A DNA stretch of 64,000 nucleotides from Candidatus Methanosuratincola sp. (GCA_014361455.1 JACIVP010000002.1:62001-126000); one strand, 5' to 3'; shown: positions 1 through 64,000, counted from the first letter of the stretch. Numbers and translations are program-made. The notes: generated from the letters alone by a model not told the origin.

Positions 1-249
1 GCGGCAAAGGAAAACGGCGTCTTCTTGGAACTCTCCTACAGGGGAGGGCACTGCCTTGGCAACGGTCACGTGGCAAGGCTTGCGCTTAAGGCAAAGGCGA
101 TGCTGCTCGTAAGCTCAGACGCCCATACGGTTGGAGACCACCTGACACCAGAAATGTCGCTCGTGGTCGCACGCGGCGCAGGTCTCTCAATGGAGGAAGC
201 GGAACACGCCGTCTTCAAGAACCCCGCCGAGCTGGTAAAGAGGTTTTAG
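1..249 (+). CDS. PHP-domain phosphoesterase, C-terminal fragment
   Basis: The frame is open from the first base of the window, so the gene begins upstream and only the last 82 residues are visible. The fragment reads as the end of a PHP (polymerase and histidinol phosphatase) metal-dependent phosphoesterase: a strand ending in LELSYRGG, then LLVSSDAH, which matches the late beta-strand with its conserved Asp-His metal ligands, followed by a helical tail (SMEEAEHAVFKNPAELVKRF) typical of this fold. PHP proteins hydrolyse phosphate esters such as histidinol phosphate, and the archaeal RNase P subunit Rpp30 shares the fold. Which one this is cannot be decided without the N-terminus. It converges with the SepCysS gene, 9 bases away. 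Confidence 0.7.
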   Translation, partial: AAKENGVFLELSYRGGHCLGNGHVARLALKAKAMLLVSSDAHTVGDHLTPEMSLVVARGAGLSMEEAEHAVFKNPAELVKRF

Positions 250-258
250 CTTTCAGGG

Positions 259-1464
259 TCATTTTATTTCCAGCCCGTACTTCTCCGCAATCTCATGGAA
301 AGCTCCTGCCACATACTTTACCTGGTTCCAGGCGAGCCCGTACGTGTTGAGCTTAAAGTGCTTGGTCAATCCTGGCTGTATGCCTACGATCTTCCTCGAT
401 CTCAGCTCGTCGTAGAGGAAGTACCCCTTGCGCTTGTGGCTCTGGGAGACCCTGAAGAATGGGTCTGTCTCGAAGTGCATGAGCGTGTGCCTCTTCGGGC
501 GCTCCCCGATCTGCCTCACTCCCTGGATGCGCTCAAGCTCTCCGACGAGGAACCTAGCCTTCTGGACCTCCTCGCCCCACCTCTCTACCCTCTCGACGAC
601 CTCAGGAAAAGAGGCGATTAGGGTCAACAGCGGAGCCCCCATCACGGTGCACCCGAGTAAGGCGAGCTCCTTCGACACGAAGTTCCTGTTAGTCAGATCG
701 CCCTGGATCGAGGCTCTCTTGAGGACCTTCTCTTCGAGGCTCTTCCTCAATGCAAGGATCCCTGTGGGGGCGCTCGCGGCCCAGCTCTTGTGCCCGCTCC
801 CAGTTATCACGTCAGCAGACACCCCCCTCCCGTCCACTGGCATCACCCCGGCGCTGTATGCGCAGTTGAGTATAAAGGGCACGCCATAGTCCTGGGCGAT
901 CTTCCCGACGACCTTTGCGTCGCTGACGTTGCCGTACTGATAGTCGACGTGTGTGAGGAGCGCCGCAGCCGGCAGCCTTCCGGTCTCAGCCTTTACCTCC
1001 TCGATCTTCGCTGCGTAAGCTTCAAGATCGACCCTGTGCTCGGGGGGGCATCCGACAGGCACCTCCTTCACCCGCAGCCCTGCCAGCTCCGCGGCGATGT
1101 ACGACGAGTAGTGTGCCAGCCCGTCGATCACGACATAGTCCCCTGGGGCGCCGAGCATCCTGAACGCAATGAACATAGCCTCCCTGCACCGAGTGACTAC
1201 CCTTGCAGTATCCATGCCGAGAAACTCTGCGAGGTCATTGTAAAAGTCTTTGATAGGCGGATTCTCGATCATGTCCAGCCGGGCAGACTTGGGCGGGCAC
1301 CAGTCGCACGTCGAGTAGCCGTCCCCAAACTCGATTATTGCCTTCATTGCCTCCTCGGTGAGTGCGCCACCCCTCTGTATCGGTTGCAGGTTCACATAAT
1401 CCTCCTCGGAGAAGTCCCTCCTCAGGTTCCGGTACTTGTTCAGCCGTTCTTGCGGTATCTTCAA
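259..1464 (-). CDS. pscS: O-phospho-L-seryl-tRNA:Cys-tRNA synthase (SepCysS)
   Basis: A PLP enzyme that converts O-phosphoseryl-tRNA(Cys), made by SepRS, into Cys-tRNA(Cys); it is the second step of the indirect cysteine pathway of methanogens and some other archaea. The 401-residue protein has the family opening NLQPIQRGG (about 25-33), a Cys pair C53/C56 (YSTCDWCPP), the PLP lysine K226 in GSGHKSWAA and a third cysteine C272; three Cys at equivalent positions are needed for sulfur transfer in characterised SepCysS. The start is TTG, only two bases after the stop of a 59-aa ORF that itself follows a tRNA-Cys gene on the same strand. SepRS is not in this window. Assignment is firm from the fold signature and cysteine pattern. 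Confidence 0.93.
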   Translation of the reverse strand: MKIPQERLNKYRNLRRDFSEEDYVNLQPIQRGGALTEEAMKAIIEFGDGYSTCDWCPPKSARLDMIENPPIKDFYNDLAEFLGMDTARVVTRCREAMFIAFRMLGAPGDYVVIDGLAHYSSYIAAELAGLRVKEVPVGCPPEHRVDLEAYAAKIEEVKAETGRLPAAALLTHVDYQYGNVSDAKVVGKIAQDYGVPFILNCAYSAGVMPVDGRGVSADVITGSGHKSWAASAPTGILALRKSLEEKVLKRASIQGDLTNRNFVSKELALLGCTVMGAPLLTLIASFPEVVERVERWGEEVQKARFLVGELERIQGVRQIGERPKRHTLMHFETDPFFRVSQSHKRKGYFLYDELRSRKIVGIQPGLTKHFKLNTYGLAWNQVKYVAGAFHEIAEKYGLEIK

Positions 1465-1466
1465 GG

Positions 1467-1646
1467 CTAGATTACACCGGCCTCTTCTTTCATTCTCCTC
1501 AGCAGTGCCTCGCTCCTCGCGACTGCCTCCTCAAACTTCTTCCGATCGATTTCGGAGAGCCTGTGCTCCGGGGCGGTCTTCCTAAGGATCTGCTTGACCG
1601 CGATCATCTCGCCGATTATCCCGTCGACGCTCTCAGAGAGTCCCAT
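1467..1646 (-). CDS. 59-aa helical protein between tRNA-Cys and SepCysS (possible mini SepCysE)
   Basis: A short frame runs from ATG at 1646 to TAG at 1467 and encodes 59 residues (MGLSESVDGIIGEMI... ending ...RRMKEEAGVI). It is predicted to be almost entirely charged alpha-helix. It lies 12 bases downstream of the tRNA-Cys CCA end and its stop is two bases before the SepCysS start, so it is almost certainly co-transcribed with SepCysS. In methanogens a third protein, SepCysE, bridges SepRS and SepCysS through a helical N-terminal domain. Position and size make this a candidate for a reduced SepCysE, but I do not recognise the sequence and this is inference from context. Confidence 0.6.
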   Translation of the reverse strand: MGLSESVDGIIGEMIAVKQILRKTAPEHRLSEIDRKKFEEAVARSEALLRRMKEEAGVI

Positions 1647-1658
1647 CGAGAATCACCA

Positions 1659-1734
1659 TGGAGCTAGGGTAGGGATTCGAACCCCAGTGAAACGGGTCTG
1701 CAGCCCGTCGCCTAAACCGCTCAGCCACCCTAGC
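1659..1734 (-). tRNA. tRNA-Cys (GCA)
   Basis: On the minus strand a complete cloverleaf can be drawn: a 7-bp acceptor stem GCTAGGG/CCCTAGC, a D arm, an anticodon stem ACGGG/CCCGT around the loop CTGCAGA (anticodon GCA = Cys), a 5-base variable loop, and a T arm with loop TTCGAAT. The discriminator base is U73, the identity base of tRNA-Cys, and the CCA end is encoded. No intron is seen. It sits directly upstream of the 59-aa ORF and SepCysS, the enzyme that acts on this very tRNA once it carries phosphoserine. Confidence 0.95.
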
Positions 1735-1840
1735 ACGGAATCAGATCCTCTGGCATAACTATTTATTTTTTCTCATACATGCAACCCGCCTCGGAATGGC
1801 ATATTTAGGGAATCGCACAGAAGTGTATCGGGTAACCTAG

Positions 1841-2590
1841 ATGGGCCTAAAAGAAAGCGAAAAGATCCGTTACAACAGGCAGATGATGATCAAAGGGTGG
1901 GGCGAGGGGGCACAACTGAAGATCAAGGCTGCCAAGGTCGCCGTAGTTGGGTTGGGCGGTCTCGGGAGCCCCGCCTCTCTCTACCTCGCCGCGGCAGGGG
2001 TGGGGCACCTCCGCCTCATCGACTGTGACACGGTGGACTTATCTAACCTTAACAGGCAGGTTCTCCACTGGAGCAGCGACCTTGGGAGGGCCAAGGTAGA
2101 GTCGGCAGCGATGAAGCTGACGCAGCTCAACCCCGACATAGTCGTCGACCCTGTCAACGAGGCGCTCACGGTGGATAATGTTGCCCAGCTGCTGACAGGG
2201 ATCGACGTGGTCGTCGACGGGCTCGACAACCTGCAGTCGCGTCTCCTTGTCAATGAAGCCTGTGTCTGCCTGGGGATCCCATACATTTACGGAGCCGTAT
2301 ACGGGATGGAAGGGTTCTTGACTACGATAGTCCCTGGGAAAGGGCCGTGCCTCAGGTGCATATACCCTTCAGCATCCGCCCCATCCGAAACATTCCCTGT
2401 CCTCGGCGCCACCCCTGGTGTCGTAGCATCCCTGGAGGCTGCCGAGGCACTGAAGCTGATAACAGGTCTGGGGAGGCCCGCGATCGGGCGCCTGGTTGTG
2501 TGCGACGTCGAGCTGATGCGTTTCGACGAGGTCACCATAAAAAAGGATGAAGGGTGCCCTGTCTGCGCAAGGCAGAAGCCTATTCGATGA
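1841..2590 (+). CDS. ThiF/MoeB/HesA-family E1-like adenylyltransferase
   Basis: A 249-residue E1-like enzyme that adenylates the C-terminus of a ubiquitin-like sulfur carrier (MoaD, ThiS or SAMP type). Visible features: the nucleotide-binding loop GLGGLGSP (37-44), DLSNLNRQ (about 66-73) that supplies the arginine contacting ATP, GLDNLQSR, and two zinc-binding Cys pairs, CLRC near 170 and CPVC near 241. The length matches stand-alone MoeB/ThiF proteins without a rhodanese domain. The gene is divergent from tRNA-Cys/SepCysS and overlaps the tail of a convergent Cys-rich gene by 11 bases. Its carrier-protein partner is not in the window, so molybdopterin, thiamine or tRNA thiolation cannot be separated. 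Confidence 0.9.
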   Translation: MGLKESEKIRYNRQMMIKGWGEGAQLKIKAAKVAVVGLGGLGSPASLYLAAAGVGHLRLIDCDTVDLSNLNRQVLHWSSDLGRAKVESAAMKLTQLNPDIVVDPVNEALTVDNVAQLLTGIDVVVDGLDNLQSRLLVNEACVCLGIPYIYGAVYGMEGFLTTIVPGKGPCLRCIYPSASAPSETFPVLGATPGVVASLEAAEALKLITGLGRPAIGRLVVCDVELMRFDEVTIKKDEGCPVCARQKPIR

Positions 2591-2948
2591 ATTCCCGGCC
2601 GGTCTTCTTCAGCAGCCGCTCCCTGGCAACCCTGAGTGCCTCCTCCTCCCTCCTGGCCTCTTCCTCAATGCTCCTCGTCGGCCTGGCGCTTTTCTCCTCC
2701 TGCAGTCCGCAGGTGCCGTTGGGGAGGAGTGCTCTCTTCTCACAGAAGGCGTAGTTGCATCTTGCTACGACGCAGATGTCCCCCACCCAGTTGCAGAAGG
2801 GGACCCCTTCCCTGTTCCCTCTTTGTTCCCACGGGTTGCTTCGGAACCCTCTCGACTGGGGACCGCCCGACTTTATGTAGAGTGCCCTTTGTCCACATCT
2901 GAAATACTGGCAGGTTGCTTTGCATTGTGGCAGGTTTCTCAATTCCAA
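2580..2948 (-). CDS. Cysteine-rich conserved-looking protein, function unknown
   Basis: A 122-residue protein with eight cysteines at about 9, 13, 18, 52, 59, 64, 69 and 80, arranged as CxxxCxxxxC and CxxxxxxCxxxxCxxxxC, followed by a charged helical tail rich in Glu and Arg. The pattern suggests an iron-sulfur cluster or two zinc sites. Motifs such as NPWEQRGNREG and FCNWVGDICV look constrained rather than random. The start is a TTG with a GAGAGGT ribosome-binding site about 5 bases upstream. It converges on the E1-like gene and overlaps its end by 11 bases. I do not recognise the family. Confidence 0.6.
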   Translation of the reverse strand: MELRNLPQCKATCQYFRCGQRALYIKSGGPQSRGFRSNPWEQRGNREGVPFCNWVGDICVVARCNYAFCEKRALLPNGTCGLQEEKSARPTRSIEEEARREEEALRVARERLLKKTGREFIE

Positions 2949-3556
2949 GACCTCTCATTCGGAAATCCAGCTGTTTGCATCCTGCTTTAGAAAACTACAG
3001 TAGAAAATAACCTTCAGCGAATAAATAAAGTTTACCGGTGTTTAGCAAGAACTGCCATACAGGCAAGCAAGCAGGGTGCGTCAGGCTTAAGGGTCTTGCT
3101 CACCCGTTTTCATGTGCCAGGCGTACTCGAGAGGGCGAGCAGATCGAGACTGGATGGGGGCAGCTCCCGTGTATGACATCGCTTGGAGCGCCGTGGTCTT
3201 GAAGGTGTTTATTGGTTTGGTTGGGTTGCTGGTTTGTTTATTTATTTATTTATTTATTTGCTTGTTTGCTTGCTTGCAGGCAGGCGGACCGCTGGTAAAA
3301 ACATCCATGGTGCGCAACCCCTCAGGAGCCCCCATGAATAGCACCGCTCTGACGTCAGGCTGAACGTACGTATGTACGTACATATGTACAAAGCTAGACA
3401 CCAGACTTGCATGGTGACGGGAGCAGAAGGAAAGATCTTGCGTGGCGTATGGTTTTTCGATTCGACTAGGCACTCCTGTTACGAGCATGGACCGTGATTT
3501 TAGCAACGCCTCGGCGTTCTGAAAGACCAAACAATATAAATGACCTCGATACGGCT
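2949..3556. repeat. Gene-free stretch with tetranucleotide repeats and nested palindromes
   Basis: About 600 bases without a convincing gene. At 3061-3076 there is a GCAA-type run; at 3230-3287 a run of TTTA units grades into TTTG, GCTT and CAGG units; at 3364-3390 there is a cluster of overlapping palindromes, including ATGTACGTACAT and GTACATATGTAC. The 83-codon frame crossing the TTTA run is an artefact of the repeat. A TATA-like AATATAAAT at 3533-3541 is the likely trpS promoter. Confidence 0.7.
3533..3541 (+). promoter_or_regulatory. TATA box of trpS
   Basis: AATATAAAT lies 16-24 bases upstream of the ATG at 3557 and about 45 bases upstream of the ATG at 3584. Transcription would begin near 3560, which favours the second ATG as the real start or a nearly leaderless first one. 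Confidence 0.5.
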
Positions 3557-4705
3557 ATGAGAGGTGGGCAGGGACTGGGACAGATGGAGAGGGTGGATCC
3601 GGTTGTAACCCCTTGGGAAGTGAGGGGCGAGGTCGACTACAAGGAGCTCATCGAGAAGTTTGGGGTCGAGCCGATTACTGAAGAGATCGTCAAAAGGCTG
3701 AGAAAGCATTCCAGCGGACTACATGTGCTGCTCAGGAGGGGCGTGTTCTTCTCCCACAGGGAATTCGACGAGTGGATCGACTCCTACGAGAAGGGTGTCA
3801 AGGTCATATTGTATACAGGCAGGGGGCCCTCAGGAAACACCCACTTGGGGCACATGATACCATGGATGTTCACAAAGTATCTGCAGGACACCTTTAAGTG
3901 TGATCTCTACTTCCAGATAACCGATGACGAGAAGTTCCTCTTCAACCCAGAATTGTCGACTGACCAAGTAGCCGAGTATACGAAGGGGAATCTGCTCGAC
4001 ATAATCGCCGTCGGTTTCGACCCTGAGAGGACCAAGATCTTCACCGACCTCACATATTCCAAGCCGCTTTACAACATGGCGGTCAGGATCGCAAAACATG
4101 TAACCTTCTCAACCGCGAAGGCGACTTTCGGATTCTCGGATAGCTCGAACATAGGCATGGTATTCTTCCCAGCCATGCAGGCTGCACCATGCTTTCTCCA
4201 CCAGTATCTGACATCAGAGGATGCCCATGTGCTCATACCCTGCGCGATAGACCAAGAGCCCTACTGGAGGGTCTCTAGGGATGTGGCGCCGAAGATGGGC
4301 TACAGAAAGCCTGCAGGGGTATACAGCAAGTTCATACCAGGACTCGGCAGTGGGGGCAAGATGAGCGCAAGTCTTCCGGATACTGCGATCTTTCTCTCAG
4401 ACACGAATGAAGAGGCCGTCAGGAAGGTGAAGAATGCCTTCACGGGCGGACAGCCGACGATAAGGGAACAGAAGGAGAGAGGGGGGAATCCGGACATCTG
4501 TGTCGTGTACAGCTACCTCTACAGCCTCTTCGATGAGGACGACAGAGCTGTCGCCGAGACATACTCCTCCTGTAAGGGGGGAGGGCTGATCTGCGGGGAG
4601 TGCAAGGAGAGGCTAGCTAGGAAGGTGGTTGCATTCCTCGAGGACCACAGAGCGCGCAGGGAGAAAGCCAAGGATTCCGTAGGCAAGTTCCTCATCAAGG
4701 AGTAG
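3557..4705 (+). CDS. trpS: Tryptophanyl-tRNA synthetase
   Basis: A class Ic aminoacyl-tRNA synthetase that charges tRNA-Trp. The sequence shows the archaeal/eukaryal-type opening VTPWEVRGEVDY, a HIGH-like motif in GPSGNTHLGHMIPW, the tryptophan-site region FGFSDSSNIGM, and the KMSKS-like loop GGKMSASLPD. Length (about 380 residues) is normal. ATG at 3557 gives the longer form; ATG at 3584 (MERVDPVVTPWEV) agrees better with the TATA position and with family starts, so the first nine residues are doubtful. The gene is followed after 5 bases by the exported thioredoxin gene, with which it may share a transcript. Confidence 0.95.
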   Translation: MRGGQGLGQMERVDPVVTPWEVRGEVDYKELIEKFGVEPITEEIVKRLRKHSSGLHVLLRRGVFFSHREFDEWIDSYEKGVKVILYTGRGPSGNTHLGHMIPWMFTKYLQDTFKCDLYFQITDDEKFLFNPELSTDQVAEYTKGNLLDIIAVGFDPERTKIFTDLTYSKPLYNMAVRIAKHVTFSTAKATFGFSDSSNIGMVFFPAMQAAPCFLHQYLTSEDAHVLIPCAIDQEPYWRVSRDVAPKMGYRKPAGVYSKFIPGLGSGGKMSASLPDTAIFLSDTNEEAVRKVKNAFTGGQPTIREQKERGGNPDICVVYSYLYSLFDEDDRAVAETYSSCKGGGLICGECKERLARKVVAFLEDHRARREKAKDSVGKFLIKE

Positions 4706-4710
4706 GGAAA

Positions 4711-5136
4711 TTGAAAAAGGCTCTGGCAACCATTTTGGTACTCGCGGCGCTGGCATCGTCTCTTGCGGCAGCTGCGTTGGTATTCTCGGCGCCAAGGCCA
4801 GGCTTCCCTGGGAATGAGGCGATACTCGACCACCCCCAGCTGAACGCCTCGGTATCCAGCGGGAAGGGGACGGTTGTGTACTTCTCTGCACCCGACTGCC
4901 CCACCTGCATGCTCCAGGACAGGGACATGGACGCCGTGTACTCCGAGTACGCCCAGCATGTCAACTTCGTCTACCTCAAGCACTCGCAGGAGCTTGCAAG
5001 GGTATTCGAAGAGTGGTCGGTGATAAAAGTGCCCACTTCGGTTTTTATAGACAAGGATGGAATCGTGGTTAGCAGGTACGATGGGACATATTTAGATATC
5101 GAGGAGATCAGGAAGGAGATCGAGAGGATAAAGTGA
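4711..5136 (+). CDS. Membrane-anchored or exported thioredoxin-like protein
   Basis: 141 residues. Residues 1-28 form a hydrophobic signal or anchor (MKKALATILVLAALA...) and the rest is a thioredoxin fold facing outward: VVYFSAPDCPTC carries the CxxC redox pair (CPTC), followed by a cis-Pro loop IKVPTSVFI. The start is TTG. The stop overlaps the start of the CcdA-like gene by one base, so the two are translationally coupled. Known CcdA/DsbD proteins pass electrons from cytoplasmic thioredoxin to external thioredoxin-like proteins, which is the likely job of this pair: reducing disulfides or haem/cofactor thiols outside the membrane. Confidence 0.85.
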   Translation: MKKALATILVLAALASSLAAAALVFSAPRPGFPGNEAILDHPQLNASVSSGKGTVVYFSAPDCPTCMLQDRDMDAVYSEYAQHVNFVYLKHSQELARVFEEWSVIKVPTSVFIDKDGIVVSRYDGTYLDIEEIRKEIERIK

Positions 5137-5753
5137 TGGATCTCTTCCAAATTGCCTTTGCTTTCTCCCTCGGTTTCGCAAGCGCGGCGACCCCATGCGT
5201 CCTGCCGATCGTCCCTGGCTACCTTGCATTCGTCTTCGGTTCAGAGAGATTCGAGTTGTTGAGGGGGTCTCTTGTCGTCTACCTCGGCGTCATGACAGGC
5301 GGGATAGCCCTAGCGGCGCTGATCGGGCTGGCGGGCGGGGCGCTTGGAGGGAAGTGGTTCTACGGGGCGTCAGCAGTGATCCTTTCGCTGATACTCATAG
5401 ACTCGCTTTTCACGCACAGGATCAGGCCAGCACCAGTCGGAATTCTCAAAGGTAAGAGGGGGGCTGTGGCAGGCTTTTTGTTCGGAATGCTGATAATATT
5501 CATCGCTTGCCCGTGCATCCTCCCCCTGCTCGCGGCACTCTCGATATATGCCATCACCGTCGAGGAACTTGCCGCCAGGTTTTTGCTTTTGGTGGCTTAT
5601 GCTGCCGGCCTGGGCCTTCCGTTCTTCATAATCGGGGCATGCGCAAGCGCTGGGAAAAAATTGATCAGAGTCTCGAGGTGGTCAAAGGCGGTAGAGGTGC
5701 CTGTGCTTCTGGCAACCCTGACATGGATCATTTGGTCCCTCATTGCTACCTAG
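5136..5753 (+). CDS. ccdA: CcdA/DsbD-type transmembrane electron carrier
   Basis: 205 residues with six hydrophobic segments. The two redox cysteines of the family are visible in the first and fourth segments: ATPCVLPIVPGY near the start and IACPCILPLLAA near the middle. It moves reducing equivalents across the cytoplasmic membrane to the exported thioredoxin encoded just upstream. ATG at 5136 overlaps the preceding TGA by one base; a GTG one codon earlier is also in frame. The stop codon overlaps the stop of the convergent RAM-domain gene. Confidence 0.9.
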   Translation: MDLFQIAFAFSLGFASAATPCVLPIVPGYLAFVFGSERFELLRGSLVVYLGVMTGGIALAALIGLAGGALGGKWFYGASAVILSLILIDSLFTHRIRPAPVGILKGKRGAVAGFLFGMLIIFIACPCILPLLAALSIYAITVEELAARFLLLVAYAAGLGLPFFIIGACASAGKKLIRVSRWSKAVEVPVLLATLTWIIWSLIAT

Positions 5754-5983
5754 GGCGACCCGACCAAAGTCGTGGACTGTATGGATCCAGGGATCCGCCT
5801 TATCTGCGTGACTATCTCGTCGAGCGCATTAAGGTCATCCACCTCGAGCCTGACGAAGACATCAAACTCGCCATAGACAGCCCTGCACTCTGTCACGCCC
5901 TTAAGCCTCTTGATCTCCTTCATTATCTCGTGCTCCTTCCCAGTGTCCGTCACAAGGAGCATATACGCAATTATGCCTACCAT
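5750..5983 (-). CDS. Stand-alone RAM (AsnC/Lrp ligand-binding) domain protein
   Basis: 77 residues that match only the C-terminal alpha-beta sensor domain of Lrp/AsnC regulators (MVGIIAYMLLVTDTGKEHEI..., GEFDVFVRLEVDD), without a DNA-binding helix-turn-helix. Such single-domain proteins form dimers or octamers that bind amino acids and modulate full-length Lrp proteins. I chose the ATG at 5983 because the longer frame upstream is promoter sequence: an A/T-rich GGTTAAAAAAG box lies about 40-50 bases upstream. Two more proteins of this kind occur at 38.9-39.4 kb. Confidence 0.8.
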   Translation of the reverse strand: MVGIIAYMLLVTDTGKEHEIMKEIKRLKGVTECRAVYGEFDVFVRLEVDDLNALDEIVTQIRRIPGSIQSTTLVGSP

Positions 5984-6148
5984 TGAATTGAAACACCCTT
6001 CAGAATAAGGGTTTGTTGGCTTTTTTAACCCTTCCGGCGAGGTGAGACGCGGGATTGCCTTGAAGCTGCCAAATGCATTCCCTCGATCCGCGTAGGGAAA
6101 TGGCAAGCAATATCAAAAGGCATGCCCTAGACTATAACAGGGAGAAGG

Positions 6149-6730
6149 ATGAAAGTAATTGTTGGAATCACGGGTGCGACAGGGACTGTCTACGGGTATA
6201 GGCTACTCCAGAGGCTCAGGGAATGTGGTGTTGAAACCACAATAATCATCTCAGATTATGCGATGAGGATACTCGAGATGGAGGACTCGAAGTCTATGGA
6301 GGACCTCATGAAGTTCGGTGAGGTGTATAGGAATTCTGACATGATGGCCCCGACCGCGAGCGGCAGCTGCAGGTTCGACGCAATGGTCATAGCGCCTTGC
6401 ACAATGAAGACGCTGGCGGAGGTTGCGAATGGGTTGTCTTCCAACCTCGTCTCAAGGACGGCCGATGTGGCTCTCAAGGAGAGGAGAAAGCTAGTACTCG
6501 TTACGAGGGAGACGCCTCTCAGCCTGGTGCACATAAGGAACATGCTTAAGGCGACTTTAGCAGGCGCAGTTGTGCTCCCTGCTTCTCCCGGATTCTACCA
6601 CAAGCCGAAAACGGTCGACGATCTCGTTGACTACCTCATAGGGAAGGTGCTCGACCAGCTTGGCATTGAGAACAGCCTGTTCAGGAGGTGGGGGGCTGGG
6701 AGGCATGATCCTACAGGCAATGCTCCCTAA
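6149..6730 (+). CDS. ubiX: UbiX-family flavin prenyltransferase
   Basis: 193 residues. Makes prenylated FMN, the cofactor of UbiD-type reversible decarboxylases. Visible motifs: the FMN-binding start VIVGITGATGTVYGYRLL, TASGS (about 70), the VIAPCTMKTLAEVANG segment and RETPLSLVHIRNM with the catalytic-site arginine. No UbiD is in the window. The gene is preceded by a GGGAGAAGG ribosome-binding site. Its last 20 bases overlap a convergent gene that resembles the LpdD family, which is functionally linked to the same cofactor. Confidence 0.93.
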   Translation: MKVIVGITGATGTVYGYRLLQRLRECGVETTIIISDYAMRILEMEDSKSMEDLMKFGEVYRNSDMMAPTASGSCRFDAMVIAPCTMKTLAEVANGLSSNLVSRTADVALKERRKLVLVTRETPLSLVHIRNMLKATLAGAVVLPASPGFYHKPKTVDDLVDYLIGKVLDQLGIENSLFRRWGAGRHDPTGNAP

Positions 6731-7064
6731 TCTGCTCGATGAGGAGATCGGCGCATGCCAAGGCGTTCCTCACGAGGATTGAGATCTCTTCCTTAGTGGC
6801 ATTTTCAACGTGTATCCCAACAACAGCGAGGCACCTTCTCCCTGTTGCCCTGCTGATCTTCTCCGAAACTTGGTGCGATACCACAAAGTCCTTGTGGAAA
6901 GGGATGGATAGCGAGACGGCGGAGGCGGACGGATCAGACAGCGAGAGCCCACCGATGTGGGGTTTCTCTCCTCCTCCGACAAAAACGAGGAGGTCGCCCC
7001 CCGCCTTTAAAGCCTCGGCGACGATCTGGTAGCGCCCCTCTCCGAACTTGACGCTTATCCCCAT
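6711..7064 (-). CDS. LpdD-like protein (prenylated-flavin chaperone family, tentative)
   Basis: 117 residues with the motif LLVFVGGGEKPHIGGLSLSD near residues 25-45 and a second conserved-looking block CLAVVGIHVENATKEEI. This resembles the small LpdD/YclD (gallate decarboxylase subunit D-like) family thought to help mature prenylated-FMN enzymes. The idea is supported by the convergent, overlapping ubiX gene. It also follows top6A by 10 bases on the same strand and could be read through from the topoisomerase VI genes. A different role (for example a CbiZ-like amidohydrolase) is not excluded. Confidence 0.5.
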   Translation of the reverse strand: MGISVKFGEGRYQIVAEALKAGGDLLVFVGGGEKPHIGGLSLSDPSASAVSLSIPFHKDFVVSHQVSEKISRATGRRCLAVVGIHVENATKEEISILVRNALACADLLIEQIREHCL

Positions 7065-7074
7065 TTCGCACCAC

Positions 7075-8229
7075 TCAGATTATCCAGTCTTTGCTCGCCA
7101 GCTTCTCTGGGAGGTAGACGTCCGAGAGGAACCTGAAGCCCTTGGACGACTTGGCCTCGATCTCAGCCTTCACGCGCCTGTCAAGGAATAGGTTGATCTC
7201 CTGGCGCCAGCGTTTCGAGTTGTAGAACCATGGGTACCTCGGCTTCTTTGTCTTCGAATCCCTCACGAGGAGCTCCTTCGCCCGCTTAATGTCCATGTCG
7301 TTTGCCTTTATGAGGTGGTCCTTCGGGATCTCATACTTGTCAAGGTCAGTCATGGTGAGGCCCAAGAACTTCGCATCTGGGCAAGCTAGCCTGAAGGATT
7401 CGTAGGAGAGGCTTATGCTGCCTGCCCTGTAGGTCGAGTATATGTACCACCCGAACGGGTCAGCATCAGTCAGGACATACACAGGGAGGCCCCACTCCTC
7501 GTTGAGACGCCTAACCATCCTCCGGGTTGCCCTGTCCGCCTGTCCTTTTCCAGTGATAAGAACGCACTTGTTCTTCCTCCAGAATTCATAGTCGTTGAGC
7601 CGCTGGAATATTGCGTCCTTCTCGACGACCAGGACGTATCCCGCGTCGACGCTCACGATCTGGATCTGGTCGCAGAGCGACGGTATGTTGAAGGCACCGA
7701 TCCCGAATCTGGAGCAGTCGATCTTGTTCCCCTTTGACTCGAGGATCACTTCGCCCACGAGAGCGCCCCTTGACTCGGCCACGACCCCCATCTGCTCGCG
7801 CAGAAGACCGGTCATGACCTCTATGTCTTGGAAGATGTTGTTGGACTCGTCTTGGCTGTTGAATGTCTCGATGTTTGTGCCTTCGATCGTGTGGAGGGTG
7901 TAGTAGTAGAGGTCCCTTATCGTGGGGTGATCATCATGCTGCAGTGCCTCGTATATGCCCCTCGCGAGGAGGAGCGTCTGCATGAACGACCTCACTTCAC
8001 TGATGTCGTTGAAGCACCGCTCGCTAGTTCTCTCTCCGAGCGTAAGGATCTGGCGCCGCTCGTCGTACAGGGTGTTGGAGGCTGCCCTTACAGGTATCCT
8101 GAGCACGGGCGGCTTCGATTCAGCTAGGTCGAAGGCGAGGTTCATGAAGATCTGCCGGAGTTTTTTGGCCGAGTCGTCGAAGCTCTCCAGCGGTCGTATC
8201 TTCTGATCGGGCTTCTTGGCCTTGACCAT
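7075..8229 (-). CDS. top6A: DNA topoisomerase VI subunit A
   Basis: 384 residues. The catalytic subunit of the type IIB topoisomerase that relaxes supercoils and decatenates chromosomes; homologous to Spo11. The active tyrosine lies in RDLYYYT (residues 108-110), within the winged-helix CAP domain. The Toprim domain follows with VLVVEKDAIF (Mg-binding Glu), VLITGKGQADRATR and VYVLTDADPFGW (Asp pair). Length and order of domains are normal. It begins four bases after the stop of top6B. Confidence 0.97.
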   Translation of the reverse strand: MVKAKKPDQKIRPLESFDDSAKKLRQIFMNLAFDLAESKPPVLRIPVRAASNTLYDERRQILTLGERTSERCFNDISEVRSFMQTLLLARGIYEALQHDDHPTIRDLYYYTLHTIEGTNIETFNSQDESNNIFQDIEVMTGLLREQMGVVAESRGALVGEVILESKGNKIDCSRFGIGAFNIPSLCDQIQIVSVDAGYVLVVEKDAIFQRLNDYEFWRKNKCVLITGKGQADRATRRMVRRLNEEWGLPVYVLTDADPFGWYIYSTYRAGSISLSYESFRLACPDAKFLGLTMTDLDKYEIPKDHLIKANDMDIKRAKELLVRDSKTKKPRYPWFYNSKRWRQEINLFLDRRVKAEIEAKSSKGFRFLSDVYLPEKLASKDWII

Positions 8230-8233
8230 GCTA

Positions 8234-10159
8234 TCACCTCAGGTACTCCTCGAGGGTGAACTGCTGCTTTTTTGGTTTCTGGACAGGAATCTCTACGGGA
8301 ATCTCGGCTGGATCCCCCGCAAGGGATCGGATGGCATCAGTGGCTGGCGTCTGTGTTGAGGGGGTTCCTGACCCATGCGCGCGGATCGCCCTGGCTTTCT
8401 GCTTCTTTGTCTTTACAGACGCCATCAACCTGTTGTATATCAGCTCCTGGTCCTGCCCAGTCAGGACGGACATGTCTCTGGCGATCTCCCTCGCGTAGAT
8501 CTGGAAGATGCTCTGTCTGTGCTGCTCGTGCTCCTGCCTCTGTCGGTGGGAGATGTATCCTTGGATCAGCCTCCCTAGGCTCTGCAGGGCGAGCCTGAGC
8601 TGTTCCCGGATCTCCTCGTGGTAGGCCACAGCAAACTTCCCAGGGACGGAGTATGGCACCTTGGTGGAGACCAGCGAGATGATGATCACGATCGGAGCCA
8701 TGGGGAGATTCCCCTCGTCCTGGGGCAGCTTGTAATTCTTCCAGTTAATCTCCTTGACCACTTTGTAGAGAAGGCAGTCCCTCGAGTCGTAGATGAGCGG
8801 GCACTTGTTTGCAAGCCGGATCACCCTCGATTTAAAGACACCCTCCTTTACCCTCTCGCAGTCCCCGATCACGGACTTTCCCCCGTACGCAGCCCCGACC
8901 TCGATCTGGAACGGGACGCCGCGGTACGACCATGGTTCCCTGGAAGCGGTGCAGATAAACTCCGCGTCAGAGTAGATCCGCCTGATAGACTGCCGGAGGG
9001 CATCCTCGCCTATCGGGCTGAGAACATCCAAGGGCGGGCGCATCAGGTCGCCTTCCCTCGCAGCCTTCAGCAGTGCCTCGACGTCGATTTCCTTCGGGGA
9101 AGAAGTTGGACTGAGCCCCGCAGCCTTCAGAAGATCCTCGGCTTTCGCGTCGGAGATCCTCACGAAGTGTCTGACCAGGAACTGCTTGGCTGTGGCGCAG
9201 CAGGCATCGTTGGATTTCATCTCCAGGAGTGCCCCAGGCTCCATGGACAGGAGGTGCGGCTTGATCTCCTTGGGAGGCGGAGGGAGAATCTCGTTGGCCC
9301 TCTTAAAGTGGAGCTCCTTGGGTTCCTGCCCTGCCTGGGCGACCACGGTGAACTTTAGGTCTGCGTGGGGGTTTGCGAGTGAGAGCTCCTTTATGAAAGA
9401 CTCGACTTTCTGTGTGTAGTCCCCAGCGATCATGAGCTCAACCCGGGTGCCGTGGGATCTGGGGAAGTCTACCTCCTCAGAGGAGACTACGACCGGCGAG
9501 TTCCTCTCGGTGTCTATCTTCAGGACCACGCGGTATGCTTTCGGGTCGGACTCGATCTTTGTCGTTATGACTGCGGGCTCGAGGGAGGTGAGCTGGGCAT
9601 ATATTATGGCTGCGTGGACGCCCAGCCCCTGCTGCCCGCGGGACTGCTTGAAGGAGAAGAACTTCGATCCGTAAAGGACGCTCCCGAAGCACTTCGCCAC
9701 CTTCCCCTTGAGGACGCCGCAGCCGTTGTCCTCGACTGCGAGTCTAAAGACGGGGAAGGCCCTGACGCCCCCATCCTTGGTCTTGTTTGTGACCACTTCG
9801 TACTTCTTTGCTGTGGCCGTCAGCTCAACAGTGACCTCTGGAAGGACTCCCATCGCCTCGCAGGCGTCCAGCGAGTTGTCCATCAGCTCCTTTATGGTCT
9901 GGACGAGCGCGTGTTCTGGGTCTCCAAAACCGAGCTGGCCCAGGTTCTGGCGGTAGTACTGGGCAGGGTTTACCGCCCGCATCTTTCTGGCCTCAGCCTC
10001 TGCGACTGTCAGGAGTTCCCTATGGACGGGCTTGGCGTGCTTCTGCTTCTTGGGGCTAGTCTTCCCACTAGAGGAGACCCTTTTGTGCGCCTTGCCCTGC
10101 GGTCCAACCTCTGGAGCCACATCTACCAAACAGCAGACCCTCACTTGGCAGATTGCCAA
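8234..10159 (-). CDS. top6B: DNA topoisomerase VI subunit B
   Basis: About 640 residues. The ATPase subunit of topoisomerase VI: a GHKL fold with the N box ELMDNSLDACE, DNGCG (G1) and GQQGLGVHAAI (ATP lid), followed by the H2TH and transducer domains (the helical insert with DAKAEDLLKAAGLS, then VEVGAAYGG... and the transducer with HEEIREQLRLALQSLGR). The C-terminal 80 residues are Lys/Pro/Thr-rich and probably disordered. The start is uncertain: TTG at 10159 gives a Cys-containing leader, while a TTG at 10129 has a better ribosome site (GAGGGTC). A TATA-like GATAAATACG lies near 10195. Confidence 0.96.
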   Translation of the reverse strand: MAICQVRVCCLVDVAPEVGPQGKAHKRVSSSGKTSPKKQKHAKPVHRELLTVAEAEARKMRAVNPAQYYRQNLGQLGFGDPEHALVQTIKELMDNSLDACEAMGVLPEVTVELTATAKKYEVVTNKTKDGGVRAFPVFRLAVEDNGCGVLKGKVAKCFGSVLYGSKFFSFKQSRGQQGLGVHAAIIYAQLTSLEPAVITTKIESDPKAYRVVLKIDTERNSPVVVSSEEVDFPRSHGTRVELMIAGDYTQKVESFIKELSLANPHADLKFTVVAQAGQEPKELHFKRANEILPPPPKEIKPHLLSMEPGALLEMKSNDACCATAKQFLVRHFVRISDAKAEDLLKAAGLSPTSSPKEIDVEALLKAAREGDLMRPPLDVLSPIGEDALRQSIRRIYSDAEFICTASREPWSYRGVPFQIEVGAAYGGKSVIGDCERVKEGVFKSRVIRLANKCPLIYDSRDCLLYKVVKEINWKNYKLPQDEGNLPMAPIVIIISLVSTKVPYSVPGKFAVAYHEEIREQLRLALQSLGRLIQGYISHRQRQEHEQHRQSIFQIYAREIARDMSVLTGQDQELIYNRLMASVKTKKQKARAIRAHGSGTPSTQTPATDAIRSLAGDPAEIPVEIPVQKPKKQQFTLEEYLR

Positions 10160-10215
10160 AATTTTTCGTTTACCACTAAATCGGGAAACGTATTTATCGT
10201 TTCCCTGGAGTACGG

Positions 10216-10235
10216 GCGGGCAGGCTTGCTTGCTT
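10216..10235. repeat. GCTT/CAGG repeat patch upstream of top6B
   Basis: GCGGGCAGGCTTGCTTGCTT lies in the short gap between deoA and top6B, with the same tetranucleotide units as the 3230-3287 patch. Confidence 0.5.
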
Positions 10236-10242
10236 GCTTAGA

Positions 10243-11787
10243 TCAGAATCCTGGCAGCTCCTCCAGCAGCATCCCCTCGATCATGAATGGCGGTTCGCGC
10301 ATTGCCAAACTGATCGCATCCCTTAGTTTCGAGGGTCTGTTTGCATAGATCTCGATGACAGGGTCCCCTTTCTTTACAGAGTATCCCATCTTAGCGTACA
10401 GCTTAACCCCGGCCCCTTTGTCGATCGGGGCTCCGACTGCCCTTGCTATGGCGTTGATGGACCGGTTGCTTATGCTACTGACGTAACCATCGACAGGGGC
10501 GCTTATCACGTAGCGCTCGGATCCGAGGGGTATCTCGTCTGGCTTTATCTCTGGGTTGCCCCCCTGGTGGGCGATGATCTCGCGCATCTTCTGGTAGGCC
10601 TTTCCGCTCCTCAGGATCTCCTTCGCCAGATCCTGACCGTTTCCCCTAGAGGCGATCCCGTTCATCTCGAATAGCATCCCTGCCAAGGATGTTGACTTCT
10701 CTATGAGGCTGTTCGGCCCTCCCCCCATCAGCGTCTCAAGAGCCTCCTTGGCTTCAAGCGCAGGGCCGACGGTGTGACCAACAGGCTGCCCCCCATAGGT
10801 GATCCCGCACCTGACCTGGATGCCAAGCCTGTTGCCGAGCTCGATGAAGTCGCTTCCCAGCTTCCTGGCAGTCTCGAAGTCCTCTACCTTGGCGCCCTTA
10901 CCAGTGGGTATGTCCAATACCAGCGTGCTGACGCCCACTGCGAGCTTCTTGGACATTATTGAGGCCATCATCTGGGAGCGTGGGTCAATAGAGAGCGGGT
11001 GCTCGACCCTTATGAAGAGGTCGTCCGCAGGGGCTAGGTTGAGCGAACCCCCCCAGGCAATGTACCCCCCGACGTCATGCAGGAGCCTCTTCAGCTCCTC
11101 CTCAGTAAACTCCACAGGCGCCAGGATCTCCATCGTGTCGGCGGTACCCGAGGGGCTGGTTATGGCACGGCTGCTCGTCTTTGGGATCTTCAGGCCCGCG
11201 GCAGCTACTATTGGGACTATGAGCAGAGTGACCTTGTTCCCAGGCACCCCGCCTATTGAGTGCTTGTCCACGACATGCTCCCCGAAGTCTATCGTCTTCC
11301 CGGTCTCCACCATCGCTTTGGTGAGGCTCTCGATCTCGTCCATGTCCATACCGACGTACTCCTCTGCCATGAGAAAGGCGGCTACCTCGAGCTTGCTCAG
11401 GTTGTGGAAGACGATGTCCTTCACGATCGAGTAGATCTCGCTCTTCGTCAGGGGCTTGCCCTTCATCTTCTTCCTTATGAACTCGACTGAAGTCGGGGTC
11501 GGGGCTACGGATAGCTCAACAAGATCGCCATCATTCACTGAGAACTCGAAGTCCTCATAGAAACCGATCTCACCCTTTTCGACTACAGTCTCAGAGACGT
11601 CGAGCATCGCAACGGTCCGCTGGAAGTCCTTGGTTATGACCACCCGGTCGTGGATCCGGAGCATCATCTCCTCAGCATCGGACTCGTTCATTATTACGTT
11701 CTTTTCACCTGTCTTGATCTTGATCAGCCTTGCTCTGAACCTCTGCGGCGCAGGCTGCAGGTCATTTCTCGGTTGTCCAGTAGACAT
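10243..11787 (-). CDS. deoA: AMP phosphorylase
   Basis: 514 residues from ATG at 11787. Converts AMP (also CMP, UMP) plus phosphate into ribose-1,5-bisphosphate and free base; first enzyme of the archaeal AMP/RuBisCO pathway. It belongs to the thymidine phosphorylase family but carries the extra N-terminal domain (about 90 residues) of the archaeal enzyme. Seen: the family block VDKHSIGGVPGNKVT, KTSSRAITSPSGTADTMEIL, and the C-terminal domain with APVDGYV and KKGDPVIEIYA. A longer frame extends upstream into RuBisCO but would overlap it by 58 bases; the ATG at 11787 is 7 bases after the RuBisCO stop with GGAGGA upstream. Co-directional with RuBisCO and the isomerase. Confidence 0.95.
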   Translation of the reverse strand: MSTGQPRNDLQPAPQRFRARLIKIKTGEKNVIMNESDAEEMMLRIHDRVVITKDFQRTVAMLDVSETVVEKGEIGFYEDFEFSVNDGDLVELSVAPTPTSVEFIRKKMKGKPLTKSEIYSIVKDIVFHNLSKLEVAAFLMAEEYVGMDMDEIESLTKAMVETGKTIDFGEHVVDKHSIGGVPGNKVTLLIVPIVAAAGLKIPKTSSRAITSPSGTADTMEILAPVEFTEEELKRLLHDVGGYIAWGGSLNLAPADDLFIRVEHPLSIDPRSQMMASIMSKKLAVGVSTLVLDIPTGKGAKVEDFETARKLGSDFIELGNRLGIQVRCGITYGGQPVGHTVGPALEAKEALETLMGGGPNSLIEKSTSLAGMLFEMNGIASRGNGQDLAKEILRSGKAYQKMREIIAHQGGNPEIKPDEIPLGSERYVISAPVDGYVSSISNRSINAIARAVGAPIDKGAGVKLYAKMGYSVKKGDPVIEIYANRPSKLRDAISLAMREPPFMIEGMLLEELPGF

Positions 11788-11794
11788 CTCTGCA

Positions 11795-13105
11795 TCAGTC
11801 CTCCGAGAGCCGCATTTCGCCCCACCGCTCGATCGCGATGCGGAGCTCTTCATGGTTTTTGGCGTATTCGTCTAGGGGCACCCCCGCCACACATGCATCG
11901 ATTGCCTGTCGCATTGCGGCAGCACCGGCACGGGTTCCCATTGGGTGGCCGTGGATGCCTCCGCCAGCATTGATGACGAAATCGTTTCCAAAGACGCGGT
12001 AGTTTGCGGGCACAAAGCCAGGATGGATCCCGCCCGACGCGACTGGGAAGACTTTCCTCTTCCCGTGCCAATCCGACCTTAGGAAACCGATTATCTCACT
12101 GAGCTCGGCCTTCCTCCCCTCCTCTCCGCCCATCTTGCCCGCGCCAGATCCTACGTGGAGTTGGTCACCGCCCAAGAGCCTCGCCACCTTAGCGAGGACG
12201 AGCATCGATATCCCGTGCCTCGGGTTCCTGGTGAATGCGGCATGCATTGCCCTGTGCATGTGGATGGGGACATGGAAGTCGTGCGACTTGATGAACCACT
12301 CGACCGTGGGGAGACCGAGTATCACAATGTCCAGCATGAGCGTATTTGCGCCGTTGTCTATTGCAGTCTCTGCGTGCTTGATCATATTTTCCGGATCGGC
12401 GGTCACGTTAACCGCAAACAGGACGTTCCGGCCAGTCTCGGACTTTACCTGGTCGAGCGCTTCCATGACTCGGACGACCCTGTCCTCGAGTGGGCAGAAT
12501 TTCTGGTTCACCAGCGTCTCGTCGTCCTTGATGAAATCAACGCCGCCAATCGCCGCATCGTAGCAGATCCTTGCGGTCTGGTCAGGGCTCAGCCCGACCT
12601 TGGGCTTGACTATCGTACCCAAGTGAGGGCGGCGGGCAGTCTCGGTCCCAACGAACCTCCTGACGCCCTCAATTCCTATCCTTGGACCCGGATACATCTC
12701 AGCAACTTCCTTAGGGAAGTCGACGTCGACCAGCCTCACATTCTTGAGCGCGGAGAGGCCGAAAAGGTTTCCTGCCACCATACTCAGTATATTCGCAATG
12801 CCGCTGGTCTCGAGGTCAAACAGGTCGATTGGATAAGCGACCCATACGAACCCGGTTCCTCCCGATCCCTCGGTCCTGAAGACCTTTGCAGGCAGCTTTG
12901 TCCTGATCCACTCGTTTGTGGTTGTGATCTCAGTCCAGGTGCCTATCGACTCTTCAGTGGCGATCGCCATCCCAGCGGCTTTCAGGTCTAGTTCGCTCTC
13001 AACGTAGTACTTCGCCACGATGTGCCTTTCCGGGTCTATCGACTCCGGATCGGCGTAGAATATCTTATCCAAGTAGATACCTTTTCCGTCACTCCCTTGG
13101 GACAT
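11795..13105 (-). CDS. rbcL: Ribulose-1,5-bisphosphate carboxylase, archaeal form III type
   Basis: 436 residues. Carboxylates ribulose-1,5-bisphosphate to two 3-phosphoglycerates. Catalytic residues are present: GTIVKPKVGL (K167, K169), the carbamylation-site block FIKDDE (191-196, K193), HMHRAMHAAF (282-291, catalytic His), and loop 6 as HVGSGAGKMGG (K324). The genomic neighbours are AMP phosphorylase and ribose-1,5-bisphosphate isomerase, so it works in nucleotide salvage rather than a Calvin cycle; no phosphoribulokinase is in the window. Loop 6 reads GKMGG rather than the GKLEG common in other forms, which may be a subgroup trait. The gene starts 6 bases after the isomerase stop. Confidence 0.96.
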   Translation of the reverse strand: MSQGSDGKGIYLDKIFYADPESIDPERHIVAKYYVESELDLKAAGMAIATEESIGTWTEITTTNEWIRTKLPAKVFRTEGSGGTGFVWVAYPIDLFDLETSGIANILSMVAGNLFGLSALKNVRLVDVDFPKEVAEMYPGPRIGIEGVRRFVGTETARRPHLGTIVKPKVGLSPDQTARICYDAAIGGVDFIKDDETLVNQKFCPLEDRVVRVMEALDQVKSETGRNVLFAVNVTADPENMIKHAETAIDNGANTLMLDIVILGLPTVEWFIKSHDFHVPIHMHRAMHAAFTRNPRHGISMLVLAKVARLLGGDQLHVGSGAGKMGGEEGRKAELSEIIGFLRSDWHGKRKVFPVASGGIHPGFVPANYRVFGNDFVINAGGGIHGHPMGTRAGAAAMRQAIDACVAGVPLDEYAKNHEELRIAIERWGEMRLSED

Positions 13106-13111
13106 ATATGA

Positions 13112-14113
13112 TCACTGCTCCTCCTCTTCGACAAAAACCCTACCCAAGTGCTCCTCGCCTATCCTATATCCGAACTCCTCCATTAATATCAATATTGCAG
13201 CCTGGGGAGGGATGACGCCGCGCTCAGTTATTATGGCATCTATCATCTCTGCGGGGGTTATGTCAAAGGCTGGGTTGGCAATCTTCACTCTGCCCAGTGA
13301 CGCGATCTCCTCATCCGGGAGAACCTCTGTCGCGGGCCGCTCCTCTATCTCCACCAGCTCCCCAAGCATGGTCGAGGGGCTGAACTTGTAAGTCTCCGCA
13401 CATACGTACACCCTGACCCTCGCCTCCTTGGCTGCAAGCGCTATCTGGGAGGTGCCGATCTTGTTCACAACTGCGCCGTTGGAAGTCACTACATCCGAGC
13501 CTACCACCACCTTGTCTACCTTTGGCATGAAGTACCTTGCTGCTGAGTCGACGATGAGCGTGACAGGTATATCCTCCTCTGCCAGGGTTCTCGCAGTGAT
13601 CCGGCCCTGGAAGCGCGGGCGTGTCTCGGTCGCGATCACCGAGAAGTCCTTACCCTGGCGCTTAGCCTCCACGAGGGTCGAGATCACCACAGAGCTATTG
13701 CAGTGGGTCATTATGAGGTCACCGTTCCTTATCCGCTTGGCTCCGAATTCGCTTATCCGCTTCACGGCCTGCAATGAGGACTTCAGGAAGGCATCGCTGG
13801 CATCTATCGCCGCCTGCCTCAGGAGGTCTGGTGTGGCCCCCTCTTTGTACGCCCTGAATACCCGGTGTCTTATGTAGTTTAGGGCGTTGGCCAAGGAGAC
13901 CGCGGTAGGCCGCGTGTTCAGGAGTGTCCGGTAGGCTTCATTGAAGCCTTCGATGAATGACGGGGCATCAGAGGCTCTGCTGTTCAGCGCATAAGTTTTG
14001 AGCCCACTGGCAGCCGCCCGCCCAATCTCGGCAGCCCCCCTGATCCTCATCGTTCTGATGTCCTCTGCGATCCGGAGTATGTCATCATTTGCCAATGGAA
14101 AACAGCCTTCCAA
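13112..14113 (-). CDS. Ribose-1,5-bisphosphate isomerase
   Basis: 333 residues. Turns ribose-1,5-bisphosphate into ribulose-1,5-bisphosphate, linking AMP phosphorylase to RuBisCO. It is an eIF2B-alpha/MtnA-like protein; the pair of catalytic residues known from the Thermococcus enzyme is present as C138 (MTHCNS) and D207 (VVVGSDVV), and RIRGAAEIGRAAA is the substrate-binding opening of this subfamily. The start is uncertain: TTG at 14113 follows a TATA box (14135-14149) at almost leaderless distance, while a TTG six codons later fits family starts better. First gene of the isomerase-RuBisCO-AMP phosphorylase unit. Confidence 0.93.
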   Translation of the reverse strand: MEGCFPLANDDILRIAEDIRTMRIRGAAEIGRAAASGLKTYALNSRASDAPSFIEGFNEAYRTLLNTRPTAVSLANALNYIRHRVFRAYKEGATPDLLRQAAIDASDAFLKSSLQAVKRISEFGAKRIRNGDLIMTHCNSSVVISTLVEAKRQGKDFSVIATETRPRFQGRITARTLAEEDIPVTLIVDSAARYFMPKVDKVVVGSDVVTSNGAVVNKIGTSQIALAAKEARVRVYVCAETYKFSPSTMLGELVEIEERPATEVLPDEEIASLGRVKIANPAFDITPAEMIDAIITERGVIPPQAAILILMEEFGYRIGEEHLGRVFVEEEEQ

Positions 14114-14134
14114 GTGATAGATACCTTCTGGAGG

Positions 14135-14149
14135 TTAAATTATAAAAAG
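14135..14149 (-). promoter_or_regulatory. TATA box of the isomerase-rbcL-deoA unit
   Basis: On the minus strand the sequence reads CTTTTTATAATTTAA, about 25 bases before the isomerase start. It lies over the last codons of the upstream PRPP synthetase gene, so the salvage genes can be transcribed apart from prs. Confidence 0.5.
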
Positions 14150-15063
14150 GTTGGCGGGCAGGGTTTGCCCGCTGCATCCAGCATCAGGGCGTCAGCTAAC
14201 AGGGGTGCGATAGAGACCGAGGCGTACTCGTTTGCGATTGTGTCGGTGGTTATCAGCGAGTTCAGCCCAGCCTCCTTGAGCCTGGAATATGCCCCTTCGA
14301 CGAGGATGACATGCGTCACCAATGCATCGACCCTTTCCACGCCAGAAGCCTTCAGTTTCCCCAACACTTCCAAGATGGTCTTGCCAGTGCTTATCATGTC
14401 GTCGACGATAAGGGCTGTACTGCACATGCTGTCCGAAATCTCCGATATGCGCACCTCCCGGTCCCCAAGGCGCTCCTTCTCCAGAACGGCGCAACTCGAG
14501 GGGATCACGTCGGCGACCGCCTTCACCCACTGGGACGACTCGCGGTCAGGCCCCACGACCAGAATGCGCCCTGGGGGGAGATGCCTCGAATATTCCTCTG
14601 CGAGAAGCCGCATCGCAGAGAGGTTTGTTGCGGGAATGCGGAATATCTCGCTTATGTCCCGGAATCTGTGCAGGTGCATGTCCACAGTGTAAACGGCGTC
14701 GGTGCCCGACGCCTCTATTAGAGTTGCGAAGACCTTGGCGCTCAGCGCCTCGCCCTCTGAGAACCGCTCGTCCTGCCTTGCGTAGGCAATGTAGGGGAAG
14801 GCGCCGATCACCCGCCTGCACCCCATTCCGCTCACAGCGTCCGCAATGAGCGCGTATTCGACCAACAGCCGATCGGGCGATAAGGCAAAAGACTGGAGGA
14901 TCGCCACATCCTTCCCACATACATCTCCGCAGACCCGCACGTACTGCTCCCCATCAGGGAAGATCCGCCTATCCACCTCAGCTAGGCGCGCCCCAGAGAT
15001 CTGCGCCACCTTCCTCGCAAGCCCCTCGGCTCCAGATCCATAAGTCACAACGAGATCATTCAT
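14140..15063 (-). CDS. prs: Ribose-phosphate pyrophosphokinase (PRPP synthetase)
   Basis: 307 residues. Makes 5-phosphoribosyl-1-pyrophosphate from ribose-5-phosphate and ATP. Seen: the flexible loop FPYIAYARQDERF, the His-containing VDMHLHRF, the pyrophosphate loop VVGPDRESSQWV, and the PRPP-binding signature ALIVDDMISTGKTI. Size is that of archaeal class enzymes. Its placement just before the ribose-1,5-bisphosphate isomerase is meaningful because PRPP can feed ribose-1,5-bisphosphate into the RuBisCO route in some archaea. It is preceded by the Fe-alcohol dehydrogenase gene, three bases away. Confidence 0.95.
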   Translation of the reverse strand: MNDLVVTYGSGAEGLARKVAQISGARLAEVDRRIFPDGEQYVRVCGDVCGKDVAILQSFALSPDRLLVEYALIADAVSGMGCRRVIGAFPYIAYARQDERFSEGEALSAKVFATLIEASGTDAVYTVDMHLHRFRDISEIFRIPATNLSAMRLLAEEYSRHLPPGRILVVGPDRESSQWVKAVADVIPSSCAVLEKERLGDREVRISEISDSMCSTALIVDDMISTGKTILEVLGKLKASGVERVDALVTHVILVEGAYSRLKEAGLNSLITTDTIANEYASVSIAPLLADALMLDAAGKPCPPTFL

Positions 15064-15066
15064 TAA

Positions 15067-16251
15067 TTACAGACCCTCGTGCATGTCCATGTATAGATCG
15101 AGGAGCTCTTCCCTCGAGGGCTTCCTCGGGTTCTTTGTGACGAACCTGTAGTGATTTCTAAGGAGGTCCTCGACCATTGACTCGAGTTCAGACTCGTCTA
15201 TCCCCAGATCCTCGAGCGTCTGAGGTAGGGCGAGCGTTTCCGTCATATCGAATATCTTCGAGGCGACCTCGAACCCGACCTCCGTTGGAGAGAGCCCTGA
15301 TGCATCGACCCCAATTGCTGAGGCGATCATCCTTATCTTCCCCGGGATTGCCGGGGCATTGAATGCCACAACGTATGGTTCTGCGAGCGAGACAGAGGAC
15401 CCGTGCGGCATGGAGCACCGGGTAGCATATGTATAGGCGATCCCGTGCGGCAGGCACAGCCCTGTAGCCTGGAATGCCATCCCAGCCAGCACTGATGCTG
15501 CTGACACCCCGGTCCGCGCTTCAAGGTCGCTACCGTTGCAGTATGCCCTCTCCAGGTAACTGCAGACCAGCCCCAGGGCAGTTAAAGAGAGCGAGTCGCT
15601 AACTGGGTTAGAATCGACTGACATTATCGACTCGAGCGCATGGCATAGGGCATCGATCCCTGCCGAGGCAGTTGCCGCAGGGCTGGCGCCGCAGGAGATG
15701 GAGGGATCCACGATGGTGACCGAAGGATAGAGGGCGTGGTTGGCGAGTGCTAGCTTCACCCCGTTATCGACGACTACGGAGATTGGGGTTACCTCGGATC
15801 CCGTACCCGCCAGAGTCGGGATCGTGACTATAGGAGGGCCTTTTTTGGAGACCGGCTCCCCTCTGAAGTAGCTCGCAGGCTCCTTCTCATTCACGGAGAG
15901 GACAGAGGCGAGCTTTGAAAAGTCCATCGAGCTCCCGCCACCGATCCCTATGACGATCTCTGGCTGCAGCCTCCTCACGAAACCTGCAAGCGGGTTCAGA
16001 ACCGAGATCTCTGGCTCTGACTCGACCATGGTGAACTCTGACACGTTAGCGCCAGTTGAAGAGACGCGGTCCCTCACCAGCAGATACTCCTTGGTCTTGC
16101 TCACCTTAGGGCCGGAGACCAAGAGCGCCCTTTCGAATTTGAACTTATTCAGCTCATCAGGCAGACGGGATATCGAGTTAATCCCAAAGACGGTGCGGGG
16201 TGGGCAGTAATACGTGAAAGCCCTGTTCAGGATATCAAAACTGATGCTCAT
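15067..16251 (-). CDS. Iron-containing alcohol dehydrogenase family protein
   Basis: 394 residues of the group III (Fe-dependent) NAD(P) alcohol dehydrogenase family. Seen: the nucleotide-binding GIGGGSSMDFSK, TIPTLAGTGSEVTP, and the metal ligands in DALCHALESI and LPHGIAYTYATRCSMPHG (Asp and three His). It probably reduces an aldehyde or oxidises an alcohol; the natural substrate cannot be read from the sequence. Position before prs and the RuBisCO set may indicate work on a glycol- or sugar-derived aldehyde, but that is only contextual. Confidence 0.9.
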   Translation of the reverse strand: MSISFDILNRAFTYYCPPRTVFGINSISRLPDELNKFKFERALLVSGPKVSKTKEYLLVRDRVSSTGANVSEFTMVESEPEISVLNPLAGFVRRLQPEIVIGIGGGSSMDFSKLASVLSVNEKEPASYFRGEPVSKKGPPIVTIPTLAGTGSEVTPISVVVDNGVKLALANHALYPSVTIVDPSISCGASPAATASAGIDALCHALESIMSVDSNPVSDSLSLTALGLVCSYLERAYCNGSDLEARTGVSAASVLAGMAFQATGLCLPHGIAYTYATRCSMPHGSSVSLAEPYVVAFNAPAIPGKIRMIASAIGVDASGLSPTEVGFEVASKIFDMTETLALPQTLEDLGIDESELESMVEDLLRNHYRFVTKNPRKPSREELLDLYMDMHEGL

Positions 16252-16426
16252 AATGGATTCCTCTGGTTCACAGAAGGATGGTCATTTTAATAAGGATTAA
16301 TCCCGAGCGGCAGCATGCCCAAGGCGAGGCTGCACTCAGGCAGCCCCTTCCATGATCAGTTGGCATGGTTACTGATCCGCTAACGGAAAGGCAACCCTGA
16401 CAAATTCATGCTTCGCCTCCCAGGGA

Positions 16427-17044
16427 TCAGTGCCGATGCAATACCCTGTAGGCAATGGCAACGATGGCGCCCACGACGAAGCCGCCTATGTGCGCCCAGT
16501 AGGCTATGCCGCTACCGGAGCCACCAAAGAGGCTTGAGGTGCCGAAGAAGAGCTGGAGCACGAACCAGAGCCCAAGCATGGCGAAGGCAGGGAGGGTGGT
16601 CATGTAGTACCCGAGGATGGTGTGGACCTTGGCTCTGGGGAATAGGACGACATATGCCCCCATCACCCCGGAGATAGCTCCCGAGGCTCCGATAGTTGGG
16701 ATCTGAGAGTTTGGGTCTATGAGATAGTTCACGTAGGTCGCGGCGAATCCCGTGGCAAGGTAGAAGAGGAGGAACTTTATGTGACCAAACCTGTCCTCGA
16801 CATTGTCGCCAAATGTGAGGAGAAACCACATGTTACCAAAGATGTGGTCTATACCAGCATGGAGGAACATGCATGTGAAGGCGGTCAAGAGTGACGCCTT
16901 GGCGGGTATGAACCCGTAGGTGTATATGATTTCCTCGAAGTCGAGGAGGCTCACCGCAAAGGCGGCTACGTTGGCGCATATGAGCAGCAGCGTTACATAG
17001 GGAAAAGTTCTCCTCTCGACGATGTCTTTTACAGGGAACAGCAA
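16427..17044 (-). CDS. Rhomboid-family intramembrane serine protease
   Basis: About 205 residues with six or seven membrane segments. Cleaves single-pass membrane proteins within the bilayer. The catalytic Ser is in GASGAISG and the catalytic His in AYWAHIGGF; the conserved HAGIDHIFGNMWFL precedes them. Family members begin close to FPVKDIVERRTFPYVT, so I take TTG at 17044; the open frame extends to 17188 but that part contains a TATA-like TTTATTTATAG, suggesting it is promoter. Monocistronic. Confidence 0.92.
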   Translation of the reverse strand: MLFPVKDIVERRTFPYVTLLLICANVAAFAVSLLDFEEIIYTYGFIPAKASLLTAFTCMFLHAGIDHIFGNMWFLLTFGDNVEDRFGHIKFLLFYLATGFAATYVNYLIDPNSQIPTIGASGAISGVMGAYVVLFPRAKVHTILGYYMTTLPAFAMLGLWFVLQLFFGTSSLFGGSGSGIAYWAHIGGFVVGAIVAIAYRVLHRH

Positions 17045-17539
17045 ACTCCCCCCGAACGGTTTGGGCTTCTTGTCAAAAGGGTTAAAATACACTCCACGAG
17101 CTATAAATAAATCCTTTTGGCTGAAGCTTGACTCAATCTCGTCTGTATGATAGCAACAGGTTGAGGCTCCGCACGATTGAAACCGCACGATTGAAACCGC
17201 GGGATCCCTCCATCATCATCGGACTCGGTCCGTAGGGGAAGTTATGGGCTGTGCCAACCGAAACAGCAGTTACGCCAGCCAAACAAAACAAAAACCGAAC
17301 AAATTCCCTGAAAAAGATACGCATGGGGATCCCAGTTCAACTAGGCTGTATTATAAGGAAGCGCGCAGACTGGCTTCCAAAACTCGCGATTTGGACGCAT
17401 AGCCTGACCAATATAAATGGCTGAAAATGAAAAAAGAATATTCGGGCACCACTCCAACCAAAGGGCGCTGGCTTTCTGTGTCATGCGAAGCTGACGGAAT
17501 GAATACTTATTTTAAGAGCCAGTCAGGTTAAGAGAATCG
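17045..17539. other. Gene-free stretch between rhomboid and purP genes
   Basis: Holds a perfect 14-base tandem duplication (17171-17184 and 17185-17198), a TATA-like box near 17408 (CAATATAAAT) with no gene directly after it, and a second TATA-like TTATTTTAAGAG near 17505-17515 that would serve the GTG start of the first purP gene without a leader. No tRNA, terminator hairpin or small gene is convincing here. A short RNA starting about 17435 is possible. Confidence 0.5.
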
Positions 17540-18652
17540 GTGTTACCCTTGATAACAAGGGAAGAAGTCTGGGAACTTGTCGACAAGTATGATCTGCGCG
17601 CCGAGAGCCTCACTGTTGGGACGCTCGGGAGCCACTCAGCTCTTGACATTGCTGACGGAGCCAAGGAGCAAGGCTTCAGGACAGCAGTTGTTTGCCAGAA
17701 GGGCAGGGAGCTCCCGTACAAGACGTATCGGCGCATAGTGGATGAGGCGATCGTGCTCGAGAAATTTTCAGAAATAGCCTCACAGGGCATGCAGGAAGAG
17801 CTCAGGCGGAAGGATACGGTATTCGTCCCTCATAGGGCATTCTCCACTTACGTGCCCTACGACGTCATTGAGGGGCAGTTCCTGCTTCCACTTTTTGGAA
17901 ACAGGATGATGCTGAGGTCAGAGGAGAGGTGGGCCCCCAAGAACCAGTACTATCTCCTCGAGAAGGCGGGCATAAGGCAGCCCAAGAAGATCAAATCCCC
18001 CTCCGAGATCGACACGCTGGCGATCGTCAAGGTCCAGGAGGCAAAGAGGAAGATTGAGAGGGCATTCTTTACGGTGACGGACGAGAGGGACTTCTGGAAG
18101 AAGGTCGAAGAGAGGGTCGCGAATGGTATCATCACGAAGGAAGACGCCGAAAGATCAGTTATCGAGGAGTATGTTGTTGGGACGTACTTCAACTTCAATT
18201 ACTTCTATTCACCGCTGAGCGGAGAAGTGGAGTTCATGGGCATAGACAGGAGGCTGCAGACGAACTTGCACGACTTTGTCTCACTCCCTGCGAGGCAGCA
18301 GCTCGACATAGATTTGGTGCTGCAGAACATAGAGATCGGGCACATGGGGGCCACAATAAGGGAGTCGATGCTCGAGAAGGTGCTCGAGAACGGGATCAGG
18401 TTTGCAAGGGCAGCAAAGGAAGAGTACCCGCCAGGCATTATCGGCCCATTCGCGCTGCAGGGGGCGGTGAACAAGGACCAAGAGATAGTCATATTCGATG
18501 TCTCCCCTAGGGTGCCAGGCAGCCCGGTCATCGGAACCACAAGCCCGTATACAAGGTACCTCTACGGCAGACCCATGAGCGTTGGCCAGAGGATCGCCCT
18601 CGAGATAAGGGAGGCATTGGAGACGGGAAGGCTCAAGGAGATCGTAACATGA
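17540..18652 (+). CDS. PurP-family protein lacking the glycine-rich ATP loop
   Basis: 370 residues. Related to PurP, the archaeal ATP-grasp ligase that forms FAICAR from AICAR, formate and ATP in purine synthesis. It keeps the N-terminal TLGSHSALDIADGAK motif (AICAR site in PurP), the FGNRMMLR region and the C-terminal VFDVSPRVPGSP block. Where PurP has a glycine-rich nucleotide loop this protein reads VQEAKRKIERAFF, so ATP binding is doubtful. It is likely a paralogue with a regulatory or different ligase role. Start GTG, probably leaderless. Its end overlaps the next gene by four bases (ATGA). Confidence 0.85.
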   Translation: MLPLITREEVWELVDKYDLRAESLTVGTLGSHSALDIADGAKEQGFRTAVVCQKGRELPYKTYRRIVDEAIVLEKFSEIASQGMQEELRRKDTVFVPHRAFSTYVPYDVIEGQFLLPLFGNRMMLRSEERWAPKNQYYLLEKAGIRQPKKIKSPSEIDTLAIVKVQEAKRKIERAFFTVTDERDFWKKVEERVANGIITKEDAERSVIEEYVVGTYFNFNYFYSPLSGEVEFMGIDRRLQTNLHDFVSLPARQQLDIDLVLQNIEIGHMGATIRESMLEKVLENGIRFARAAKEEYPPGIIGPFALQGAVNKDQEIVIFDVSPRVPGSPVIGTTSPYTRYLYGRPMSVGQRIALEIREALETGRLKEIVT

Positions 18653-19686
18653 AAGCCACAATAGCTGTGATCGGATCCCATTCCGCGCTCCAGATACTGA
18701 AGGGTGCCAAGCAGGAAGGGCTCAGAACCCTGCTGATGTGCCTCAGAGGGAGGGAAAGCCTGTACGGGCGCTTCGGGCTGGCGGACAGGACGGTCTCGAT
18801 CGAGAGCGTGGAGTCGATCCTCGAGGAGGATGTCCAGAGTCTGCTCGAGGATGAAGGGGCGATTTTCATACCCCACGGCACCCTGATATCGGGTGCACGC
18901 CTCGAGGACCTGGAAAGGCGGTTCAGGCCCAAGATCTTCGGAAACAGATTCATATTCAAGTGGGAGTACGACAGGGAACTCAAGGACAGGCTCCTGAGTG
19001 AGGCAGGGATCAGGACGCCGAAGAGGCTATCATCATACTCTGAGATAGACGGACCAGTGATAGTCAAACTCCCTGGGGCAGAGGGGGGGCGGGGGTACTT
19101 CATCGCGAAGAGCCCCAGGGACTTTGAGTCAAAGATCAGGCAGCTCTCTGAGAAGGGGCTGATCAAGAAAGGTGAAGAAGAAAAGGTCTTCCTCCAGGAA
19201 TACATAATAGGTGTCCCAGTCTATCCACACTACTTCCGGTCGGTAATTGAGGACAGGCTTGAATTGATGGGGTGCGACAGGAGGTACGAGACGAGCATAG
19301 ACTCGATCGGCAGGATCTGCGCAAAAGACCAGCTTGAGCTCGGGATCACCCCGACATTCAGGGTGATAGGCAATATCCCATTGGTGCTCAGGGAGTCTCT
19401 GCTCGTGGATATCTTCGAAGAAGGGGAGAAGTTCGTCTCTGCCGCAGGGAGGTTAGTCCCGCCAGGGATGATAGGGCCATTTTGCCTCGAGATGATCTGC
19501 GACGAGGAGGGGAAGCTTCACACATTCGAGTTCTCAGGCAGGATAGTCGCAGGCACCAACCTCTTCGTCAACGGATCTCCGTACAGCGACCTGCTCTTCG
19601 ACGATCCCATGAGCATGGGGAGGAGGATCGCCAGGGAGATAAAGACAGCCGCAGAGCAGGGCATGCTAGAGAGCGTGACCACATAA
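18649..19686 (+). CDS. purP: 5-formaminoimidazole-4-carboxamide ribonucleotide synthetase
   Basis: 345 residues. The ATP-grasp enzyme that formylates AICAR with free formate, step nine of purine synthesis in archaea. Seen: [15 protein letters not shown] (AICAR binding), the ATP-grasp glycine loop [13 protein letters not shown] (about 141-153), [13 protein letters not shown], and the metal-binding end [12 protein letters not shown]. Compared with the preceding paralogue it retains all nucleotide-binding features and is the probable active enzyme. It is translationally coupled to both neighbours (ATGA before it, TAATG after it). Confidence 0.92.
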
Positions 19687-20417
19687 TGGTTCAAACGTAC
19701 CACTTGAAGTGTGTTAAGGGGGATGTTGCTGAGAGGGTGGTCGTTTTCGGTGATCCTTGCAGGACGAAGGCATCTGCCTCCCTTCTGGAGCGCTCAAGGC
19801 TGGTTAGTAAGGAGAGGTGCCTCTTGACCTACACAGGAGAGTATATGGGCACAAAATTGACTCTATCCACAACCGGGATGGGCACGCCGTCTGCAGCGAT
19901 CGTCTGCGAGGAGCTTGCAGCCTTAGGTGCCAGGTGCATCATCAGGTCAGGCACAATGGGGAGCATCTCCAGCGTTGCTGCCGGTGACGCTGTCGTCCCG
20001 ACTGAGGCCATACCGCTAGACGGCACAGCGAGGGCTTACATGGAAAAGTTCAGACTAAACAGCATGCCGAGCGCATCCCGCCGCATCGCAGAGATGCTCA
20101 GATCAACCGCACTCTCGAAAGGGGTAAGAACACACGTTGGTCCGATCTGCACGAGCGATGTATTTTACCTTGAGGGCGGAATCGAAACAGCCCATTGGCA
20201 GGAAAAGGGGGTGCTGGGGTTCGAGATGGAATGCTCGGCAATCTTTGCCATAGGAGCGGCCAGGGGCTATGAGGGAGGGGCGATATTGGCAGTTACAGGC
20301 TCAGTCAGTGGGGAAGAAAGGGTCCTTGGAGGGAGTGAGGTCAAGAATGCCATCGAGAGGTGCACGTTGTCGGCCCTCGAAACCGCCACCTCGGTTGAGT
20401 TGCCTCAAATAAAATAG
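19686..20417 (+). CDS. Nucleoside phosphorylase (PNP/uridine phosphorylase family)
   Basis: 243 residues. Cleaves a nucleoside with phosphate to free base and ribose-1-phosphate. Seen: [11 protein letters not shown] (phosphate loop), [29 protein letters not shown] and [22 protein letters not shown] with the ribose-contacting Met-Glu. Substrate (purine or uridine) is not clear. ATG at 19686 overlaps the purP stop by one base; a longer upstream frame is spurious. Together with the two PurP proteins it forms a purine synthesis and salvage operon. Confidence 0.92.
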
Positions 20418-20608
20418 CCCAAGACGCTTCAGCAGAACATTTCCAATTATAGAATGGATTTGCATATCCATCACTGATGATGAAAATTGACTTGCCCATT
20501 TAAAAATAAAGGTCGACTCAAGAGCGTGGTTTACTTGGGCGGTAGATCCTTTTTTAAATAAATATATCAACTTACTATACCATAGAAAAGATAAGAATTT
20601 GCCTTGAA

Positions 20609-20623
20609 CGTTATAAGTATACC
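20609..20623 (+). promoter_or_regulatory. TATA box for the candidate RNA
   Basis: CGTTATAAGTATACC; transcription would start around 20641, just before the 5' arm of the long terminal stem. A small perfect inverted repeat (TTCTGC-GGT-GCAGAA, 20629-20643) lies at the predicted start point and may be an operator. Confidence 0.45.
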
Positions 20624-20640
20624 ATAAGTTCTGCGGTGCA

Positions 20641-20925
20641 GAAGATATTTATGCCGCAGTTGAGAACGGAAAGGGCCTGTAACGGCGCCCAACAGTAACG
20701 GAAGGGAAAGGCGAACCCGAAAGGGGGAGCAAGAACGGAAGGGTCTGAAGGGTGCAACGGGCAGGATGCACGATAGGACGAATCCAGGGCGTCTGGATAA
20801 AATCGGACGCCACGACCGCGGAAAGTTGTTGCATGGGAGGTCTGGGGGGAGAACGCCGGCCATGGAGGTGCTTCAAACCCCGAACCTCTCCCTGAAGTCG
20901 TTCTCAACTGCGGTCTTTATTTTTA
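20641..20925 (+). ncRNA. Candidate structured non-coding RNA of about 270 nt
   Basis: A GC-rich, purine-rich island flanked by A/T-rich DNA. Its two ends pair perfectly over 15 bp: CCGCAGTTGAGAACG at 20654-20668 and CGTTCTCAACTGCGG at 20899-20913. Between them are GGGC/GCCC and GGGTTC-type hairpins and no credible protein; all three minus frames are open, as expected of structured GC-rich DNA rather than of a gene. A TATA box sits about 30 bases upstream and a T-rich tract directly after the closing stem. Terminal pairing of this length is typical of SRP or RNase P RNA, but I could not find the SRP GGAAGG/AGCAGC motif or the RNase P conserved regions, so the class is unknown. Confidence 0.55.
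20914..20925 (+). terminator. T-rich terminator after the candidate RNA
   Basis: TCTTTATTTTTA follows the last base of the 15-bp stem. Archaeal RNA polymerase stops at T-runs, so the transcript would end just past the stem. Confidence 0.45.
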
Positions 20926-20966
20926 GGTTCATTAATTAATTAATTTCAATTAATTATATTTGTCAG

Positions 20967-21389
20967 GTGCGTTACTTGAGGCGCAAAAAAGGACCAAAGC
21001 ACTTCTACGAGGTAAAGCAGAGAATAAGCGAAGTTATCCAGAAGATTAATGAAAACGCATCGCTCGTGCTCGTCGAGGGCAAGAACGACGAACGCGCCCT
21101 CAGAAGAGCCAGGCTAAAAACGCCGATCATCACATTCTGTGACTCCAATATGCCAAGGTTTGAGTTTGTGGAGAGGATCGCGGGCAACTATGGCGGACAG
21201 AGGGTGGTCGTACTCTTCGATTATGATAAGGAGGGATCCGTTGCAGCCAAGAGGATGACCGTCGATCTCGAGGAAAAGGGTGTGAGGGTGGAGGGGAAGG
21301 TCAGGGAGGAGCTCGGGGAGATCTTGGTCTGGGAAGGCATAAGGAGGGTAGAGGAGATGATGTCCGTCCTGTCGAAGGCGGATTTGTGA
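20967..21389 (+). CDS. Small Toprim-domain protein (UPF0292-like)
   Basis: 140 residues. A compact Toprim domain with the conserved Glu in VLVEGKNDERALR (about 35-47), TFCDSNMP and the Asp pair in VVVLFDYDKEGSVAAKR. Such stand-alone archaeal Toprim proteins (related to the domain of RNase M5 and DnaG) are thought to act on RNA or DNA phosphodiesters, but no substrate is known. Start GTG at 20967. It lies right after the candidate structured RNA on the same strand, and RNase M5-type Toprim enzymes trim structured RNAs, so a link is worth testing. Confidence 0.85.
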   Translation: MRYLRRKKGPKHFYEVKQRISEVIQKINENASLVLVEGKNDERALRRARLKTPIITFCDSNMPRFEFVERIAGNYGGQRVVVLFDYDKEGSVAAKRMTVDLEEKGVRVEGKVREELGEILVWEGIRRVEEMMSVLSKADL

Positions 21390-21390
21390 C

Positions 21391-21570
21391 GGCCTCCTGA
21401 CGGCTAAAGCCGTCGGTCTTCCATGCACGGTGGTTCAGGCTCTTCGAGTTCACCCAATTCATCCCCGGTTCTGGGTCATGTAAACTGCAGCCCAGCCCGC
21501 CATTTTTAGATCTGCCTGGCTCGCAACGGGCTTCCTCAGATGGGGGCTGCCCTTCTGAAGGATTTTTCAT
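21391..21570 (-). mobile_element. Remnant of an IS200/IS605-type right end (tnpB tail and end hairpin)
   Basis: On the minus strand a frame ending near 21450-21400 (...NSKSLNHRAWKTDGFS) runs into a perfect hairpin GACGGC-TTTA-GCCGTC at 21399-21414, followed by AGGAGG. A subterminal 6-bp stem with a TTTA loop after a short basic C-terminus is the layout of IS200/IS605 right ends, where the 3' end of tnpB and its omega RNA scaffold lie. No catalytic tnpB body or tnpA is present; only a scar is left, abutting the stop codon of the Toprim gene. Family assignment is by pattern only. Confidence 0.4.
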
Positions 21571-21846
21571 GCAAGTCGGCGTCGCACCGGTGCCTGTTTT
21601 TGCAGGCTATCCTGTTTCATTCGCTTATTCGCAGAACCATACAGCACAGCAGTCTCTCCAGTTCGCCTTGTATGTATTGTTTGGGTTTCCAAAAGCCAAG
21701 AGATCAGCTTTTGGTTGAATATTCTCCCCGGAAGGACACATTTCGGCAGACCATCTAGAAGCGCATTGAAGCAAACTAATCCATCTGCTGTTTGAAAACG
21801 GTGGTCTTTTTGAGGTGGTTCTTATAAAATAATATGGGGACAGCCA
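21571..21846. other. Remainder of the gap after the Toprim gene
   Basis: No gene is convincing. On the minus strand a frame of about 45 codons (…SAEMCPSGENIQ…) looks protein-like but has no homologue I know. The TATA box CTTATAAAAT at 21821-21830 places transcription start at or next to the ATG at 21847, so the following gene is leaderless. Confidence 0.45.
21821..21830 (+). promoter_or_regulatory. TATA box of the 190-aa unknown gene
   Basis: CTTATAAAAT, centred 21 bases before the ATG at 21847, so the gene is expected to be leaderless. Confidence 0.5.
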
Positions 21847-22419
21847 ATGCAGATAGGTTTTGAGCCCAAAATCGTGTTCCTCTGCCCCCTCTGCCAAAGG
21901 GAGGTCGAGATGGTCTACAGCAGGTCGGAGGGATGGACTGCCGACCACGGGGGGTGCCTGAATTTCTCGGTGATAAGGAAGGCGCCGACGATATCAGGGA
22001 AGGAGTTTAGGACTCCGCTGGTGTTCATAGACCTCGAATCGGATTTTGCTGTAAAAGAGGCGATAGAAGGGCTCAGACCATTGACCTCAGAGCAAGGCGA
22101 CCCCTCGAAGAGGGGGAAGATTGAGGTAGGGATCAGGAGGCTGGAGTCCAAGATAGGGTTTGCTGAGAAAAAGGCTGGGGAGCTGTTCGAGACAATCAAG
22201 GGCGGAACTTACGGGCTCAGGATAATCTCAGGAAGGTCCACAGGCGTACTTGTATGGAGGGGCACAGAGAAGTTCATTGGAATATCCTACGGGGATACCC
22301 AAGATGAGGAAGACTCCCTGCTGTTCACTTCAGACGGTGCGGAGGCAAAGGGCTTCATTCTTAAATGGATCCACTACTGGGACGATCCTAAACTCCTCGG
22401 GAAAAAGATGCTGCCTTAA
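21847..22419 (+). CDS. Unknown protein with an N-terminal Cys pair
   Basis: 190 residues, not recognised. The N-terminus has FLCPLCQREVEMV, one half of a zinc ribbon, with a later HGGC that may complete the site. The rest is mixed alpha/beta: a coiled helix around residues 95-125 (ESKIGFAEKKAGELFETI) and a beta-rich end (LRIISGRSTGVLVWRGTEKFIG). It is leaderless behind a clear TATA box and stands alone. A role in binding nucleic acid or another protein is possible but not supported further. Confidence 0.7.
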   Translation: MQIGFEPKIVFLCPLCQREVEMVYSRSEGWTADHGGCLNFSVIRKAPTISGKEFRTPLVFIDLESDFAVKEAIEGLRPLTSEQGDPSKRGKIEVGIRRLESKIGFAEKKAGELFETIKGGTYGLRIISGRSTGVLVWRGTEKFIGISYGDTQDEEDSLLFTSDGAEAKGFILKWIHYWDDPKLLGKKMLP

Positions 22420-22504
22420 GACAAAGGCCACCACGCAAATAGAAAAATAAAAAAACAACTCCGACCGAACTTGAGAAATAAAAATAAAAAAGAAGGGCTG
22501 TTGG

Positions 22505-23020
22505 ATGGAGAAGGTCATCATCAGGGGGTTTTGTCCAGAAGACCTCGAAACCGTGATTATGATTAACAAGGTCTGTCTGCCTGAGAATTACTCGCCGGAC
22601 TTTTTCATGGAACACCACTGGGAAAACCCAAGAATCTTCCTTGTGGCCCAGGTGGGAGAGAAGGTCGTTGGCTACAACATGTGCAGGATTGAATTTGGCA
22701 TCTCCAACATAAAGAGGGAGTTTGCAAAGAAGGGACATGTGATTTCGATTGCAGTGCTCGAGAGCTACAGGGGGGCAGGGATCGGTCGGAAACTAATGGA
22801 AGAAGGCATGAAGAACGTAAGAGAATCCGGTGCGTCAGAGATGTACCTAGAGGTGAGACAGAGCAACCTCCCGGCGATCCAGCTCTACAGAAAGCTCGGG
22901 TTCAGGGCTGTTAGAGTCCTAGAAGGATACTACAGGGACGGTGAGGACGCCTACCTTATGGTAGCCAATTTGGAAGAGGGTCGGTTTCAGAACGGATCAA
23001 TCATCATGCCTGACGCTTGA
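22505..23020 (+). CDS. GNAT N-alpha-acetyltransferase (archaeal Ard1/RimI type)
   Basis: 171 residues. Transfers an acetyl group from acetyl-CoA to protein N-termini. The sequence follows archaeal Ard1: NKVCLPENYSPDFF, VAQVGEKVVGYNMCRIE, the acetyl-CoA loop GHVISIAVLESYRGAGIGRKLM (R/Q-x-x-G-x-G/A as RGAGIG), and YLEVRQSNLPAIQLYRKLGF. The start follows a GGGCTGTTGG stretch. It converges on a small membrane-protein gene with a 17-base overlap. Confidence 0.92.
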   Translation: MEKVIIRGFCPEDLETVIMINKVCLPENYSPDFFMEHHWENPRIFLVAQVGEKVVGYNMCRIEFGISNIKREFAKKGHVISIAVLESYRGAGIGRKLMEEGMKNVRESGASEMYLEVRQSNLPAIQLYRKLGFRAVRVLEGYYRDGEDAYLMVANLEEGRFQNGSIIMPDA

Positions 23021-23198
23021 GCAGCCTCTGGTAAGCAGCGTATCCGATCAGAATTGCAGTCGGGAGGTAGAAAAGGCAAGATTCGAAGAAGGTATCAAAG
23101 ACAGGCGTGCCAATGATACGCAAATAGGCAAGATATAAAGAGGCGATGAGCATTGGCACGGATGCAATGACTGCGCTTTTGAACTCATTGATTTCCAT
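23004..23198 (-). CDS. Small two-span membrane protein
   Basis: 64 residues from ATG at 23198 with GGAGGT 12 bases upstream and a TATA-like TTTTTATATC before that. Two hydrophobic helices (about 8-28 and 40-58) separated by a short loop, with a basic C-terminus (YQRLLKRQA). Function unknown. The longer upstream frame covers promoter sequence and is rejected. Confidence 0.65.
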   Translation of the reverse strand: MEINEFKSAVIASVPMLIASLYLAYLRIIGTPVFDTFFESCLFYLPTAILIGYAAYQRLLKRQA

Positions 23199-23263
23199 AT
23201 GTTTGTGAGAACCTCCGTGATATAAAAAGTTGAGGGCAGGACAGGGACCGGGGCAAGGACGAA

Positions 23264-23279
23264 CGAAATTTATATATAG
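23264..23279 (+). promoter_or_regulatory. Strong promoter of the thermosome gene
   Basis: CGAAATTTATATATAG is a BRE plus TATA element; start of transcription expected about 23300, leaving a leader of about 35 bases with AGGTG before the ATG at 23334. Confidence 0.6.
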
Positions 23280-23333
23280 AAGTGCTTGCTGTTTTTTCAG
23301 ACGTAACAATTTTGTAGGCTAGGTGTATGAACT

Positions 23334-25000
<1,667 letters not shown>

Positions 25001-25001
<1 letters not shown>

Positions 25002-25255
25002 TGGATCAAGAAACAAGACAGATACTCGGTCCAGCGACACTGACTAGATTCGAGAAGGCCCGGATACTAGGAGCCCGGGCCCTACAGCTTTCAATGGGAG
25101 CACCACCGCTGATAGCCTCAAACGCTACGACTCCAATAGACATAGCTGAGGAGGAACTGAAGGAAGGGGTCCTCCCCATCACGATAAGGAGAAGGCTACC
25201 GGATGGACGCCACCAGGACATCCCACTGAAGTGGCTGGTCAAGAAGACCCAGTAA
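25001..25255 (+). CDS. rpoK: DNA-directed RNA polymerase subunit K (Rpb6/omega)
   Basis: 84 residues. The small assembly subunit of archaeal RNA polymerase. Conserved core: [25 protein letters not shown] and [26 protein letters not shown] at 25001 overlaps the thermosome stop; a GTG one codon earlier is also possible. The gene ends before a T-rich stretch (TTTTCTTTTCTTTTTTCC, 25260-25277) that may terminate the thermosome-rpoK transcript. Confidence 0.97.
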
Positions 25256-25275
25256 CTATTTTCTTTTCTTTTTTC

Positions 25276-26061
25276 CTATGGCGCTTGATTTCTAGATTTC
25301 TTACTTCGCATCTTGGAGATTAACGCAGCGGCGACGGCAGCCCCGACTCCATTGTCAATGTTGACCACCACGAGCCCAGGACTACAGCTCTGCAGCATCG
25401 TCATGAGCGCGCCCACGCCTTGACCCCCATATCCATAGCCCGAGGACGTGGGCACCCCGATGACAGGCACAGGCACCAGGCTACTGATTACGGATGCGAG
25501 TGCCCCCTCCATCCCAGCAAACACAATGATCGCATCAACGTCCTTATCCATCGAGTCTATTACTACGGGGAATACCCTGTGGAGACCCGCTATCCCGACG
25601 TCATAGTATGAATGGGTCGCACACCCAAGCTCCTCCAGCACGAACCGGGCTTCCTCAGCAACGCGTATGTCGACCGTTCCGGCTGTGATCAGCGAGACTG
25701 CGCCGAGTTTCTCTGGATTTTCCCTCCCACGCCTGATCACGGCTACTCTACCATTTGGGCTGTATTTGATTTCCGGTACTCCCTCCAGACTTGACTTCAG
25801 TTCATCAAACCTGTCCTCGGCGATGCGCGTGATTATGACCCTTCCCGACTCTTCTAGGAAAGCCCTAACGATCTTTCTCAGGGAAACATCGTCTTTTCCC
25901 TCTGCAAAAACAATCTCTGGGACGTCCTTCCTTGCCTCTCTTGATACATCAAGACAGGCAATTTCCATATCCTTGAGTGCCAGCAACCGTATTCTTCTCT
26001 CTGCCTCTTCAATGCTGATCTTGCCAGAGCTGAGTTCAGAGAGGACCATTCGAAGTTCCAA
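25276..26061 (-). CDS. larB: LarB, nickel-pincer nucleotide biosynthesis carboxylase
   Basis: 261 residues. LarB carboxylates and hydrolyses nicotinic acid adenine dinucleotide, the first step to the nickel-pincer cofactor of lactate racemase-type enzymes. The C-terminal half resembles PurE: LGAVSLITAGTVDIRVAEEA, HSYYDVGIAGLHR, VFAGMEGALASVI and GVPTSSGYG. The N-terminal part carries VFAEGKDD. Divergent from larC with 39 bases between them. LarE and LarA are not in this window. Confidence 0.93.
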   Translation of the reverse strand: MELRMVLSELSSGKISIEEAERRIRLLALKDMEIACLDVSREARKDVPEIVFAEGKDDVSLRKIVRAFLEESGRVIITRIAEDRFDELKSSLEGVPEIKYSPNGRVAVIRRGRENPEKLGAVSLITAGTVDIRVAEEARFVLEELGCATHSYYDVGIAGLHRVFPVVIDSMDKDVDAIIVFAGMEGALASVISSLVPVPVIGVPTSSGYGYGGQGVGALMTMLQSCSPGLVVVNIDNGVGAAVAAALISKMRSKKSRNQAP

Positions 26062-26100
26062 TTCTTAGCACCCATTTTAATATAGGCAGAGTCAGATCTT
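26062..26100. promoter_or_regulatory. Shared larB/larC divergent promoter region
   Basis: Only 39 bases separate the two start codons. The centre reads TTTTAATATAGG and can act as a TATA element for both strands; both genes would be almost leaderless. Confidence 0.45.
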
Positions 26101-27333
26101 ATGAGGGTGGAGTATTTGAACATAGTGCTCATCGATACCTCTCTTGCAGGGGCCTCAGGAGACAAGATGGTCTCGGCATTCGCGTCTGCATCGGGAAAGA
26201 GCGAAGACCTTAAGGTTTCAATCAATAGCGCCTTGAAGGCGATCGGAAGGCCTGATGTGGAGATATCTTTCGAACACGCAACGAGTGGAGAGATTGGCGG
26301 GCTACAGCTGAAGGTCAGGGATGCAGAAGGTGCCAAGGACGAAGGGGGGATCGAAGCTAGGACGGCAGAGGACTCTTTGAAGACCTTGGGTGCGGCGGCA
26401 GAGTCGATAGGGCTCAGACCAGCCGGAAAAGCAATGGCGCGGAGGACTATGGATCTGCTCATCGAAGCCGAGAGAGCAGTCCATGGAACAGATGTGCTTC
26501 ACGAGCTGGGCAGCATAGACACCATTATAGACATTATCGGAACTTTCAAGGCCATTGAGCTCCTGGGCGTTGGTGACTGCGTCTTTTACACGACGCCAGT
26601 TGCAGTCGGTTGCGGGGCAGCTACATCTTCCCACGGGACTTTTCCTGTCCCTGCGCCAGCAACCCTCTCGATAATCAGGCGCGCCGGGCTGCCCGTAACT
26701 AGGACTGATGTTCCGCATGAGCTCACAACCCCCACTGGCGCGGCATTGCTAGCGACTCTGACCTGTGGCAGAACAGACACGCCGCCCTTTAGGCTCTCCC
26801 GAGGCACTGTGGGGAACGGGATAGGCAGGAGAGAACTTGGCTTCCCAAACATAACAAGGGTCATAACTGGAGAGGCCATTTTGGGCACCGCTGATGAAGA
26901 GATCTTCATTGTCGAGACCAATGTCGATGATGTGGACGGGGAGGGGCTTGGCTGGTTGTTTGAGAGGCTTAATGGGGTGGCTGAGGATGTCTGCGTTGTA
27001 CCGATGCTGACGAAAAAGAACAGACCAGGGCATATAGTAATGGCCGTTGCAACATCAGCCTCAGTCGGGAGGGTCATAGACGCCATTCTGGATGAAACTG
27101 GGACGCTCGGTGTGAAAGTTTCGACCTGTAGGAGACTGAAGGTTAACAGGGACGAAAGAGCGGTGGAGGTCAAGATAAGCGGCAAGTCATACAGCGTTGG
27201 TGTGAAAACAAACCTCAGGACAGGGTGCTACAAGCCCTCTTATGAGGACTGTAGGAGAATAGCCTTAGAAGAGGGGATTCCGCTAAAGAGGGTTGTGGAT
27301 CTAGTAAGGAGGCAGCTCCCACCTAAGGCGTAG
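26101..27333 (+). CDS. larC: LarC, nickel-insertion cyclometallase
   Basis: 410 residues. LarC inserts nickel into the pyridinium bisthiocarboxylate nucleotide using CTP. Seen: IDTSLAGASGDKM at the start, VHELGSIDTIIDIIG-like block (HELGSIDTIIDI), the SSHGTFPVPAPAT motif, ELTTPTGAALLATL, and ETNVDDVDGE followed by the C-terminal domain with CRRLKVNRDE. In some bacteria LarC is made by a programmed frameshift; here the two halves are one continuous frame. Confidence 0.94.
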   Translation: MRVEYLNIVLIDTSLAGASGDKMVSAFASASGKSEDLKVSINSALKAIGRPDVEISFEHATSGEIGGLQLKVRDAEGAKDEGGIEARTAEDSLKTLGAAAESIGLRPAGKAMARRTMDLLIEAERAVHGTDVLHELGSIDTIIDIIGTFKAIELLGVGDCVFYTTPVAVGCGAATSSHGTFPVPAPATLSIIRRAGLPVTRTDVPHELTTPTGAALLATLTCGRTDTPPFRLSRGTVGNGIGRRELGFPNITRVITGEAILGTADEEIFIVETNVDDVDGEGLGWLFERLNGVAEDVCVVPMLTKKNRPGHIVMAVATSASVGRVIDAILDETGTLGVKVSTCRRLKVNRDERAVEVKISGKSYSVGVKTNLRTGCYKPSYEDCRRIALEEGIPLKRVVDLVRRQLPPKA

Positions 27334-27358
27334 TGCAACGCCGAAAACGGCAGGCAAG

Positions 27359-27736
27359 TCAACTATTCAACTTGACGGTGACCCATTCTCCCCGCTTCAC
27401 TAGCCGTACCGATTCTGGAGGGGAAACAAGCTTCCCTATGATGTTGACTGGGCTGTATGGCTGAGAATTCCCAAAGAATATGCAAAATGCCTCTGAGGGG
27501 GGCCAATAAGCGATCGTGCCTTGGCTTACCGTCGGCTTGGGCTTCTCCGGTCCGACTGATACAGGGGTCTCAAAGTAGACCTCCTCCTTCCAGAGAAAGG
27601 TCCTTGAGGTGAAAGGTAGTGCCTCCACTATCGCTTCAACTGTTCGTGGCGAGAGTATGCGGGAGAGAATGCCTTCAACCTCTCCACTTTCGAAAACTAT
27701 CAAAATAGGTATATCTGATTCCTTTAAAGATGGCAA
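27359..27736 (-). CDS. Cyclophilin-like fold protein
   Basis: 125 residues matching the short archaeal cyclophilin-like (COG2164-type) family: GEVEGILSRILSPRTVEAIVEALP, VYFETPVSV, VSQGTIAYWPPSEAFCIFFG and SPVNIIGKL. The strand order is that of a cyclophilin barrel, but the prolyl isomerase residues are not evident. Function unknown. It follows the S25e gene by 9 bases and is probably co-transcribed with it. Confidence 0.8.
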   Translation of the reverse strand: MPSLKESDIPILIVFESGEVEGILSRILSPRTVEAIVEALPFTSRTFLWKEEVYFETPVSVGPEKPKPTVSQGTIAYWPPSEAFCIFFGNSQPYSPVNIIGKLVSPPESVRLVKRGEWVTVKLNS

Positions 27737-27745
27737 AAAACCACC

Positions 27746-28042
27746 TTATGATGCTGGGACGTAAATGCTTACACGACGCGTCTTCTTTGCTTTCCTGAGC
27801 ATCCCTTCGCTGACCATGTTATCAAGAAGATCCTTGGCGACGCTGTACTTTAGGTTATACTTGGAGTAGATCTGGTATGGGGTAACACATGTCATCTTCG
27901 GAACTTCATGCCTGATCTGGTCCAAAACTTTTGGATCTACCACTGATGTAGCTACGGACTTTTGGATCTCCTTCTTTGCAGCCTCCTTCTCTGAAGCAGC
28001 ACCCTTCGCTGGCTTGGCAACAGTCTTCTTGGCACCACCCAT
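27746..28042 (-). CDS. rps25e: Ribosomal protein S25e
   Basis: 98 residues from ATG at 28042. Small-subunit protein of eukaryotes and of TACK/Asgard archaea. A Lys/Ala-rich tail comes first, then the winged helix with DQIRHEVPKMTCVTPYQIYSKYNLKYSVAKDLLDNMVSEGML. An upstream GTG would add three residues. A TATA-like CATTTTTATTACT lies about 30 bases before the start and AGGTG precedes the ATG. The presence of S25e is one reason to place the organism outside most Euryarchaeota. Confidence 0.95.
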   Translation of the reverse strand: MGGAKKTVAKPAKGAASEKEAAKKEIQKSVATSVVDPKVLDQIRHEVPKMTCVTPYQIYSKYNLKYSVAKDLLDNMVSEGMLRKAKKTRRVSIYVPAS

Positions 28043-28093
28043 AAGATACACCTGACACGAAAAAAGGTGGTGTTAGTAATAAAAATGTTTTGG

Positions 28094-29539
28094 TTATGGC
28101 GTTTTGATAAAGCCGCTTTCGAACCGCTGTCTGTGGATCGAGTTCATTGTGCAGAAAGGTATAATCCTGCCGTCGGGAAGCGCATAGTGTATAGTGCACC
28201 TCCTTACCCTTTCCAAGTCGAAGTTGTATGGGTCCATAAAATGCATGCAGCCAATAAGCACAACTTTGCGCATGAATTTCCCGAGAGAATCATAGTCACC
28301 ATGGAGCAGCACCGACGAAAGGATGTCCCCCAAGAGGGTCTTGTTAACATGCCTGACCGCGCCTAGGAGATGTACCCTAGCCTTCAGCTTGGATCCGTCG
28401 ATCGCGTCTGCATACACATTCTCCAAGGATCCCATGAACTTGTCGATGTCCGCATAATCTGTGATTGGGACAAGCCTCTCGCCTTGGGGCAGTGCAATCG
28501 TCGCCATTCCGCAGTGCTGGTGGTTTGTAAAGGTCTGGTAGCGTTTCCCCTTGAGTGCGCCTACTGCATTTGAGACAGGGACGACCACTGGTATCGGGTA
28601 GAAGTCTGATGTCTTTATTTCACCATTAGTCTGCGCCTCGACGAGCTTCAGGAAGTCCGGAATCGTTATCCGCATCTCCCTTAGCCGGTTCTTGTCGATC
28701 CTACCTGCCATAGAAACGGGCTGGAAGTTCACGCCCCGGACCACGTCGTGGTTCTTGGCAGCGAACCTGAGTATCTCTCCGACTTGGTCATCGTTAACCC
28801 CCCTGACGAGCGTCGGGACTAGGACGAGGCTGTGCAAGCCGACTGATCTGCTGTTCTCGATCACCTTTAGCTTGGTTTGGAAGAGGTCAACCCCCCTCGC
28901 GGCGATGTATGGGCCAGGCGTCATGCCGTCGAACTGCAGGTAGAGAGTGCTCAGACCAGCCTCGATGAGGTGCTTCAGAAAAGATGCATCGTTGGATATC
29001 CGGATGCCATTTGTGTTGACCTCAACATGGTCGAATCCGGCTTCTTTGGCCATCCGAATTATGTCGGGCAGGTCGTCCCTCAGGGTCGGCTCGCCGCCCG
29101 AGAGCTGTATTGCGTTAGGAGCCACTGGGCGGTTACTTCTTAAGTTTTTAAGCATCTCCGCGATCTGGTCCCTGGTCGGCTCATAGGTGTACCCTGCGGC
29201 CGCAGCATTCGCGAAGCAAATGGGGCACCTCAGGTTACACCTGTTGGTCACATCAATTATCGCCAGCACTGTGTGCGATCCATGGGACGGGCATATCCCG
29301 CAATCATACGGGCAACCAGCTTCAGACTTCGTCTGGGGGTTTTCTAGCCCATCGCCGAGTCGCTCATAGCGTTCCGCTCTCTTGTAAAGATCGTAATCGC
29401 TCCAGTAAACGTCCTCAAAGCGGCCGTGATCTGAGCAGGTCTTTCCGATATAAACTACGCCCTTGTCCTCGTAAATCTCTGCTTCAATGACCTTCATGCA
29501 CTCTGGGCATAAGCTCTTCGTCTTCTTGAGTACCTGCAT
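28094..29539 (-). CDS. tes: Radical SAM tetraether lipid synthase (Tes/GDGT-MAS type)
   Basis: 481 residues. Joins the phytanyl tails of two archaeol molecules to make membrane-spanning tetraether lipids. The radical SAM cluster motif is CNLRCPIC (C101, C105, C108). Extra cysteines typical of the family are present: CPEC (11-14), a Cys near 35, and CPYDCGIC (76-83). Also seen: SGGEPTLRDDLP, QFDGMTPGPY and a C-terminal domain with HCGMATIALP and RRCTIHYALPDGRIIPFC. Divergent from a TrmB-type regulator, with 71 bases between the starts. Confidence 0.93.
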   Translation of the reverse strand: MQVLKKTKSLCPECMKVIEAEIYEDKGVVYIGKTCSDHGRFEDVYWSDYDLYKRAERYERLGDGLENPQTKSEAGCPYDCGICPSHGSHTVLAIIDVTNRCNLRCPICFANAAAAGYTYEPTRDQIAEMLKNLRSNRPVAPNAIQLSGGEPTLRDDLPDIIRMAKEAGFDHVEVNTNGIRISNDASFLKHLIEAGLSTLYLQFDGMTPGPYIAARGVDLFQTKLKVIENSRSVGLHSLVLVPTLVRGVNDDQVGEILRFAAKNHDVVRGVNFQPVSMAGRIDKNRLREMRITIPDFLKLVEAQTNGEIKTSDFYPIPVVVPVSNAVGALKGKRYQTFTNHQHCGMATIALPQGERLVPITDYADIDKFMGSLENVYADAIDGSKLKARVHLLGAVRHVNKTLLGDILSSVLLHGDYDSLGKFMRKVVLIGCMHFMDPYNFDLERVRRCTIHYALPDGRIIPFCTMNSIHRQRFESGFIKTP

Positions 29540-29581
29540 ATGCGACCATCCACGATACCAACGTCCGCTTTATATTTGAAA

Positions 29582-29600
29582 TTTTTTATACTATTTATAC
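29582..29600 (+). promoter_or_regulatory. TATA region of the TrmB-type regulator
   Basis: TTTTTTATACTATTTATAC places transcription start near 29612, so the ATG at 29611 would be leaderless. Confidence 0.5.
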
Positions 29601-29610
29601 GGTGAATCGT

Positions 29611-30372
29611 ATGAGTGATGATGGAAGACTGATAGGCAAGCTGTCCCAGATAGGGCTCACCGAGGGGGAGGCCAGAGCTTACTTGTCGCTCCTCAAGAGC
29701 GGGGGGGAGATGGATGCCAAGGCGGTGAGTGAGTCGTCGAGCATACCCTACTCGAAGGTCTACACGGTCCTGGAAAAGCTTGCCTCAAAGTCGCTGATAG
29801 TCGTGAGGAGGGGGAGACCGACAGTCTACAGTGTGAAAATGCCCTCAGAGGGACTCTCTGAGTACAAGCGGATCATGGTGAGGGATCTCGACAGTAAGTT
29901 CGGGGATCTAGAGGATGCCTTGCGGGACATTCGGACGAGAGCCGAAGCCGAAAGGCAGGACATATGGATAATCAAAAGCACCGAGGACATTACCAAGAAG
30001 GCTTACTCGACCATATGGAACGCGAGAGATGAAGCGGACGTGGCGCTCCCTTCCATACCAACATGGACAGCCGAAGAGTTATACCCGATATTTCTACGGC
30101 TTAAGGCGGGGAAGATCAGGGCGAGGTTGTTGTTCTCCTCAGATGCACCAAAGGAGAAGGTTGAGGCGATCTCGAGGGTGACCAATGTCAGGATGAGAGA
30201 CAAGATGTTTGGCGGAGGGATAATAGCTGACGGAAACGAGGCAATACTCTTCATAGCAAGCGAGGGTTCCAACCCCAGCGTGGCGATATGGTCAAACCAT
30301 GTGGGGCTTGTGCAGATCGCAAAGACTTACTTCGAGAACCTGTGGGCTTCTTCGACCCCAATTTCTGGATGA
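29611..30372 (+). CDS. TrmB-family transcriptional regulator
   Basis: 253 residues. N-terminal winged helix of the TrmB type (LSQIGLTEGEARAYLSLLKSG, AKAVSESSSIPYSKVYTVLEKLASKSLI), a coiled-coil linker (residues 90-115), then a C-terminal domain (DIWIIKSTEDITKKA, RARLLFSSDA, IIADGNEAILFI) of the PLD-like effector fold seen in the family. TrmB proteins typically sense sugars, but many archaeal paralogues regulate other genes. It is divergent from the tetraether synthase and may control it. A GTG nine bases earlier could add three residues. Confidence 0.9.
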   Translation: MSDDGRLIGKLSQIGLTEGEARAYLSLLKSGGEMDAKAVSESSSIPYSKVYTVLEKLASKSLIVVRRGRPTVYSVKMPSEGLSEYKRIMVRDLDSKFGDLEDALRDIRTRAEAERQDIWIIKSTEDITKKAYSTIWNARDEADVALPSIPTWTAEELYPIFLRLKAGKIRARLLFSSDAPKEKVEAISRVTNVRMRDKMFGGGIIADGNEAILFIASEGSNPSVAIWSNHVGLVQIAKTYFENLWASSTPISG

Positions 30373-30750
30373 GCACCGCCGCCATGCCCACTCGAGGCTA
30401 AGCTAAGGGTAGAAGATAGCATATGCTTATCTGGGCTCTGTTCTGATGTCATACTTCATCCTGCACATCCGTAATACCAGCATTCATCATAGCCCAATAT
30501 CATATTCTACCAGGTTTTTATAAATATGACTGATTATTAAGTTCGGATTGGCTCGCCCCAAAAGAGGTGCTCGCCGAAGAACGTAGGACATTCATCTGTT
30601 GTGCGGAAGGTGCAAGCGCAAGCAAGGCTCGTTTGACGTGCAGAATAATGCTTATTAATAGCCTGAAAATATTCAGCACTGTAACCTTTATGGTCACAAA
30701 ATAATTGCGATCGCAGAGGCATGTTGGAGCGCCGAGAGCGGGTTGAGAAC
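30373..30750. other. Gene-free stretch before inositol-phosphate synthase
   Basis: No gene seen. It contains a TATA-like TTTTTATAAATATG near 30512-30525 that has no gene within 200 bases, a second TATA-like CTTATTAATAG near 30650 and AACCTTTATGG near 30685. The first could drive a small RNA or a long leader for the inositol-phosphate synthase gene. No stable hairpin stands out. Confidence 0.45.
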
Positions 30751-31821
30751 ATGACGATCAAGGTGGCAATAATTGGAGTCGGCAACTGCGCCAGTGCACT
30801 GATCCAGGGCACTTATTACTACAGGGATGCGAAAGATGACGAATTCGTACCTGGACTGATCCATGTGAACATGGGCGGATACCACGTTAAGGATTTAGAG
30901 TTCGTTGCAGCTTTTGATGTGGACTCCAGGAAGGTCGGGAAGGACCTATCACAGGCGATATTCTCCAAGCCGAACAACACAAGGAAGTTCGCGGAAGTGC
31001 CCGATTTGGGCGTCGAGGTTAAGAGGGGGCCTGTCATGGACGGCCTGGGTAAGTACCTCAAAGGGTATGTTGAGGTGAACGAAGACGAGAGGGCGGTTGA
31101 CGTGGCTGCCGAGCTCAAGGACTCGGGGGCAGAGATTGTAGTGAACTACCTCCCCGTTGGGTCTGAGCAGGCTGTAAGGTGGTATGCGGATAATGCGCTG
31201 AAGGCGGGCTGTGCATTCGTCAACTGCATGCCCGTGTTCATTGCGTCTGATGACGCATGGGCAAAGAGGTTTGAAGAAAAGGGGCTGCCTGTTGCTGGGG
31301 ATGACGTGATGAGCCAAATCGGGGCAACCGTCCTCCACAAGACGCTGGCAAAGCTGCTTGTGGACCGCGGAGTTAAGGTGACAGAAAGCTACCAGCTCAA
31401 CATAGGCGGAGACACGGACTTTCTGAACATGCTTGAGGAGGAGAGGCTTATCTCGAAGAGGATAAGCAAGACCTCGGCTGTGGCAGCAATGATACCGTAC
31501 AGTATACCCCTTAGGATCGGTCCCTCGGACTATGTCCCGTTCCTGGACAACAAGAAGATCTGCTATGTGTACATGAAAGGCGAATACTTCGGCGGAACCC
31601 CTGTTCAGATAGATGTCAAGCTCGATGTGTGGGACGCACCCAACAGCGGTGGAGTTGTGATAGACGTGATCAGGGCTGCCCGGATTGCGCTCGACAGGGG
31701 CGTCGCTGGAAGGCTCATAGGACCCTCTGCGTTTGCGTTCAAGCATCCCCCAATTCAGATGCCGTACGAGGTAGCCAAGCAGAGATTTGAAGATTTCATA
31801 GAGGGCAAGGCAGAGAGGTAG
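30751..31821 (+). CDS. ino1: L-myo-inositol-1-phosphate synthase
   Basis: 356 residues from ATG at 30751. Converts glucose-6-phosphate to inositol-1-phosphate with internal NAD; in archaea this feeds archaetidylinositol lipids and inositol-based solutes. Seen: the Rossmann start VAIIGVGNCASALIQG, VNYLPVGSEQA, FVNCMPVF, GDDVMSQIGATVLHKTLA and SYQLNIGGDTDFLNM, with lysine-bearing SKRISKTSAV. An upstream ATG at 30721 would add ten residues without family support. The gene ends in a GTAG repeat. Confidence 0.95.
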   Translation: MTIKVAIIGVGNCASALIQGTYYYRDAKDDEFVPGLIHVNMGGYHVKDLEFVAAFDVDSRKVGKDLSQAIFSKPNNTRKFAEVPDLGVEVKRGPVMDGLGKYLKGYVEVNEDERAVDVAAELKDSGAEIVVNYLPVGSEQAVRWYADNALKAGCAFVNCMPVFIASDDAWAKRFEEKGLPVAGDDVMSQIGATVLHKTLAKLLVDRGVKVTESYQLNIGGDTDFLNMLEEERLISKRISKTSAVAAMIPYSIPLRIGPSDYVPFLDNKKICYVYMKGEYFGGTPVQIDVKLDVWDAPNSGGVVIDVIRAARIALDRGVAGRLIGPSAFAFKHPPIQMPYEVAKQRFEDFIEGKAER

Positions 31822-31850
31822 GTAGGTATGCAGTCAGTCAGGCAGGCACC
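31815..31850. repeat. Tetranucleotide repeat patch after ino1
   Basis: Short runs of GTAG, CAGT and CAGG units follow each other across the ino1 stop codon. The patch is similar in kind to those at 3061-3076, 3230-3287 and 10216-10235. Confidence 0.6.
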
Positions 31851-31960
31851 CTGAATCCGCTTATACTCGTCTGGAAAGAACCTAGGCGGCACGGGTAAGA
31901 TTTGCCAGCCATGCTGTCCTGCAGCTCCTAGAAGAGCCTCCGCGATAGGCATTGCCCTTC

Positions 31961-32728
31961 TCAGAACCACATCAGCGATCTTGCGTTGGAGTAGGTCACT
32001 AGTTGTATATCCCTGCCGCTTATCCCGGACCTATCGAGGTACTTCGCGGTTCTCAGGACTGCCAGAGGATCAGAAGGCTCGTACCCAAGATTACTGTTGA
32101 CGATTACTCCTTCTGGTCCGTAACTCTCTAGGACTTCCTTTACGTCGCTGGGGGTAAGCATCCCCTGCTGAACTGTGAGCCCGACATTGAACCCTAGCTC
32201 TCTCACCTTCGGAACTAGCATTGGTGTAAGGTGGTCGACAACAATTCGTGAAGGATCTGTGTACTCCTCCTTTAGAATCCCCAGAAGCTTATCGACTACC
32301 ATCTCCTTATTCTTCTGGGGGGTGTAGACTATGACCGGGCGATCGTACTCGTTGGCTATTCGAAGCTGCTTTATTAGAACATCAACCTCGCCTTCGCCCC
32401 CCGTCTCGAGACCGACCTCGCCGAGAGCGTTGGCCAAGGCATTGTCAAATATGGCCAAGATCCGCTCTATAGCGAGGTCAAGCTCGTATTTCGGGATGGA
32501 CCTAGGGTGTATGCCCACGGTCAGCCTGAAGTCTATGCCGTACGAGGCTAGCCTCGCGCACTCCTCATCCGACAGGAACTTGAAGAAGTCGTAAACTGTC
32601 GATGCCCCAGTCGGCTGCACGGGGAAGTAAGAACAGAGGACCACGCCCTCAACCCCTGAGACTGACATCAGCTCCAGATCATCGGAACTCCTGAAATATG
32701 TGTGGGTGTGGGAATCGATGCACTTCAT
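31961..32728 (-). CDS. TatD-family metal-dependent hydrolase
   Basis: 255 residues of the amidohydrolase superfamily. Seen: the first metal-binding HTHTYF (7-12), GIHPRSIP (about 73), GEVGLETGGEGEVD with the bridging Glu, VIVYTPQKNKE, and VVDHLTPML. TatD proteins are 3'-5' exonucleases or related hydrolases in known cases; this archaeal subgroup has no fixed substrate. Convergent with ino1, and upstream is the glucan phosphorylase gene on the same strand. Confidence 0.85.
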   Translation of the reverse strand: MKCIDSHTHTYFRSSDDLELMSVSGVEGVVLCSYFPVQPTGASTVYDFFKFLSDEECARLASYGIDFRLTVGIHPRSIPKYELDLAIERILAIFDNALANALGEVGLETGGEGEVDVLIKQLRIANEYDRPVIVYTPQKNKEMVVDKLLGILKEEYTDPSRIVVDHLTPMLVPKVRELGFNVGLTVQQGMLTPSDVKEVLESYGPEGVIVNSNLGYEPSDPLAVLRTAKYLDRSGISGRDIQLVTYSNARSLMWF

Positions 32729-32778
32729 ATCAAGACACCTAGGTACAGAGTATTCAACTGACTAAAGAGCATTCTGGA

Positions 32779-34458
32779 TCAAAGGTAAGCATCGGTCACG
32801 TATCTGTGCATCATCCTGTGGCTGTTGAAGTAAGAAGCCAAAATGCTGATAGTGTTCTGCATCATCATCGCCCAAGAGTCCACTCGGTCATAATAGGTAG
32901 GGGAGATTACGTAGTTTAGCTTGTTGTACAGGTCCTCTATTTCCTGCGGCTTCCTCTCCTCGGGGGTGATGTTCTCGTGCGGGTGCGGCCCTATCGACCA
33001 CCCCGTGATGCCTTCTATCCACCCTTCAACCCACCATCCGTCCAGGACGCTGAAGTTCAGGACCCCATTGTGGGCGGCCTTCATACCGCTCGTCCCCGAG
33101 GCCTCCATCGGTGGCAGAGGCGTGTTCAGCCAGACATCCACTCCTGATACCACTAGCTTAGATAGTGCCAGGTCGTAGTTCTCGAGGTATACCATCTTTA
33201 TGTCGTCCTTCAAGCCATTTATGAGCTGGAATATCCGCCTGATAATCATCTTCCCAGTCTCGTCCTTTGGGTGGGACTTGCCTGCGAAGATGATCTGAAG
33301 ACCCCAGCGGCGTGCGATCTTGCGGAGGCGTTCCACATCAGAGAAGATAAAGTCCAGCCGCTTATACCCAGTTGCCCGCCTTGCTAATCCAACCGTGAGC
33401 ACTCGCGGGTCCATCACCACACCGGTCATTGTCTTCACGCATGTAAGAAGATCCTCCTTCGCCTCCCTGTGTGCCTCGAGTATCTGCTCGTCAGGGATTA
33501 TCCCTACCCTTGTCAGGAGACTCGGCTCATCAGCCCAGCCAGGGAGGTACTTGTCGTATAGCCTCCGGAAGTGGGCGCAGGTCCAAGTGTAGGAGTGGAC
33601 GCCGTTTGTTATGGCATGGACCTTGTATCCCGGGAAGAGGCTCTTTGAGTACTCCCCGTACCTCTTGGAGACGCCGTTGATATAGTCGCTTAGGTTCAAG
33701 GCCAAGAGCGTCATATTCAGCCTGTCCACTCCTCCATACTGCCTTACGGTTTCACTCGGAACCAGGTCGCCTAGAATCCTATTGACCATTGGGTAGTCGA
33801 ACTTGTCAAAAGCTGCCTCCACAGGGGTGTGGGTGGTGAAGATACACATCTCCTTCACCCGCTGCGCATCGAACTGATTCTTCCTGAGGAGTTCGAGTGC
33901 CAGGAGGGCGGAGTGCCCCTCGTTCATGTGGTAACGCCTGATCCTGAAACCTAGTGTGTCGAGAATCCGGACGCCCCCCACGCCCAATATAACCTCCTGC
34001 TTCAGGCGGTATTCAAGGTCTCCTCCGTAAAGGTAATCGGTTATTGCACGGTCATGGGGCAGGTTTGTCTCGATATCTGTGTCCAACAGTAGGACCGGCA
34101 CCACCCCTCCCTTGGGGCTTGAGACTGAATAGTGGAAGGCCCTGACCTGGACATCCCTGCCCTCGATCTTGACAGTCGCCCGCACTGGCAGTTCCTCGGT
34201 GAATTTGGAAGGTTCCCAGTCCGATGGGAACTCCACCTGATCCCCGTTCTGGTTGAGCTTCTGTTTGAAGTAGCCCTTCCTGCTGACAAGCGAAACTGCG
34301 ACCAGAGGCACATTTAGGTCAGCAGAAGACCTGACGGTATCCCCTGCAAGCACACCGAGACCGCCAGAATAGGTGGGCATGTCGCTCTCAAGGGCGATCT
34401 CCATCGAAAAGTAAGCAATGCCTGTACGGTTCCTGTCAAAGCTGTTAACGAGCGTCAT
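32779..34458 (-). CDS. Alpha-glucan (glycogen/maltodextrin) phosphorylase
   Basis: 559 residues from ATG at 34458. GT35 phosphorylase releasing glucose-1-phosphate from alpha-1,4-glucans. It is the short archaeal/bacterial type. Seen: GIAYFSMEIALESDMPTYSGGLGVLAGD, HMNEGHSALL, TNGVHSYTW, and the PLP-lysine block PPMEASGTSGMKAAHNGVLN. The open frame extends 20 codons upstream, but a TATA-like ATATCTTAATATGATC near 34527-34543 would start transcription about 34510, and GGGGTGA lies just before the ATG at 34458, so I use that start. Confidence 0.93.
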   Translation of the reverse strand: MTLVNSFDRNRTGIAYFSMEIALESDMPTYSGGLGVLAGDTVRSSADLNVPLVAVSLVSRKGYFKQKLNQNGDQVEFPSDWEPSKFTEELPVRATVKIEGRDVQVRAFHYSVSSPKGGVVPVLLLDTDIETNLPHDRAITDYLYGGDLEYRLKQEVILGVGGVRILDTLGFRIRRYHMNEGHSALLALELLRKNQFDAQRVKEMCIFTTHTPVEAAFDKFDYPMVNRILGDLVPSETVRQYGGVDRLNMTLLALNLSDYINGVSKRYGEYSKSLFPGYKVHAITNGVHSYTWTCAHFRRLYDKYLPGWADEPSLLTRVGIIPDEQILEAHREAKEDLLTCVKTMTGVVMDPRVLTVGLARRATGYKRLDFIFSDVERLRKIARRWGLQIIFAGKSHPKDETGKMIIRRIFQLINGLKDDIKMVYLENYDLALSKLVVSGVDVWLNTPLPPMEASGTSGMKAAHNGVLNFSVLDGWWVEGWIEGITGWSIGPHPHENITPEERKPQEIEDLYNKLNYVISPTYYDRVDSWAMMMQNTISILASYFNSHRMMHRYVTDAYL

Positions 34459-34598
34459 AGCATCGTCACCCCAGACCCCAAAGACGAAACCTGTAAACAG
34501 AACCTGACGATCACTCAAAGTCCACAGATCATATTAAGATATCCAATCCACGCGTTCATTAGCTGCCAAATTTTTAGTGCAAAAGGACGGAGATGCAT

Positions 34599-35015
34599 TT
34601 AGAGATACCTCTTTATCGCCGCTTCTAGGTCAGCCTCGCCCATTGCTCCGATCTTCCTGTCAATCTCTTTCCCGTTCTTGAAGAAGACGAATGTTGGGAT
34701 CCCGTAGATTCCCAGCTTTCCGGGCACGATCGGGTTCTCATCGACATTCATTCTGCCGAAAATTGCCTTCCCGGCGTACTTCTTGGCCAGCTTTTCGAAG
34801 ATCGGGACCATGTACATGCATGGGCCGCACCAAGTCGCCCAGAAGTCTATAACTACCAGCGAGTTCGTATTTGTTATTATGCTCTCGAAGTTGCCGTCGG
34901 TGACTGTAATCTCTATCTCATTTGACAATTTGTTTTCATCTCCTTTCTTTGAAGTGATCTCCTGCAGTTTCCTTTCTTTTATCTTTTTGAGCTCCTCGTC
35001 CCAGTTGAAACTCAT
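34599..35015 (-). CDS. trx: Thioredoxin
   Basis: 138 residues. Cytoplasmic thioredoxin with the active site FWATWCGPCMYMVP and the cis-Pro loop YGIPTFVFFKNG. A charged helical N-terminal extension of about 35 residues (MSFNWDEELKKIKERKLQEI) precedes the fold, longer than in most thioredoxins. It could supply electrons to the CcdA-like carrier at 5.1 kb. Monocistronic by spacing. Confidence 0.93.
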   Translation of the reverse strand: MSFNWDEELKKIKERKLQEITSKKGDENKLSNEIEITVTDGNFESIITNTNSLVVIDFWATWCGPCMYMVPIFEKLAKKYAGKAIFGRMNVDENPIVPGKLGIYGIPTFVFFKNGKEIDRKIGAMGEADLEAAIKRYL

Positions 35016-35127
35016 GAGACCACCCTGAAGAGTTCACATCTTTTAGAAATATATTTGTTTTTTGGATTTAGTTGTGGAGAGCGAGCCATAATCTTTTTGG
35101 ATCAAAGGCGGAGAGCCAAATACGAAG

Positions 35128-36039
35128 TCAGAGGCGCTTGAGGACGTCTTCTTTGAGCGGGATACAGCCTATCAGGGCGAGCAGCACGCGGATGTCATCG
35201 GTGTTGATCAAGGCAGGAGCCTTCTCTCTGACTACAAGCTTGGCCTTGAATCCGACGCCGAGCCCCACGTTCTCTATCATGAACAGGTCATTCGCGCCGT
35301 CTCCAACTGCGACACATGACTCTAACCCGACTCCAAGATCACTGGCAATCTTCCTTATCGCATTAAGCTTTGCCTCCGGTCCAGTCATCTCGCCCACGAC
35401 TTCGCCTGTAAGGACCCCGTTCCTGCTGATGAGCCTGTTGCTGAAGACGTAGTCCGCTCCGATCATGCGTCCTACATGCTCCGCCACGAAATCGAAGCCG
35501 CCTGTCACTATGCCGACGACGAAGCCGCACGATTTCAGTTGCATTATCAGGTCCATTACGCCGGGGGTTATGGCGATCGATGCCTTGATCTCCTCTAGCT
35601 TTGAGACTGGGAGCCCTCGGAGGAGGCGAACACGCTCCCTGAGTGCCTGAAGAAAGTCAATCTTCCCCTCCATGGCGAGCTTGGTTATGCGCTTGACCTC
35701 TTCCCCGACACCGGCAGCCTTCGCCAGTTCCTCGATCACCTCTTGGTCAATGAGAGTACCGTCGAGATCGAAGACGATCACCCGCTTGCCGCACTTGTAG
35801 CTCTCACAGCTCTCGGCAGCCAGCGCAAGACCGATGCCATCGCAGCTCCTCTTGAGTATGTTTATGAGCTCGGCGTTGCCGATCGTGGCATAGCGCGTAT
35901 CCACGACCATTATCATGACAAAAAGGTCGTTGAATACCGTCGCAGCCCTTGTCTTCAATATGTGTGCATGGAAGCGCGCGAGGACCCCCGACACGGCAGC
36001 GACAATTCCGGGCCTGTCTTTCCCGACCACTGTAAGCAC
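35128..36039 (-). CDS. serB: Phosphoserine phosphatase with N-terminal ACT domain
   Basis: 303 residues from GTG at 36039. Removes phosphate from O-phosphoserine, last step of serine synthesis. Residues 1-75 form an ACT-type sensor domain (VVGKDRPGIVAAVSGVLA); the rest is a HAD phosphatase with VIVFDLDGTLIDQE (motif I), GIVTGGFDF (motif II) and VGDGANDLFMI (motif IV). The longer frame overlaps the preceding ACT gene, so I begin 4 bases after its stop. Phosphoserine is also the amino acid loaded on tRNA-Cys for SepCysS, so this enzyme competes for that pool. Confidence 0.92.
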   Translation of the reverse strand: MLTVVGKDRPGIVAAVSGVLARFHAHILKTRAATVFNDLFVMIMVVDTRYATIGNAELINILKRSCDGIGLALAAESCESYKCGKRVIVFDLDGTLIDQEVIEELAKAAGVGEEVKRITKLAMEGKIDFLQALRERVRLLRGLPVSKLEEIKASIAITPGVMDLIMQLKSCGFVVGIVTGGFDFVAEHVGRMIGADYVFSNRLISRNGVLTGEVVGEMTGPEAKLNAIRKIASDLGVGLESCVAVGDGANDLFMIENVGLGVGFKAKLVVREKAPALINTDDIRVLLALIGCIPLKEDVLKRL

Positions 36040-36043
36040 AATC

Positions 36044-36325
36044 TTACTTCGCGCCAGCGTAATAGAACGCCACCTCCAGGCCCAGCTCGTGGCACCTGCT
36101 GGATAGCTTTCTCCGCAGCTCATCGAGCGCTTTCAAATTCCTCGAGATGTTGATCAGTAACGACAGGATAAAGATCTCTTTCATAACAACCTGATCCATC
36201 TCTTCAATGTTGTACTCGAAATCAGCTATAACAGAGGTTATCTCGGAGATAAGCCCTGGTCTATCAGGTCCCACCGCGATTGCCACTAGGTATTTGCTTT
36301 CCATACGGTACACCAGGATGAACAT
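36044..36325 (-). CDS. ACT-domain protein
   Basis: 93 residues: a single ACT domain of the Gly/Ser-sensing kind (VAIAVGPDRPGLISEITSVIADFEYNIEEMDQVVMKEIFILSLLI). Similar to UPF0237-type proteins that form dimers and sense amino acids. It lies just before serB, whose own N-terminus is an ACT domain, so it likely tunes serine synthesis. ATG at 36325 sits at the predicted transcription start (TATA-like AAGTTAAATAG at about 36345-36355); ATG at 36304 is the alternative. Confidence 0.85.
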   Translation of the reverse strand: MFILVYRMESKYLVAIAVGPDRPGLISEITSVIADFEYNIEEMDQVVMKEIFILSLLINISRNLKALDELRRKLSSRCHELGLEVAFYYAGAK

Positions 36326-36412
36326 TGGTTGAATGCAAAGAAAATCTATTTAACTTTTTGTTGGATAAGGATAAGAGGTCTGTAATGGAAAGGGTTGGAT
36401 GGAGGGGGAAGA

Positions 36413-37054
36413 GTGTCCGAGGATCTTCTGTCAAGGCTAAAGAATGCCGTGGTCAATCAAGACTCGAAGCTTGTGCTGGAGCTGACAAAGCGGCTCTTGG
36501 ACAAGGGGGAAGACCCGGTCAGGATTACGGACCTGATTGCAGACGGGCTGAAAGAGGTCGGAGACATGTACGAGCGTCAGGAATTGTTCCTGCCTGAGGT
36601 CATGAGAGCGGCGAACGCCGCGAAGGTAGCACTGAACATGGTCATTCCGGCGATACAGAGCAAGAGCGGGGGCAGCGCTCCAGGCGGCAACAAGGAAAGG
36701 ATCGCAATAGGATCGCTTGGTCCGCACGACATCGGTAAGACGCTTGTTGCAGCGATGCTTGTCTCGGACGGATTTGAAGTGATGGATCTTGGGACGATGA
36801 TCACGCCCGAAAAGGTTTTCGGGATAGCGGATAGGATCAGTATCCTCGGCCTCTCGGTCTTGCTCACTTCAGACGTGAGAAAGGCTGCCGAGATAATAAA
36901 GAGGGCCAAGGCAGCCAATGCCGCGATCAAGGTCATGGTCGGCGGGGTAGCCATGAATGAAAAGGTCGCAGTTGAGATAGGGGCCGACGCCTACGGCAAG
37001 GATGCCAAGGAGGCGGTCAGGATTGCGAGGGAGATTTTCCGAGCGAGTAAGTGA
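36413..37054 (+). CDS. Corrinoid (B12-binding) methyl-carrier protein
   Basis: 213 residues from GTG at 36413, preceded by GGAGGGGG. Carries a methyl group on cobalt between methyltransferases (MtaC/MtbC/MetH-cap family). The N-terminal cap domain has MYERQELFLPEVMRAANAA. The B12 domain has the lower-ligand histidine H105 in GPHDIGK; the family motif DxHxxG normally begins with Asp, here replaced by Gly (G103). VMVGGVAMNEKVAVEIGADAYGKDA closes the fold. First gene of a unit with a core-MetE protein and MtrH. Divergent from the ACT/serB genes. Confidence 0.92.
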   Translation: MSEDLLSRLKNAVVNQDSKLVLELTKRLLDKGEDPVRITDLIADGLKEVGDMYERQELFLPEVMRAANAAKVALNMVIPAIQSKSGGSAPGGNKERIAIGSLGPHDIGKTLVAAMLVSDGFEVMDLGTMITPEKVFGIADRISILGLSVLLTSDVRKAAEIIKRAKAANAAIKVMVGGVAMNEKVAVEIGADAYGKDAKEAVRIAREIFRASK

Positions 37055-37078
37055 AAAGAAAGAAGATCAAAAACGAAG

Positions 37079-37987
37079 GTGAAGAAGGGAGTGAGAATTA
37101 AGACGACGGTCATAGGCAGCCACCCCGTTACGGGTTCTGGGATAGATGCCATCGAGTGCGCAGTAAGGGATCAGATCGGGGCAGGGATCGATATCATAAG
37201 CGACGGGCAGACTAGGAAGGATATGGTCGCCTACTTTGCTGACCACATACCAGGGTTCAAAGTTGAGGAAGGAAGAACAACCATTACCGGGAAGATCTCC
37301 CCACCTGAAGAGACTCCGATAGTGCGCGACCTGATCCATGCAAAGCGACTTTCCGCAGGGGTCTGCGAGGTTAAGGCAATAATCACGGGTCCAGTGACGA
37401 TGGCATTCTTTTCGGAGCTCGCCCCCAGTGTGCCGTACAGCGGCTTCCGGGACGAGAAGCTGTACAACGACATCGCCGAAGCCCTTGCAGTCGAGGCTGA
37501 GATGATAAACAGATCAGGATTTACAATATTCCAATTTGATGAGCCCAGCTTCTCGATTGGTGCTCCCATGAACCTCGCCAAGAAAGCTCTGGAAACAGCC
37601 GCTGCAAGTGTAAAGGGAACCAAGGCGCTACACGTCTGTGGCAACCTGAAGCGGGCGTTCTCGGAGATTGTCAGAATCGAGGGGATCGACATTTTAAGCT
37701 TTGCATTCAAAGATAACCCAGGCAATTTTGACGCGGTGGAAAAGAGGGCGCTTGAGGAATATGGAAAGAAGCTGGGTGCAGGGTGCGTGAGCTCGACGGA
37801 GAACGAGGTCGAGGAAAAAGACGCGATAAGGCAGCTGTTGGATAAGATACTAACCGCTTACGATCCTGAAAATGTAGGATGGATACATCCCGACTGTGGT
37901 CTTCGGGCCCTCGACAGGGAAGTTGCAACAGGGAAGCTGAGGCAGATGGTAAGAACCATCAGGGAGCTGGAGGCAGAGTGGAGATGA
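37079..37987 (+). CDS. Core methionine synthase-like methyltransferase (MetE C-terminal domain family)
   Basis: 302 residues. Resembles the C-terminal catalytic half of MetE without the folate-binding N-terminus. Such short enzymes (folate-independent or 'core' methionine synthases, Mes families) move a methyl from a corrinoid protein to homocysteine. Zinc ligands are visible: H185 and C187 in LHVCGNL and C273 in HPDCGLRAL, with a Glu between them. FQFDEPSFSI is also conserved. A methylcobamide:coenzyme M role is possible. The start is GTG at 37079; a GTG at 37091 fits the family start IKTTVIGSHP equally well. The end overlaps mtrH by four bases. Confidence 0.85.
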   Translation: MKKGVRIKTTVIGSHPVTGSGIDAIECAVRDQIGAGIDIISDGQTRKDMVAYFADHIPGFKVEEGRTTITGKISPPEETPIVRDLIHAKRLSAGVCEVKAIITGPVTMAFFSELAPSVPYSGFRDEKLYNDIAEALAVEAEMINRSGFTIFQFDEPSFSIGAPMNLAKKALETAAASVKGTKALHVCGNLKRAFSEIVRIEGIDILSFAFKDNPGNFDAVEKRALEEYGKKLGAGCVSSTENEVEEKDAIRQLLDKILTAYDPENVGWIHPDCGLRALDREVATGKLRQMVRTIRELEAEWR

Positions 37988-38874
37988 GACCGCCACCTTA
38001 CGCTTTGGGGAGCGTTCTATTTGGAGCGACCGGAAAGCCAGTACTCATAGGGAGCCTATTCTACAAGGGCGACAGGAAGGTCTCAGATCATCAATCTGGT
38101 GATGTCGACAGAAAGAAGGTCGAAGACGAGTTGGAGGCTGCTGAGAGGATTGCGAGACGCGTGGGGTTGCCCCATGCCATTGATGTGATTGCAGAGACGC
38201 CAGAGGCGATGAGCAGATATATCAGCATGCTCGCAGATATGACCGATGGCTCCATTCTGATCGGCGGCCTCAACGAGGAGACTAGGGTCTCAGGATACAC
38301 GATGGCCTCGGAGATAGGAATCGGCGAGAGGTGCGGGGTAAACTCCGTATCGACCTGCACCAGCGAGGCGGAGTTTTCTGAGATCAGATCCAACAAGATC
38401 AGGTTTGCGATAATCCAGACAATGGATCCCTCTTCAGTGTACCCTGAAGAAAAGTTGGCGCTTCTGAAGAATGGCATTCTGAGTAAGTGCGAGGAGGCTG
38501 GCATAGAGGGGGGCGCTGTTGACGTTGGGATCATCGACTTCACAAGCACACATCTCGCAGTCGAGTCCATGAAAGCCATACGGAAGGAGCTCGGGCTCCC
38601 ATGCGGGTGCGCGCCCTCGAATGCGGCTTACCAGCCCATGCTCAAGAAGAAGATCACTAGGAAGAGCGCAAGAGCGATCAATGTGGCACTCAACACGATG
38701 GTGCAGCTCGGCGGTGCAGATTTCATAATCTATGGACCTCTAAAGGCATCGACGTACATCTTCGAGGCGGTTGCCATTGTCGAGGCGATAAAAGCCTACG
38801 GTGCCAGGCTTTCAGGAGATAGGACTATTGGAAAAGACCATCCGCTCTTCAAGTTCCTGCCAAGGCTGGGATGA
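37984..38874 (+). CDS. mtrH: MtrH-family methyltetrahydromethanopterin:corrinoid methyltransferase
   Basis: 296 residues from ATG at 37984. MtrH passes the methyl group from methyl-H4MPT to a corrinoid. Seen: FGATGKPVLIGSLFY near the start, DVIAETPEAMSRYI, LIGGLNEETRVSGY, GVIDFTST-like GIIDFTSTHLAVES and PCGCAPSNAAYQ. The multi-subunit Mtr complex genes are absent; here MtrH sits only with a soluble corrinoid protein and a MetE-like enzyme, a set that could take methyl-H4MPT to methionine. A larger upstream frame is spurious. Confidence 0.9.
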   Translation: MRPPPYALGSVLFGATGKPVLIGSLFYKGDRKVSDHQSGDVDRKKVEDELEAAERIARRVGLPHAIDVIAETPEAMSRYISMLADMTDGSILIGGLNEETRVSGYTMASEIGIGERCGVNSVSTCTSEAEFSEIRSNKIRFAIIQTMDPSSVYPEEKLALLKNGILSKCEEAGIEGGAVDVGIIDFTSTHLAVESMKAIRKELGLPCGCAPSNAAYQPMLKKKITRKSARAINVALNTMVQLGGADFIIYGPLKASTYIFEAVAIVEAIKAYGARLSGDRTIGKDHPLFKFLPRLG

Positions 38875-38938
38875 CCGCCTTGAACCAGAGAAGCATAAAT
38901 ATATCATGAGGGTGATTATCAGGCAGGAGAAGACCAAA

Positions 38939-39169
38939 ATGCCTCTCGCCTGTATATTGGTCCACTGCAAGCCAGGAAAGGATCCATACGCCCTGGAGAA
39001 GATAAAGGAGATGAAAGATGTGAAGAGAGCTTTCGAGACGCTTGGCGCTTTTGATATAGTCGCCGAGTTTGAGTTCAAAAACTTGGAGAAGCTGGGAGTT
39101 GCAGTCTATGAGGTTGCCAAGATAGATGGCGTTCTATCAACGGAGACGCTCATCGAAACGCTCCTGTGA
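38939..39169 (+). CDS. Stand-alone RAM-domain (Lrp sensor) protein
   Basis: 76 residues, an AsnC/Lrp ligand-binding domain alone (ACILVHCKPGKDPYALEKIKEM, GAFDIVAEFEFKNLEKL, VLSTETLIETLL). No DNA-binding part. ATG at 38939 has GGAG upstream and the TATA-like CATAAATATATC at 38895-38906 places the transcript start near 38925, so earlier in-frame ATGs are rejected. Pairs with a second such gene 10 bases downstream; the two may form a mixed sensor. Confidence 0.8.
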   Translation: MPLACILVHCKPGKDPYALEKIKEMKDVKRAFETLGAFDIVAEFEFKNLEKLGVAVYEVAKIDGVLSTETLIETLL

Positions 39170-39179
39170 GGTTGGCAAG

Positions 39180-39404
39180 ATGATCCAAGTCTGCATACTG
39201 ATAAACGCAGAGAAAGTCTCAATTTTGGACGTAGTGAAGAAGCTTGAAAAGATCCAAGGGGTCGTAGAAACGTTCCCTACTTTTGGTAGGTTCGACATAG
39301 TCGCATTCTGCGAAGTCGAGAAGAGGGAGGACGTCACCCCCCTCATCAGGAAGATAAATGGGATTGAGGGCGTATACAAGACGGAGACGCTCATCGAGCT
39401 CTGA
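39180..39404 (+). CDS. Stand-alone RAM-domain (Lrp sensor) protein
   Basis: 74 residues, the same fold as its upstream neighbour (VCILINAEKVSILDVVKKLEK, GRFDIVAFCEVEKREDV, GVYKTETLIEL) and probably a tandem duplicate. Located after the MtrH operon; in view of its family it may sense methionine or a related amino acid, which is inference from context. Confidence 0.8.
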   Translation: MIQVCILINAEKVSILDVVKKLEKIQGVVETFPTFGRFDIVAFCEVEKREDVTPLIRKINGIEGVYKTETLIEL

Positions 39405-39811
39405 AGACCCTGAGCCCCAGTATTTTCCATTTTTGGTGCCTCAAAAATGGAGGGGCACCTCACATGGATCCTGCTGGCGGTTGAGCTGTGGTAGATCCTC
39501 GAAGATCCGGATCTAGATCAGATCCCTCACGAAGTTTACCATCATTTACCAGAAACTGGCTACGACTGGAGTCTCAGTATCGGCATGATTTCGAATACTG
39601 ATGAGTACAGGCGCACATTCCGCGTTGTGTGGATTGCCAATGGCTGGCTCTGGCTGTGGATGAAGGATACGACGCCAGGAGCTCTTGAATGGGTCTGTCG
39701 CCAGGTGGACAATGAGAACGGGCAGCAACACCCTGTCCAGCGGCGTCGGACTTTTGCTGACCATGCGGAGGTCCAAGGTTCCGACTGGTTGAAGGGCAGG
39801 ATCGGGATTTT
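39405..39811. other. Stretch with a hairpin and an open frame without start
   Basis: A 10-bp perfect hairpin TCCATTTTTG/CAAAAATGGA (39426-39435 with 39442-39451) follows the RAM gene by 21 bases; a second pairing (GGTGCC 39435-39440 with GGCACC 39454-39459) excludes it. From about 39497 to 39815 the plus strand has an open frame of about 105 codons (…EDPDLDQIPHEVYHHL…, DEYRRTFRVVWIANGW…) but no usable start near its beginning; the ATG at 39585 would give 76 residues. I do not recognise it and treat it as a possible gene remnant. Confidence 0.4.
39426..39451 (+). terminator. Hairpin after the tandem RAM genes
   Basis: A 10-bp perfect stem with a 6-base loop. Its A/T-rich sequence is weaker than a bacterial terminator and lacks a T-run after it; it may instead mark the 3' end of the mtrH-RAM transcript or a competing-hairpin switch. 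Confidence 0.3.
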
Positions 39812-40657
39812 TTAGACTAATGCGGCCAAATCCTTTAGCTTCTTAATGTTTCCCCTGTCATCTCGCCTTTGATCCACTGGGGTTTCCATGATCAGGGGCA
39901 GACCCCATACCCTGCTGTCCGAGAGGATGTTGATGAAGCCAGACTCCCCGATCTTCCCGAGCCCGATGTGCTCATGTCGATCGAGATGGGATCCGAGATC
40001 CCCAACAGAATCGTTCATATGGATGACCTTGAGCTTCTCCACCCCGATCGCCTGATCCAGCTCGTCCAACACAGACCTGAAGTTGAGGCGCACGTCGTAG
40101 CCCGCCGCAAATGCATGGCAGGTGTCGAGGCAGACCCCGACCTTCTCTGGCAAGCTCGTCTTTTCTATGATTGCGCAGATATCCTCGAACCTAGTCCCGA
40201 GGCTGTTCTTCTGACCTGCGGTGTTCTCAAGAAGGATCATGCATCGGTTACCCTTGGCGAGAACAACATCAAGAGCCCCAACTATCCTCCTTCGGCCATT
40301 CTCCTCGCCGCTGGACATGTGGCTCCCCAGGTGCGTCACCAGGTAGGGTATCCCGAGCCTGTCACAGCGATCGACCTCTGCCTCAAGCGCCATTAATGAT
40401 TTTTGGTACATCTCCTGAGATGGGGACGCCAGGTTTGGCAAGTATGGCATATGCGCCACGATGGGGGATAGCCCTGAGGATCTCACTTTAATTATGAATG
40501 AGGCTCTAGTCTCCTCAGTTATTTCCGAGAATGCCCACCCCCTTGGGTTCCTAGTGAAGATCTGGAACGTATCGCATCCAGCATCAACCGCTCTGTCGAC
40601 AGCCAAGGCGATTGAACCAGAAATCGAGACATGTACACCGGCGCAGACTTTTACCAT
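39812..40657 (-). CDS. nfo: Endonuclease IV (AP endonuclease)
   Basis: 281 residues. Cuts DNA 5' to abasic sites. TIM barrel with three zinc ions; seen: GVHVSISGSIALAVDRA, TFQIFTRNPRGW, VTHLGSHMSSGEENG, LLENTAGQKNSLGTRFEDI, VCLDTCHAFAAGYD, VIHMNDSVGDLGSHLDRHEHIGLGKIG, and PLIMETPVD. All metal ligands appear present. The start overlaps the stop of the upstream unknown gene by 7 bases. Confidence 0.96.
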   Translation of the reverse strand: MVKVCAGVHVSISGSIALAVDRAVDAGCDTFQIFTRNPRGWAFSEITEETRASFIIKVRSSGLSPIVAHMPYLPNLASPSQEMYQKSLMALEAEVDRCDRLGIPYLVTHLGSHMSSGEENGRRRIVGALDVVLAKGNRCMILLENTAGQKNSLGTRFEDICAIIEKTSLPEKVGVCLDTCHAFAAGYDVRLNFRSVLDELDQAIGVEKLKVIHMNDSVGDLGSHLDRHEHIGLGKIGESGFINILSDSRVWGLPLIMETPVDQRRDDRGNIKKLKDLAALV

Positions 40658-41337
40658 GGTTGCCCCAACTCTTGACTAGAACTATTTGTTTCTGTTTCGG
40701 GCATATACCCTAGAGATGGGAGCATAAGGTCTCCTCCGGGGTTCGTCGATCCCCCGTTGGACTCAGGCGAGTTGCCCTTGACGATCATCTGGCTGAGGCA
40801 ACACATGACCCGCTCTAGAATGCACCAATGGAAGCCACCCTGATCGAGCCCTCTCATTAGGTCGGAAAGAGATGCGACGCCTCTTTTTGCCGTTGCCCTG
40901 ACCTCCTCGAATAGGTGCTCGTTGATGACCAGCATTTCCCCGATGATTGAGAATATCTTTTTAATCGACGCAGCATCCTCCTCGGAGGAGCCCCCAAAAG
41001 ACGCTGCTGCGAGGCATTTATCGACGTCGCAGTCCAGCGCCAGATCGCACCTGCAGACTTTCGATAGAGTATAGAGGTCTCGCAATGTCGAAAGGTCAAC
41101 CCCAGGAGGCGCTGATGTAACGATCTTCCTCCTGAGCGGGTGCCAAAGCTCGTCAGCGATTGTCCTGTTCATTTTCTGGTCAGCACTGACAATAACCACA
41201 TCACTGATCTTTGCCAGCTCGTGCAGATCCTCAGTCAGGTGGTTTTGTTTGCATATAATTATTAGATAGCCGCCGTAAGCGAGCCTCCTGAAAGGCCTCC
41301 CCAGATCATCCCCCCTTATCAAAAAAACCTGTTCCAT
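40651..41337 (-). CDS. Unknown protein upstream of endonuclease IV
   Basis: 228 residues, not recognised. N-terminal alpha/beta part (VFLIRGDDLGRPFRRLAYGGYLIIICK, DVVIVSADQKMNRTIADELW) followed by a helical part with several cysteines (SKVCRCDLALDCDVDKC at about 105-120, HWCILERVMCC at about 175-185) and a disordered Ser/Gly/Pro-rich end. The ATG at 41337 has GAGGAG seven bases upstream; TTG at 41358 is an alternative. Overlap with nfo suggests a DNA-repair connection. The cysteines might bind a metal. Confidence 0.7.
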   Translation of the reverse strand: MEQVFLIRGDDLGRPFRRLAYGGYLIIICKQNHLTEDLHELAKISDVVIVSADQKMNRTIADELWHPLRRKIVTSAPPGVDLSTLRDLYTLSKVCRCDLALDCDVDKCLAAASFGGSSEEDAASIKKIFSIIGEMLVINEHLFEEVRATAKRGVASLSDLMRGLDQGGFHWCILERVMCCLSQMIVKGNSPESNGGSTNPGGDLMLPSLGYMPETETNSSSQELGQPW

Positions 41338-41358
41338 TATCGACTCCTCATCTCTCAA

Positions 41359-41594
41359 TCAGCAGTTGTCTTTTTTATCGGTTTTCAATGCAGTACCCAA
41401 TTCCGCAGAGTTAGCGATCTCCTCAAACAGCCTGAAGGCGGGGCTTCCTTTTTTGTCTCCTTCTTTTTGTTTGATCCCCCTTACCGACCGCCCCTGCTCT
41501 GGGAACTTTGGGATCCAGGAGGGGCCGCTTCATCAACCGATCGATCCCTCGCCTTCATGCCCGAAGGGTCGTGTTGTGGAGACCCAGCCTCCAT
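41359..41594 (-). pseudogene. Small broken or frameshifted ORF upstream of the unknown gene
   Basis: On the minus strand, ATG at 41594 opens 37 codons that end at 41481; an overlapping frame, open from 41529, continues to a TGA at 41359-41361 and encodes a protein-like helical end (SPAFRLFEEIANSAEL). The second frame has no start codon of its own. A single-base change would join them into about 75 residues. A TATA-like CTAATAAG lies near 41620 on this strand. Either a decayed small gene, an assembly error, or chance. Confidence 0.3.
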
Positions 41595-41767
41595 AGGATT
41601 ATTCAAGGTAAGCCACACTCTCTGCTTATTAGAACTTTTCTTTCTTACGATTCAACATAATATTTTCGTATTTCCCATACCACCGTGAACGGTTGGAGCC
41701 TCCTGCCGATGTATTAAATATTTCCTGAACATACAATAATGACAAGAGAGACGGGAGCGTCCGCCTG

Positions 41768-43576
41768 ATGTCGTTCGAGCATGATAGGATAGTAGGAGTC
41801 GTCAGAAGTTCCACACAGAGACTTATCGGAAATTTTGGGGCGAAGATCGAATCATTGAAGCGGTCATCTGAGTTCATCAGTAGCCTCATAAGAGGCGGGT
41901 ACAGCGCTGAGAGGGCGCTCTCTGCTGCAAGATCGCTTTTCGGTAAGGATGAGATCGGGTTCGTAGCCGTGGACGGTACGATGGCACAGGACAGGAGGCT
42001 CGACATGATAATCTTCTATGCTGGAGCCTATGCCTATCGAGGGGGAATCTGCCTAGATCGATCTGGATGCAAGTTGACTGAACTCATAGAGGAAACGACC
42101 TCGGCGAGCGTCTCATCCGCAATCCCAATATATGAGGAACAAGAATCGTCAGTGGCGGGGGAGATCACTGAAGGGGGAACAGAGATAGATCCGGATCGCC
42201 TTCCCAGCTCGCTGATGCGCCTCTCTGAGTACTACCTGGCGCTCAAAACGCTTGAGGACGATCCCGAGATCAGGTTGGCAATCTTAGACAGGACTCTTGC
42301 GGGCGACTTCGGGCACCTCGTCTGGAGTGCGCGCGAGTGGCTTGAGAGCGGGCATTCAGTCTTGGGCGGAGTCGACACGCCATTCGGCCGCGTCTCTGAG
42401 TTCGACTTGGAGATGGCGAGGATGCTCATCCCAAACGAAGGACTCGCATTGCCCCCTTCGAGGAGCCAGTTCATCAGGTATGCCATAGTTGAATATCTGC
42501 TCAGGGCGGGGAGGAGCGTCAGCAAGGATGAGCTAATCAATGCGATCTCGAAGACAGGGGAGAAGGCAGTTAGGATAAGGAGGGAGCTCGACAGGCTTCG
42601 GTCCGAGTATGGTATGTTGGAGCCGGGCGAGGAATGCAGACTCAAGCCCGGAGCTGGATCATACTGGAGCAGGGTTTTCTTTGCAGCCAAGAAGGTAGCC
42701 GAGCATGTCTTCAATCCCCCTCAAGGGGAGCATCCGCTTATCCTGAGTGGCGAGGGCGAAGATCGCTGGATATGCTCTAACGATCTCGATCTGGTCAGCC
42801 TTTTCATCACCCAGGGACTGCTCAGGAATGCCTGGGGCAGAGGCGTACTCTTGGTCGGGCTTGTCAAGGACACCATGGCCTATGAGCTGATCCGTTCAGT
42901 ATCCAATGTCCTGTCCAAGACAGGTAAGCTTGGATCGATGGGCAGCGTGCCTGACTTCAATAGCGACAAGGCTGTGCTCCAGAATTACAGCGTGATAGAG
43001 GCGCAGAGGCTAAATGCCCCTTGGAGGACTATCGAGTATGACGCATGCTTCAGGACAGTCATCCCAGAGGACGGGAAGTCAAATGCAGGACGGGGAGTGA
43101 GGGTCAAGGGTGCGCATAAGAACGTGATCTCGAACGAGAGGACCTTCGTCAAGGCATACCTGCAGCTCTGGCAAAGCAGCAATGATCCGGCAGTAAGGAG
43201 TCACGTATTTGCATATGACAGACCGTGCTACCCGGGGCTAGACAGCTACGGGGAGTTCGTCCTTCTGCACCAGGATGGAGATGCGGAAGAGACAATCGAG
43301 CCGGTATTGGAATTCGATAGTGGGAGCCCGGTTGCGGACCTGGTCATGGCAATACTCTATTCGATGGCAGGCGAGGTCATACCTGAGGCGCTGGGCTACA
43401 ACTTTCCCCTGTTTCTGGCCGACAAGAAGGCAAAATTTGTTTTGGAGGGGGCCAGACAGACTTACCTTTCGACGGTTGCGTACGAACTGGCCAGGAGTAG
43501 GCTCGACCAGCAAATCTTATTCAACACCAGGTTCAGAGATTTCAGATCTGAGATTGAGGCGATGAGGAGGGGATGA
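41768..43576 (+). CDS. nurA: NurA-domain nuclease, unusually long
   Basis: 602 residues. NurA nucleases resect DNA ends together with HerA. Seen: the first metal motif FVAVDGTMAQD (D69), the second LAILDRTLAGD (D174), and the C-terminal EALGYNFPLFLADKKA block with its conserved Asp. NurA proteins are usually 350-450 residues; here a winged-helix-like insert sits around 240-300 (FIRYAIVEYLLRAGRSVSKDELINAI). A TATA-like TATTAAATATT lies at 41711-41725. The stop overlaps the HerA gene by four bases. Confidence 0.85.
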   Translation: MSFEHDRIVGVVRSSTQRLIGNFGAKIESLKRSSEFISSLIRGGYSAERALSAARSLFGKDEIGFVAVDGTMAQDRRLDMIIFYAGAYAYRGGICLDRSGCKLTELIEETTSASVSSAIPIYEEQESSVAGEITEGGTEIDPDRLPSSLMRLSEYYLALKTLEDDPEIRLAILDRTLAGDFGHLVWSAREWLESGHSVLGGVDTPFGRVSEFDLEMARMLIPNEGLALPPSRSQFIRYAIVEYLLRAGRSVSKDELINAISKTGEKAVRIRRELDRLRSEYGMLEPGEECRLKPGAGSYWSRVFFAAKKVAEHVFNPPQGEHPLILSGEGEDRWICSNDLDLVSLFITQGLLRNAWGRGVLLVGLVKDTMAYELIRSVSNVLSKTGKLGSMGSVPDFNSDKAVLQNYSVIEAQRLNAPWRTIEYDACFRTVIPEDGKSNAGRGVRVKGAHKNVISNERTFVKAYLQLWQSSNDPAVRSHVFAYDRPCYPGLDSYGEFVLLHQDGDAEETIEPVLEFDSGSPVADLVMAILYSMAGEVIPEALGYNFPLFLADKKAKFVLEGARQTYLSTVAYELARSRLDQQILFNTRFRDFRSEIEAMRRG

Positions 43577-45378
43577 GCTTGGATTTCTTCGATGACCTGG
43601 ATGGGAAGTTCGTGGCAAGGCTACGAGAGATCCATTCCGCCACTAGGACCACCTCGGATGGCAAGGCTATGATAACATTCCGCACCGCGAGGGTGGAGGC
43701 GGAGTACAACCCGGAGGTCATGAGGAAGATAGAGGCTGGCAGGCTGGTGGCGATACCGAACATAATGGGCGTCGGCACGAATGACTCTTTCTCGATCTAT
43801 GAGATCGCAGATCTCTATCCCATGCACTACAGTATGCTGACGCTCGACAGGAGCCAGCCGAGCATGATAAGGAAGGAGTTCATGAGCCTCATAGAGGCGG
43901 AGTGGCAGAAGGGATCCAAGAGCACATGGATCGAGATAGCGGCGGCACCTACGGGGCATGTCATGAAGATCGAAGGAGATGCCCCGAGCTTCCTTAGGAA
44001 GAACATCGCGCCCCTCCCTGGATCAAAGGTTTCGCTGCTCAGCAAGGAACTGATAAAGAAGTTCATCTGTTATTCTCCTGGCGATGGAAGCGAGGACAGG
44101 TATGTGGTTGGAAAGCTTCTCGGAGTTGCCGACGATGAGATGCCATTCACGGTAAACATCGAGAAGCTCCTCCACTACCACGTCGGCGTCTTCGCTTTCA
44201 CTGGATCAGGGAAGAGCAACCTCACCTCGCTAGTGATTAGGAAGGCGGTAAGGGCATATCCTGACTTAAAGGTGGTTATTTTTGATGTCTCGTCAGAGTA
44301 TGGGGTAAGCATACTAGACCTCCTGTGCGATGTCCAGAGTAGGATCCTCTTCACCGAGGAGATCTCCGAGGCTGACACCATGGAGGCGGCAGAGGAGTAC
44401 TACAGAAGGCACGTGGTCCCCGAATCGCTTTCAGGAAGGAAGGATGAGCTGATCGTTCGCATCAGGGACCTTTTCAAAGAGAGAAGGGTGCTGAGGATAT
44501 CCCTGCCTTCGATGGAAGCCCGGAGGATGGGCATATACAGGACATATGGCGGGCTTCTCGATATCATCTCAGGCCTGCTGGAGGAGAAGTATGGGGCATC
44601 GGCGCAGAAGGTTATTGTGCCGGCAGTGATGGAGAAGATCAACGATTTCTTGGAGAGAAATGGAATTGATCAAGAGGCGCGGATCGGGGAAGAGGCTGAA
44701 CCGCTGATCTGTGATGTAGAACAGTTGTTCGGGAAGGCGAAGCTCAGGGAGGATGCGGCAATCAAGACTATCTTCCACAACCTCAAGGTGGTGATAAGCG
44801 AGTCCAAAGAGGGGGCGAAGGAGGGATATACCATCCGCAGCCTCACCTCTGAGATCATGGACATGAAGGAGAAAGCTCCGAGAGTTTTCGTGATAAACCT
44901 CCCAGACGTCGAGAATGCACGGAGCCTCTGCGCCGACCTGATACGTGAAGTTTTCAGGGCAAAGAAGAAGAGCTTTTCACTTGATCCGAGGGTAGTCTTC
45001 GTTTTCGACGAGGCACAGGAGTTCATACCGTATGAGAAGAAGAAGGAGGATGGGACGGAATACTCAAGCCTTGCGGTTGAACGGCTCCTCCGGCACGGCC
45101 GCAAGTACCACCTCCACGGCTGGATAAGCACCCAAAGGATAGCGCACCTCAACACGAACGTACTGCAGCAGCTGCACAGCTACTTCGTGAGCACGATGCC
45201 TAGACCATACGACAGGCAACTCATCTCAGACACATTCGCCATAGACGACGCTTTCATGGAAAGGACCCTGCTCTTCCAGAACGGGGACTGGCTGATGGCG
45301 AGCTTCAAGGCCACCAACACCCAGAACGTGCCGGTGTTCTTCCATGCATTCAACAACGAGGACTTTATTAGCACCTGA
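43573..45378 (+). CDS. herA: HerA-family DNA translocase/helicase
   Basis: 601 residues. Hexameric FtsK/HerA ATPase that works with NurA in double-strand break processing. N-terminal beta-barrel (HAS) domain about 1-180; Walker A GVFAFTGSGKSN (205-216, K214); Walker B VVFVFDEAQE (D479, E480); sensor-like RLLRHGRKYHLHGWISTQRIAHL with the Arg finger region. ATGA overlap with the NurA gene. The pair is complete and probably active. It is a second, separate set from the degenerate HerA-like protein at 51.6-53.0 kb. Confidence 0.92.
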   Translation: MSLDFFDDLDGKFVARLREIHSATRTTSDGKAMITFRTARVEAEYNPEVMRKIEAGRLVAIPNIMGVGTNDSFSIYEIADLYPMHYSMLTLDRSQPSMIRKEFMSLIEAEWQKGSKSTWIEIAAAPTGHVMKIEGDAPSFLRKNIAPLPGSKVSLLSKELIKKFICYSPGDGSEDRYVVGKLLGVADDEMPFTVNIEKLLHYHVGVFAFTGSGKSNLTSLVIRKAVRAYPDLKVVIFDVSSEYGVSILDLLCDVQSRILFTEEISEADTMEAAEEYYRRHVVPESLSGRKDELIVRIRDLFKERRVLRISLPSMEARRMGIYRTYGGLLDIISGLLEEKYGASAQKVIVPAVMEKINDFLERNGIDQEARIGEEAEPLICDVEQLFGKAKLREDAAIKTIFHNLKVVISESKEGAKEGYTIRSLTSEIMDMKEKAPRVFVINLPDVENARSLCADLIREVFRAKKKSFSLDPRVVFVFDEAQEFIPYEKKKEDGTEYSSLAVERLLRHGRKYHLHGWISTQRIAHLNTNVLQQLHSYFVSTMPRPYDRQLISDTFAIDDAFMERTLLFQNGDWLMASFKATNTQNVPVFFHAFNNEDFIST

Positions 45379-45488
45379 GAAACGACAGGCATCGATGGGG
45401 GCGGATCCCTACCTATACTGGCTGAACGGGGCTGGACTAGACTGGAATGAAGTGGGCTAGACTAGGCTGGACCCATTGTCCTCAAGAT

Positions 45489-45503
45489 TGATAATGCTTA
45501 TCA
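45489..45503. promoter_or_regulatory. Palindromic operator candidate upstream of the TrmB/lipoate genes
   Basis: TGATAA-TGC-TTATCA is a perfect 6-3-6 inverted repeat, 40 bases before the regulator start. A third copy of the half-site, TGATAAG, follows at 45519-45525, about three turns away. A likely site for the adjacent TrmB-type protein. Confidence 0.5.
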
Positions 45504-45542
45504 GATGAAACATCAGAGTGATAAGCAGTTTGGGTGTGCACG

Positions 45543-46322
45543 ATGTCTTTCAGTAACTTGAAGGCTATCGGACTCAGCGATCCCGAGATCAGGATTTACG
45601 AGTACTTGGTTGAGAACGGAGAGGTGCACCTCTCCGCCATCCCGGAAAAGCTGGGGGTTGAGGCGGGGGAAGCGAGGTCTGCAGTGGAAGGGCTCGCAGG
45701 GATCGGAGCGGTAGAGGTCAAGTCCGGCAGGCTGGCGCCTGTCGCCCCCAAGACCTTCTTGCAGAGGTACCTGAAGAAGCAGGAGTTGGAGTGCGACATC
45801 AGGATCTCCGAGCTCAGGGCAGCGATCGGCAAGCTGCAGTCAGACCTTGAGCCGCTGTACATGGAGAAGAGGCTCGGGATGAGGATGGAGGAGCTCCTGC
45901 AGGCAATTGATGGACTTCCAGCAATGGAGCTAGAGACGGTAAAAATGATCTCGAGGGCAAATACGGAGATATGCATACTCGCTGAGGAGTTTAGCTGGTA
46001 CGACAAGGTGAGGGAAGAGCTCCTGTCTGCACTTGAGAGGAAAGTTGCGGTCAGGGTGATCATATTAGCCAAAGACGGGAAGGTCAGCCATAGGGTCGAG
46101 GAGATGAAGCAACATGGAATCAAAGTCAGGCACTCCAGTCGGGAGTGGAGGAGCACCCGGTTCACGATCGTTGACTCGAAGGAGCTGGTCTTCCTGATAT
46201 GGGCCGTAAAGAGCGATAGCAGCAGGATCCACTACAGACCGAACTACACCAAGAACCCAGGGCTTGTGTCAGTCTTCAACGACTCCTTTAACCTCCTCTG
46301 GGAGAGAGCAGATCGACTGTAG
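45543..46322 (+). CDS. TrmB-family transcriptional regulator
   Basis: 259 residues from ATG at 45543 (GGGTG seven bases upstream). Winged helix at the N-terminus (LKAIGLSDPEIRIYEYLVENGEVHLSAIPEKLG), coiled coil about 75-115, and an effector domain (ISRANTEICILAEEFSWYDKVREELLSAL, VRVIILAKDGK) of the PLD-like type. It leads a run of lipoate genes (21 bases to the next), suggesting it controls them and perhaps itself through the TGATAA palindrome. Confidence 0.88.
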   Translation: MSFSNLKAIGLSDPEIRIYEYLVENGEVHLSAIPEKLGVEAGEARSAVEGLAGIGAVEVKSGRLAPVAPKTFLQRYLKKQELECDIRISELRAAIGKLQSDLEPLYMEKRLGMRMEELLQAIDGLPAMELETVKMISRANTEICILAEEFSWYDKVREELLSALERKVAVRVIILAKDGKVSHRVEEMKQHGIKVRHSSREWRSTRFTIVDSKELVFLIWAVKSDSSRIHYRPNYTKNPGLVSVFNDSFNLLWERADRL

Positions 46323-46343
46323 GGGACATGCTGGTGTCCACAC

Positions 46344-47282
46344 ATGATCGAGAGTGTGAGGGTATCTTACGGATCAGCGTTGGAGCTAGGTCTATTGAAG
46401 GGCATGGCCGGCGCCCGCTCGACAACACTCTACCTGTTCGTTTCGGACGCGGGGTGCAGGGGATCCTGCGCCTTCTGCCCGCAGTCCTACGGCGAAAGCA
46501 GCAAGATATCCAGGATAGACTGGCCAAGGTTCAGGGTCGAGGAAGTGGCGAGGGCATTGAGGGGATCTGGCACCCTAAAGAGGATCTGTGTACAGTGCTC
46601 CGATGAGCCTAGGATCGCGTATAAGGCAGAGGAGATCGTGAGGCGCCTGGCATCCGCTGGGCTACCATTCTCGGTTTCAGCGCCTCCCCTGTCAGTGGAA
46701 GAGGTAGGGATGCTCAAGAGCGCGGGGGTGGAGATCCTCACCATCCCAGTCGACTGCGCAGACAAGAAGGGCTACAAGTCGGTGAAAGGCAGGGACTTGG
46801 AGGAGACACTCGGATCCCTGAAGGAAGTCGTGAAAGTTTTCGGCCGAGGGAGGACAGGGACACACATAATCGTCGGGCTCGGGGAGTCTGAAAGGGAGGC
46901 GGCAGAGATGCTCGATTCAGTCTTCAGGATGGGTATCGTCCCGTCCCTATTCGCGTTCACACCCGTAAAGGGGACAAAGCTGGAGAACGCAGGCAGACCC
47001 ACGCTGGGGGCTTACAGAAGGATCCAGGTCGCCCGGCACCTGATAGTCAAGGCAGGAATGAAGGCATCAGACTTTGAGTACAGCCAGGATGGCAGGATCA
47101 CGTGGTTTGGGTGCCCAGACGAGACCCTCGATGAGGTATTGAGGCGGGGAGAGCCGTTCATGGTGCGCGGTTGCCCAGGCTGCAACAGACCTTACTTCAA
47201 CGAGAAAGCCTCAGGACCATTCTACAACTACCCATTCAGACCAGATCCGAAGAGACTCGCAGAGGAGCTGTGGTCCAATTGA
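46344..47282 (+). CDS. Radical SAM protein, LipS-type lipoate synthase component
   Basis: 312 residues, biotin synthase-like fold. The cluster motif is CRGSCAFC (C38, C42, C45). C-terminal cysteines CPGC (about 279-282) and the end NEKASGPFYNYPF are additional conserved-looking features. In Thermococcus, two BioB-like proteins (LipS1 and LipS2) together insert the two sulfurs of lipoate. A second radical SAM gene and both halves of lipoate-protein ligase lie just downstream, which makes this assignment strong by context. I cannot tell LipS1 from LipS2 by eye. Confidence 0.8.
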   Translation: MIESVRVSYGSALELGLLKGMAGARSTTLYLFVSDAGCRGSCAFCPQSYGESSKISRIDWPRFRVEEVARALRGSGTLKRICVQCSDEPRIAYKAEEIVRRLASAGLPFSVSAPPLSVEEVGMLKSAGVEILTIPVDCADKKGYKSVKGRDLEETLGSLKEVVKVFGRGRTGTHIIVGLGESEREAAEMLDSVFRMGIVPSLFAFTPVKGTKLENAGRPTLGAYRRIQVARHLIVKAGMKASDFEYSQDGRITWFGCPDETLDEVLRRGEPFMVRGCPGCNRPYFNEKASGPFYNYPFRPDPKRLAEELWSN

Positions 47283-48034
47283 ACAGGCTCAGGGTGATCG
47301 GGTTCGAGTACGGGGACGCCGCATTCAACATGGCACTGGACGAGACCATAATGAAGTCAGTCGGGTCAGGGCGTGCCCCCCCTACACTCAGGCTCTACGG
47401 GTGGGATCCTCCAGCGGTCTCGATTGGCTACTTCCAAGAGATAAGGGAAGAGGTCGACCTAGAGTTCTGTCACGAGGAGGGCATCCAAGTGGTGAGGAGA
47501 CTTTCAGGAGGCGGTGCCGTTCTCCACACATCGAAGGAGTTAACGTACAGCTTCGCAGTAGAGATTAGCGACCCGTCCGTCCCGCAGGACGTTCAGGGAA
47601 GCTACATTAAGATATGCGCGCCCATAGTCTCGGCGCTGAGGGAGATCGGTGTCCCAGCATCTTTTCGGCCCATAAATGACATAGAAGTGAAAAAGAGGAA
47701 GATCTCCGGGAACGCGCAGACCAGGAGGTTTGGGGCGATCCTCCAGCACGGCACGGTACTTCTCGGCATGGACTACTCCCTGCTCCCCGCCCTGAAGGTG
47801 AGGGCTGAGAAGTTTGCAGGGAAAGGTGTGGGGGACGTTGCAAGGAGGATAACAACTGTTGCAGAAATACTGGGAAGGGAGGTCGCCCACGGGGAGTTCT
47901 CAGAGATCCTCGTTAGGAAGTTCGCGGACCAATTTGGCGCCGACGCCCATTATTCGACCCTCTCAGAGGAGGAGCGCATAGCCCCCACGCTGGAGGAGAG
48001 GTACAGGTCGATCGACTGGACATTCAGGAGGTAA
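47279..48034 (+). CDS. lplA: Lipoate-protein ligase A, large domain
   Basis: 251 residues from TTG at 47279, overlapping the preceding TGA (TTGA). Attaches lipoate or octanoate to carrier proteins. Seen: AAFNMALDETIM, LRLYGWDPPAVSIGYFQ, VVRRLSGGGAVLHTSKELTYSF and the catalytic-lysine block KRKISGNAQTRRFGAILQHGTVLL. The separate C-terminal domain is encoded next, as in the bipartite LplA/LplB ligases of archaea. Confidence 0.92.
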   Translation: MNRLRVIGFEYGDAAFNMALDETIMKSVGSGRAPPTLRLYGWDPPAVSIGYFQEIREEVDLEFCHEEGIQVVRRLSGGGAVLHTSKELTYSFAVEISDPSVPQDVQGSYIKICAPIVSALREIGVPASFRPINDIEVKKRKISGNAQTRRFGAILQHGTVLLGMDYSLLPALKVRAEKFAGKGVGDVARRITTVAEILGREVAHGEFSEILVRKFADQFGADAHYSTLSEEERIAPTLEERYRSIDWTFRR

Positions 48035-48038
48035 TCCC

Positions 48039-48317
48039 TTGGAAAGGGAGTGTGTAAGGAAGCTCAAGGACGGGAAGATGGCGAAAGTCAGGTTAATTAT
48101 CGAGGACGGGGTGATCAAGGATGTAAAAATAACTGGGGACTTCTTTGCACACCCAGAAGATGGGATAGAGATCATAGAGAAGGAGCTCATAGGCAAGGAA
48201 CTGTACAGCGCGAGGCAGGCGATTGAGAGCGCCTCCGGGGGGATCGCGCTGGTAGGGCTGCACGTGGAAGACCTGATCGCAATGGTGCAAGAATGCCTGG
48301 ACGGCAGCATGGGATAA
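48039..48317 (+). CDS. lplB: Lipoate-protein ligase accessory (C-terminal) domain, LplB type
   Basis: 92 residues corresponding to the C-terminal domain of bacterial LplA: KLKDGKMAKVRLIIEDGVIKDVKITGDFF, EIIEKELIGKEL and GGIALVGLHVEDLIAMVQECL. In Thermoplasma the ligase works only when both parts are present. Start TTG at 48039, four bases after the lplA stop. Confidence 0.9.
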   Translation: MERECVRKLKDGKMAKVRLIIEDGVIKDVKITGDFFAHPEDGIEIIEKELIGKELYSARQAIESASGGIALVGLHVEDLIAMVQECLDGSMG

Positions 48318-48369
48318 AAGCTCTTTCGTTCAGAAAGGGCGGTAATGGCGGGATAATGCTGAGGAGGAT

Positions 48370-49206
48370 ATGATGATGACAGGGAGGATCATTTTCTACA
48401 GGCCGAGTCCTGCAGTCGTCCCTGTCTCGATAACTGGCGCTAGGTGCGAACTCGACTGCCCACATTGCAGGGGGAGGTACCTCTCAGGAATGGTCAAGGC
48501 TTCGATGCCAACGGATCTGATTAGGGCATTCATCGCCGCGGGGAGAAGGGGCGCGAGGAGGGTGCTCATAACGGGCGGGTTCACGAGGTCCGGCAGGCTT
48601 CCCGTAGAGAGCATGATCTCTGCGATCGAGGAAGGGAAGAGGAGGACCGGGATGATGGTGAGCATGCATGGAGGTCTTCTCGATGCAAGGGTCATGGAGA
48701 GGGCTGCGAAAGCAGGCGTCGACACCATGCTACTGGACGTCATCGGGAGCCAGCACACCGTGACTTGCTATCTCGGTGGCGACTGGAGCCTGAAGGACTA
48801 TGAAGCCGCACTCTCAAATGCAGGATCTCGCTTCCAGCTCCTCGCCCCGCATGTGCTGATAGGGATAGAACATGGCAAGGTGTTCGGGGAATACAGTGCC
48901 GTCGACATGATCTCAGAGTCAAATCCTGGCGCCTGTGCCATACTTGTCATCACCAACGGAGAGACCCCAGACTCCGCAGACGTGAGCAGGGTCATGAAAT
49001 ACGCGCGGGAGAGGCTGAAGTCGCATTTGACCCTTGGATGCATGAGGGGGAGGGGGAATGCCAGACTGATGTACGAGAAGATGGCTGTCGACCTCGGATT
49101 CAATGGAATCGCAAACCCTTCGCAAGAGACGCTGGGATACGCGAGGGGCGCAGGGCTGGAATTTGTGTGTGTAGACGATTGCTGTGTCCACATGCCGACC
49201 ATCTAA
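48370..49206 (+). CDS. Radical SAM protein, second LipS-type lipoate synthase component
   Basis: 278 residues. Radical SAM motif CELDCPHC (C26, C30, C33). The barrel continues with RRVLITGGFTRSGRLP and LLDVIGSQHTVTCYLGG; the end has a Cys-rich FVCVDDCCVHMP that may hold the second, sulfur-donating cluster. Together with the radical SAM gene at 46.3 kb and the split ligase it forms a complete lipoate assembly set. GAGGAGGAT precedes three consecutive ATG codons; I use the first. Confidence 0.8.
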   Translation: MMMTGRIIFYRPSPAVVPVSITGARCELDCPHCRGRYLSGMVKASMPTDLIRAFIAAGRRGARRVLITGGFTRSGRLPVESMISAIEEGKRRTGMMVSMHGGLLDARVMERAAKAGVDTMLLDVIGSQHTVTCYLGGDWSLKDYEAALSNAGSRFQLLAPHVLIGIEHGKVFGEYSAVDMISESNPGACAILVITNGETPDSADVSRVMKYARERLKSHLTLGCMRGRGNARLMYEKMAVDLGFNGIANPSQETLGYARGAGLEFVCVDDCCVHMPTI

Positions 49207-49272
49207 GCAGACATAGCGACTGAGGGCGAGCATATCGCTGATCTTGCCTCAAACTCTCGAGGCTGTACCGCC
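49207..49272. other. Short gap after the lipoate operon
   Basis: Nothing recognisable. Part of a 459-base interval whose remainder (49273-49620) is occupied by a frameshifted gene on the minus strand. Confidence 0.5.
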
Positions 49273-49620
49273 TCACTGAACAATGGTAAATCGCAGGATC
49301 CAACCCTTGCAGCCGTTAATCAGCAAATGTGCTTTGATCTGGTAGAGGCCACCTGATGAGGCGGCAGCCTGAACCCGTGACCTCCAGTCCGTCCGCGTAT
49401 CCTTGTCGATTTCAGATCATAAACGTATCCAAACCTCTGAGACCAGCCTGGTGGCATATTCCATGATACTGTTCCAGACTCGGACCATTCGAGCGCGAGC
49501 GCCGGATGGGCGGGCGCTGGGAGCTTGACCTCCTCTGACTGGAGAGACCTTTCAGAGGGAGGGGACTCAGTCCACCATCCCGCCACAATGGAGGCGTTGT
49601 AATTTGTTTCATGCCGAAAC
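49273..49620 (-). pseudogene. Frameshifted remnant of a secreted-looking beta-rich protein
   Basis: Two minus-strand frames read as consecutive parts of one protein. The first, from about 49620, gives NASIVAGWWTESPPSERS... through SGTVSWNMPPGWSQRFGYVYD; near 49408 it stops making sense and the adjacent frame takes over with SEIDKDTRTDWRSRVQAA then GGLYQIKAHLLINGCKGWIL to a TGA at 49273-49275. A one-base indel explains the switch. The joined text of about 110 residues looks like the C-terminal beta-sandwich of an exported protein. The N-terminal part is missing. I do not know the family. Confidence 0.45.
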
Positions 49621-49665
49621 AGGTTCTACCGTTCCATATATCTGCCATCAATTCTCTATCAAACA

Positions 49666-50157
49666 CTACTCTGGCTTGATCCTGAACTCCCACCTGCACC
49701 AGATCCCTTCAGGGTGTGGGTCGGGTGGTGCGATGGAACATTCTGTCTCGAACTTCGGGTTGATCGTCTTTGCAAATGTCGACAGATGCGCAAGGCCGAC
49801 GGGCTTGCATGCAAATTCTCCTCTCCCGTCCCTCGTCCTTGCGTGCTGGGGGCGGCACTTTGTCACAGTCATAATCAGGCGCCCGTCCAGCACCTCAGTC
49901 CTGACGCCGGAAGACGGGGAGAAGCAGATCAGGTGCAGGGCCCGCTCGAGGTCGGAGATTGTCCCTTCGGTTATCCCCAGCAACTCCTTGATCCTTTTTG
50001 CTTCAGAGATCGCATAGCTTTCCCAAGCATCCCTGTCGAGTTCAATTGCAGTCTCAATACCGAATTTCCTCTCCACCCCCAAGAACCAGTACCCATCAAG
50101 GGTAAGGAAGTTTTTGGAGAGGATCTCTATGTATCGGATGAGATCCTCCCGCGTCAT
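49666..50157 (-). CDS. DUF6125-type protein
   Basis: 163 residues from ATG at 50157. The opening TREDLIRYIEILSKNFLTLDGYWFLGVE and the Cys-rich end (VTKCRPQHART, FACKPVG, ETECSIAPPDPHPEGIWCRWEF) match the archaeal/clostridial DUF6125 family, which has no known function; the cysteines could hold a metal. An in-frame TTG 12 codons earlier is less likely. On the minus strand, downstream of the membrane-bound HTH regulator (78 bases apart). Confidence 0.75.
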   Translation of the reverse strand: MTREDLIRYIEILSKNFLTLDGYWFLGVERKFGIETAIELDRDAWESYAISEAKRIKELLGITEGTISDLERALHLICFSPSSGVRTEVLDGRLIMTVTKCRPQHARTRDGRGEFACKPVGLAHLSTFAKTINPKFETECSIAPPDPHPEGIWCRWEFRIKPE

Positions 50158-50235
50158 CGATTCCAGAACATTCGACACCGAGAAGGACACCAAGAGAAAA
50201 TAGGCCGCACTGCCCCAAAAGCATTTCTAACAATG

Positions 50236-50877
50236 TCAAAGCAGGTTATCACCCCTGATTCTAGAAATGGTTCGGCGGAAGGATCTGATCAGCAGCCAAA
50301 GTGCCAACCCTATTGATATGTAGACCAGAGAGATTGTGAAAGAGGCGAAGAATGCTATAGGGCTGGAGCTGAAGGGGATCAGGTATGCCAAGAAAGAGAT
50401 CACGAAGGCGGTGGTGATAGTCGCCTTTACGACGTCCCTGAGGCTCTTTAAGAGGAACGCCGAGGCTATTCCGAAGAGGATCCCCATTCCAAATATGTGA
50501 AACGGATAGACATACTGGTTTATAATGAAATAGAGTGCCCCGGCAGCGGTGGAGAAGACTGCCCAGAGATAGCTCTGCCCTCTCACCTCCGACCTGTCTG
50601 TGGCTGGGGGCGGTGCTCCAGTATCTGGGGCGCCCTCTAGGTACTGTATGGAAAGAGGCGTTGCATGGTAGTAGTAGACCCTGTCGCGCATCTCCCGGGA
50701 GATCAGCCCGAGCCTGAGCAGCATCGAGAGGTGGGACTCGACCGTGCTCCTGGATCGGCCCACTGCTGCCGCGATCTCATCCCCGGTAAGCTCCTTCTTG
50801 ATGAGTGCGACCACTATGTCATACCTTGTCCTCTCGCCCAGTGCGTCCATCACTTCGCGCCGATGATCATCGTCCAT
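50236..50877 (-). CDS. Membrane-tethered winged-helix regulator
   Basis: 213 residues. Residues 1-75 form an ArsR-like winged helix (MDALGERTRYDIVVALIKKELTGDEIAAAVGRSRSTVESHLSML); after a Pro-rich linker there are four hydrophobic helices (about 102-215) ending in a basic tail. The DNA-binding part faces the cytoplasm, so it probably reads a membrane signal. ATG at 50877 is leaderless behind the TATA-like TAGATAAATAAG at about 50905. Divergent from the radA-containing operon, which it might control. Confidence 0.85.
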   Translation of the reverse strand: MDDDHRREVMDALGERTRYDIVVALIKKELTGDEIAAAVGRSRSTVESHLSMLLRLGLISREMRDRVYYYHATPLSIQYLEGAPDTGAPPPATDRSEVRGQSYLWAVFSTAAGALYFIINQYVYPFHIFGMGILFGIASAFLLKSLRDVVKATITTAFVISFLAYLIPFSSSPIAFFASFTISLVYISIGLALWLLIRSFRRTISRIRGDNLL

Positions 50878-51016
50878 AATCGGAACTGCGTGCACACCAC
50901 TTATTTATCTAACTTTCTAAGGTCAGGATTCTAAGTTTCTAGAAAAGCCGAATCGAGAGAGGACGAAAGATCGCTTAAATCGGGCGGCTAGCGAGTTTTG
51001 CTTGAAGGGCTCGAAG

Positions 51017-51634
51017 ATGGCCTTGTGGTCTTCGCTGCTGAAGTGGATGATAGTCGGTGCAGTATTCGTCATGTTCCCATGGACTATGCTGGTAGCAGTG
51101 CTCTACTTGGCAGTCAAATCAGGAGTCCTCACAAGAACCCTGAACCTCATGCGCGGTCTCTGGAAGAGGGGGATGGTCTTGGACCGGATGAACGACTGGA
51201 GGGTCCGCCGGTGCAAGTCCCTCGATAAAGAGAGCTTCGAGTTGGATTACTACCTCCCAAGCGGTGCTTCTCCATACATAATCATGTTAAATGGGGCAGG
51301 ATTCCTCTGCATTTCGTCTTTCAGTATAGTAGAGAGATCGAAGTCACCTGAGACATACAGGAAGGCTGTGAGCGAGATCCTTAAGACGTTCGGAGGGGGC
51401 GCCAGGACCATATCATTCGTCGGGACCGCGACTGATAACGGGGATTTCCTCAACAGCCTTCAGATCGTCTCGAGGCACGGACCAGCGATAGATGCCAAGT
51501 TCGAGAGGGCTGGGATCAAGCAGATGGAACTACTTGAAATTGCCAGGGAGGTGGTCAATGCGATCTCACCAACAGCGAGCATCAGGATCCACAGGGGGAA
51601 GGAGATAATACGGAATCCGATGGTGATCCAATGA
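51017..51634 (+). CDS. Membrane protein heading the radA operon
   Basis: 205 residues from ATG at 51017 (TTG at 51002 possible; TATA-like CTTAAATCGG near 50974). One long or two short hydrophobic segments at 8-40 (MIVGAVFVMFPWTMLVAVLYLAV), then a basic region and a soluble alpha/beta domain (SPYIIMLNGAGFLCISSFSI, YRKAVSEILKTFGGGARTISFVGTATDNGDF). The soluble part and its position before a HerA/VirB4-like protein suggest it corresponds to the N-terminal domain of VirB4-type ATPases, split off and membrane-anchored. That is inference. ATGA overlap with the next gene. Confidence 0.75.
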   Translation: MALWSSLLKWMIVGAVFVMFPWTMLVAVLYLAVKSGVLTRTLNLMRGLWKRGMVLDRMNDWRVRRCKSLDKESFELDYYLPSGASPYIIMLNGAGFLCISSFSIVERSKSPETYRKAVSEILKTFGGGARTISFVGTATDNGDFLNSLQIVSRHGPAIDAKFERAGIKQMELLEIAREVVNAISPTASIRIHRGKEIIRNPMVIQ

Positions 51635-53031
51635 GGCACACCGAAGCCGAGGGTGCTCTGGAAGGCCTGTTCTCTGATGGGGCATGCACATGGTGCGGTC
51701 GTGCTGGAGAACGCCTCTCTGGAGAGTTCGGCCTAGAAAGGGATGAGCTGAAGAGATGTTGCATCACGGGCATCGGCCCTGAGAGGGCGGATGCCGCAAT
51801 GGAGCTAGTGCTCAGGTGCTCTGAGGCAGGCGAGAGGCTCTTGATCATAGACATGACAGGAAATTACCTTGGGCTCGTGGGCTACATGCCGTCGCTGAGA
51901 GTCTACCGGGTCTGGAGGAATTTCCAGACAAACCCATTCAGCGCCTCCCGGAGGGGCTTCCCCGAGCTGGTCAGTGCGACCGTCCAAGCAGTGCTCAGGA
52001 CGACGAGGAGCGAGAGGGTTTACCTAGAGAGGGCGCTGCAGCTGGCGCTCTCCCAGGGCAGAGAGAGCCCAAAGACATCAGATATCCTAGAAAAACTGCT
52101 CCAGATCGAGGCCGAAGTGCACCCCAGACAGGGTCAAATCATAGATGGTCTTAGGAATGCGCTGTGGGAGCTGCAGGCGTTTGATCGTCAGATCCCTCAG
52201 AAGGAAGTGCTGGCGCCGGCCCTGATTGATATCCCGAAGGCATGCTCGATCATGGTTTGCAGGCTTGCAGCAATGGATCTCTTCTTGAACTTACCGCACG
52301 ATGCAACAGGGGTGGTGATCGACCCCGCTGACAGGATATTCCCCAGGGACGCACCCGAGGAGCTCTCCGAGGCCTTGGAGACCAGCGCTGACGAGCTGGC
52401 AAAGAAGGGGACCCTCCTAGTCATGGCAAATTCCACCACTTCATCACTCCCACGCTGGATAACCGACACACTCTCTTCGGAGATAAGGTGCGGAACCGTT
52501 TTGCGCGACCGAGACGGCAGTAAGGCCCGCGACTGCACAGATCCAAAGAAACAGGGGGGGAAGGCACCCAGTTTCGGCAGGTCATGGTCGTTCGGCGGCG
52601 GGGGAGATCCCCTGCTCATTGCCTCACGCTACTCCGAATCGGTGCATGCGGTCAGGATAAGGAGAACCGAATTCAAGCCCATCACGGACGAGGAGATCGA
52701 GCTACATATGAGAAGCCTGGGTGAGAGCTTTGAGGCGCATAAGGAGGGGGAGAAGAAGGCGACACTTCTTGAGAGGATCTTCGCAGACAGCTCGTTGCGC
52801 CGGAGCGCGCGGGATCTGATGGCGCTGATAAGGGGCGGGAGGGTCCCGGTCGACGCGGTGACGAAGCAAAGGAGTGGCGCCCTGAAGAGGGTGATCAGGA
52901 CGCTCTCGAAATACTTCCTGGTAGTCGAGTTTGCTGACGGAAGCGGAACCAACTGGTATAAGCTGACAAAGGCCGGGGAGCGGGCCCTTGAGGAGGAGGA
53001 AGATGAAAATGAGGGTGAAGTACATATCTGA
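51631..53031 (+). CDS. HerA/VirB4-like ATPase homologue with degenerate Walker motifs
   Basis: 466 residues. The order of segments follows HerA/VirB4 ATPases: LLIIDMTGNYLGLV (normally viDptGEY), NPFSASRRGFPELVSATVQAVL, YLERALQLAL, VVIDPADRIFPRDAPEEL (Walker B region) and KKGTLLVMANSTTSSLPRWI (Gln/Asn sensor). But the P-loop position reads GIGPERADA instead of GxxGxGKS/T, and Walker B has DPA instead of DEA. ATP hydrolysis is therefore unlikely. The N-terminus has CTWC and RCC cysteines; residues 395-460 form a winged helix. Overlaps the genes on both sides. Confidence 0.75.
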   Translation: MRHTEAEGALEGLFSDGACTWCGRAGERLSGEFGLERDELKRCCITGIGPERADAAMELVLRCSEAGERLLIIDMTGNYLGLVGYMPSLRVYRVWRNFQTNPFSASRRGFPELVSATVQAVLRTTRSERVYLERALQLALSQGRESPKTSDILEKLLQIEAEVHPRQGQIIDGLRNALWELQAFDRQIPQKEVLAPALIDIPKACSIMVCRLAAMDLFLNLPHDATGVVIDPADRIFPRDAPEELSEALETSADELAKKGTLLVMANSTTSSLPRWITDTLSSEIRCGTVLRDRDGSKARDCTDPKKQGGKAPSFGRSWSFGGGGDPLLIASRYSESVHAVRIRRTEFKPITDEEIELHMRSLGESFEAHKEGEKKATLLERIFADSSLRRSARDLMALIRGGRVPVDAVTKQRSGALKRVIRTLSKYFLVVEFADGSGTNWYKLTKAGERALEEEEDENEGEVHI

Positions 53032-53320
53032 AAACAGGATCTACTGGAGCCTGGGCAGGGACCAAGGCGACCAAGTTCTCGGTGTCGAGGTCTTTGCAGT
53101 AGGAAAGGACAGAATAAGGAGAACCGTTTTTTCGAGAGGTAAGTTCGGGAAGGAGACGAGGATAGCTGAAGAGGAATACAACACCGAGGAGTTTTTGGAG
53201 ATAATCGGGGCAGAGAGATCGGTTGCCCAAAGGCAAGGCAACGGCGAAAAGGAGGGCAATGGCAAGGAGCTCCTTCTGGACGCGATCGAGATCATAAGGA
53301 GGGTCTACAATGGGCTGTGA
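53003..53320 (+). CDS. Small unknown protein between the HerA-like gene and radA
   Basis: 105 residues from ATG at 53003, inside the tail of the preceding gene, with GGAGGAGG just upstream. Beta-strand-rich first half (VKYISENRIYWSLGRDQGDQ, GVEVFAVGKDRIRRTVFSRG) and a charged Gly/Asn/Lys linker before a terminal helix. Overlaps radA by 11 bases. Not recognised; strict co-translation suggests a partner of RadA or of the HerA-like protein. Confidence 0.7.
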   Translation: MKMRVKYISENRIYWSLGRDQGDQVLGVEVFAVGKDRIRRTVFSRGKFGKETRIAEEEYNTEEFLEIIGAERSVAQRQGNGEKEGNGKELLLDAIEIIRRVYNGL

Positions 53321-54278
53321 AGATGGCGAGGAAGGGCTTGAGCTGGAGGATCTTGAAGGGATAGGATCTGCGACTGCGGAGAAGCTTAGGAGAGCGGGCA
53401 TAAACACGGTGAAGCAGCTGGCCTGCATCCCAGCAAGGGAACTCGAGGAGATAAGCGAGCTGGCAGAGGGGAAGGCAGGGGAGGCTGTAAGGAGCGCCAG
53501 GGAGGCGGTCTTCCCGAAGGTCATGACCGCGAGGGAGTACCTTGAGAAGAGGAAGGAGATCCGGTTCCTGACCACAGGCTCGAAGAACCTTGACAACCTG
53601 CTCTGCGGGGGGCTGGAGCCAGGGATCACAGAGCTCATTGGCGCGTATGGGACTGGGAAGACCCAGGTCTGCCTCCAGCTCTGCCTCACCGTGCAGCTAA
53701 CCAGGAACAGAGGGGGGCTGGACGGGGCGGCATTCTACATCGACACCGAGGACACGTTCAAGCCAGAAAGGCTCTACCCAATGGCAAAGGCGCTTGGGCT
53801 CGAGGGCGACCAGATACTGGACCGCGTCCATGTCTTCAGGGCAATCAACTCGGACCATCAGTTCGAGGGGCTCAGGATCGCCCAAGAGTATGCGGCAGAC
53901 AGAAAGGCAAATCTTATCATCGTGGATTCGCTCACAGCACACTTCCGCGCGGAGTACTCTGGGAGGGAGAACTTGGTTTCGAGGCAGCAGAGGCTGAACA
54001 CGTTCATACACCAGCTGCAAAGGGTCTCGACGATGTACGATGCCATAATCGTCGTTACGAATCAGATCTTGGATATCCCCGAAGTCATACCAGGAGTGAA
54101 GCCTGCGAGGCCTGCTGGAGGGAACGTCGTGGCGCACGGGTGCACCTTCAGGCTTTGGCTTGAGAGGTCCAAGGGCATGACAAGGGTCAGCGTAATCGAC
54201 TCCCCGAAACACCCGAAGAACACGGCCTGGGTCATGCTGACTGAGGCGGGAGTCTCTGACGTGGAAGCACCAAGGTGA
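53310..54278 (+). CDS. radA: RadA recombinase
   Basis: 322 residues. Archaeal Rad51/RecA-type strand-exchange protein. N-terminal helix-hairpin-helix domain (LEDLEGIGSATAEKLRRAGI, 12-31), linker with a FxxA-like polymerisation region, Walker A GAYGTGKTQ (111-119), Walker B NLIIVDSLTAHFRAEY, and the L2 region VVTNQILDIPEVIPGVKPARPAGGN followed by ATP-cap block WLERSKGMTRVSVIDSPKHP. All catalytic parts are intact. Embedded in a five-gene overlapping operon, unlike the stand-alone radA of many archaea. The last four bases overlap the next gene (GTGA). Confidence 0.95.
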   Translation: MGCEDGEEGLELEDLEGIGSATAEKLRRAGINTVKQLACIPARELEEISELAEGKAGEAVRSAREAVFPKVMTAREYLEKRKEIRFLTTGSKNLDNLLCGGLEPGITELIGAYGTGKTQVCLQLCLTVQLTRNRGGLDGAAFYIDTEDTFKPERLYPMAKALGLEGDQILDRVHVFRAINSDHQFEGLRIAQEYAADRKANLIIVDSLTAHFRAEYSGRENLVSRQQRLNTFIHQLQRVSTMYDAIIVVTNQILDIPEVIPGVKPARPAGGNVVAHGCTFRLWLERSKGMTRVSVIDSPKHPKNTAWVMLTEAGVSDVEAPR

Positions 54279-54805
54279 GGGGGCATGACTGCTTGGGACC
54301 CACCTTCCCACATTACGGCCCCGCTGGCTGGCAGAACTTGCTACTTTATGGGGATAGGAATGTGGCGAGGGGGATCGCACTCAGGGCTTGCATCAAGGAG
54401 GGGCGCGCAGGGGGGAAGGCGTTGTACATGCAACAGAGGATGATTACTATTGACGATTCCGCGTTTCGCTCATCAGGAGGATCGGAAAATGTCGTCTTAG
54501 GGGTTTTCGATTCGCTGGGTGAGGTTGCAAACCTGATCTCCAATATAAGGCCCTCCGTCGCGGTCATAGACCCGGCGAACGGTGCCACCGGGAGGTGGGG
54601 TGCGCATAGGCGACTGGCCTTGGATCTCTTTGAAATAGCAACCGCGGCGGATAGGATCCATGTAAGGCTCATACTCCTCTGCGAGATGACGGAGTGGAAC
54701 GGGACTTCGAGACTGAGGCATTATGCCACAATCAGGAAATTCTGTGATCAGGAGTTGGAAGTCTCAGCGGATCCATTGGCAAAGGGAGATAAATTAAATG
54801 GATAG
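54275..54805 (+). CDS. RecA-fold protein with degenerate P-loop
   Basis: 176 residues from GTG at 54275. Reads as the core of a RecA/RadB/KaiC domain: NLLLYGDRNVARGIALRACIKEGRAGGKALYM where YGDRNVARGI stands in place of a Walker A loop, then SLGEVANLISNIRPSVAVIDP as Walker B, and VRLILLCEMTEWNG after it. The P-loop lysine and glycines are lost, so nucleotide binding is doubtful. Likely a non-catalytic RadA paralogue, as in mediator proteins of other systems. Co-translated with radA. Confidence 0.7.
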   Translation: MRGHDCLGPTFPHYGPAGWQNLLLYGDRNVARGIALRACIKEGRAGGKALYMQQRMITIDDSAFRSSGGSENVVLGVFDSLGEVANLISNIRPSVAVIDPANGATGRWGAHRRLALDLFEIATAADRIHVRLILLCEMTEWNGTSRLRHYATIRKFCDQELEVSADPLAKGDKLNG

Positions 54806-54857
54806 CCAGGCTCCCGACTAAAAAAAGAATCGGTTGTTTAGGAAAAAGTGTTGGAGG

Positions 54858-57245
54858 TCACTCCAGAAGTTCGAATACATTGCTCTTGTTTGACTTTACC
54901 AGGCGCTCCATCAGCACCTTCCTCTCGACGCCGGCGACCACTTTCCTTGTCCAGACGACCATGTCTGGGTTCGCGCTTATGCTGTCGATGCCTGCCCTCA
55001 CCAAGGTCTCTGTAAGGTCGGGGTATACGCTCGGTCCCTGCCCGCAGATGCTGACTGTCACCCCATGCGAGTGCGCCACCTTTATCAAGTGCGTGATTGC
55101 CCTGATTACTGCCGGATCCCTCTCGTCGAAGTACCTAGAGTCCTGCGCAGGGAGTATTGGTGAATCCCTGTCTACCCCGAGGATGAGCTGCGTCAGGTCG
55201 TTGCTGCCTACGCTGAACCCGTCGCAGATCTTCGAGAATTCGTCTGCCATGAAGATTATTGAAGGTATCTCTGCCATCAGCCACACCTTGAAGTCGCGAT
55301 CCCTCTCGAGCCCCTCTTCCTTCATTATCCCCAAGCAGGACTCGACTTCCCAAGTCGTCCTTACGAAGGGGAGCATCACCCAAACGTTCTTCAGCCCCCA
55401 CTCGTCCCTCACGCGCTTGATCGCCCTGCACTCAAGCCTGAATGCCGGGGAGTATACCTCCGAGATGTAGCGGCTAACCCCCCTCCACCCAATCATCGGG
55501 TTCGCCTCCTGCGGCTCGTACTTGTCTCCTCCGACGAGCTGGCGGTACTCGTTGGTCTTGAAGTCGCTGAACCTGACCACGAGCGGTCTCGGGTGTATCT
55601 CCCTTGCCACCTTTGAGATGCCGGTAGCGAGCCTGTCTATGAACTTCTCATCCTGTTTTGTTTCTATAAGATGGAGGGGGTGCTCCCCCACTACGTCCGC
55701 AATGATGAACTCGACCCGCATCAGCCCTATCCCATCGAACGGCAGATCCCGGTACTTTTCGATCATTCCTGGCTCTCCCAAGTTCATGTAGATCTTGGTC
55801 GCAGTCGGATAGTAGGACTCTGCGCTGACCGCAGACTTCGTGGGTACCACTGGCTTCTCCTCGGGCCCGATCAGGTCTCCTTCATAGACCACGCCGTGCG
55901 TCGCATCGACGGTGATCACTTGCCCTGTCTTGAGGACCTTAGTGGCCTCCTTAGTCCCCACTATGCATGGGATCCCCAACTCCCTGCTCACAATCGCGGC
56001 GTGGCACGTCTTGCCTCCGCTGTCGGTGATTATCGCGAGCGCCTTGCGCATGGCCGGCGCCCAGTCAGGAGAAGTCATCTCGGTGACGAGTATCTCGCCG
56101 GTCTGGAACTCCCTGATGTGCTTTGTGTCAATGATTACATGTGCCTTCCCAGAGACCAATCCCGGGGATGCTGGAACGCCCCTCAGGAGGCGCTTGACCC
56201 CGCTCTCCATCCGATCCACTTTTTTATCTTCGGGCGCAGCCTCCTGTTTCATCGACCATACCGTCTCGGGCCTGGCCTGGACTATGTACAGCTTGCCATC
56301 GGAGTCGAGCGCCCACTCGATGTCCATCGCCATGCCGTAATGCTTCTCTATCTCAACCGCGTACTTTGCGAGTGCCAAGACCTGGTCGTCGGAGATGCAC
56401 GGTGCCTCGATCCTCTCTTTTGGGACTGGAATCTCCTTCAGGAAGCCCTCGCCGATGTCGGAAGGTGATCGGATTGCCATCGTCTCCTTCCTAGAAATGT
56501 TCCTTTCGATTATCCTCATGGTTTTCTTGTCGACAGTCCACTCGTCAGGACTCACCTTGCCCTGGACTATCATCTCCCCGATCCCCCATGTGCCCTCGAT
56601 GAGCACTACATCGCGGTTCCCGGTGGTTGGGTCGATGGTGAACATGACTCCCGAGGACTCGCTGTTGACCATCTTCTGAACGGCGACGCTTAGGTAAACT
56701 TTCATGTCGTCGAAGCCCTTCTCCTTCCTGTATGCGATCGCCCTCGGAGTGAATAGGGACGAGAAGCACTTGACAACATATTTAAGGAGCGCGGTCTCAC
56801 CAGATACGAAAAGGAAGGTGTCCTGCTGCCCTGCGAAGCTTGCTCCAGGGAGGTCTTCTGCGGTGGCACTGCTCCTGACAGCGACTGGGGGATGCCTGAC
56901 ATTTAGCATGTCTCCTAGCTTCCGGTAAGCCACGACGATCTCTTCCTCGAGATCCTTTGGCAAGGGGGCAGACTCGATTATCGACCGGATCTCGCGGGAG
57001 GAGGACTCCAAGGAGTCACTGTCCGTAACGTCCATTTTGGAGAGGACATCCTTGATCTTGTCCCAGAGGTTGTTTCTGTTTATGTGCAGCTTGTAAGCCT
57101 CAGCTGTTATGGCAAACCCTGGGGGGACGGGGATGCCAAAAGAGATCAGCTCCCCAAGGTTTGCGCATTTTCCTCCAACGAGCGGGATGTCTTCTTTTTT
57201 TAACGAGTCAAAAAACATTATGTACGACAATCTAGAACTGGCCAT
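54858..57245 (-). CDS. ppsA: Phosphoenolpyruvate synthase
   Basis: 795 residues from ATG at 57245 (GGTG upstream). Converts pyruvate, ATP and water to PEP, AMP and phosphate. N-terminal ATP-binding domain LVGGKCANLGEL, VRSSATAEDLPGASFAGQQDTFL; phosphohistidine domain GGKTCHAAIVSRELGIPCIVG; C-terminal PEP/pyruvate barrel with RVEFIIAD, ANPMIGWRGVSRY, GSNDLTQLILGVDRDSP and ICGQGPS. Key gene of gluconeogenesis here. A perfect 20-bp palindrome at 57253-57272 lies over the expected transcription start, so it is probably repressed or activated there. Confidence 0.97.
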   Translation of the reverse strand: MASSRLSYIMFFDSLKKEDIPLVGGKCANLGELISFGIPVPPGFAITAEAYKLHINRNNLWDKIKDVLSKMDVTDSDSLESSSREIRSIIESAPLPKDLEEEIVVAYRKLGDMLNVRHPPVAVRSSATAEDLPGASFAGQQDTFLFVSGETALLKYVVKCFSSLFTPRAIAYRKEKGFDDMKVYLSVAVQKMVNSESSGVMFTIDPTTGNRDVVLIEGTWGIGEMIVQGKVSPDEWTVDKKTMRIIERNISRKETMAIRSPSDIGEGFLKEIPVPKERIEAPCISDDQVLALAKYAVEIEKHYGMAMDIEWALDSDGKLYIVQARPETVWSMKQEAAPEDKKVDRMESGVKRLLRGVPASPGLVSGKAHVIIDTKHIREFQTGEILVTEMTSPDWAPAMRKALAIITDSGGKTCHAAIVSRELGIPCIVGTKEATKVLKTGQVITVDATHGVVYEGDLIGPEEKPVVPTKSAVSAESYYPTATKIYMNLGEPGMIEKYRDLPFDGIGLMRVEFIIADVVGEHPLHLIETKQDEKFIDRLATGISKVAREIHPRPLVVRFSDFKTNEYRQLVGGDKYEPQEANPMIGWRGVSRYISEVYSPAFRLECRAIKRVRDEWGLKNVWVMLPFVRTTWEVESCLGIMKEEGLERDRDFKVWLMAEIPSIIFMADEFSKICDGFSVGSNDLTQLILGVDRDSPILPAQDSRYFDERDPAVIRAITHLIKVAHSHGVTVSICGQGPSVYPDLTETLVRAGIDSISANPDMVVWTRKVVAGVERKVLMERLVKSNKSNVFELLE

Positions 57246-57252
57246 CGGCAGC

Positions 57253-57272
57253 ACCTTAAATCCATTTAAGGT
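57253..57272. promoter_or_regulatory. 20-bp perfect palindrome at the ppsA transcription start
   Basis: ACCTTAAAT-CC-ATTTAAGGT (9-2-9). The ppsA TATA-like CAAAAATATTAAG lies about 20 bases upstream on the minus strand, so a protein bound here would cover the start point. The Lrp-type regulator encoded about 200 bases away is one candidate. Confidence 0.55.
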
Positions 57273-57472
57273 TGCGCATCACTTAATATTTTTGGTCAGA
57301 TAGCAACAGAACTTTTTTGGTGCCGCTGATCTCGATCCCACGACCTGACTCGTAAATTTGGTTTGGTTTTTTCGCAATGTCTACTTCGACTAGAAGCTTC
57401 CCAATATGTTTATATTAATTAAGCACGATAGTTATAGTAATAAAACTTCAATATATTAAGTAGGTAGATTTC

Positions 57473-57922
57473 ATGAAGTGGTTAGACGAATACGATCAGA
57501 GGATAATAGAGGCCCTGAGGAAAGACGGGAGGATCTCATACAGGAACCTAGCTGCCATGGTAGGAATGTCGAACGTTGCAGTGAGGGACAGGGTAAACAG
57601 GCTGGTGAAGAGGGGCTACATCAAGGGTTTCTTTGCGCTCGCCGACTCGAAGCTGATAGGGAAAGATGTCTCGATGATTTTCGAGGTGGAGACGAACATG
57701 AATGACCTTTCGGAGTTTGTCGAGAGGATTTCTGAGTGCGCAGAGGTTACCAAGGTCTACGAGAAGGTGGGCACCCCGATCCTCTTCGTGCATGCAAGTT
57801 TCCGGAACATCGACGAGATGCAGAATTTTTCAGAGAGCATACACAAAATGAGGGGCGTGGTCAGGGCGATCCCATCAATGATCTACAAGAGGCACAAGTT
57901 TGACCCTTCTTTGGACGTATGA
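57473..57922 (+). CDS. Lrp/AsnC-family transcriptional regulator
   Basis: 149 residues. N-terminal helix-turn-helix (LDEYDQRIIEALRKDGRISYRNLAAMVGMSNVAVRDRVNRLVKRGYI) and a C-terminal RAM sensor domain (SMIFEVETNMNDLSEFVERISE, KVYEKVGTPILFVHASF). Full-length regulator, in contrast to the three RAM-only proteins in the window. A/T-rich TATA-like tracts lie at 57408-57420 and 57448-57460. Divergent from ppsA, so the two may be regulated together. Confidence 0.93.
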   Translation: MKWLDEYDQRIIEALRKDGRISYRNLAAMVGMSNVAVRDRVNRLVKRGYIKGFFALADSKLIGKDVSMIFEVETNMNDLSEFVERISECAEVTKVYEKVGTPILFVHASFRNIDEMQNFSESIHKMRGVVRAIPSMIYKRHKFDPSLDV

Positions 57923-57988
57923 CGCTGCTATTGAGCGTGTAGTGCCAAGATGAAAAAGAAGATGAAAACTGCAAGAATGCATGAATGA

Positions 57989-58264
57989 CTACTTCAGGAT
58001 CTTGAAATCAGAGTATTCGTTATTGCCCTCCTGCCACTCGATAGAAAGGTTGTCTACCCTGGAGTTGGGCGGTCCAATCCTGAGTTCGGATATGAGATCC
58101 ATTAGCTTGTGCTTCTCCCCCTCCGCCAAGACCTCGACACTCCCGTCCTCCTGGTTCTTGACATACCCCTTGAGCGCGAGCCCTCGAGCAATTCGGTAAG
58201 TGTAGTATCTATACCCCACCCCTTGCACCATACCCGTGACCTTAATCTTCACCCGTACCAACAC
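57989..58264 (-). CDS. acyP: Acylphosphatase
   Basis: 91 residues from GTG at 58264 (AGGTG upstream). Hydrolyses acyl phosphates. The signature VQGVGYRYYTYRIARGLALKGYVKNQEDGSVEV holds the catalytic Arg (GVGYR) and Asn (GYVKN). Upstream in-frame TTG and GTG codons would lie at or before the expected transcription start given the TATA-like TTTTTTATAGC near 58302. Confidence 0.95.
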   Translation of the reverse strand: MLVRVKIKVTGMVQGVGYRYYTYRIARGLALKGYVKNQEDGSVEVLAEGEKHKLMDLISELRIGPPNSRVDNLSIEWQEGNNEYSDFKILK

Positions 58265-58435
58265 GAGATGCACCTGTTGTTTCAAAGTATGACATAAATG
58301 CTATAAAAAACATACTTAAAATCACTAGATGGCGCCCCTGATGCACCAATCTGCGATGGGTGCCAAAGAGGAAAACTCAACATTAATATGAAGCGGAAGT
58401 TAGATGGGGATGGTTGAATTGAAGGATGGTCCAAC

Positions 58436-59197
58436 ATGACAATTGAAGAGGGGCATGAGATACTGCTTTACGTGAACGAGAAGAAGAGTTGGATTGTGAC
58501 CGCAGAGCAGGGGAAAAAATTTCACACCCACAAGGGGATCGTCGATCTGGGGGAGATCGTTGGGAAACCGTATGGAACCGAGGTCAGAACCACGCTTGGG
58601 CTTTCGATGAAGGCGATACCGGTGGATTACCTGGATCATCTAGAGAGGGTCTCGAGGAGGACGCAGATAATATACCCCAAGGACATCGCAATTATCACAC
58701 TCCTGGCCAACGTCAGACCGGGATCGAGGGTCGTCGAGTGCGGGACCGGCAGCGGATCGCTCACGAGCTACCTGGCAATGCATGCCCAGCCCGATGGAAT
58801 AGTCTTTACCTATGAGATGAGAGAAGAGTTCCAGAGGGTGGCGCGCAGGAACCTCGAGAAGATGGGGGTAATTGAAAAAGTAGTGATGAAGCTCAGAGAC
58901 ATCAACGAAGGGATAGACGAGAAGGACGTCGACGCCGTCGTCCTGGACATGGCAACTCCCTGGCAAGTGGTTGGGCTAGCCAAAGATGCACTCAAGATGG
59001 GGGGGAGGCTCGTCAGCTTCAGCCCGACAATAAACCAGGTCGAGAAGACTGTCGAAGAGATGCGGGGCAAAGGATTTTTGGCAGTGAAGACATTAGAGCT
59101 ACTAATGCGGACGTACAAGGTTAAAGTTAATGAGACAAGACCGGATATGATAATGGTTGGGCATACGGGGTATATAGTTTCAGGGAGGAAGGGCTGA
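58436..59197 (+). CDS. trmI: tRNA (adenine-N1)-methyltransferase TrmI
   Basis: 253 residues. Methylates A57/A58 of tRNA, a heat-stabilising modification. N-terminal small domain, then a Rossmann methyltransferase: YPKDIAIITLLANVRPGSRVVECGTGSGSLT (SAM loop), FTYEMREEFQRVARRNLEK, DAVVLDMATPWQVVGLAKDAL and RLVSFSPTINQVEKTV. The TGA overlaps the ATG of the ATP synthase subunit H gene by one base, placing trmI at the head of the ATPase H-C unit. Confidence 0.95.
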   Translation: MTIEEGHEILLYVNEKKSWIVTAEQGKKFHTHKGIVDLGEIVGKPYGTEVRTTLGLSMKAIPVDYLDHLERVSRRTQIIYPKDIAIITLLANVRPGSRVVECGTGSGSLTSYLAMHAQPDGIVFTYEMREEFQRVARRNLEKMGVIEKVVMKLRDINEGIDEKDVDAVVLDMATPWQVVGLAKDALKMGGRLVSFSPTINQVEKTVEEMRGKGFLAVKTLELLMRTYKVKVNETRPDMIMVGHTGYIVSGRKG

Positions 59198-59532
59198 TGG
59201 AGAGGGTTCTGGCTGGATTGAAAAAGGCAGAGGTTGCTGCGGAGGAGATCGAGGGCGAGGCAAAAGCAAAGGCAGACGAACTCGTAAGGAGAGCCGAAGA
59301 AGAGAGCAAGAAGCTGGAGATCGAGTCCGAGAAGAAAGCAAAGGAGTTCGGAGAGAAGATATTTTCCGAGAAGATGTCCGAGGCAAGCAAGATAGCAGAG
59401 CAGATCAGAAAGGAGAGCGAGACCGCGTCTGCTCAGCTCAGGAAGAGGGCGGAAGACAAAATGAAGGCCTGCGTTGATGAAGTCGTAGAGGCTGTGCTCA
59501 AGGATCTCAACCAATCAGCGACGGAGAGTTAA
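59197..59532 (+). CDS. ahaH: A/V-type ATP synthase subunit H (peripheral stalk coiled coil)
   Basis: 111 residues, an almost continuous heptad helix rich in Ala, Glu and Lys (ERVLAGLKKAEVAAEEIEGEAKAKADELV...). It corresponds to the stalk protein AhaH/AtpH that pairs with subunit E. Encoded just before subunit C and coupled to trmI. Coiled coils are easy to mistake for one another; position among ATP synthase genes supports the call. Confidence 0.8.
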   Translation: MERVLAGLKKAEVAAEEIEGEAKAKADELVRRAEEESKKLEIESEKKAKEFGEKIFSEKMSEASKIAEQIRKESETASAQLRKRAEDKMKACVDEVVEAVLKDLNQSATES

Positions 59533-59537
59533 GGATA

Positions 59538-60464
59538 TTGAGTGATCCCGCATATACAGTCGTAAAGGCTTCCGCCAGGAAGGGAGGGCTCCTTACAAGG
59601 GAGCAGCTACTGGAGCTCTCCTACTCCAAGGATCTCAAGGAGCTGGCAGGCAGGCTCAAGGAGAGGATGCCCGAGTTCGAGGCTTCTGCACTGACCGCGA
59701 AAGTCTTCGAGGATGCGCTCTACGGTGCTTACATCGCTGAGGTCGAAGAGTTCATGAGGATCTCGGACAAGGTCTCAAAGACACTCGGTTTCTTTAAGAG
59801 AGAGGTCGAAGACACCAGTAAAGCCGAGTCCTTGAAGTCGATCCTGTCTGGCAACCTGCCGGAAAAGCAGAAGGAGGAACTACTCTCCAGGCTGAAGGCG
59901 GGGGGGCTCGGGCGGGAGATCGAGGAGGCATCTAATGCCTTCTCAAAGTATGGGATCCTAGGACTGGTTGACGTCATATTCGCAAAACACAGGCTTCTAG
60001 ACTTGTGCGAGGATCTTGTCAGATCGGGCGGGGAGGCGATGTCTGGACTTGCGGACTTCCTGAAGATGAAGGTCGACTACTTCAATGTAATAACCATCAT
60101 ACGCGGGATCAAGAACGGGGTCCCGCAGGAGGCGCTTCAGGATCTGCTGATATACCAGTTTGGAAGCCTCTCTGAAGAGAGAATAAAAGAAGCGATAAAG
60201 CAGGGCGAGGCTGAAAAGGCAGCCAATTTCATAATGAGCTTCATGCCATCAAAAGGGGCTGGAGCAAGAGATCTCGAAAAGAGATACGAGGAGAGCCTAA
60301 GCAAAGTCGCTCAGAGGGCATATTACAGGAACTACTCTAACCTTGCTGCTGTCTTTGCATATCTTGAGCTCAAGCTTAGGGAGACAAAGAATCTTATCAG
60401 GCTTGCAAACATAATTGAGAGGGGCTTGGATCCAAAGAGATCACTTCAGGAGTTCATTTACTGA
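59538..60464 (+). CDS. atpC: A/V-type ATP synthase subunit C
   Basis: 308 residues. The funnel-like subunit that connects the central stalk to the membrane ring (V-ATPase d homologue). Three helical repeats; seen: VVKASARKGGLLTREQLLELS, EVEEFMRISDKVSKTLGFFK, FLKMKVDYFNVITIIRGIKNG and FAYLELKLRETKNLIRLANIIERGL. Start is a TTG at 59538. Its end overlaps subunit I, encoded on the other strand, by 11 bases. Confidence 0.92.
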   Translation: MSDPAYTVVKASARKGGLLTREQLLELSYSKDLKELAGRLKERMPEFEASALTAKVFEDALYGAYIAEVEEFMRISDKVSKTLGFFKREVEDTSKAESLKSILSGNLPEKQKEELLSRLKAGGLGREIEEASNAFSKYGILGLVDVIFAKHRLLDLCEDLVRSGGEAMSGLADFLKMKVDYFNVITIIRGIKNGVPQEALQDLLIYQFGSLSEERIKEAIKQGEAEKAANFIMSFMPSKGAGARDLEKRYEESLSKVAQRAYYRNYSNLAAVFAYLELKLRETKNLIRLANIIERGLDPKRSLQEFIY

Positions 60465-62382
60465 CCTTAACTGGAACGCCGACCGCAAGCCTGAAGGGAT
60501 TGAAGCGCACGCCCCCGTCGTTGTAGAACTTGCTGAACCATTCGTAGAAGTGAAGCCTCAGATCCTGCGCAAGTACCAGCACCCCCTCCAACAGAACCAC
60601 GAATACGTTACCAACGACAATTATGAGAGGCGAAAGTACCATGCCTAGGACACCGCCCGATGTGATCTCAGCGAGGCTGTAGAAGACGGATGTGAGCATG
60701 ATGTGCGCGATCACCATTGCAAAAATTCGCAGGTATGAAACGGTGTTTGAAATGAAGCTAATCATAGTCTCGAAGACGTCGAAGAACGTCTCTCCGAGTT
60801 TGCCTATGCCTTTCTTTCCATGCCTTGAGATCTCGTAAAAGGGCTCCCCGATTAGGAGGAAGATTATCGGCCCCAGTATGTATAGGATCGGTCCAGAGAA
60901 CCAGCCCGTGATATTCAGCCCGACTGCAAAGACGAGGTATATGAAACCGATGTAAAGGGCGAGCTTTGGTAGGTTAACTAGAAATGCTGAAGAGTATCTC
61001 CTCTGGATGAGGCTGTTCGCGAATGAGAGAGATAGCCCAAGTAAGATGTGTGCAACGCCAACGAAGAGCGATATTTTCAACATCCTCATGAGCTCCTCAG
61101 CGGGGTGGATCGGAGCCTCGTAGCCTACAAGGTAGTAAAGAGACTGCCCGAAGAACTCCCCGTATAGGAGCGTGCCGATTATCGCCCCTGCTATGCCAGT
61201 GATGATCAGAACCACACCTATCTTCTTCATAGAGGCGAAAAACCTGTAGAATATGAGACCCACAATCGCGAGTGAGATCCCATGCCCGAGGTCACCGAAC
61301 ATCAACCCGAACAGGATGGGGAAGCTCAGGGCTAGGATGGGTGTTGGGTTAATCTCGTTGTACGATGGTGATCCGTAAAGGTTGGTTATCGAATCGAAGA
61401 TCTTGAAGAATCGGGGGTACTTGAAGTGAACCGGCACGGACGCAGAGACATCCTCATCCCTAACGAAGGAGACCACGCGCCCGTTCAGCACCTGCTGTAC
61501 CGAATTCATGAGCTCCTGGATCTGATCCTTGGGCACATAGCCTTCAAGAACGGCCCAATTTTTACTGTACGATGACTTGCCCTTTATGGAGAGTATCAAG
61601 CTTGCGTCGCTGACGGATTGCTCCAGGTAGAGCAGCCTTCCAAGATCCCTTTCCAAGAGGGAGACCTTTTCGGCCTTGGTTTTCTTGACATTCTCGAGTC
61701 TCTCTTCCAACATTCTGAGCTTCTCTGGGAAACGGGAGAGACCCCCCTGGAACTCCTCGGGCAGCTCGACGGACCTGAAGCCTACCGATTCGAGCTGCTG
61801 GATCACCCTAGTCTCTTGGCTTGGCAAGAAGACCACGAGCGCCATAGGGGGTTCCGGAGATGCATCAACAACCATGCAAGTCTCGGAGACCGCAGCCCTT
61901 AGTTCGGATATAGGAGACTTTTCTGAAGACACAAAAATGAAGCTGAACTTCTCAAGCTGGGAGATCAGTTCCAACGACTTCGGATCCAGATAGCCCGAAG
62001 CCACAACCTTCCACAGACGGAGGTCTCTCTCCAGCCTTTCCTCGGTCTTCGTGATTGCCTCCAGTTCCTGGATCAGCCTCTCGTATCCCGAGACTTGAGA
62101 ATTTATCGATGAGATATAATCCTGCCAGTCCCTCGCAGAGACAGGGGCGTCGACAGCGATTGCTGCTCCTGCCGGAACATAGTTTTTCGTCTTTGAGAGC
62201 AGATCCCTTATCCTGCCCCTGAGGGATTCAATCTCGCTTTGATAGTCAGCCGCCCCGAACTCGCCCATCTCTCGTAGAGAGAGGTGCAGGTTTGCCTTTC
62301 GGTTGACTGTATCAATAACTTTCTCGGAGTCTGCTTTAAGAAAAATTAAGGAGGTATGACACATCCTGACTGGGCGTAGCAT
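60454..62382 (-). CDS. atpI: A/V-type ATP synthase subunit I (a subunit)
   Basis: 642 residues from ATG at 62382 (AGGTG upstream). The membrane stator that carries ions past the c ring. The cytoplasmic half (1-330) has long coiled coils; the membrane half has about seven or eight segments with FPILFGLMFGDLGHGISL, GEPFYEISRHGKKGIGKLGETFFDVFETMISFISNTVSYLRIFAMVIAH. The essential Arg is in SYLRIFAM. Encoded downstream of K and D on the minus strand. Confidence 0.95.
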   Translation of the reverse strand: MLRPVRMCHTSLIFLKADSEKVIDTVNRKANLHLSLREMGEFGAADYQSEIESLRGRIRDLLSKTKNYVPAGAAIAVDAPVSARDWQDYISSINSQVSGYERLIQELEAITKTEERLERDLRLWKVVASGYLDPKSLELISQLEKFSFIFVSSEKSPISELRAAVSETCMVVDASPEPPMALVVFLPSQETRVIQQLESVGFRSVELPEEFQGGLSRFPEKLRMLEERLENVKKTKAEKVSLLERDLGRLLYLEQSVSDASLILSIKGKSSYSKNWAVLEGYVPKDQIQELMNSVQQVLNGRVVSFVRDEDVSASVPVHFKYPRFFKIFDSITNLYGSPSYNEINPTPILALSFPILFGLMFGDLGHGISLAIVGLIFYRFFASMKKIGVVLIITGIAGAIIGTLLYGEFFGQSLYYLVGYEAPIHPAEELMRMLKISLFVGVAHILLGLSLSFANSLIQRRYSSAFLVNLPKLALYIGFIYLVFAVGLNITGWFSGPILYILGPIIFLLIGEPFYEISRHGKKGIGKLGETFFDVFETMISFISNTVSYLRIFAMVIAHIMLTSVFYSLAEITSGGVLGMVLSPLIIVVGNVFVVLLEGVLVLAQDLRLHFYEWFSKFYNDGGVRFNPFRLAVGVPVKVSK

Positions 62383-62406
62383 CAAGATGCACCTATTTCC
62401 CGGCTA

Positions 62407-62922
<516 letters not shown>

Positions 62923-62930
<8 letters not shown>

Positions 62931-63564
62931 TTGTTTGAACCTCCGCACGCCTTTCGAGTATCCTCTTGACTTTCTTTACCCTGACGAACTCCTCCCTGTC
63001 CCTTTCCTCGAGTATATTGGATATCATAGCCACTGTGGCAGAGTATCGCGGGATCAGGAACTGCTCCAGCGCGTTTATCCTCCTCTGAGTCTTCTTAACT
63101 TCCTCGACTAGGTTGACCAGCGTGTTTTCGAGTTCGGCCACTCTGACTGCAAGCTGTAGCCCCAGCCTGAATTTTTCTGCGGCATCGTCTGTCAGGACCG
63201 TCGGTCTGCTCAGACCGTACGCGACTGAAGTCTTCACATTCTCCAAGTTCAGGGAAAGAACAGAGACGCCCATAACCTTTTTCTTTGAAGTCGAGAGCCC
63301 GAATGTGGTCGAAGGGAACCTTGCCGCAGACTCGATCTCCTTGGATCCCACCACTGCAGCGGCCTCGTCAAGGGTATCGTAGGCATCCCTTAAGGTTCTG
63401 TCGAGATCGCTCCTGAGCTTCGTAGCCTCGCCGATGCGCCTGTTCACCTCGAGGAGGAGGATGTCTCGCTTCTCCTCCAATAGATCGTGTGCCCTGCTCA
63501 AGAAAGAGAGCGTCCTCTTGAACCTGATCAGGTTCATCTTTGAGGGGGCGACCCTGAGAGACAA
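62923..63564 (-). CDS. atpD: A/V-type ATP synthase subunit D (central stalk)
   Basis: 213 residues. Central rotor shaft: two long helices form an antiparallel coiled coil around a small head. Seen: VAPSKMNLIRFKRTLSFLSRAHDLLEEKRDILL and ENTLVNLVEEVKKTQRRINALEQFLIPRYSATVAMISNILEERDREEFVRVKKVK. Ten bases after the stop of subunit B. Confidence 0.95.
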
Positions 63565-63574
63565 GCTCCAGACC

Positions 63575-64000
63575 TCACTTCGGCCTGTAGTACTGCTTGA
63601 CGAACCTATCCGAGATCCTAGTCAGCTCTGACTCTGGGAGCAGAGACAGCATCTCCCATGCTAACGACAGAGTGGTCTCCAAGTCCCGGTTCTCATCGAA
63701 CCTCTGGCTGAGGAAACGCTGCTCGAATGCATCCCCAAACCTCAGGTACGCCCTGTCCTTGTCAGTCAACCCCTCTTCGCCGATGATAGCACTGAGCTGC
63801 CGAAGATCCTGGGACCTGGCATAGGCGGAGTATAGCTGGCTAGCTACTGGCCCATGGTCTTCTCTCGTCTTGCCCTTCCCGATGCCGTCTTTCATCAGCC
63901 TTGAAAGGCTCGGGAGTATGTTTATTGGCGGGTAAATTCCTCTCCGGTGCAGGTCACTATCGATCACGATCTGCCCTTCGGTGATGTACCCTGTCAGATC
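63575..64000 (-). CDS. atpB: A/V-type ATP synthase subunit B, C-terminal part
   Basis: 141 residues to the window edge; the gene continues beyond it. The visible part begins [25 protein letters not shown], then [44 protein letters not shown], which is typical of the nucleotide-adjacent and C-terminal domains of the non-catalytic B subunit. Subunits A, F and E are presumably further right. Confidence 0.95.

Follow-up and report, generated by a model that had tools for sequence, protein, structure and literature searches.

A conserved archaeal operon pairing a second RadA with a catalytically dead HerA/VirB4-type ATPase core: a candidate membrane-tethered recombination mediator

What would a RadA-type protein do when its gene shares an operon with those of a membrane protein and of a pump-like ATPase that appears to have lost its catalytic motifs? 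The question is raised by a 64,000-nucleotide stretch of DNA from the methanogenic archaeon Candidatus Methanosuratincola sp. (GCA_014361455.1, JACIVP010000002.1:62001-126000; hereafter the window), in which five open reading frames (ORFs) follow one another on the plus strand at positions 51017-54805. An earlier note on this DNA had read the region as the radA operon of the cell and had deduced a strict stoichiometry of its products from the gene overlaps. All five ORFs were found where it had placed them: p1 (51017-51634, 205 aa from an ATG), p2 (51631-53031, 466 aa), p3 (53003-53320, 105 aa), a RadA-like ORF called RadA2 here (53310-54278, 322 aa) and p5 (54275-54805, 176 aa, GTG start). 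Their successive overlaps of 4, 29, 11 and 4 nt suggest, as far as layout can tell, coupled translation; a strict stoichiometry is not implied by overlap.

As for the surroundings, an ArsR-type winged-helix protein (50236-50895, minus strand; HTH_5 E = 2.7e-8) with C-terminal hydrophobic (membrane) segments is encoded divergently from the operon. Its homologues adjoin p1 in about 20 of the 31 loci examined, and it is probably a regulator or a partner of the operon. A PEP-synthase-type gene is convergent with the operon, and no nuclease gene is present within it. Scans for sigma-70 promoters and terminators were uninformative, the host being an archaeon. A known anti-phage system was also considered and rejected, PADLOC having returned only a weak partial mad8 match, on the RadA.

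Profile searches with RadA2 gave a Rad51 match at E = 4.7e-69 and an HHH_5 match over residues 11-56 (E = 4.5e-5). Three Rad51-family matches occur in the genome, the best of which, the canonical RadA, lies outside the window but on the same contig as the operon (G000:C57:2088-3020, minus strand) and scores 320.7 bits against PF08423, vs. 233.6 bits for the window copy. The presence of this canonical copy elsewhere on the contig rules out the operon RadA as the main radA of the cell, and the locus is actually the operon of a RadA paralogue. Canonical RadA was found in every genome of the order, a second RadA in 17 of 23. In a tree of 49 sequences, a branch with a support of 97/98 parts the RadAs of this gene module from the canonical ones; the tree was built without RadB, which had given an extreme branch when used as outgroup. 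Judged by these sequences, RadA2 is an old paralogue, separate from the canonical RadA of the cell. At the level of family models, it scores 330.6 bits against TIGR02236, below the cut-off of 361.15, and 99.9 bits against the RadB model (cut-off 172.4), the RadA model being far higher. It does score above the cut-off of the broad RadA model PRK04301 and would consequently be annotated as RadA, though each genome has another.

The RadA of the operon had also been described as intact. This holds for Walker A (GAYGTGKTQ), Walker B (LIIVDSLTA) and L1 (HFRAEYSGRENLVSRQQRLN), which are conserved, L1 being mostly kept. The polymerisation motif FxxA, by contrast, is VMTA in the window copy, and L2 has diverged as well. 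In RadA and Rad51, the Phe of FxxA plugs one protomer into the next. This residue is present in none of 26 module RadAs vs. all 23 canonical RadAs, while the Ala of the motif is kept in 24 of the 26.

The nature of p2 is firmly settled as far as homology of its core is concerned. Its profile matches membrane HerA at E = 9e-38 (HHalign) and the VirB4 structure 4ag5 in the PDB at E = 2e-5, together with a DUF87 match at E = 0.002, in agreement with the earlier view of a degenerate HerA/VirB4-type ATPase. The motif losses of p2 and p5 reported at the same time are visible directly in the sequence: in p2, the P-loop position reads ITGIGPERADAAMEL and the Walker B position VVIDPADRIF. Across the family, a Walker A at the aligned P-loop was found in none of 29 p2 copies vs. 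19 of 19 HerA homologues, and the sole Walker A regex match in the p2 set lies in the extreme C-terminal tail of one protein (L071). Walker B is also mostly lost, with VDEAHH retained in a single named case (L185), a survival that fits descent from an active ATPase. The C-terminus of p2 weakly matches a PadR-type winged helix. From its sequence, p2 can be described as a catalytically dead HerA/VirB4-family ATPase core followed by a C-terminal winged helix.

The AF2 model of p1 (pLDDT 81) has two N-terminal hydrophobic helices, then an alpha/beta domain of order b-b-a-b-b-a-b. The proposal that p1 is a split VirB4 N-terminal region found a mixed response. In its favour, the p1 profile is collinear with the N-terminal domain of membrane HerA, with a score of 35.9 vs. 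a maximum of 12.8 in 60 column-shuffled decoys; against it, the HHalign probability is 74% (E = 2.8e-5), below 95%, and a PDB fold search with the p1 model gave no significant match and did not return VirB4. Thus p1 is probably an N-terminal half that has come away from a membrane HerA/VirB4-type ATPase, and p1 and p2 together resemble a membrane HerA of about 600 aa cut in two; the intact form occurs elsewhere in the same genomes.

The two remaining proteins are less readily placed. p3, which is conserved in 29 aligned loci, is modelled as five strands and two helices (AF2 pLDDT 86, pTM 0.66), and its model had no significant match in the PDB, Pur-alpha being the best at E = 0.13. p5 is fast-evolving and was found in two genera of the window's family, g1 and g4; its P-loop-like motif is degenerate and reads LLLYGDRNVARGIALRA. 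The RecA fold formerly attributed to it was not recovered by HHalign of the p5 group against the RecA superfamily, and its profile had only two PDB hits below E = 1, both weak (KaiC, E = 0.04; a KaiC-like protein, E = 0.17). At the p5 position, however, locus L072, from a related family, encodes a protein with an intact GEAGAGKT that matches RecA, and locus L103 one that weakly matches the RadA2 profile. With such hints, p5 is likely a RecA-fold remnant.

The gene order around radA in relatives, which the earlier note had proposed to survey, is not unique to this genome. Within the order, p2 and RadA2 are both present in the same 17 of 23 genomes and both absent from the same six, and the order p1-p2-p3-RadA2 is kept where the contig allows; assembly gaps interrupt some copies (G009, G006), and one genome (G020) carries a second, partly degraded locus. 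By profile searches, p1-p2-p3-RadA2 was traced to about 12 families across the phylum, including f5-f9 of the same class and f45, f49, f50, f56 and f57 elsewhere, with a weak p2 in f50 and a short one in f57. A contig scan returned two named relatives, Ca. Methanosuratincola subterraneus and a Methanomethylicota MAG (L024, L025), plus one short match, probably unrelated. Genomes of the window's class mostly have one copy of the operon, and its neighbours (the divergent winged-helix regulator, often a ppsA-type gene) are conserved from genus to genus. Within genera, dN/dS (NG86; several dS values exceed 1, near saturation) is 0.04-0.06 for RadA2, 0.14-0.21 for p1, 0.14-0.24 for p2, 0.17-0.33 for p3 and 0.15-0.30 for p5. 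All five genes are under purifying selection, and these values (0.04-0.33), together with the gene order conserved in other families, set the operon beyond chance.

Most families outside the window's own add a further partner, a SWIM zinc-finger protein encoded beside RadA2. In f2, f5-f9, f56 and f57, the gene following RadA2 codes for a SWIM protein of about 100-133 aa, whereas in f50 RadA is preceded by the SWIM gene together with an additional gene. The motif CxC..CxHxx(A/S) was found in 18 of 18 proteins checked, with A in 13 and S in 5; for SWS1/Shu2, the signature CXC..Xn..CXHXXA has been published (PMC6316741). Since the SWIM model of Pfam lacks the sensitivity to find these proteins, a home-made alignment was used, and the search with it found no such gene in any genome of the window's family (f1). 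In f45 and f49, the SWIM gene stands away from the operon and forms a convergent pair with a gene of PEP-synthase type (PPDK_N E<1e-125), as the operon itself does in the window, which suggests a broken-up ancestral neighbourhood. SWIM and RadA-paralogue genes also pair outside the operon, with several copies in genome G047, where the pairs adjoin HerA/TraG- and TrwB-type ATPases. Two other contexts concern repair: at locus L183 the module comes immediately after Mre11- and Rad50-type genes, neighbours that tie it to recombination and not to import, and at L104 its divergent neighbour is a uracil-DNA glycosylase family gene.

An association with DNA import, of the Ced type evoked by the earlier note, was looked for through the intact membrane HerA of the same genomes, whose gene belongs to a pilus-like operon that also codes for a type II/IV secretion ATPase and for two membrane proteins with multiple helices. 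A membrane-HerA orthologue (E<1e-50) was found in 17 of 17 module-bearing genomes of the order and in none of its five near-complete genomes, from three genera, that are devoid of the module. The adjacent secretion ATPase is distributed likewise, G008 (59% complete) being the one exception; in G014 (73% complete), membrane HerA and the secretion ATPase are present and the module was not detected. The tree of canonical RadAs unites g3 with g7 and g2 with g1, which implies about two parallel losses of the module and membrane HerA, so that the pattern, counted for the module, membrane HerA and the secretion ATPase, amounts to about two independent events. Moreover, the module is carried by f5 and f6, two families with no clear membrane-HerA orthologue. 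Ced and Ted are known to use VirB4/HerA-like ATPases in DNA exchange, and Ted loci often contain HerA and Rad50 genes (PMC9905601). The co-occurrence speaks for the import link, G014 and the two families speak against it, and the link deduced from these genomes is circumstantial.

Altogether, the operon may encode a complex with a second RadA at its core that is tethered to the membrane and mediates recombination. Its likeliest job in the window's order would be linked to import, and we give this reading a probability of roughly 0.55. According to it, p1 would anchor p2 in the membrane, and p2, hydrolysing no ATP, would bind DNA or dock on an active pump. RadA2, p3 and p5, joined in other lineages by the SWS1-like SWIM protein, would seed, cap or remodel filaments of canonical RadA, RadA2 acting at a membrane site rather than making long filaments alone. 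In the window's order, the complex would recombine DNA imported through the pilus-plus-membrane-HerA machine; import is held to be the likeliest job there because both gene sets are kept and lost together. A bolder and decidedly doubtful version sees the dead split pump as a docking platform, which would pass incoming single-stranded DNA from the pilus-linked membrane HerA to the RadA paralogue and then to RadA, with the SWS1-like SWIM member taking part in other lineages. Were it true, DNA import and recombination would be physically joined, and Shu-type mediators would be older than eukaryotes.

Among the alternatives, the one that survives best, though it is itself somewhat unlikely, is a general mediator of double-strand break or replication-fork repair, an archaeal counterpart of Shu or Rad55-57, in which the membrane part would localise repair rather than serve import. 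The SWIM partner of most families, the Mre11/Rad50-type genes at L183, the uracil-DNA glycosylase family gene at L104 and the module of f5 and f6, with its missing membrane-HerA orthologue, would all suit such a role, but it leaves unexplained both the split membrane-pump relatives p1 and p2 and the paired presence and absence with the pilus-like membrane-HerA operon. It is very improbable that the operon is the remnant of a conjugative or plasmid system with no part in host recombination: the multi-copy clusters of G047, in which T4SS-type ATPases accompany a SWIM protein and a RadA paralogue, would fit this origin, whereas the mostly single-copy state in the window's class, the neighbours conserved across genera and the purifying selection do not. 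Finally, that RadA2 is a second active strand-exchange recombinase with incidental co-transcribed genes is the least probable account of all, for its intact Walker A, Walker B and L1 and its strong similarity to Rad51 are set against an FxxA Phe lost in all module copies, a diverged L2 and neighbours that accompany RadA2 in about 12 families.

The proposed mediator complex centred on the second RadA touches on two open questions, namely the coupling of DNA uptake with recombination in archaea, and the origin of the Rad51-paralogue and Shu complexes of eukaryotes. A RadA paralogue devoid of the polymerisation Phe, a dead pump core that is probably membrane-anchored and, in most other families, a SWIM protein make both of them testable with few purified proteins. 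No earlier description of the operon was found in the open-access literature searched; most subscription papers fell outside its scope, and a prior description is possible.

With regard to known systems, the operon shares a HerA-family core with the HerA-NurA-Mre11-Rad50 end-resection machinery, behind whose Mre11/Rad50-type genes the module sits at L183, but p2 is devoid of working ATPase motifs and the window operon of a nuclease. RadB and aRadC are, like RadA2, RadA-family ATPases thought to assist RadA. These paralogues are without the N-terminal HhH DNA-binding domain and form their own clade (PMC4080772), whereas RadA2, which stands much closer to RadA and belongs to the present operon, has retained an N-terminal HhH domain. 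Concerning Ced and Ted, p2, and probably p1, are related to the same class of VirB4/HerA-like ATPases (CedB/TedB), from which they differ by the p1/p2 split, the loss of Walker A, the winged helix and the RadA paralogue in the operon; the comparison with these systems was made only through the membrane-HerA and secretion-ATPase genes. Compared with the Shu complex (SWS1-SWSAP1; in yeast, Shu2 with Csm2-Psy3-Shu1), the operon has a membrane protein and a dead HerA/VirB4 core in addition, and the SWIM gene is missing from the window's family. In most related families, however, a SWIM protein (CXC..CXHXXA) is encoded beside a RadA-family paralogue, as in Shu, the archaeal proteins having been compared with eukaryotic SWS1 through this signature.

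In the genome to which the window belongs (G000), the membrane HerA, with an intact Walker A motif, is encoded in an operon (locus L260, 3633-9019, on contig C1) together with a type II/IV secretion-type ATPase and two multi-helix membrane proteins; this operon is a candidate for the DNA-exchange machine of the window's lineage. Another HerA-type gene, coding for 601 aa (window 43573-45378; DUF87, E=1e-16), is located about 5.6 kb upstream of the window operon.

As for the gene neighbours, the slot adjoining p1, the membrane protein of the operon, holds a divergent uracil-DNA glycosylase family gene in family f9 (L104:6316-6933 and L108:9993-10619; domain scan on the L104 copy), whereas the wHTH regulator occupies it in other families. 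A PEP-synthase-type gene (window 54858-57254; L184:7133-9550; L186:6912-9380) is convergent with the window operon and likewise with the lone SWIM zinc-finger genes of f45 and f49.

Directly 3' of the RadA paralogue, a protein of about 170 aa is encoded in family f50 and in genome G164 (L189:119-643, L190:9239-9751 and L257:7230-7745). The L190 and L257 copies had no Pfam match; the f50 version carries a VIEVKSY motif, of a kind present in PD-(D/E)XK nucleases.

Finally, in one genome of the phylum, G047, a SWIM protein and a RadA paralogue are encoded in a cluster with two ATPases, one of the membrane HerA/TraG type and the other TrwB-like. The cluster is present there in several copies that differ little from one another (L253, L254 and L255), and it resembles a mobile element or a conjugative one.
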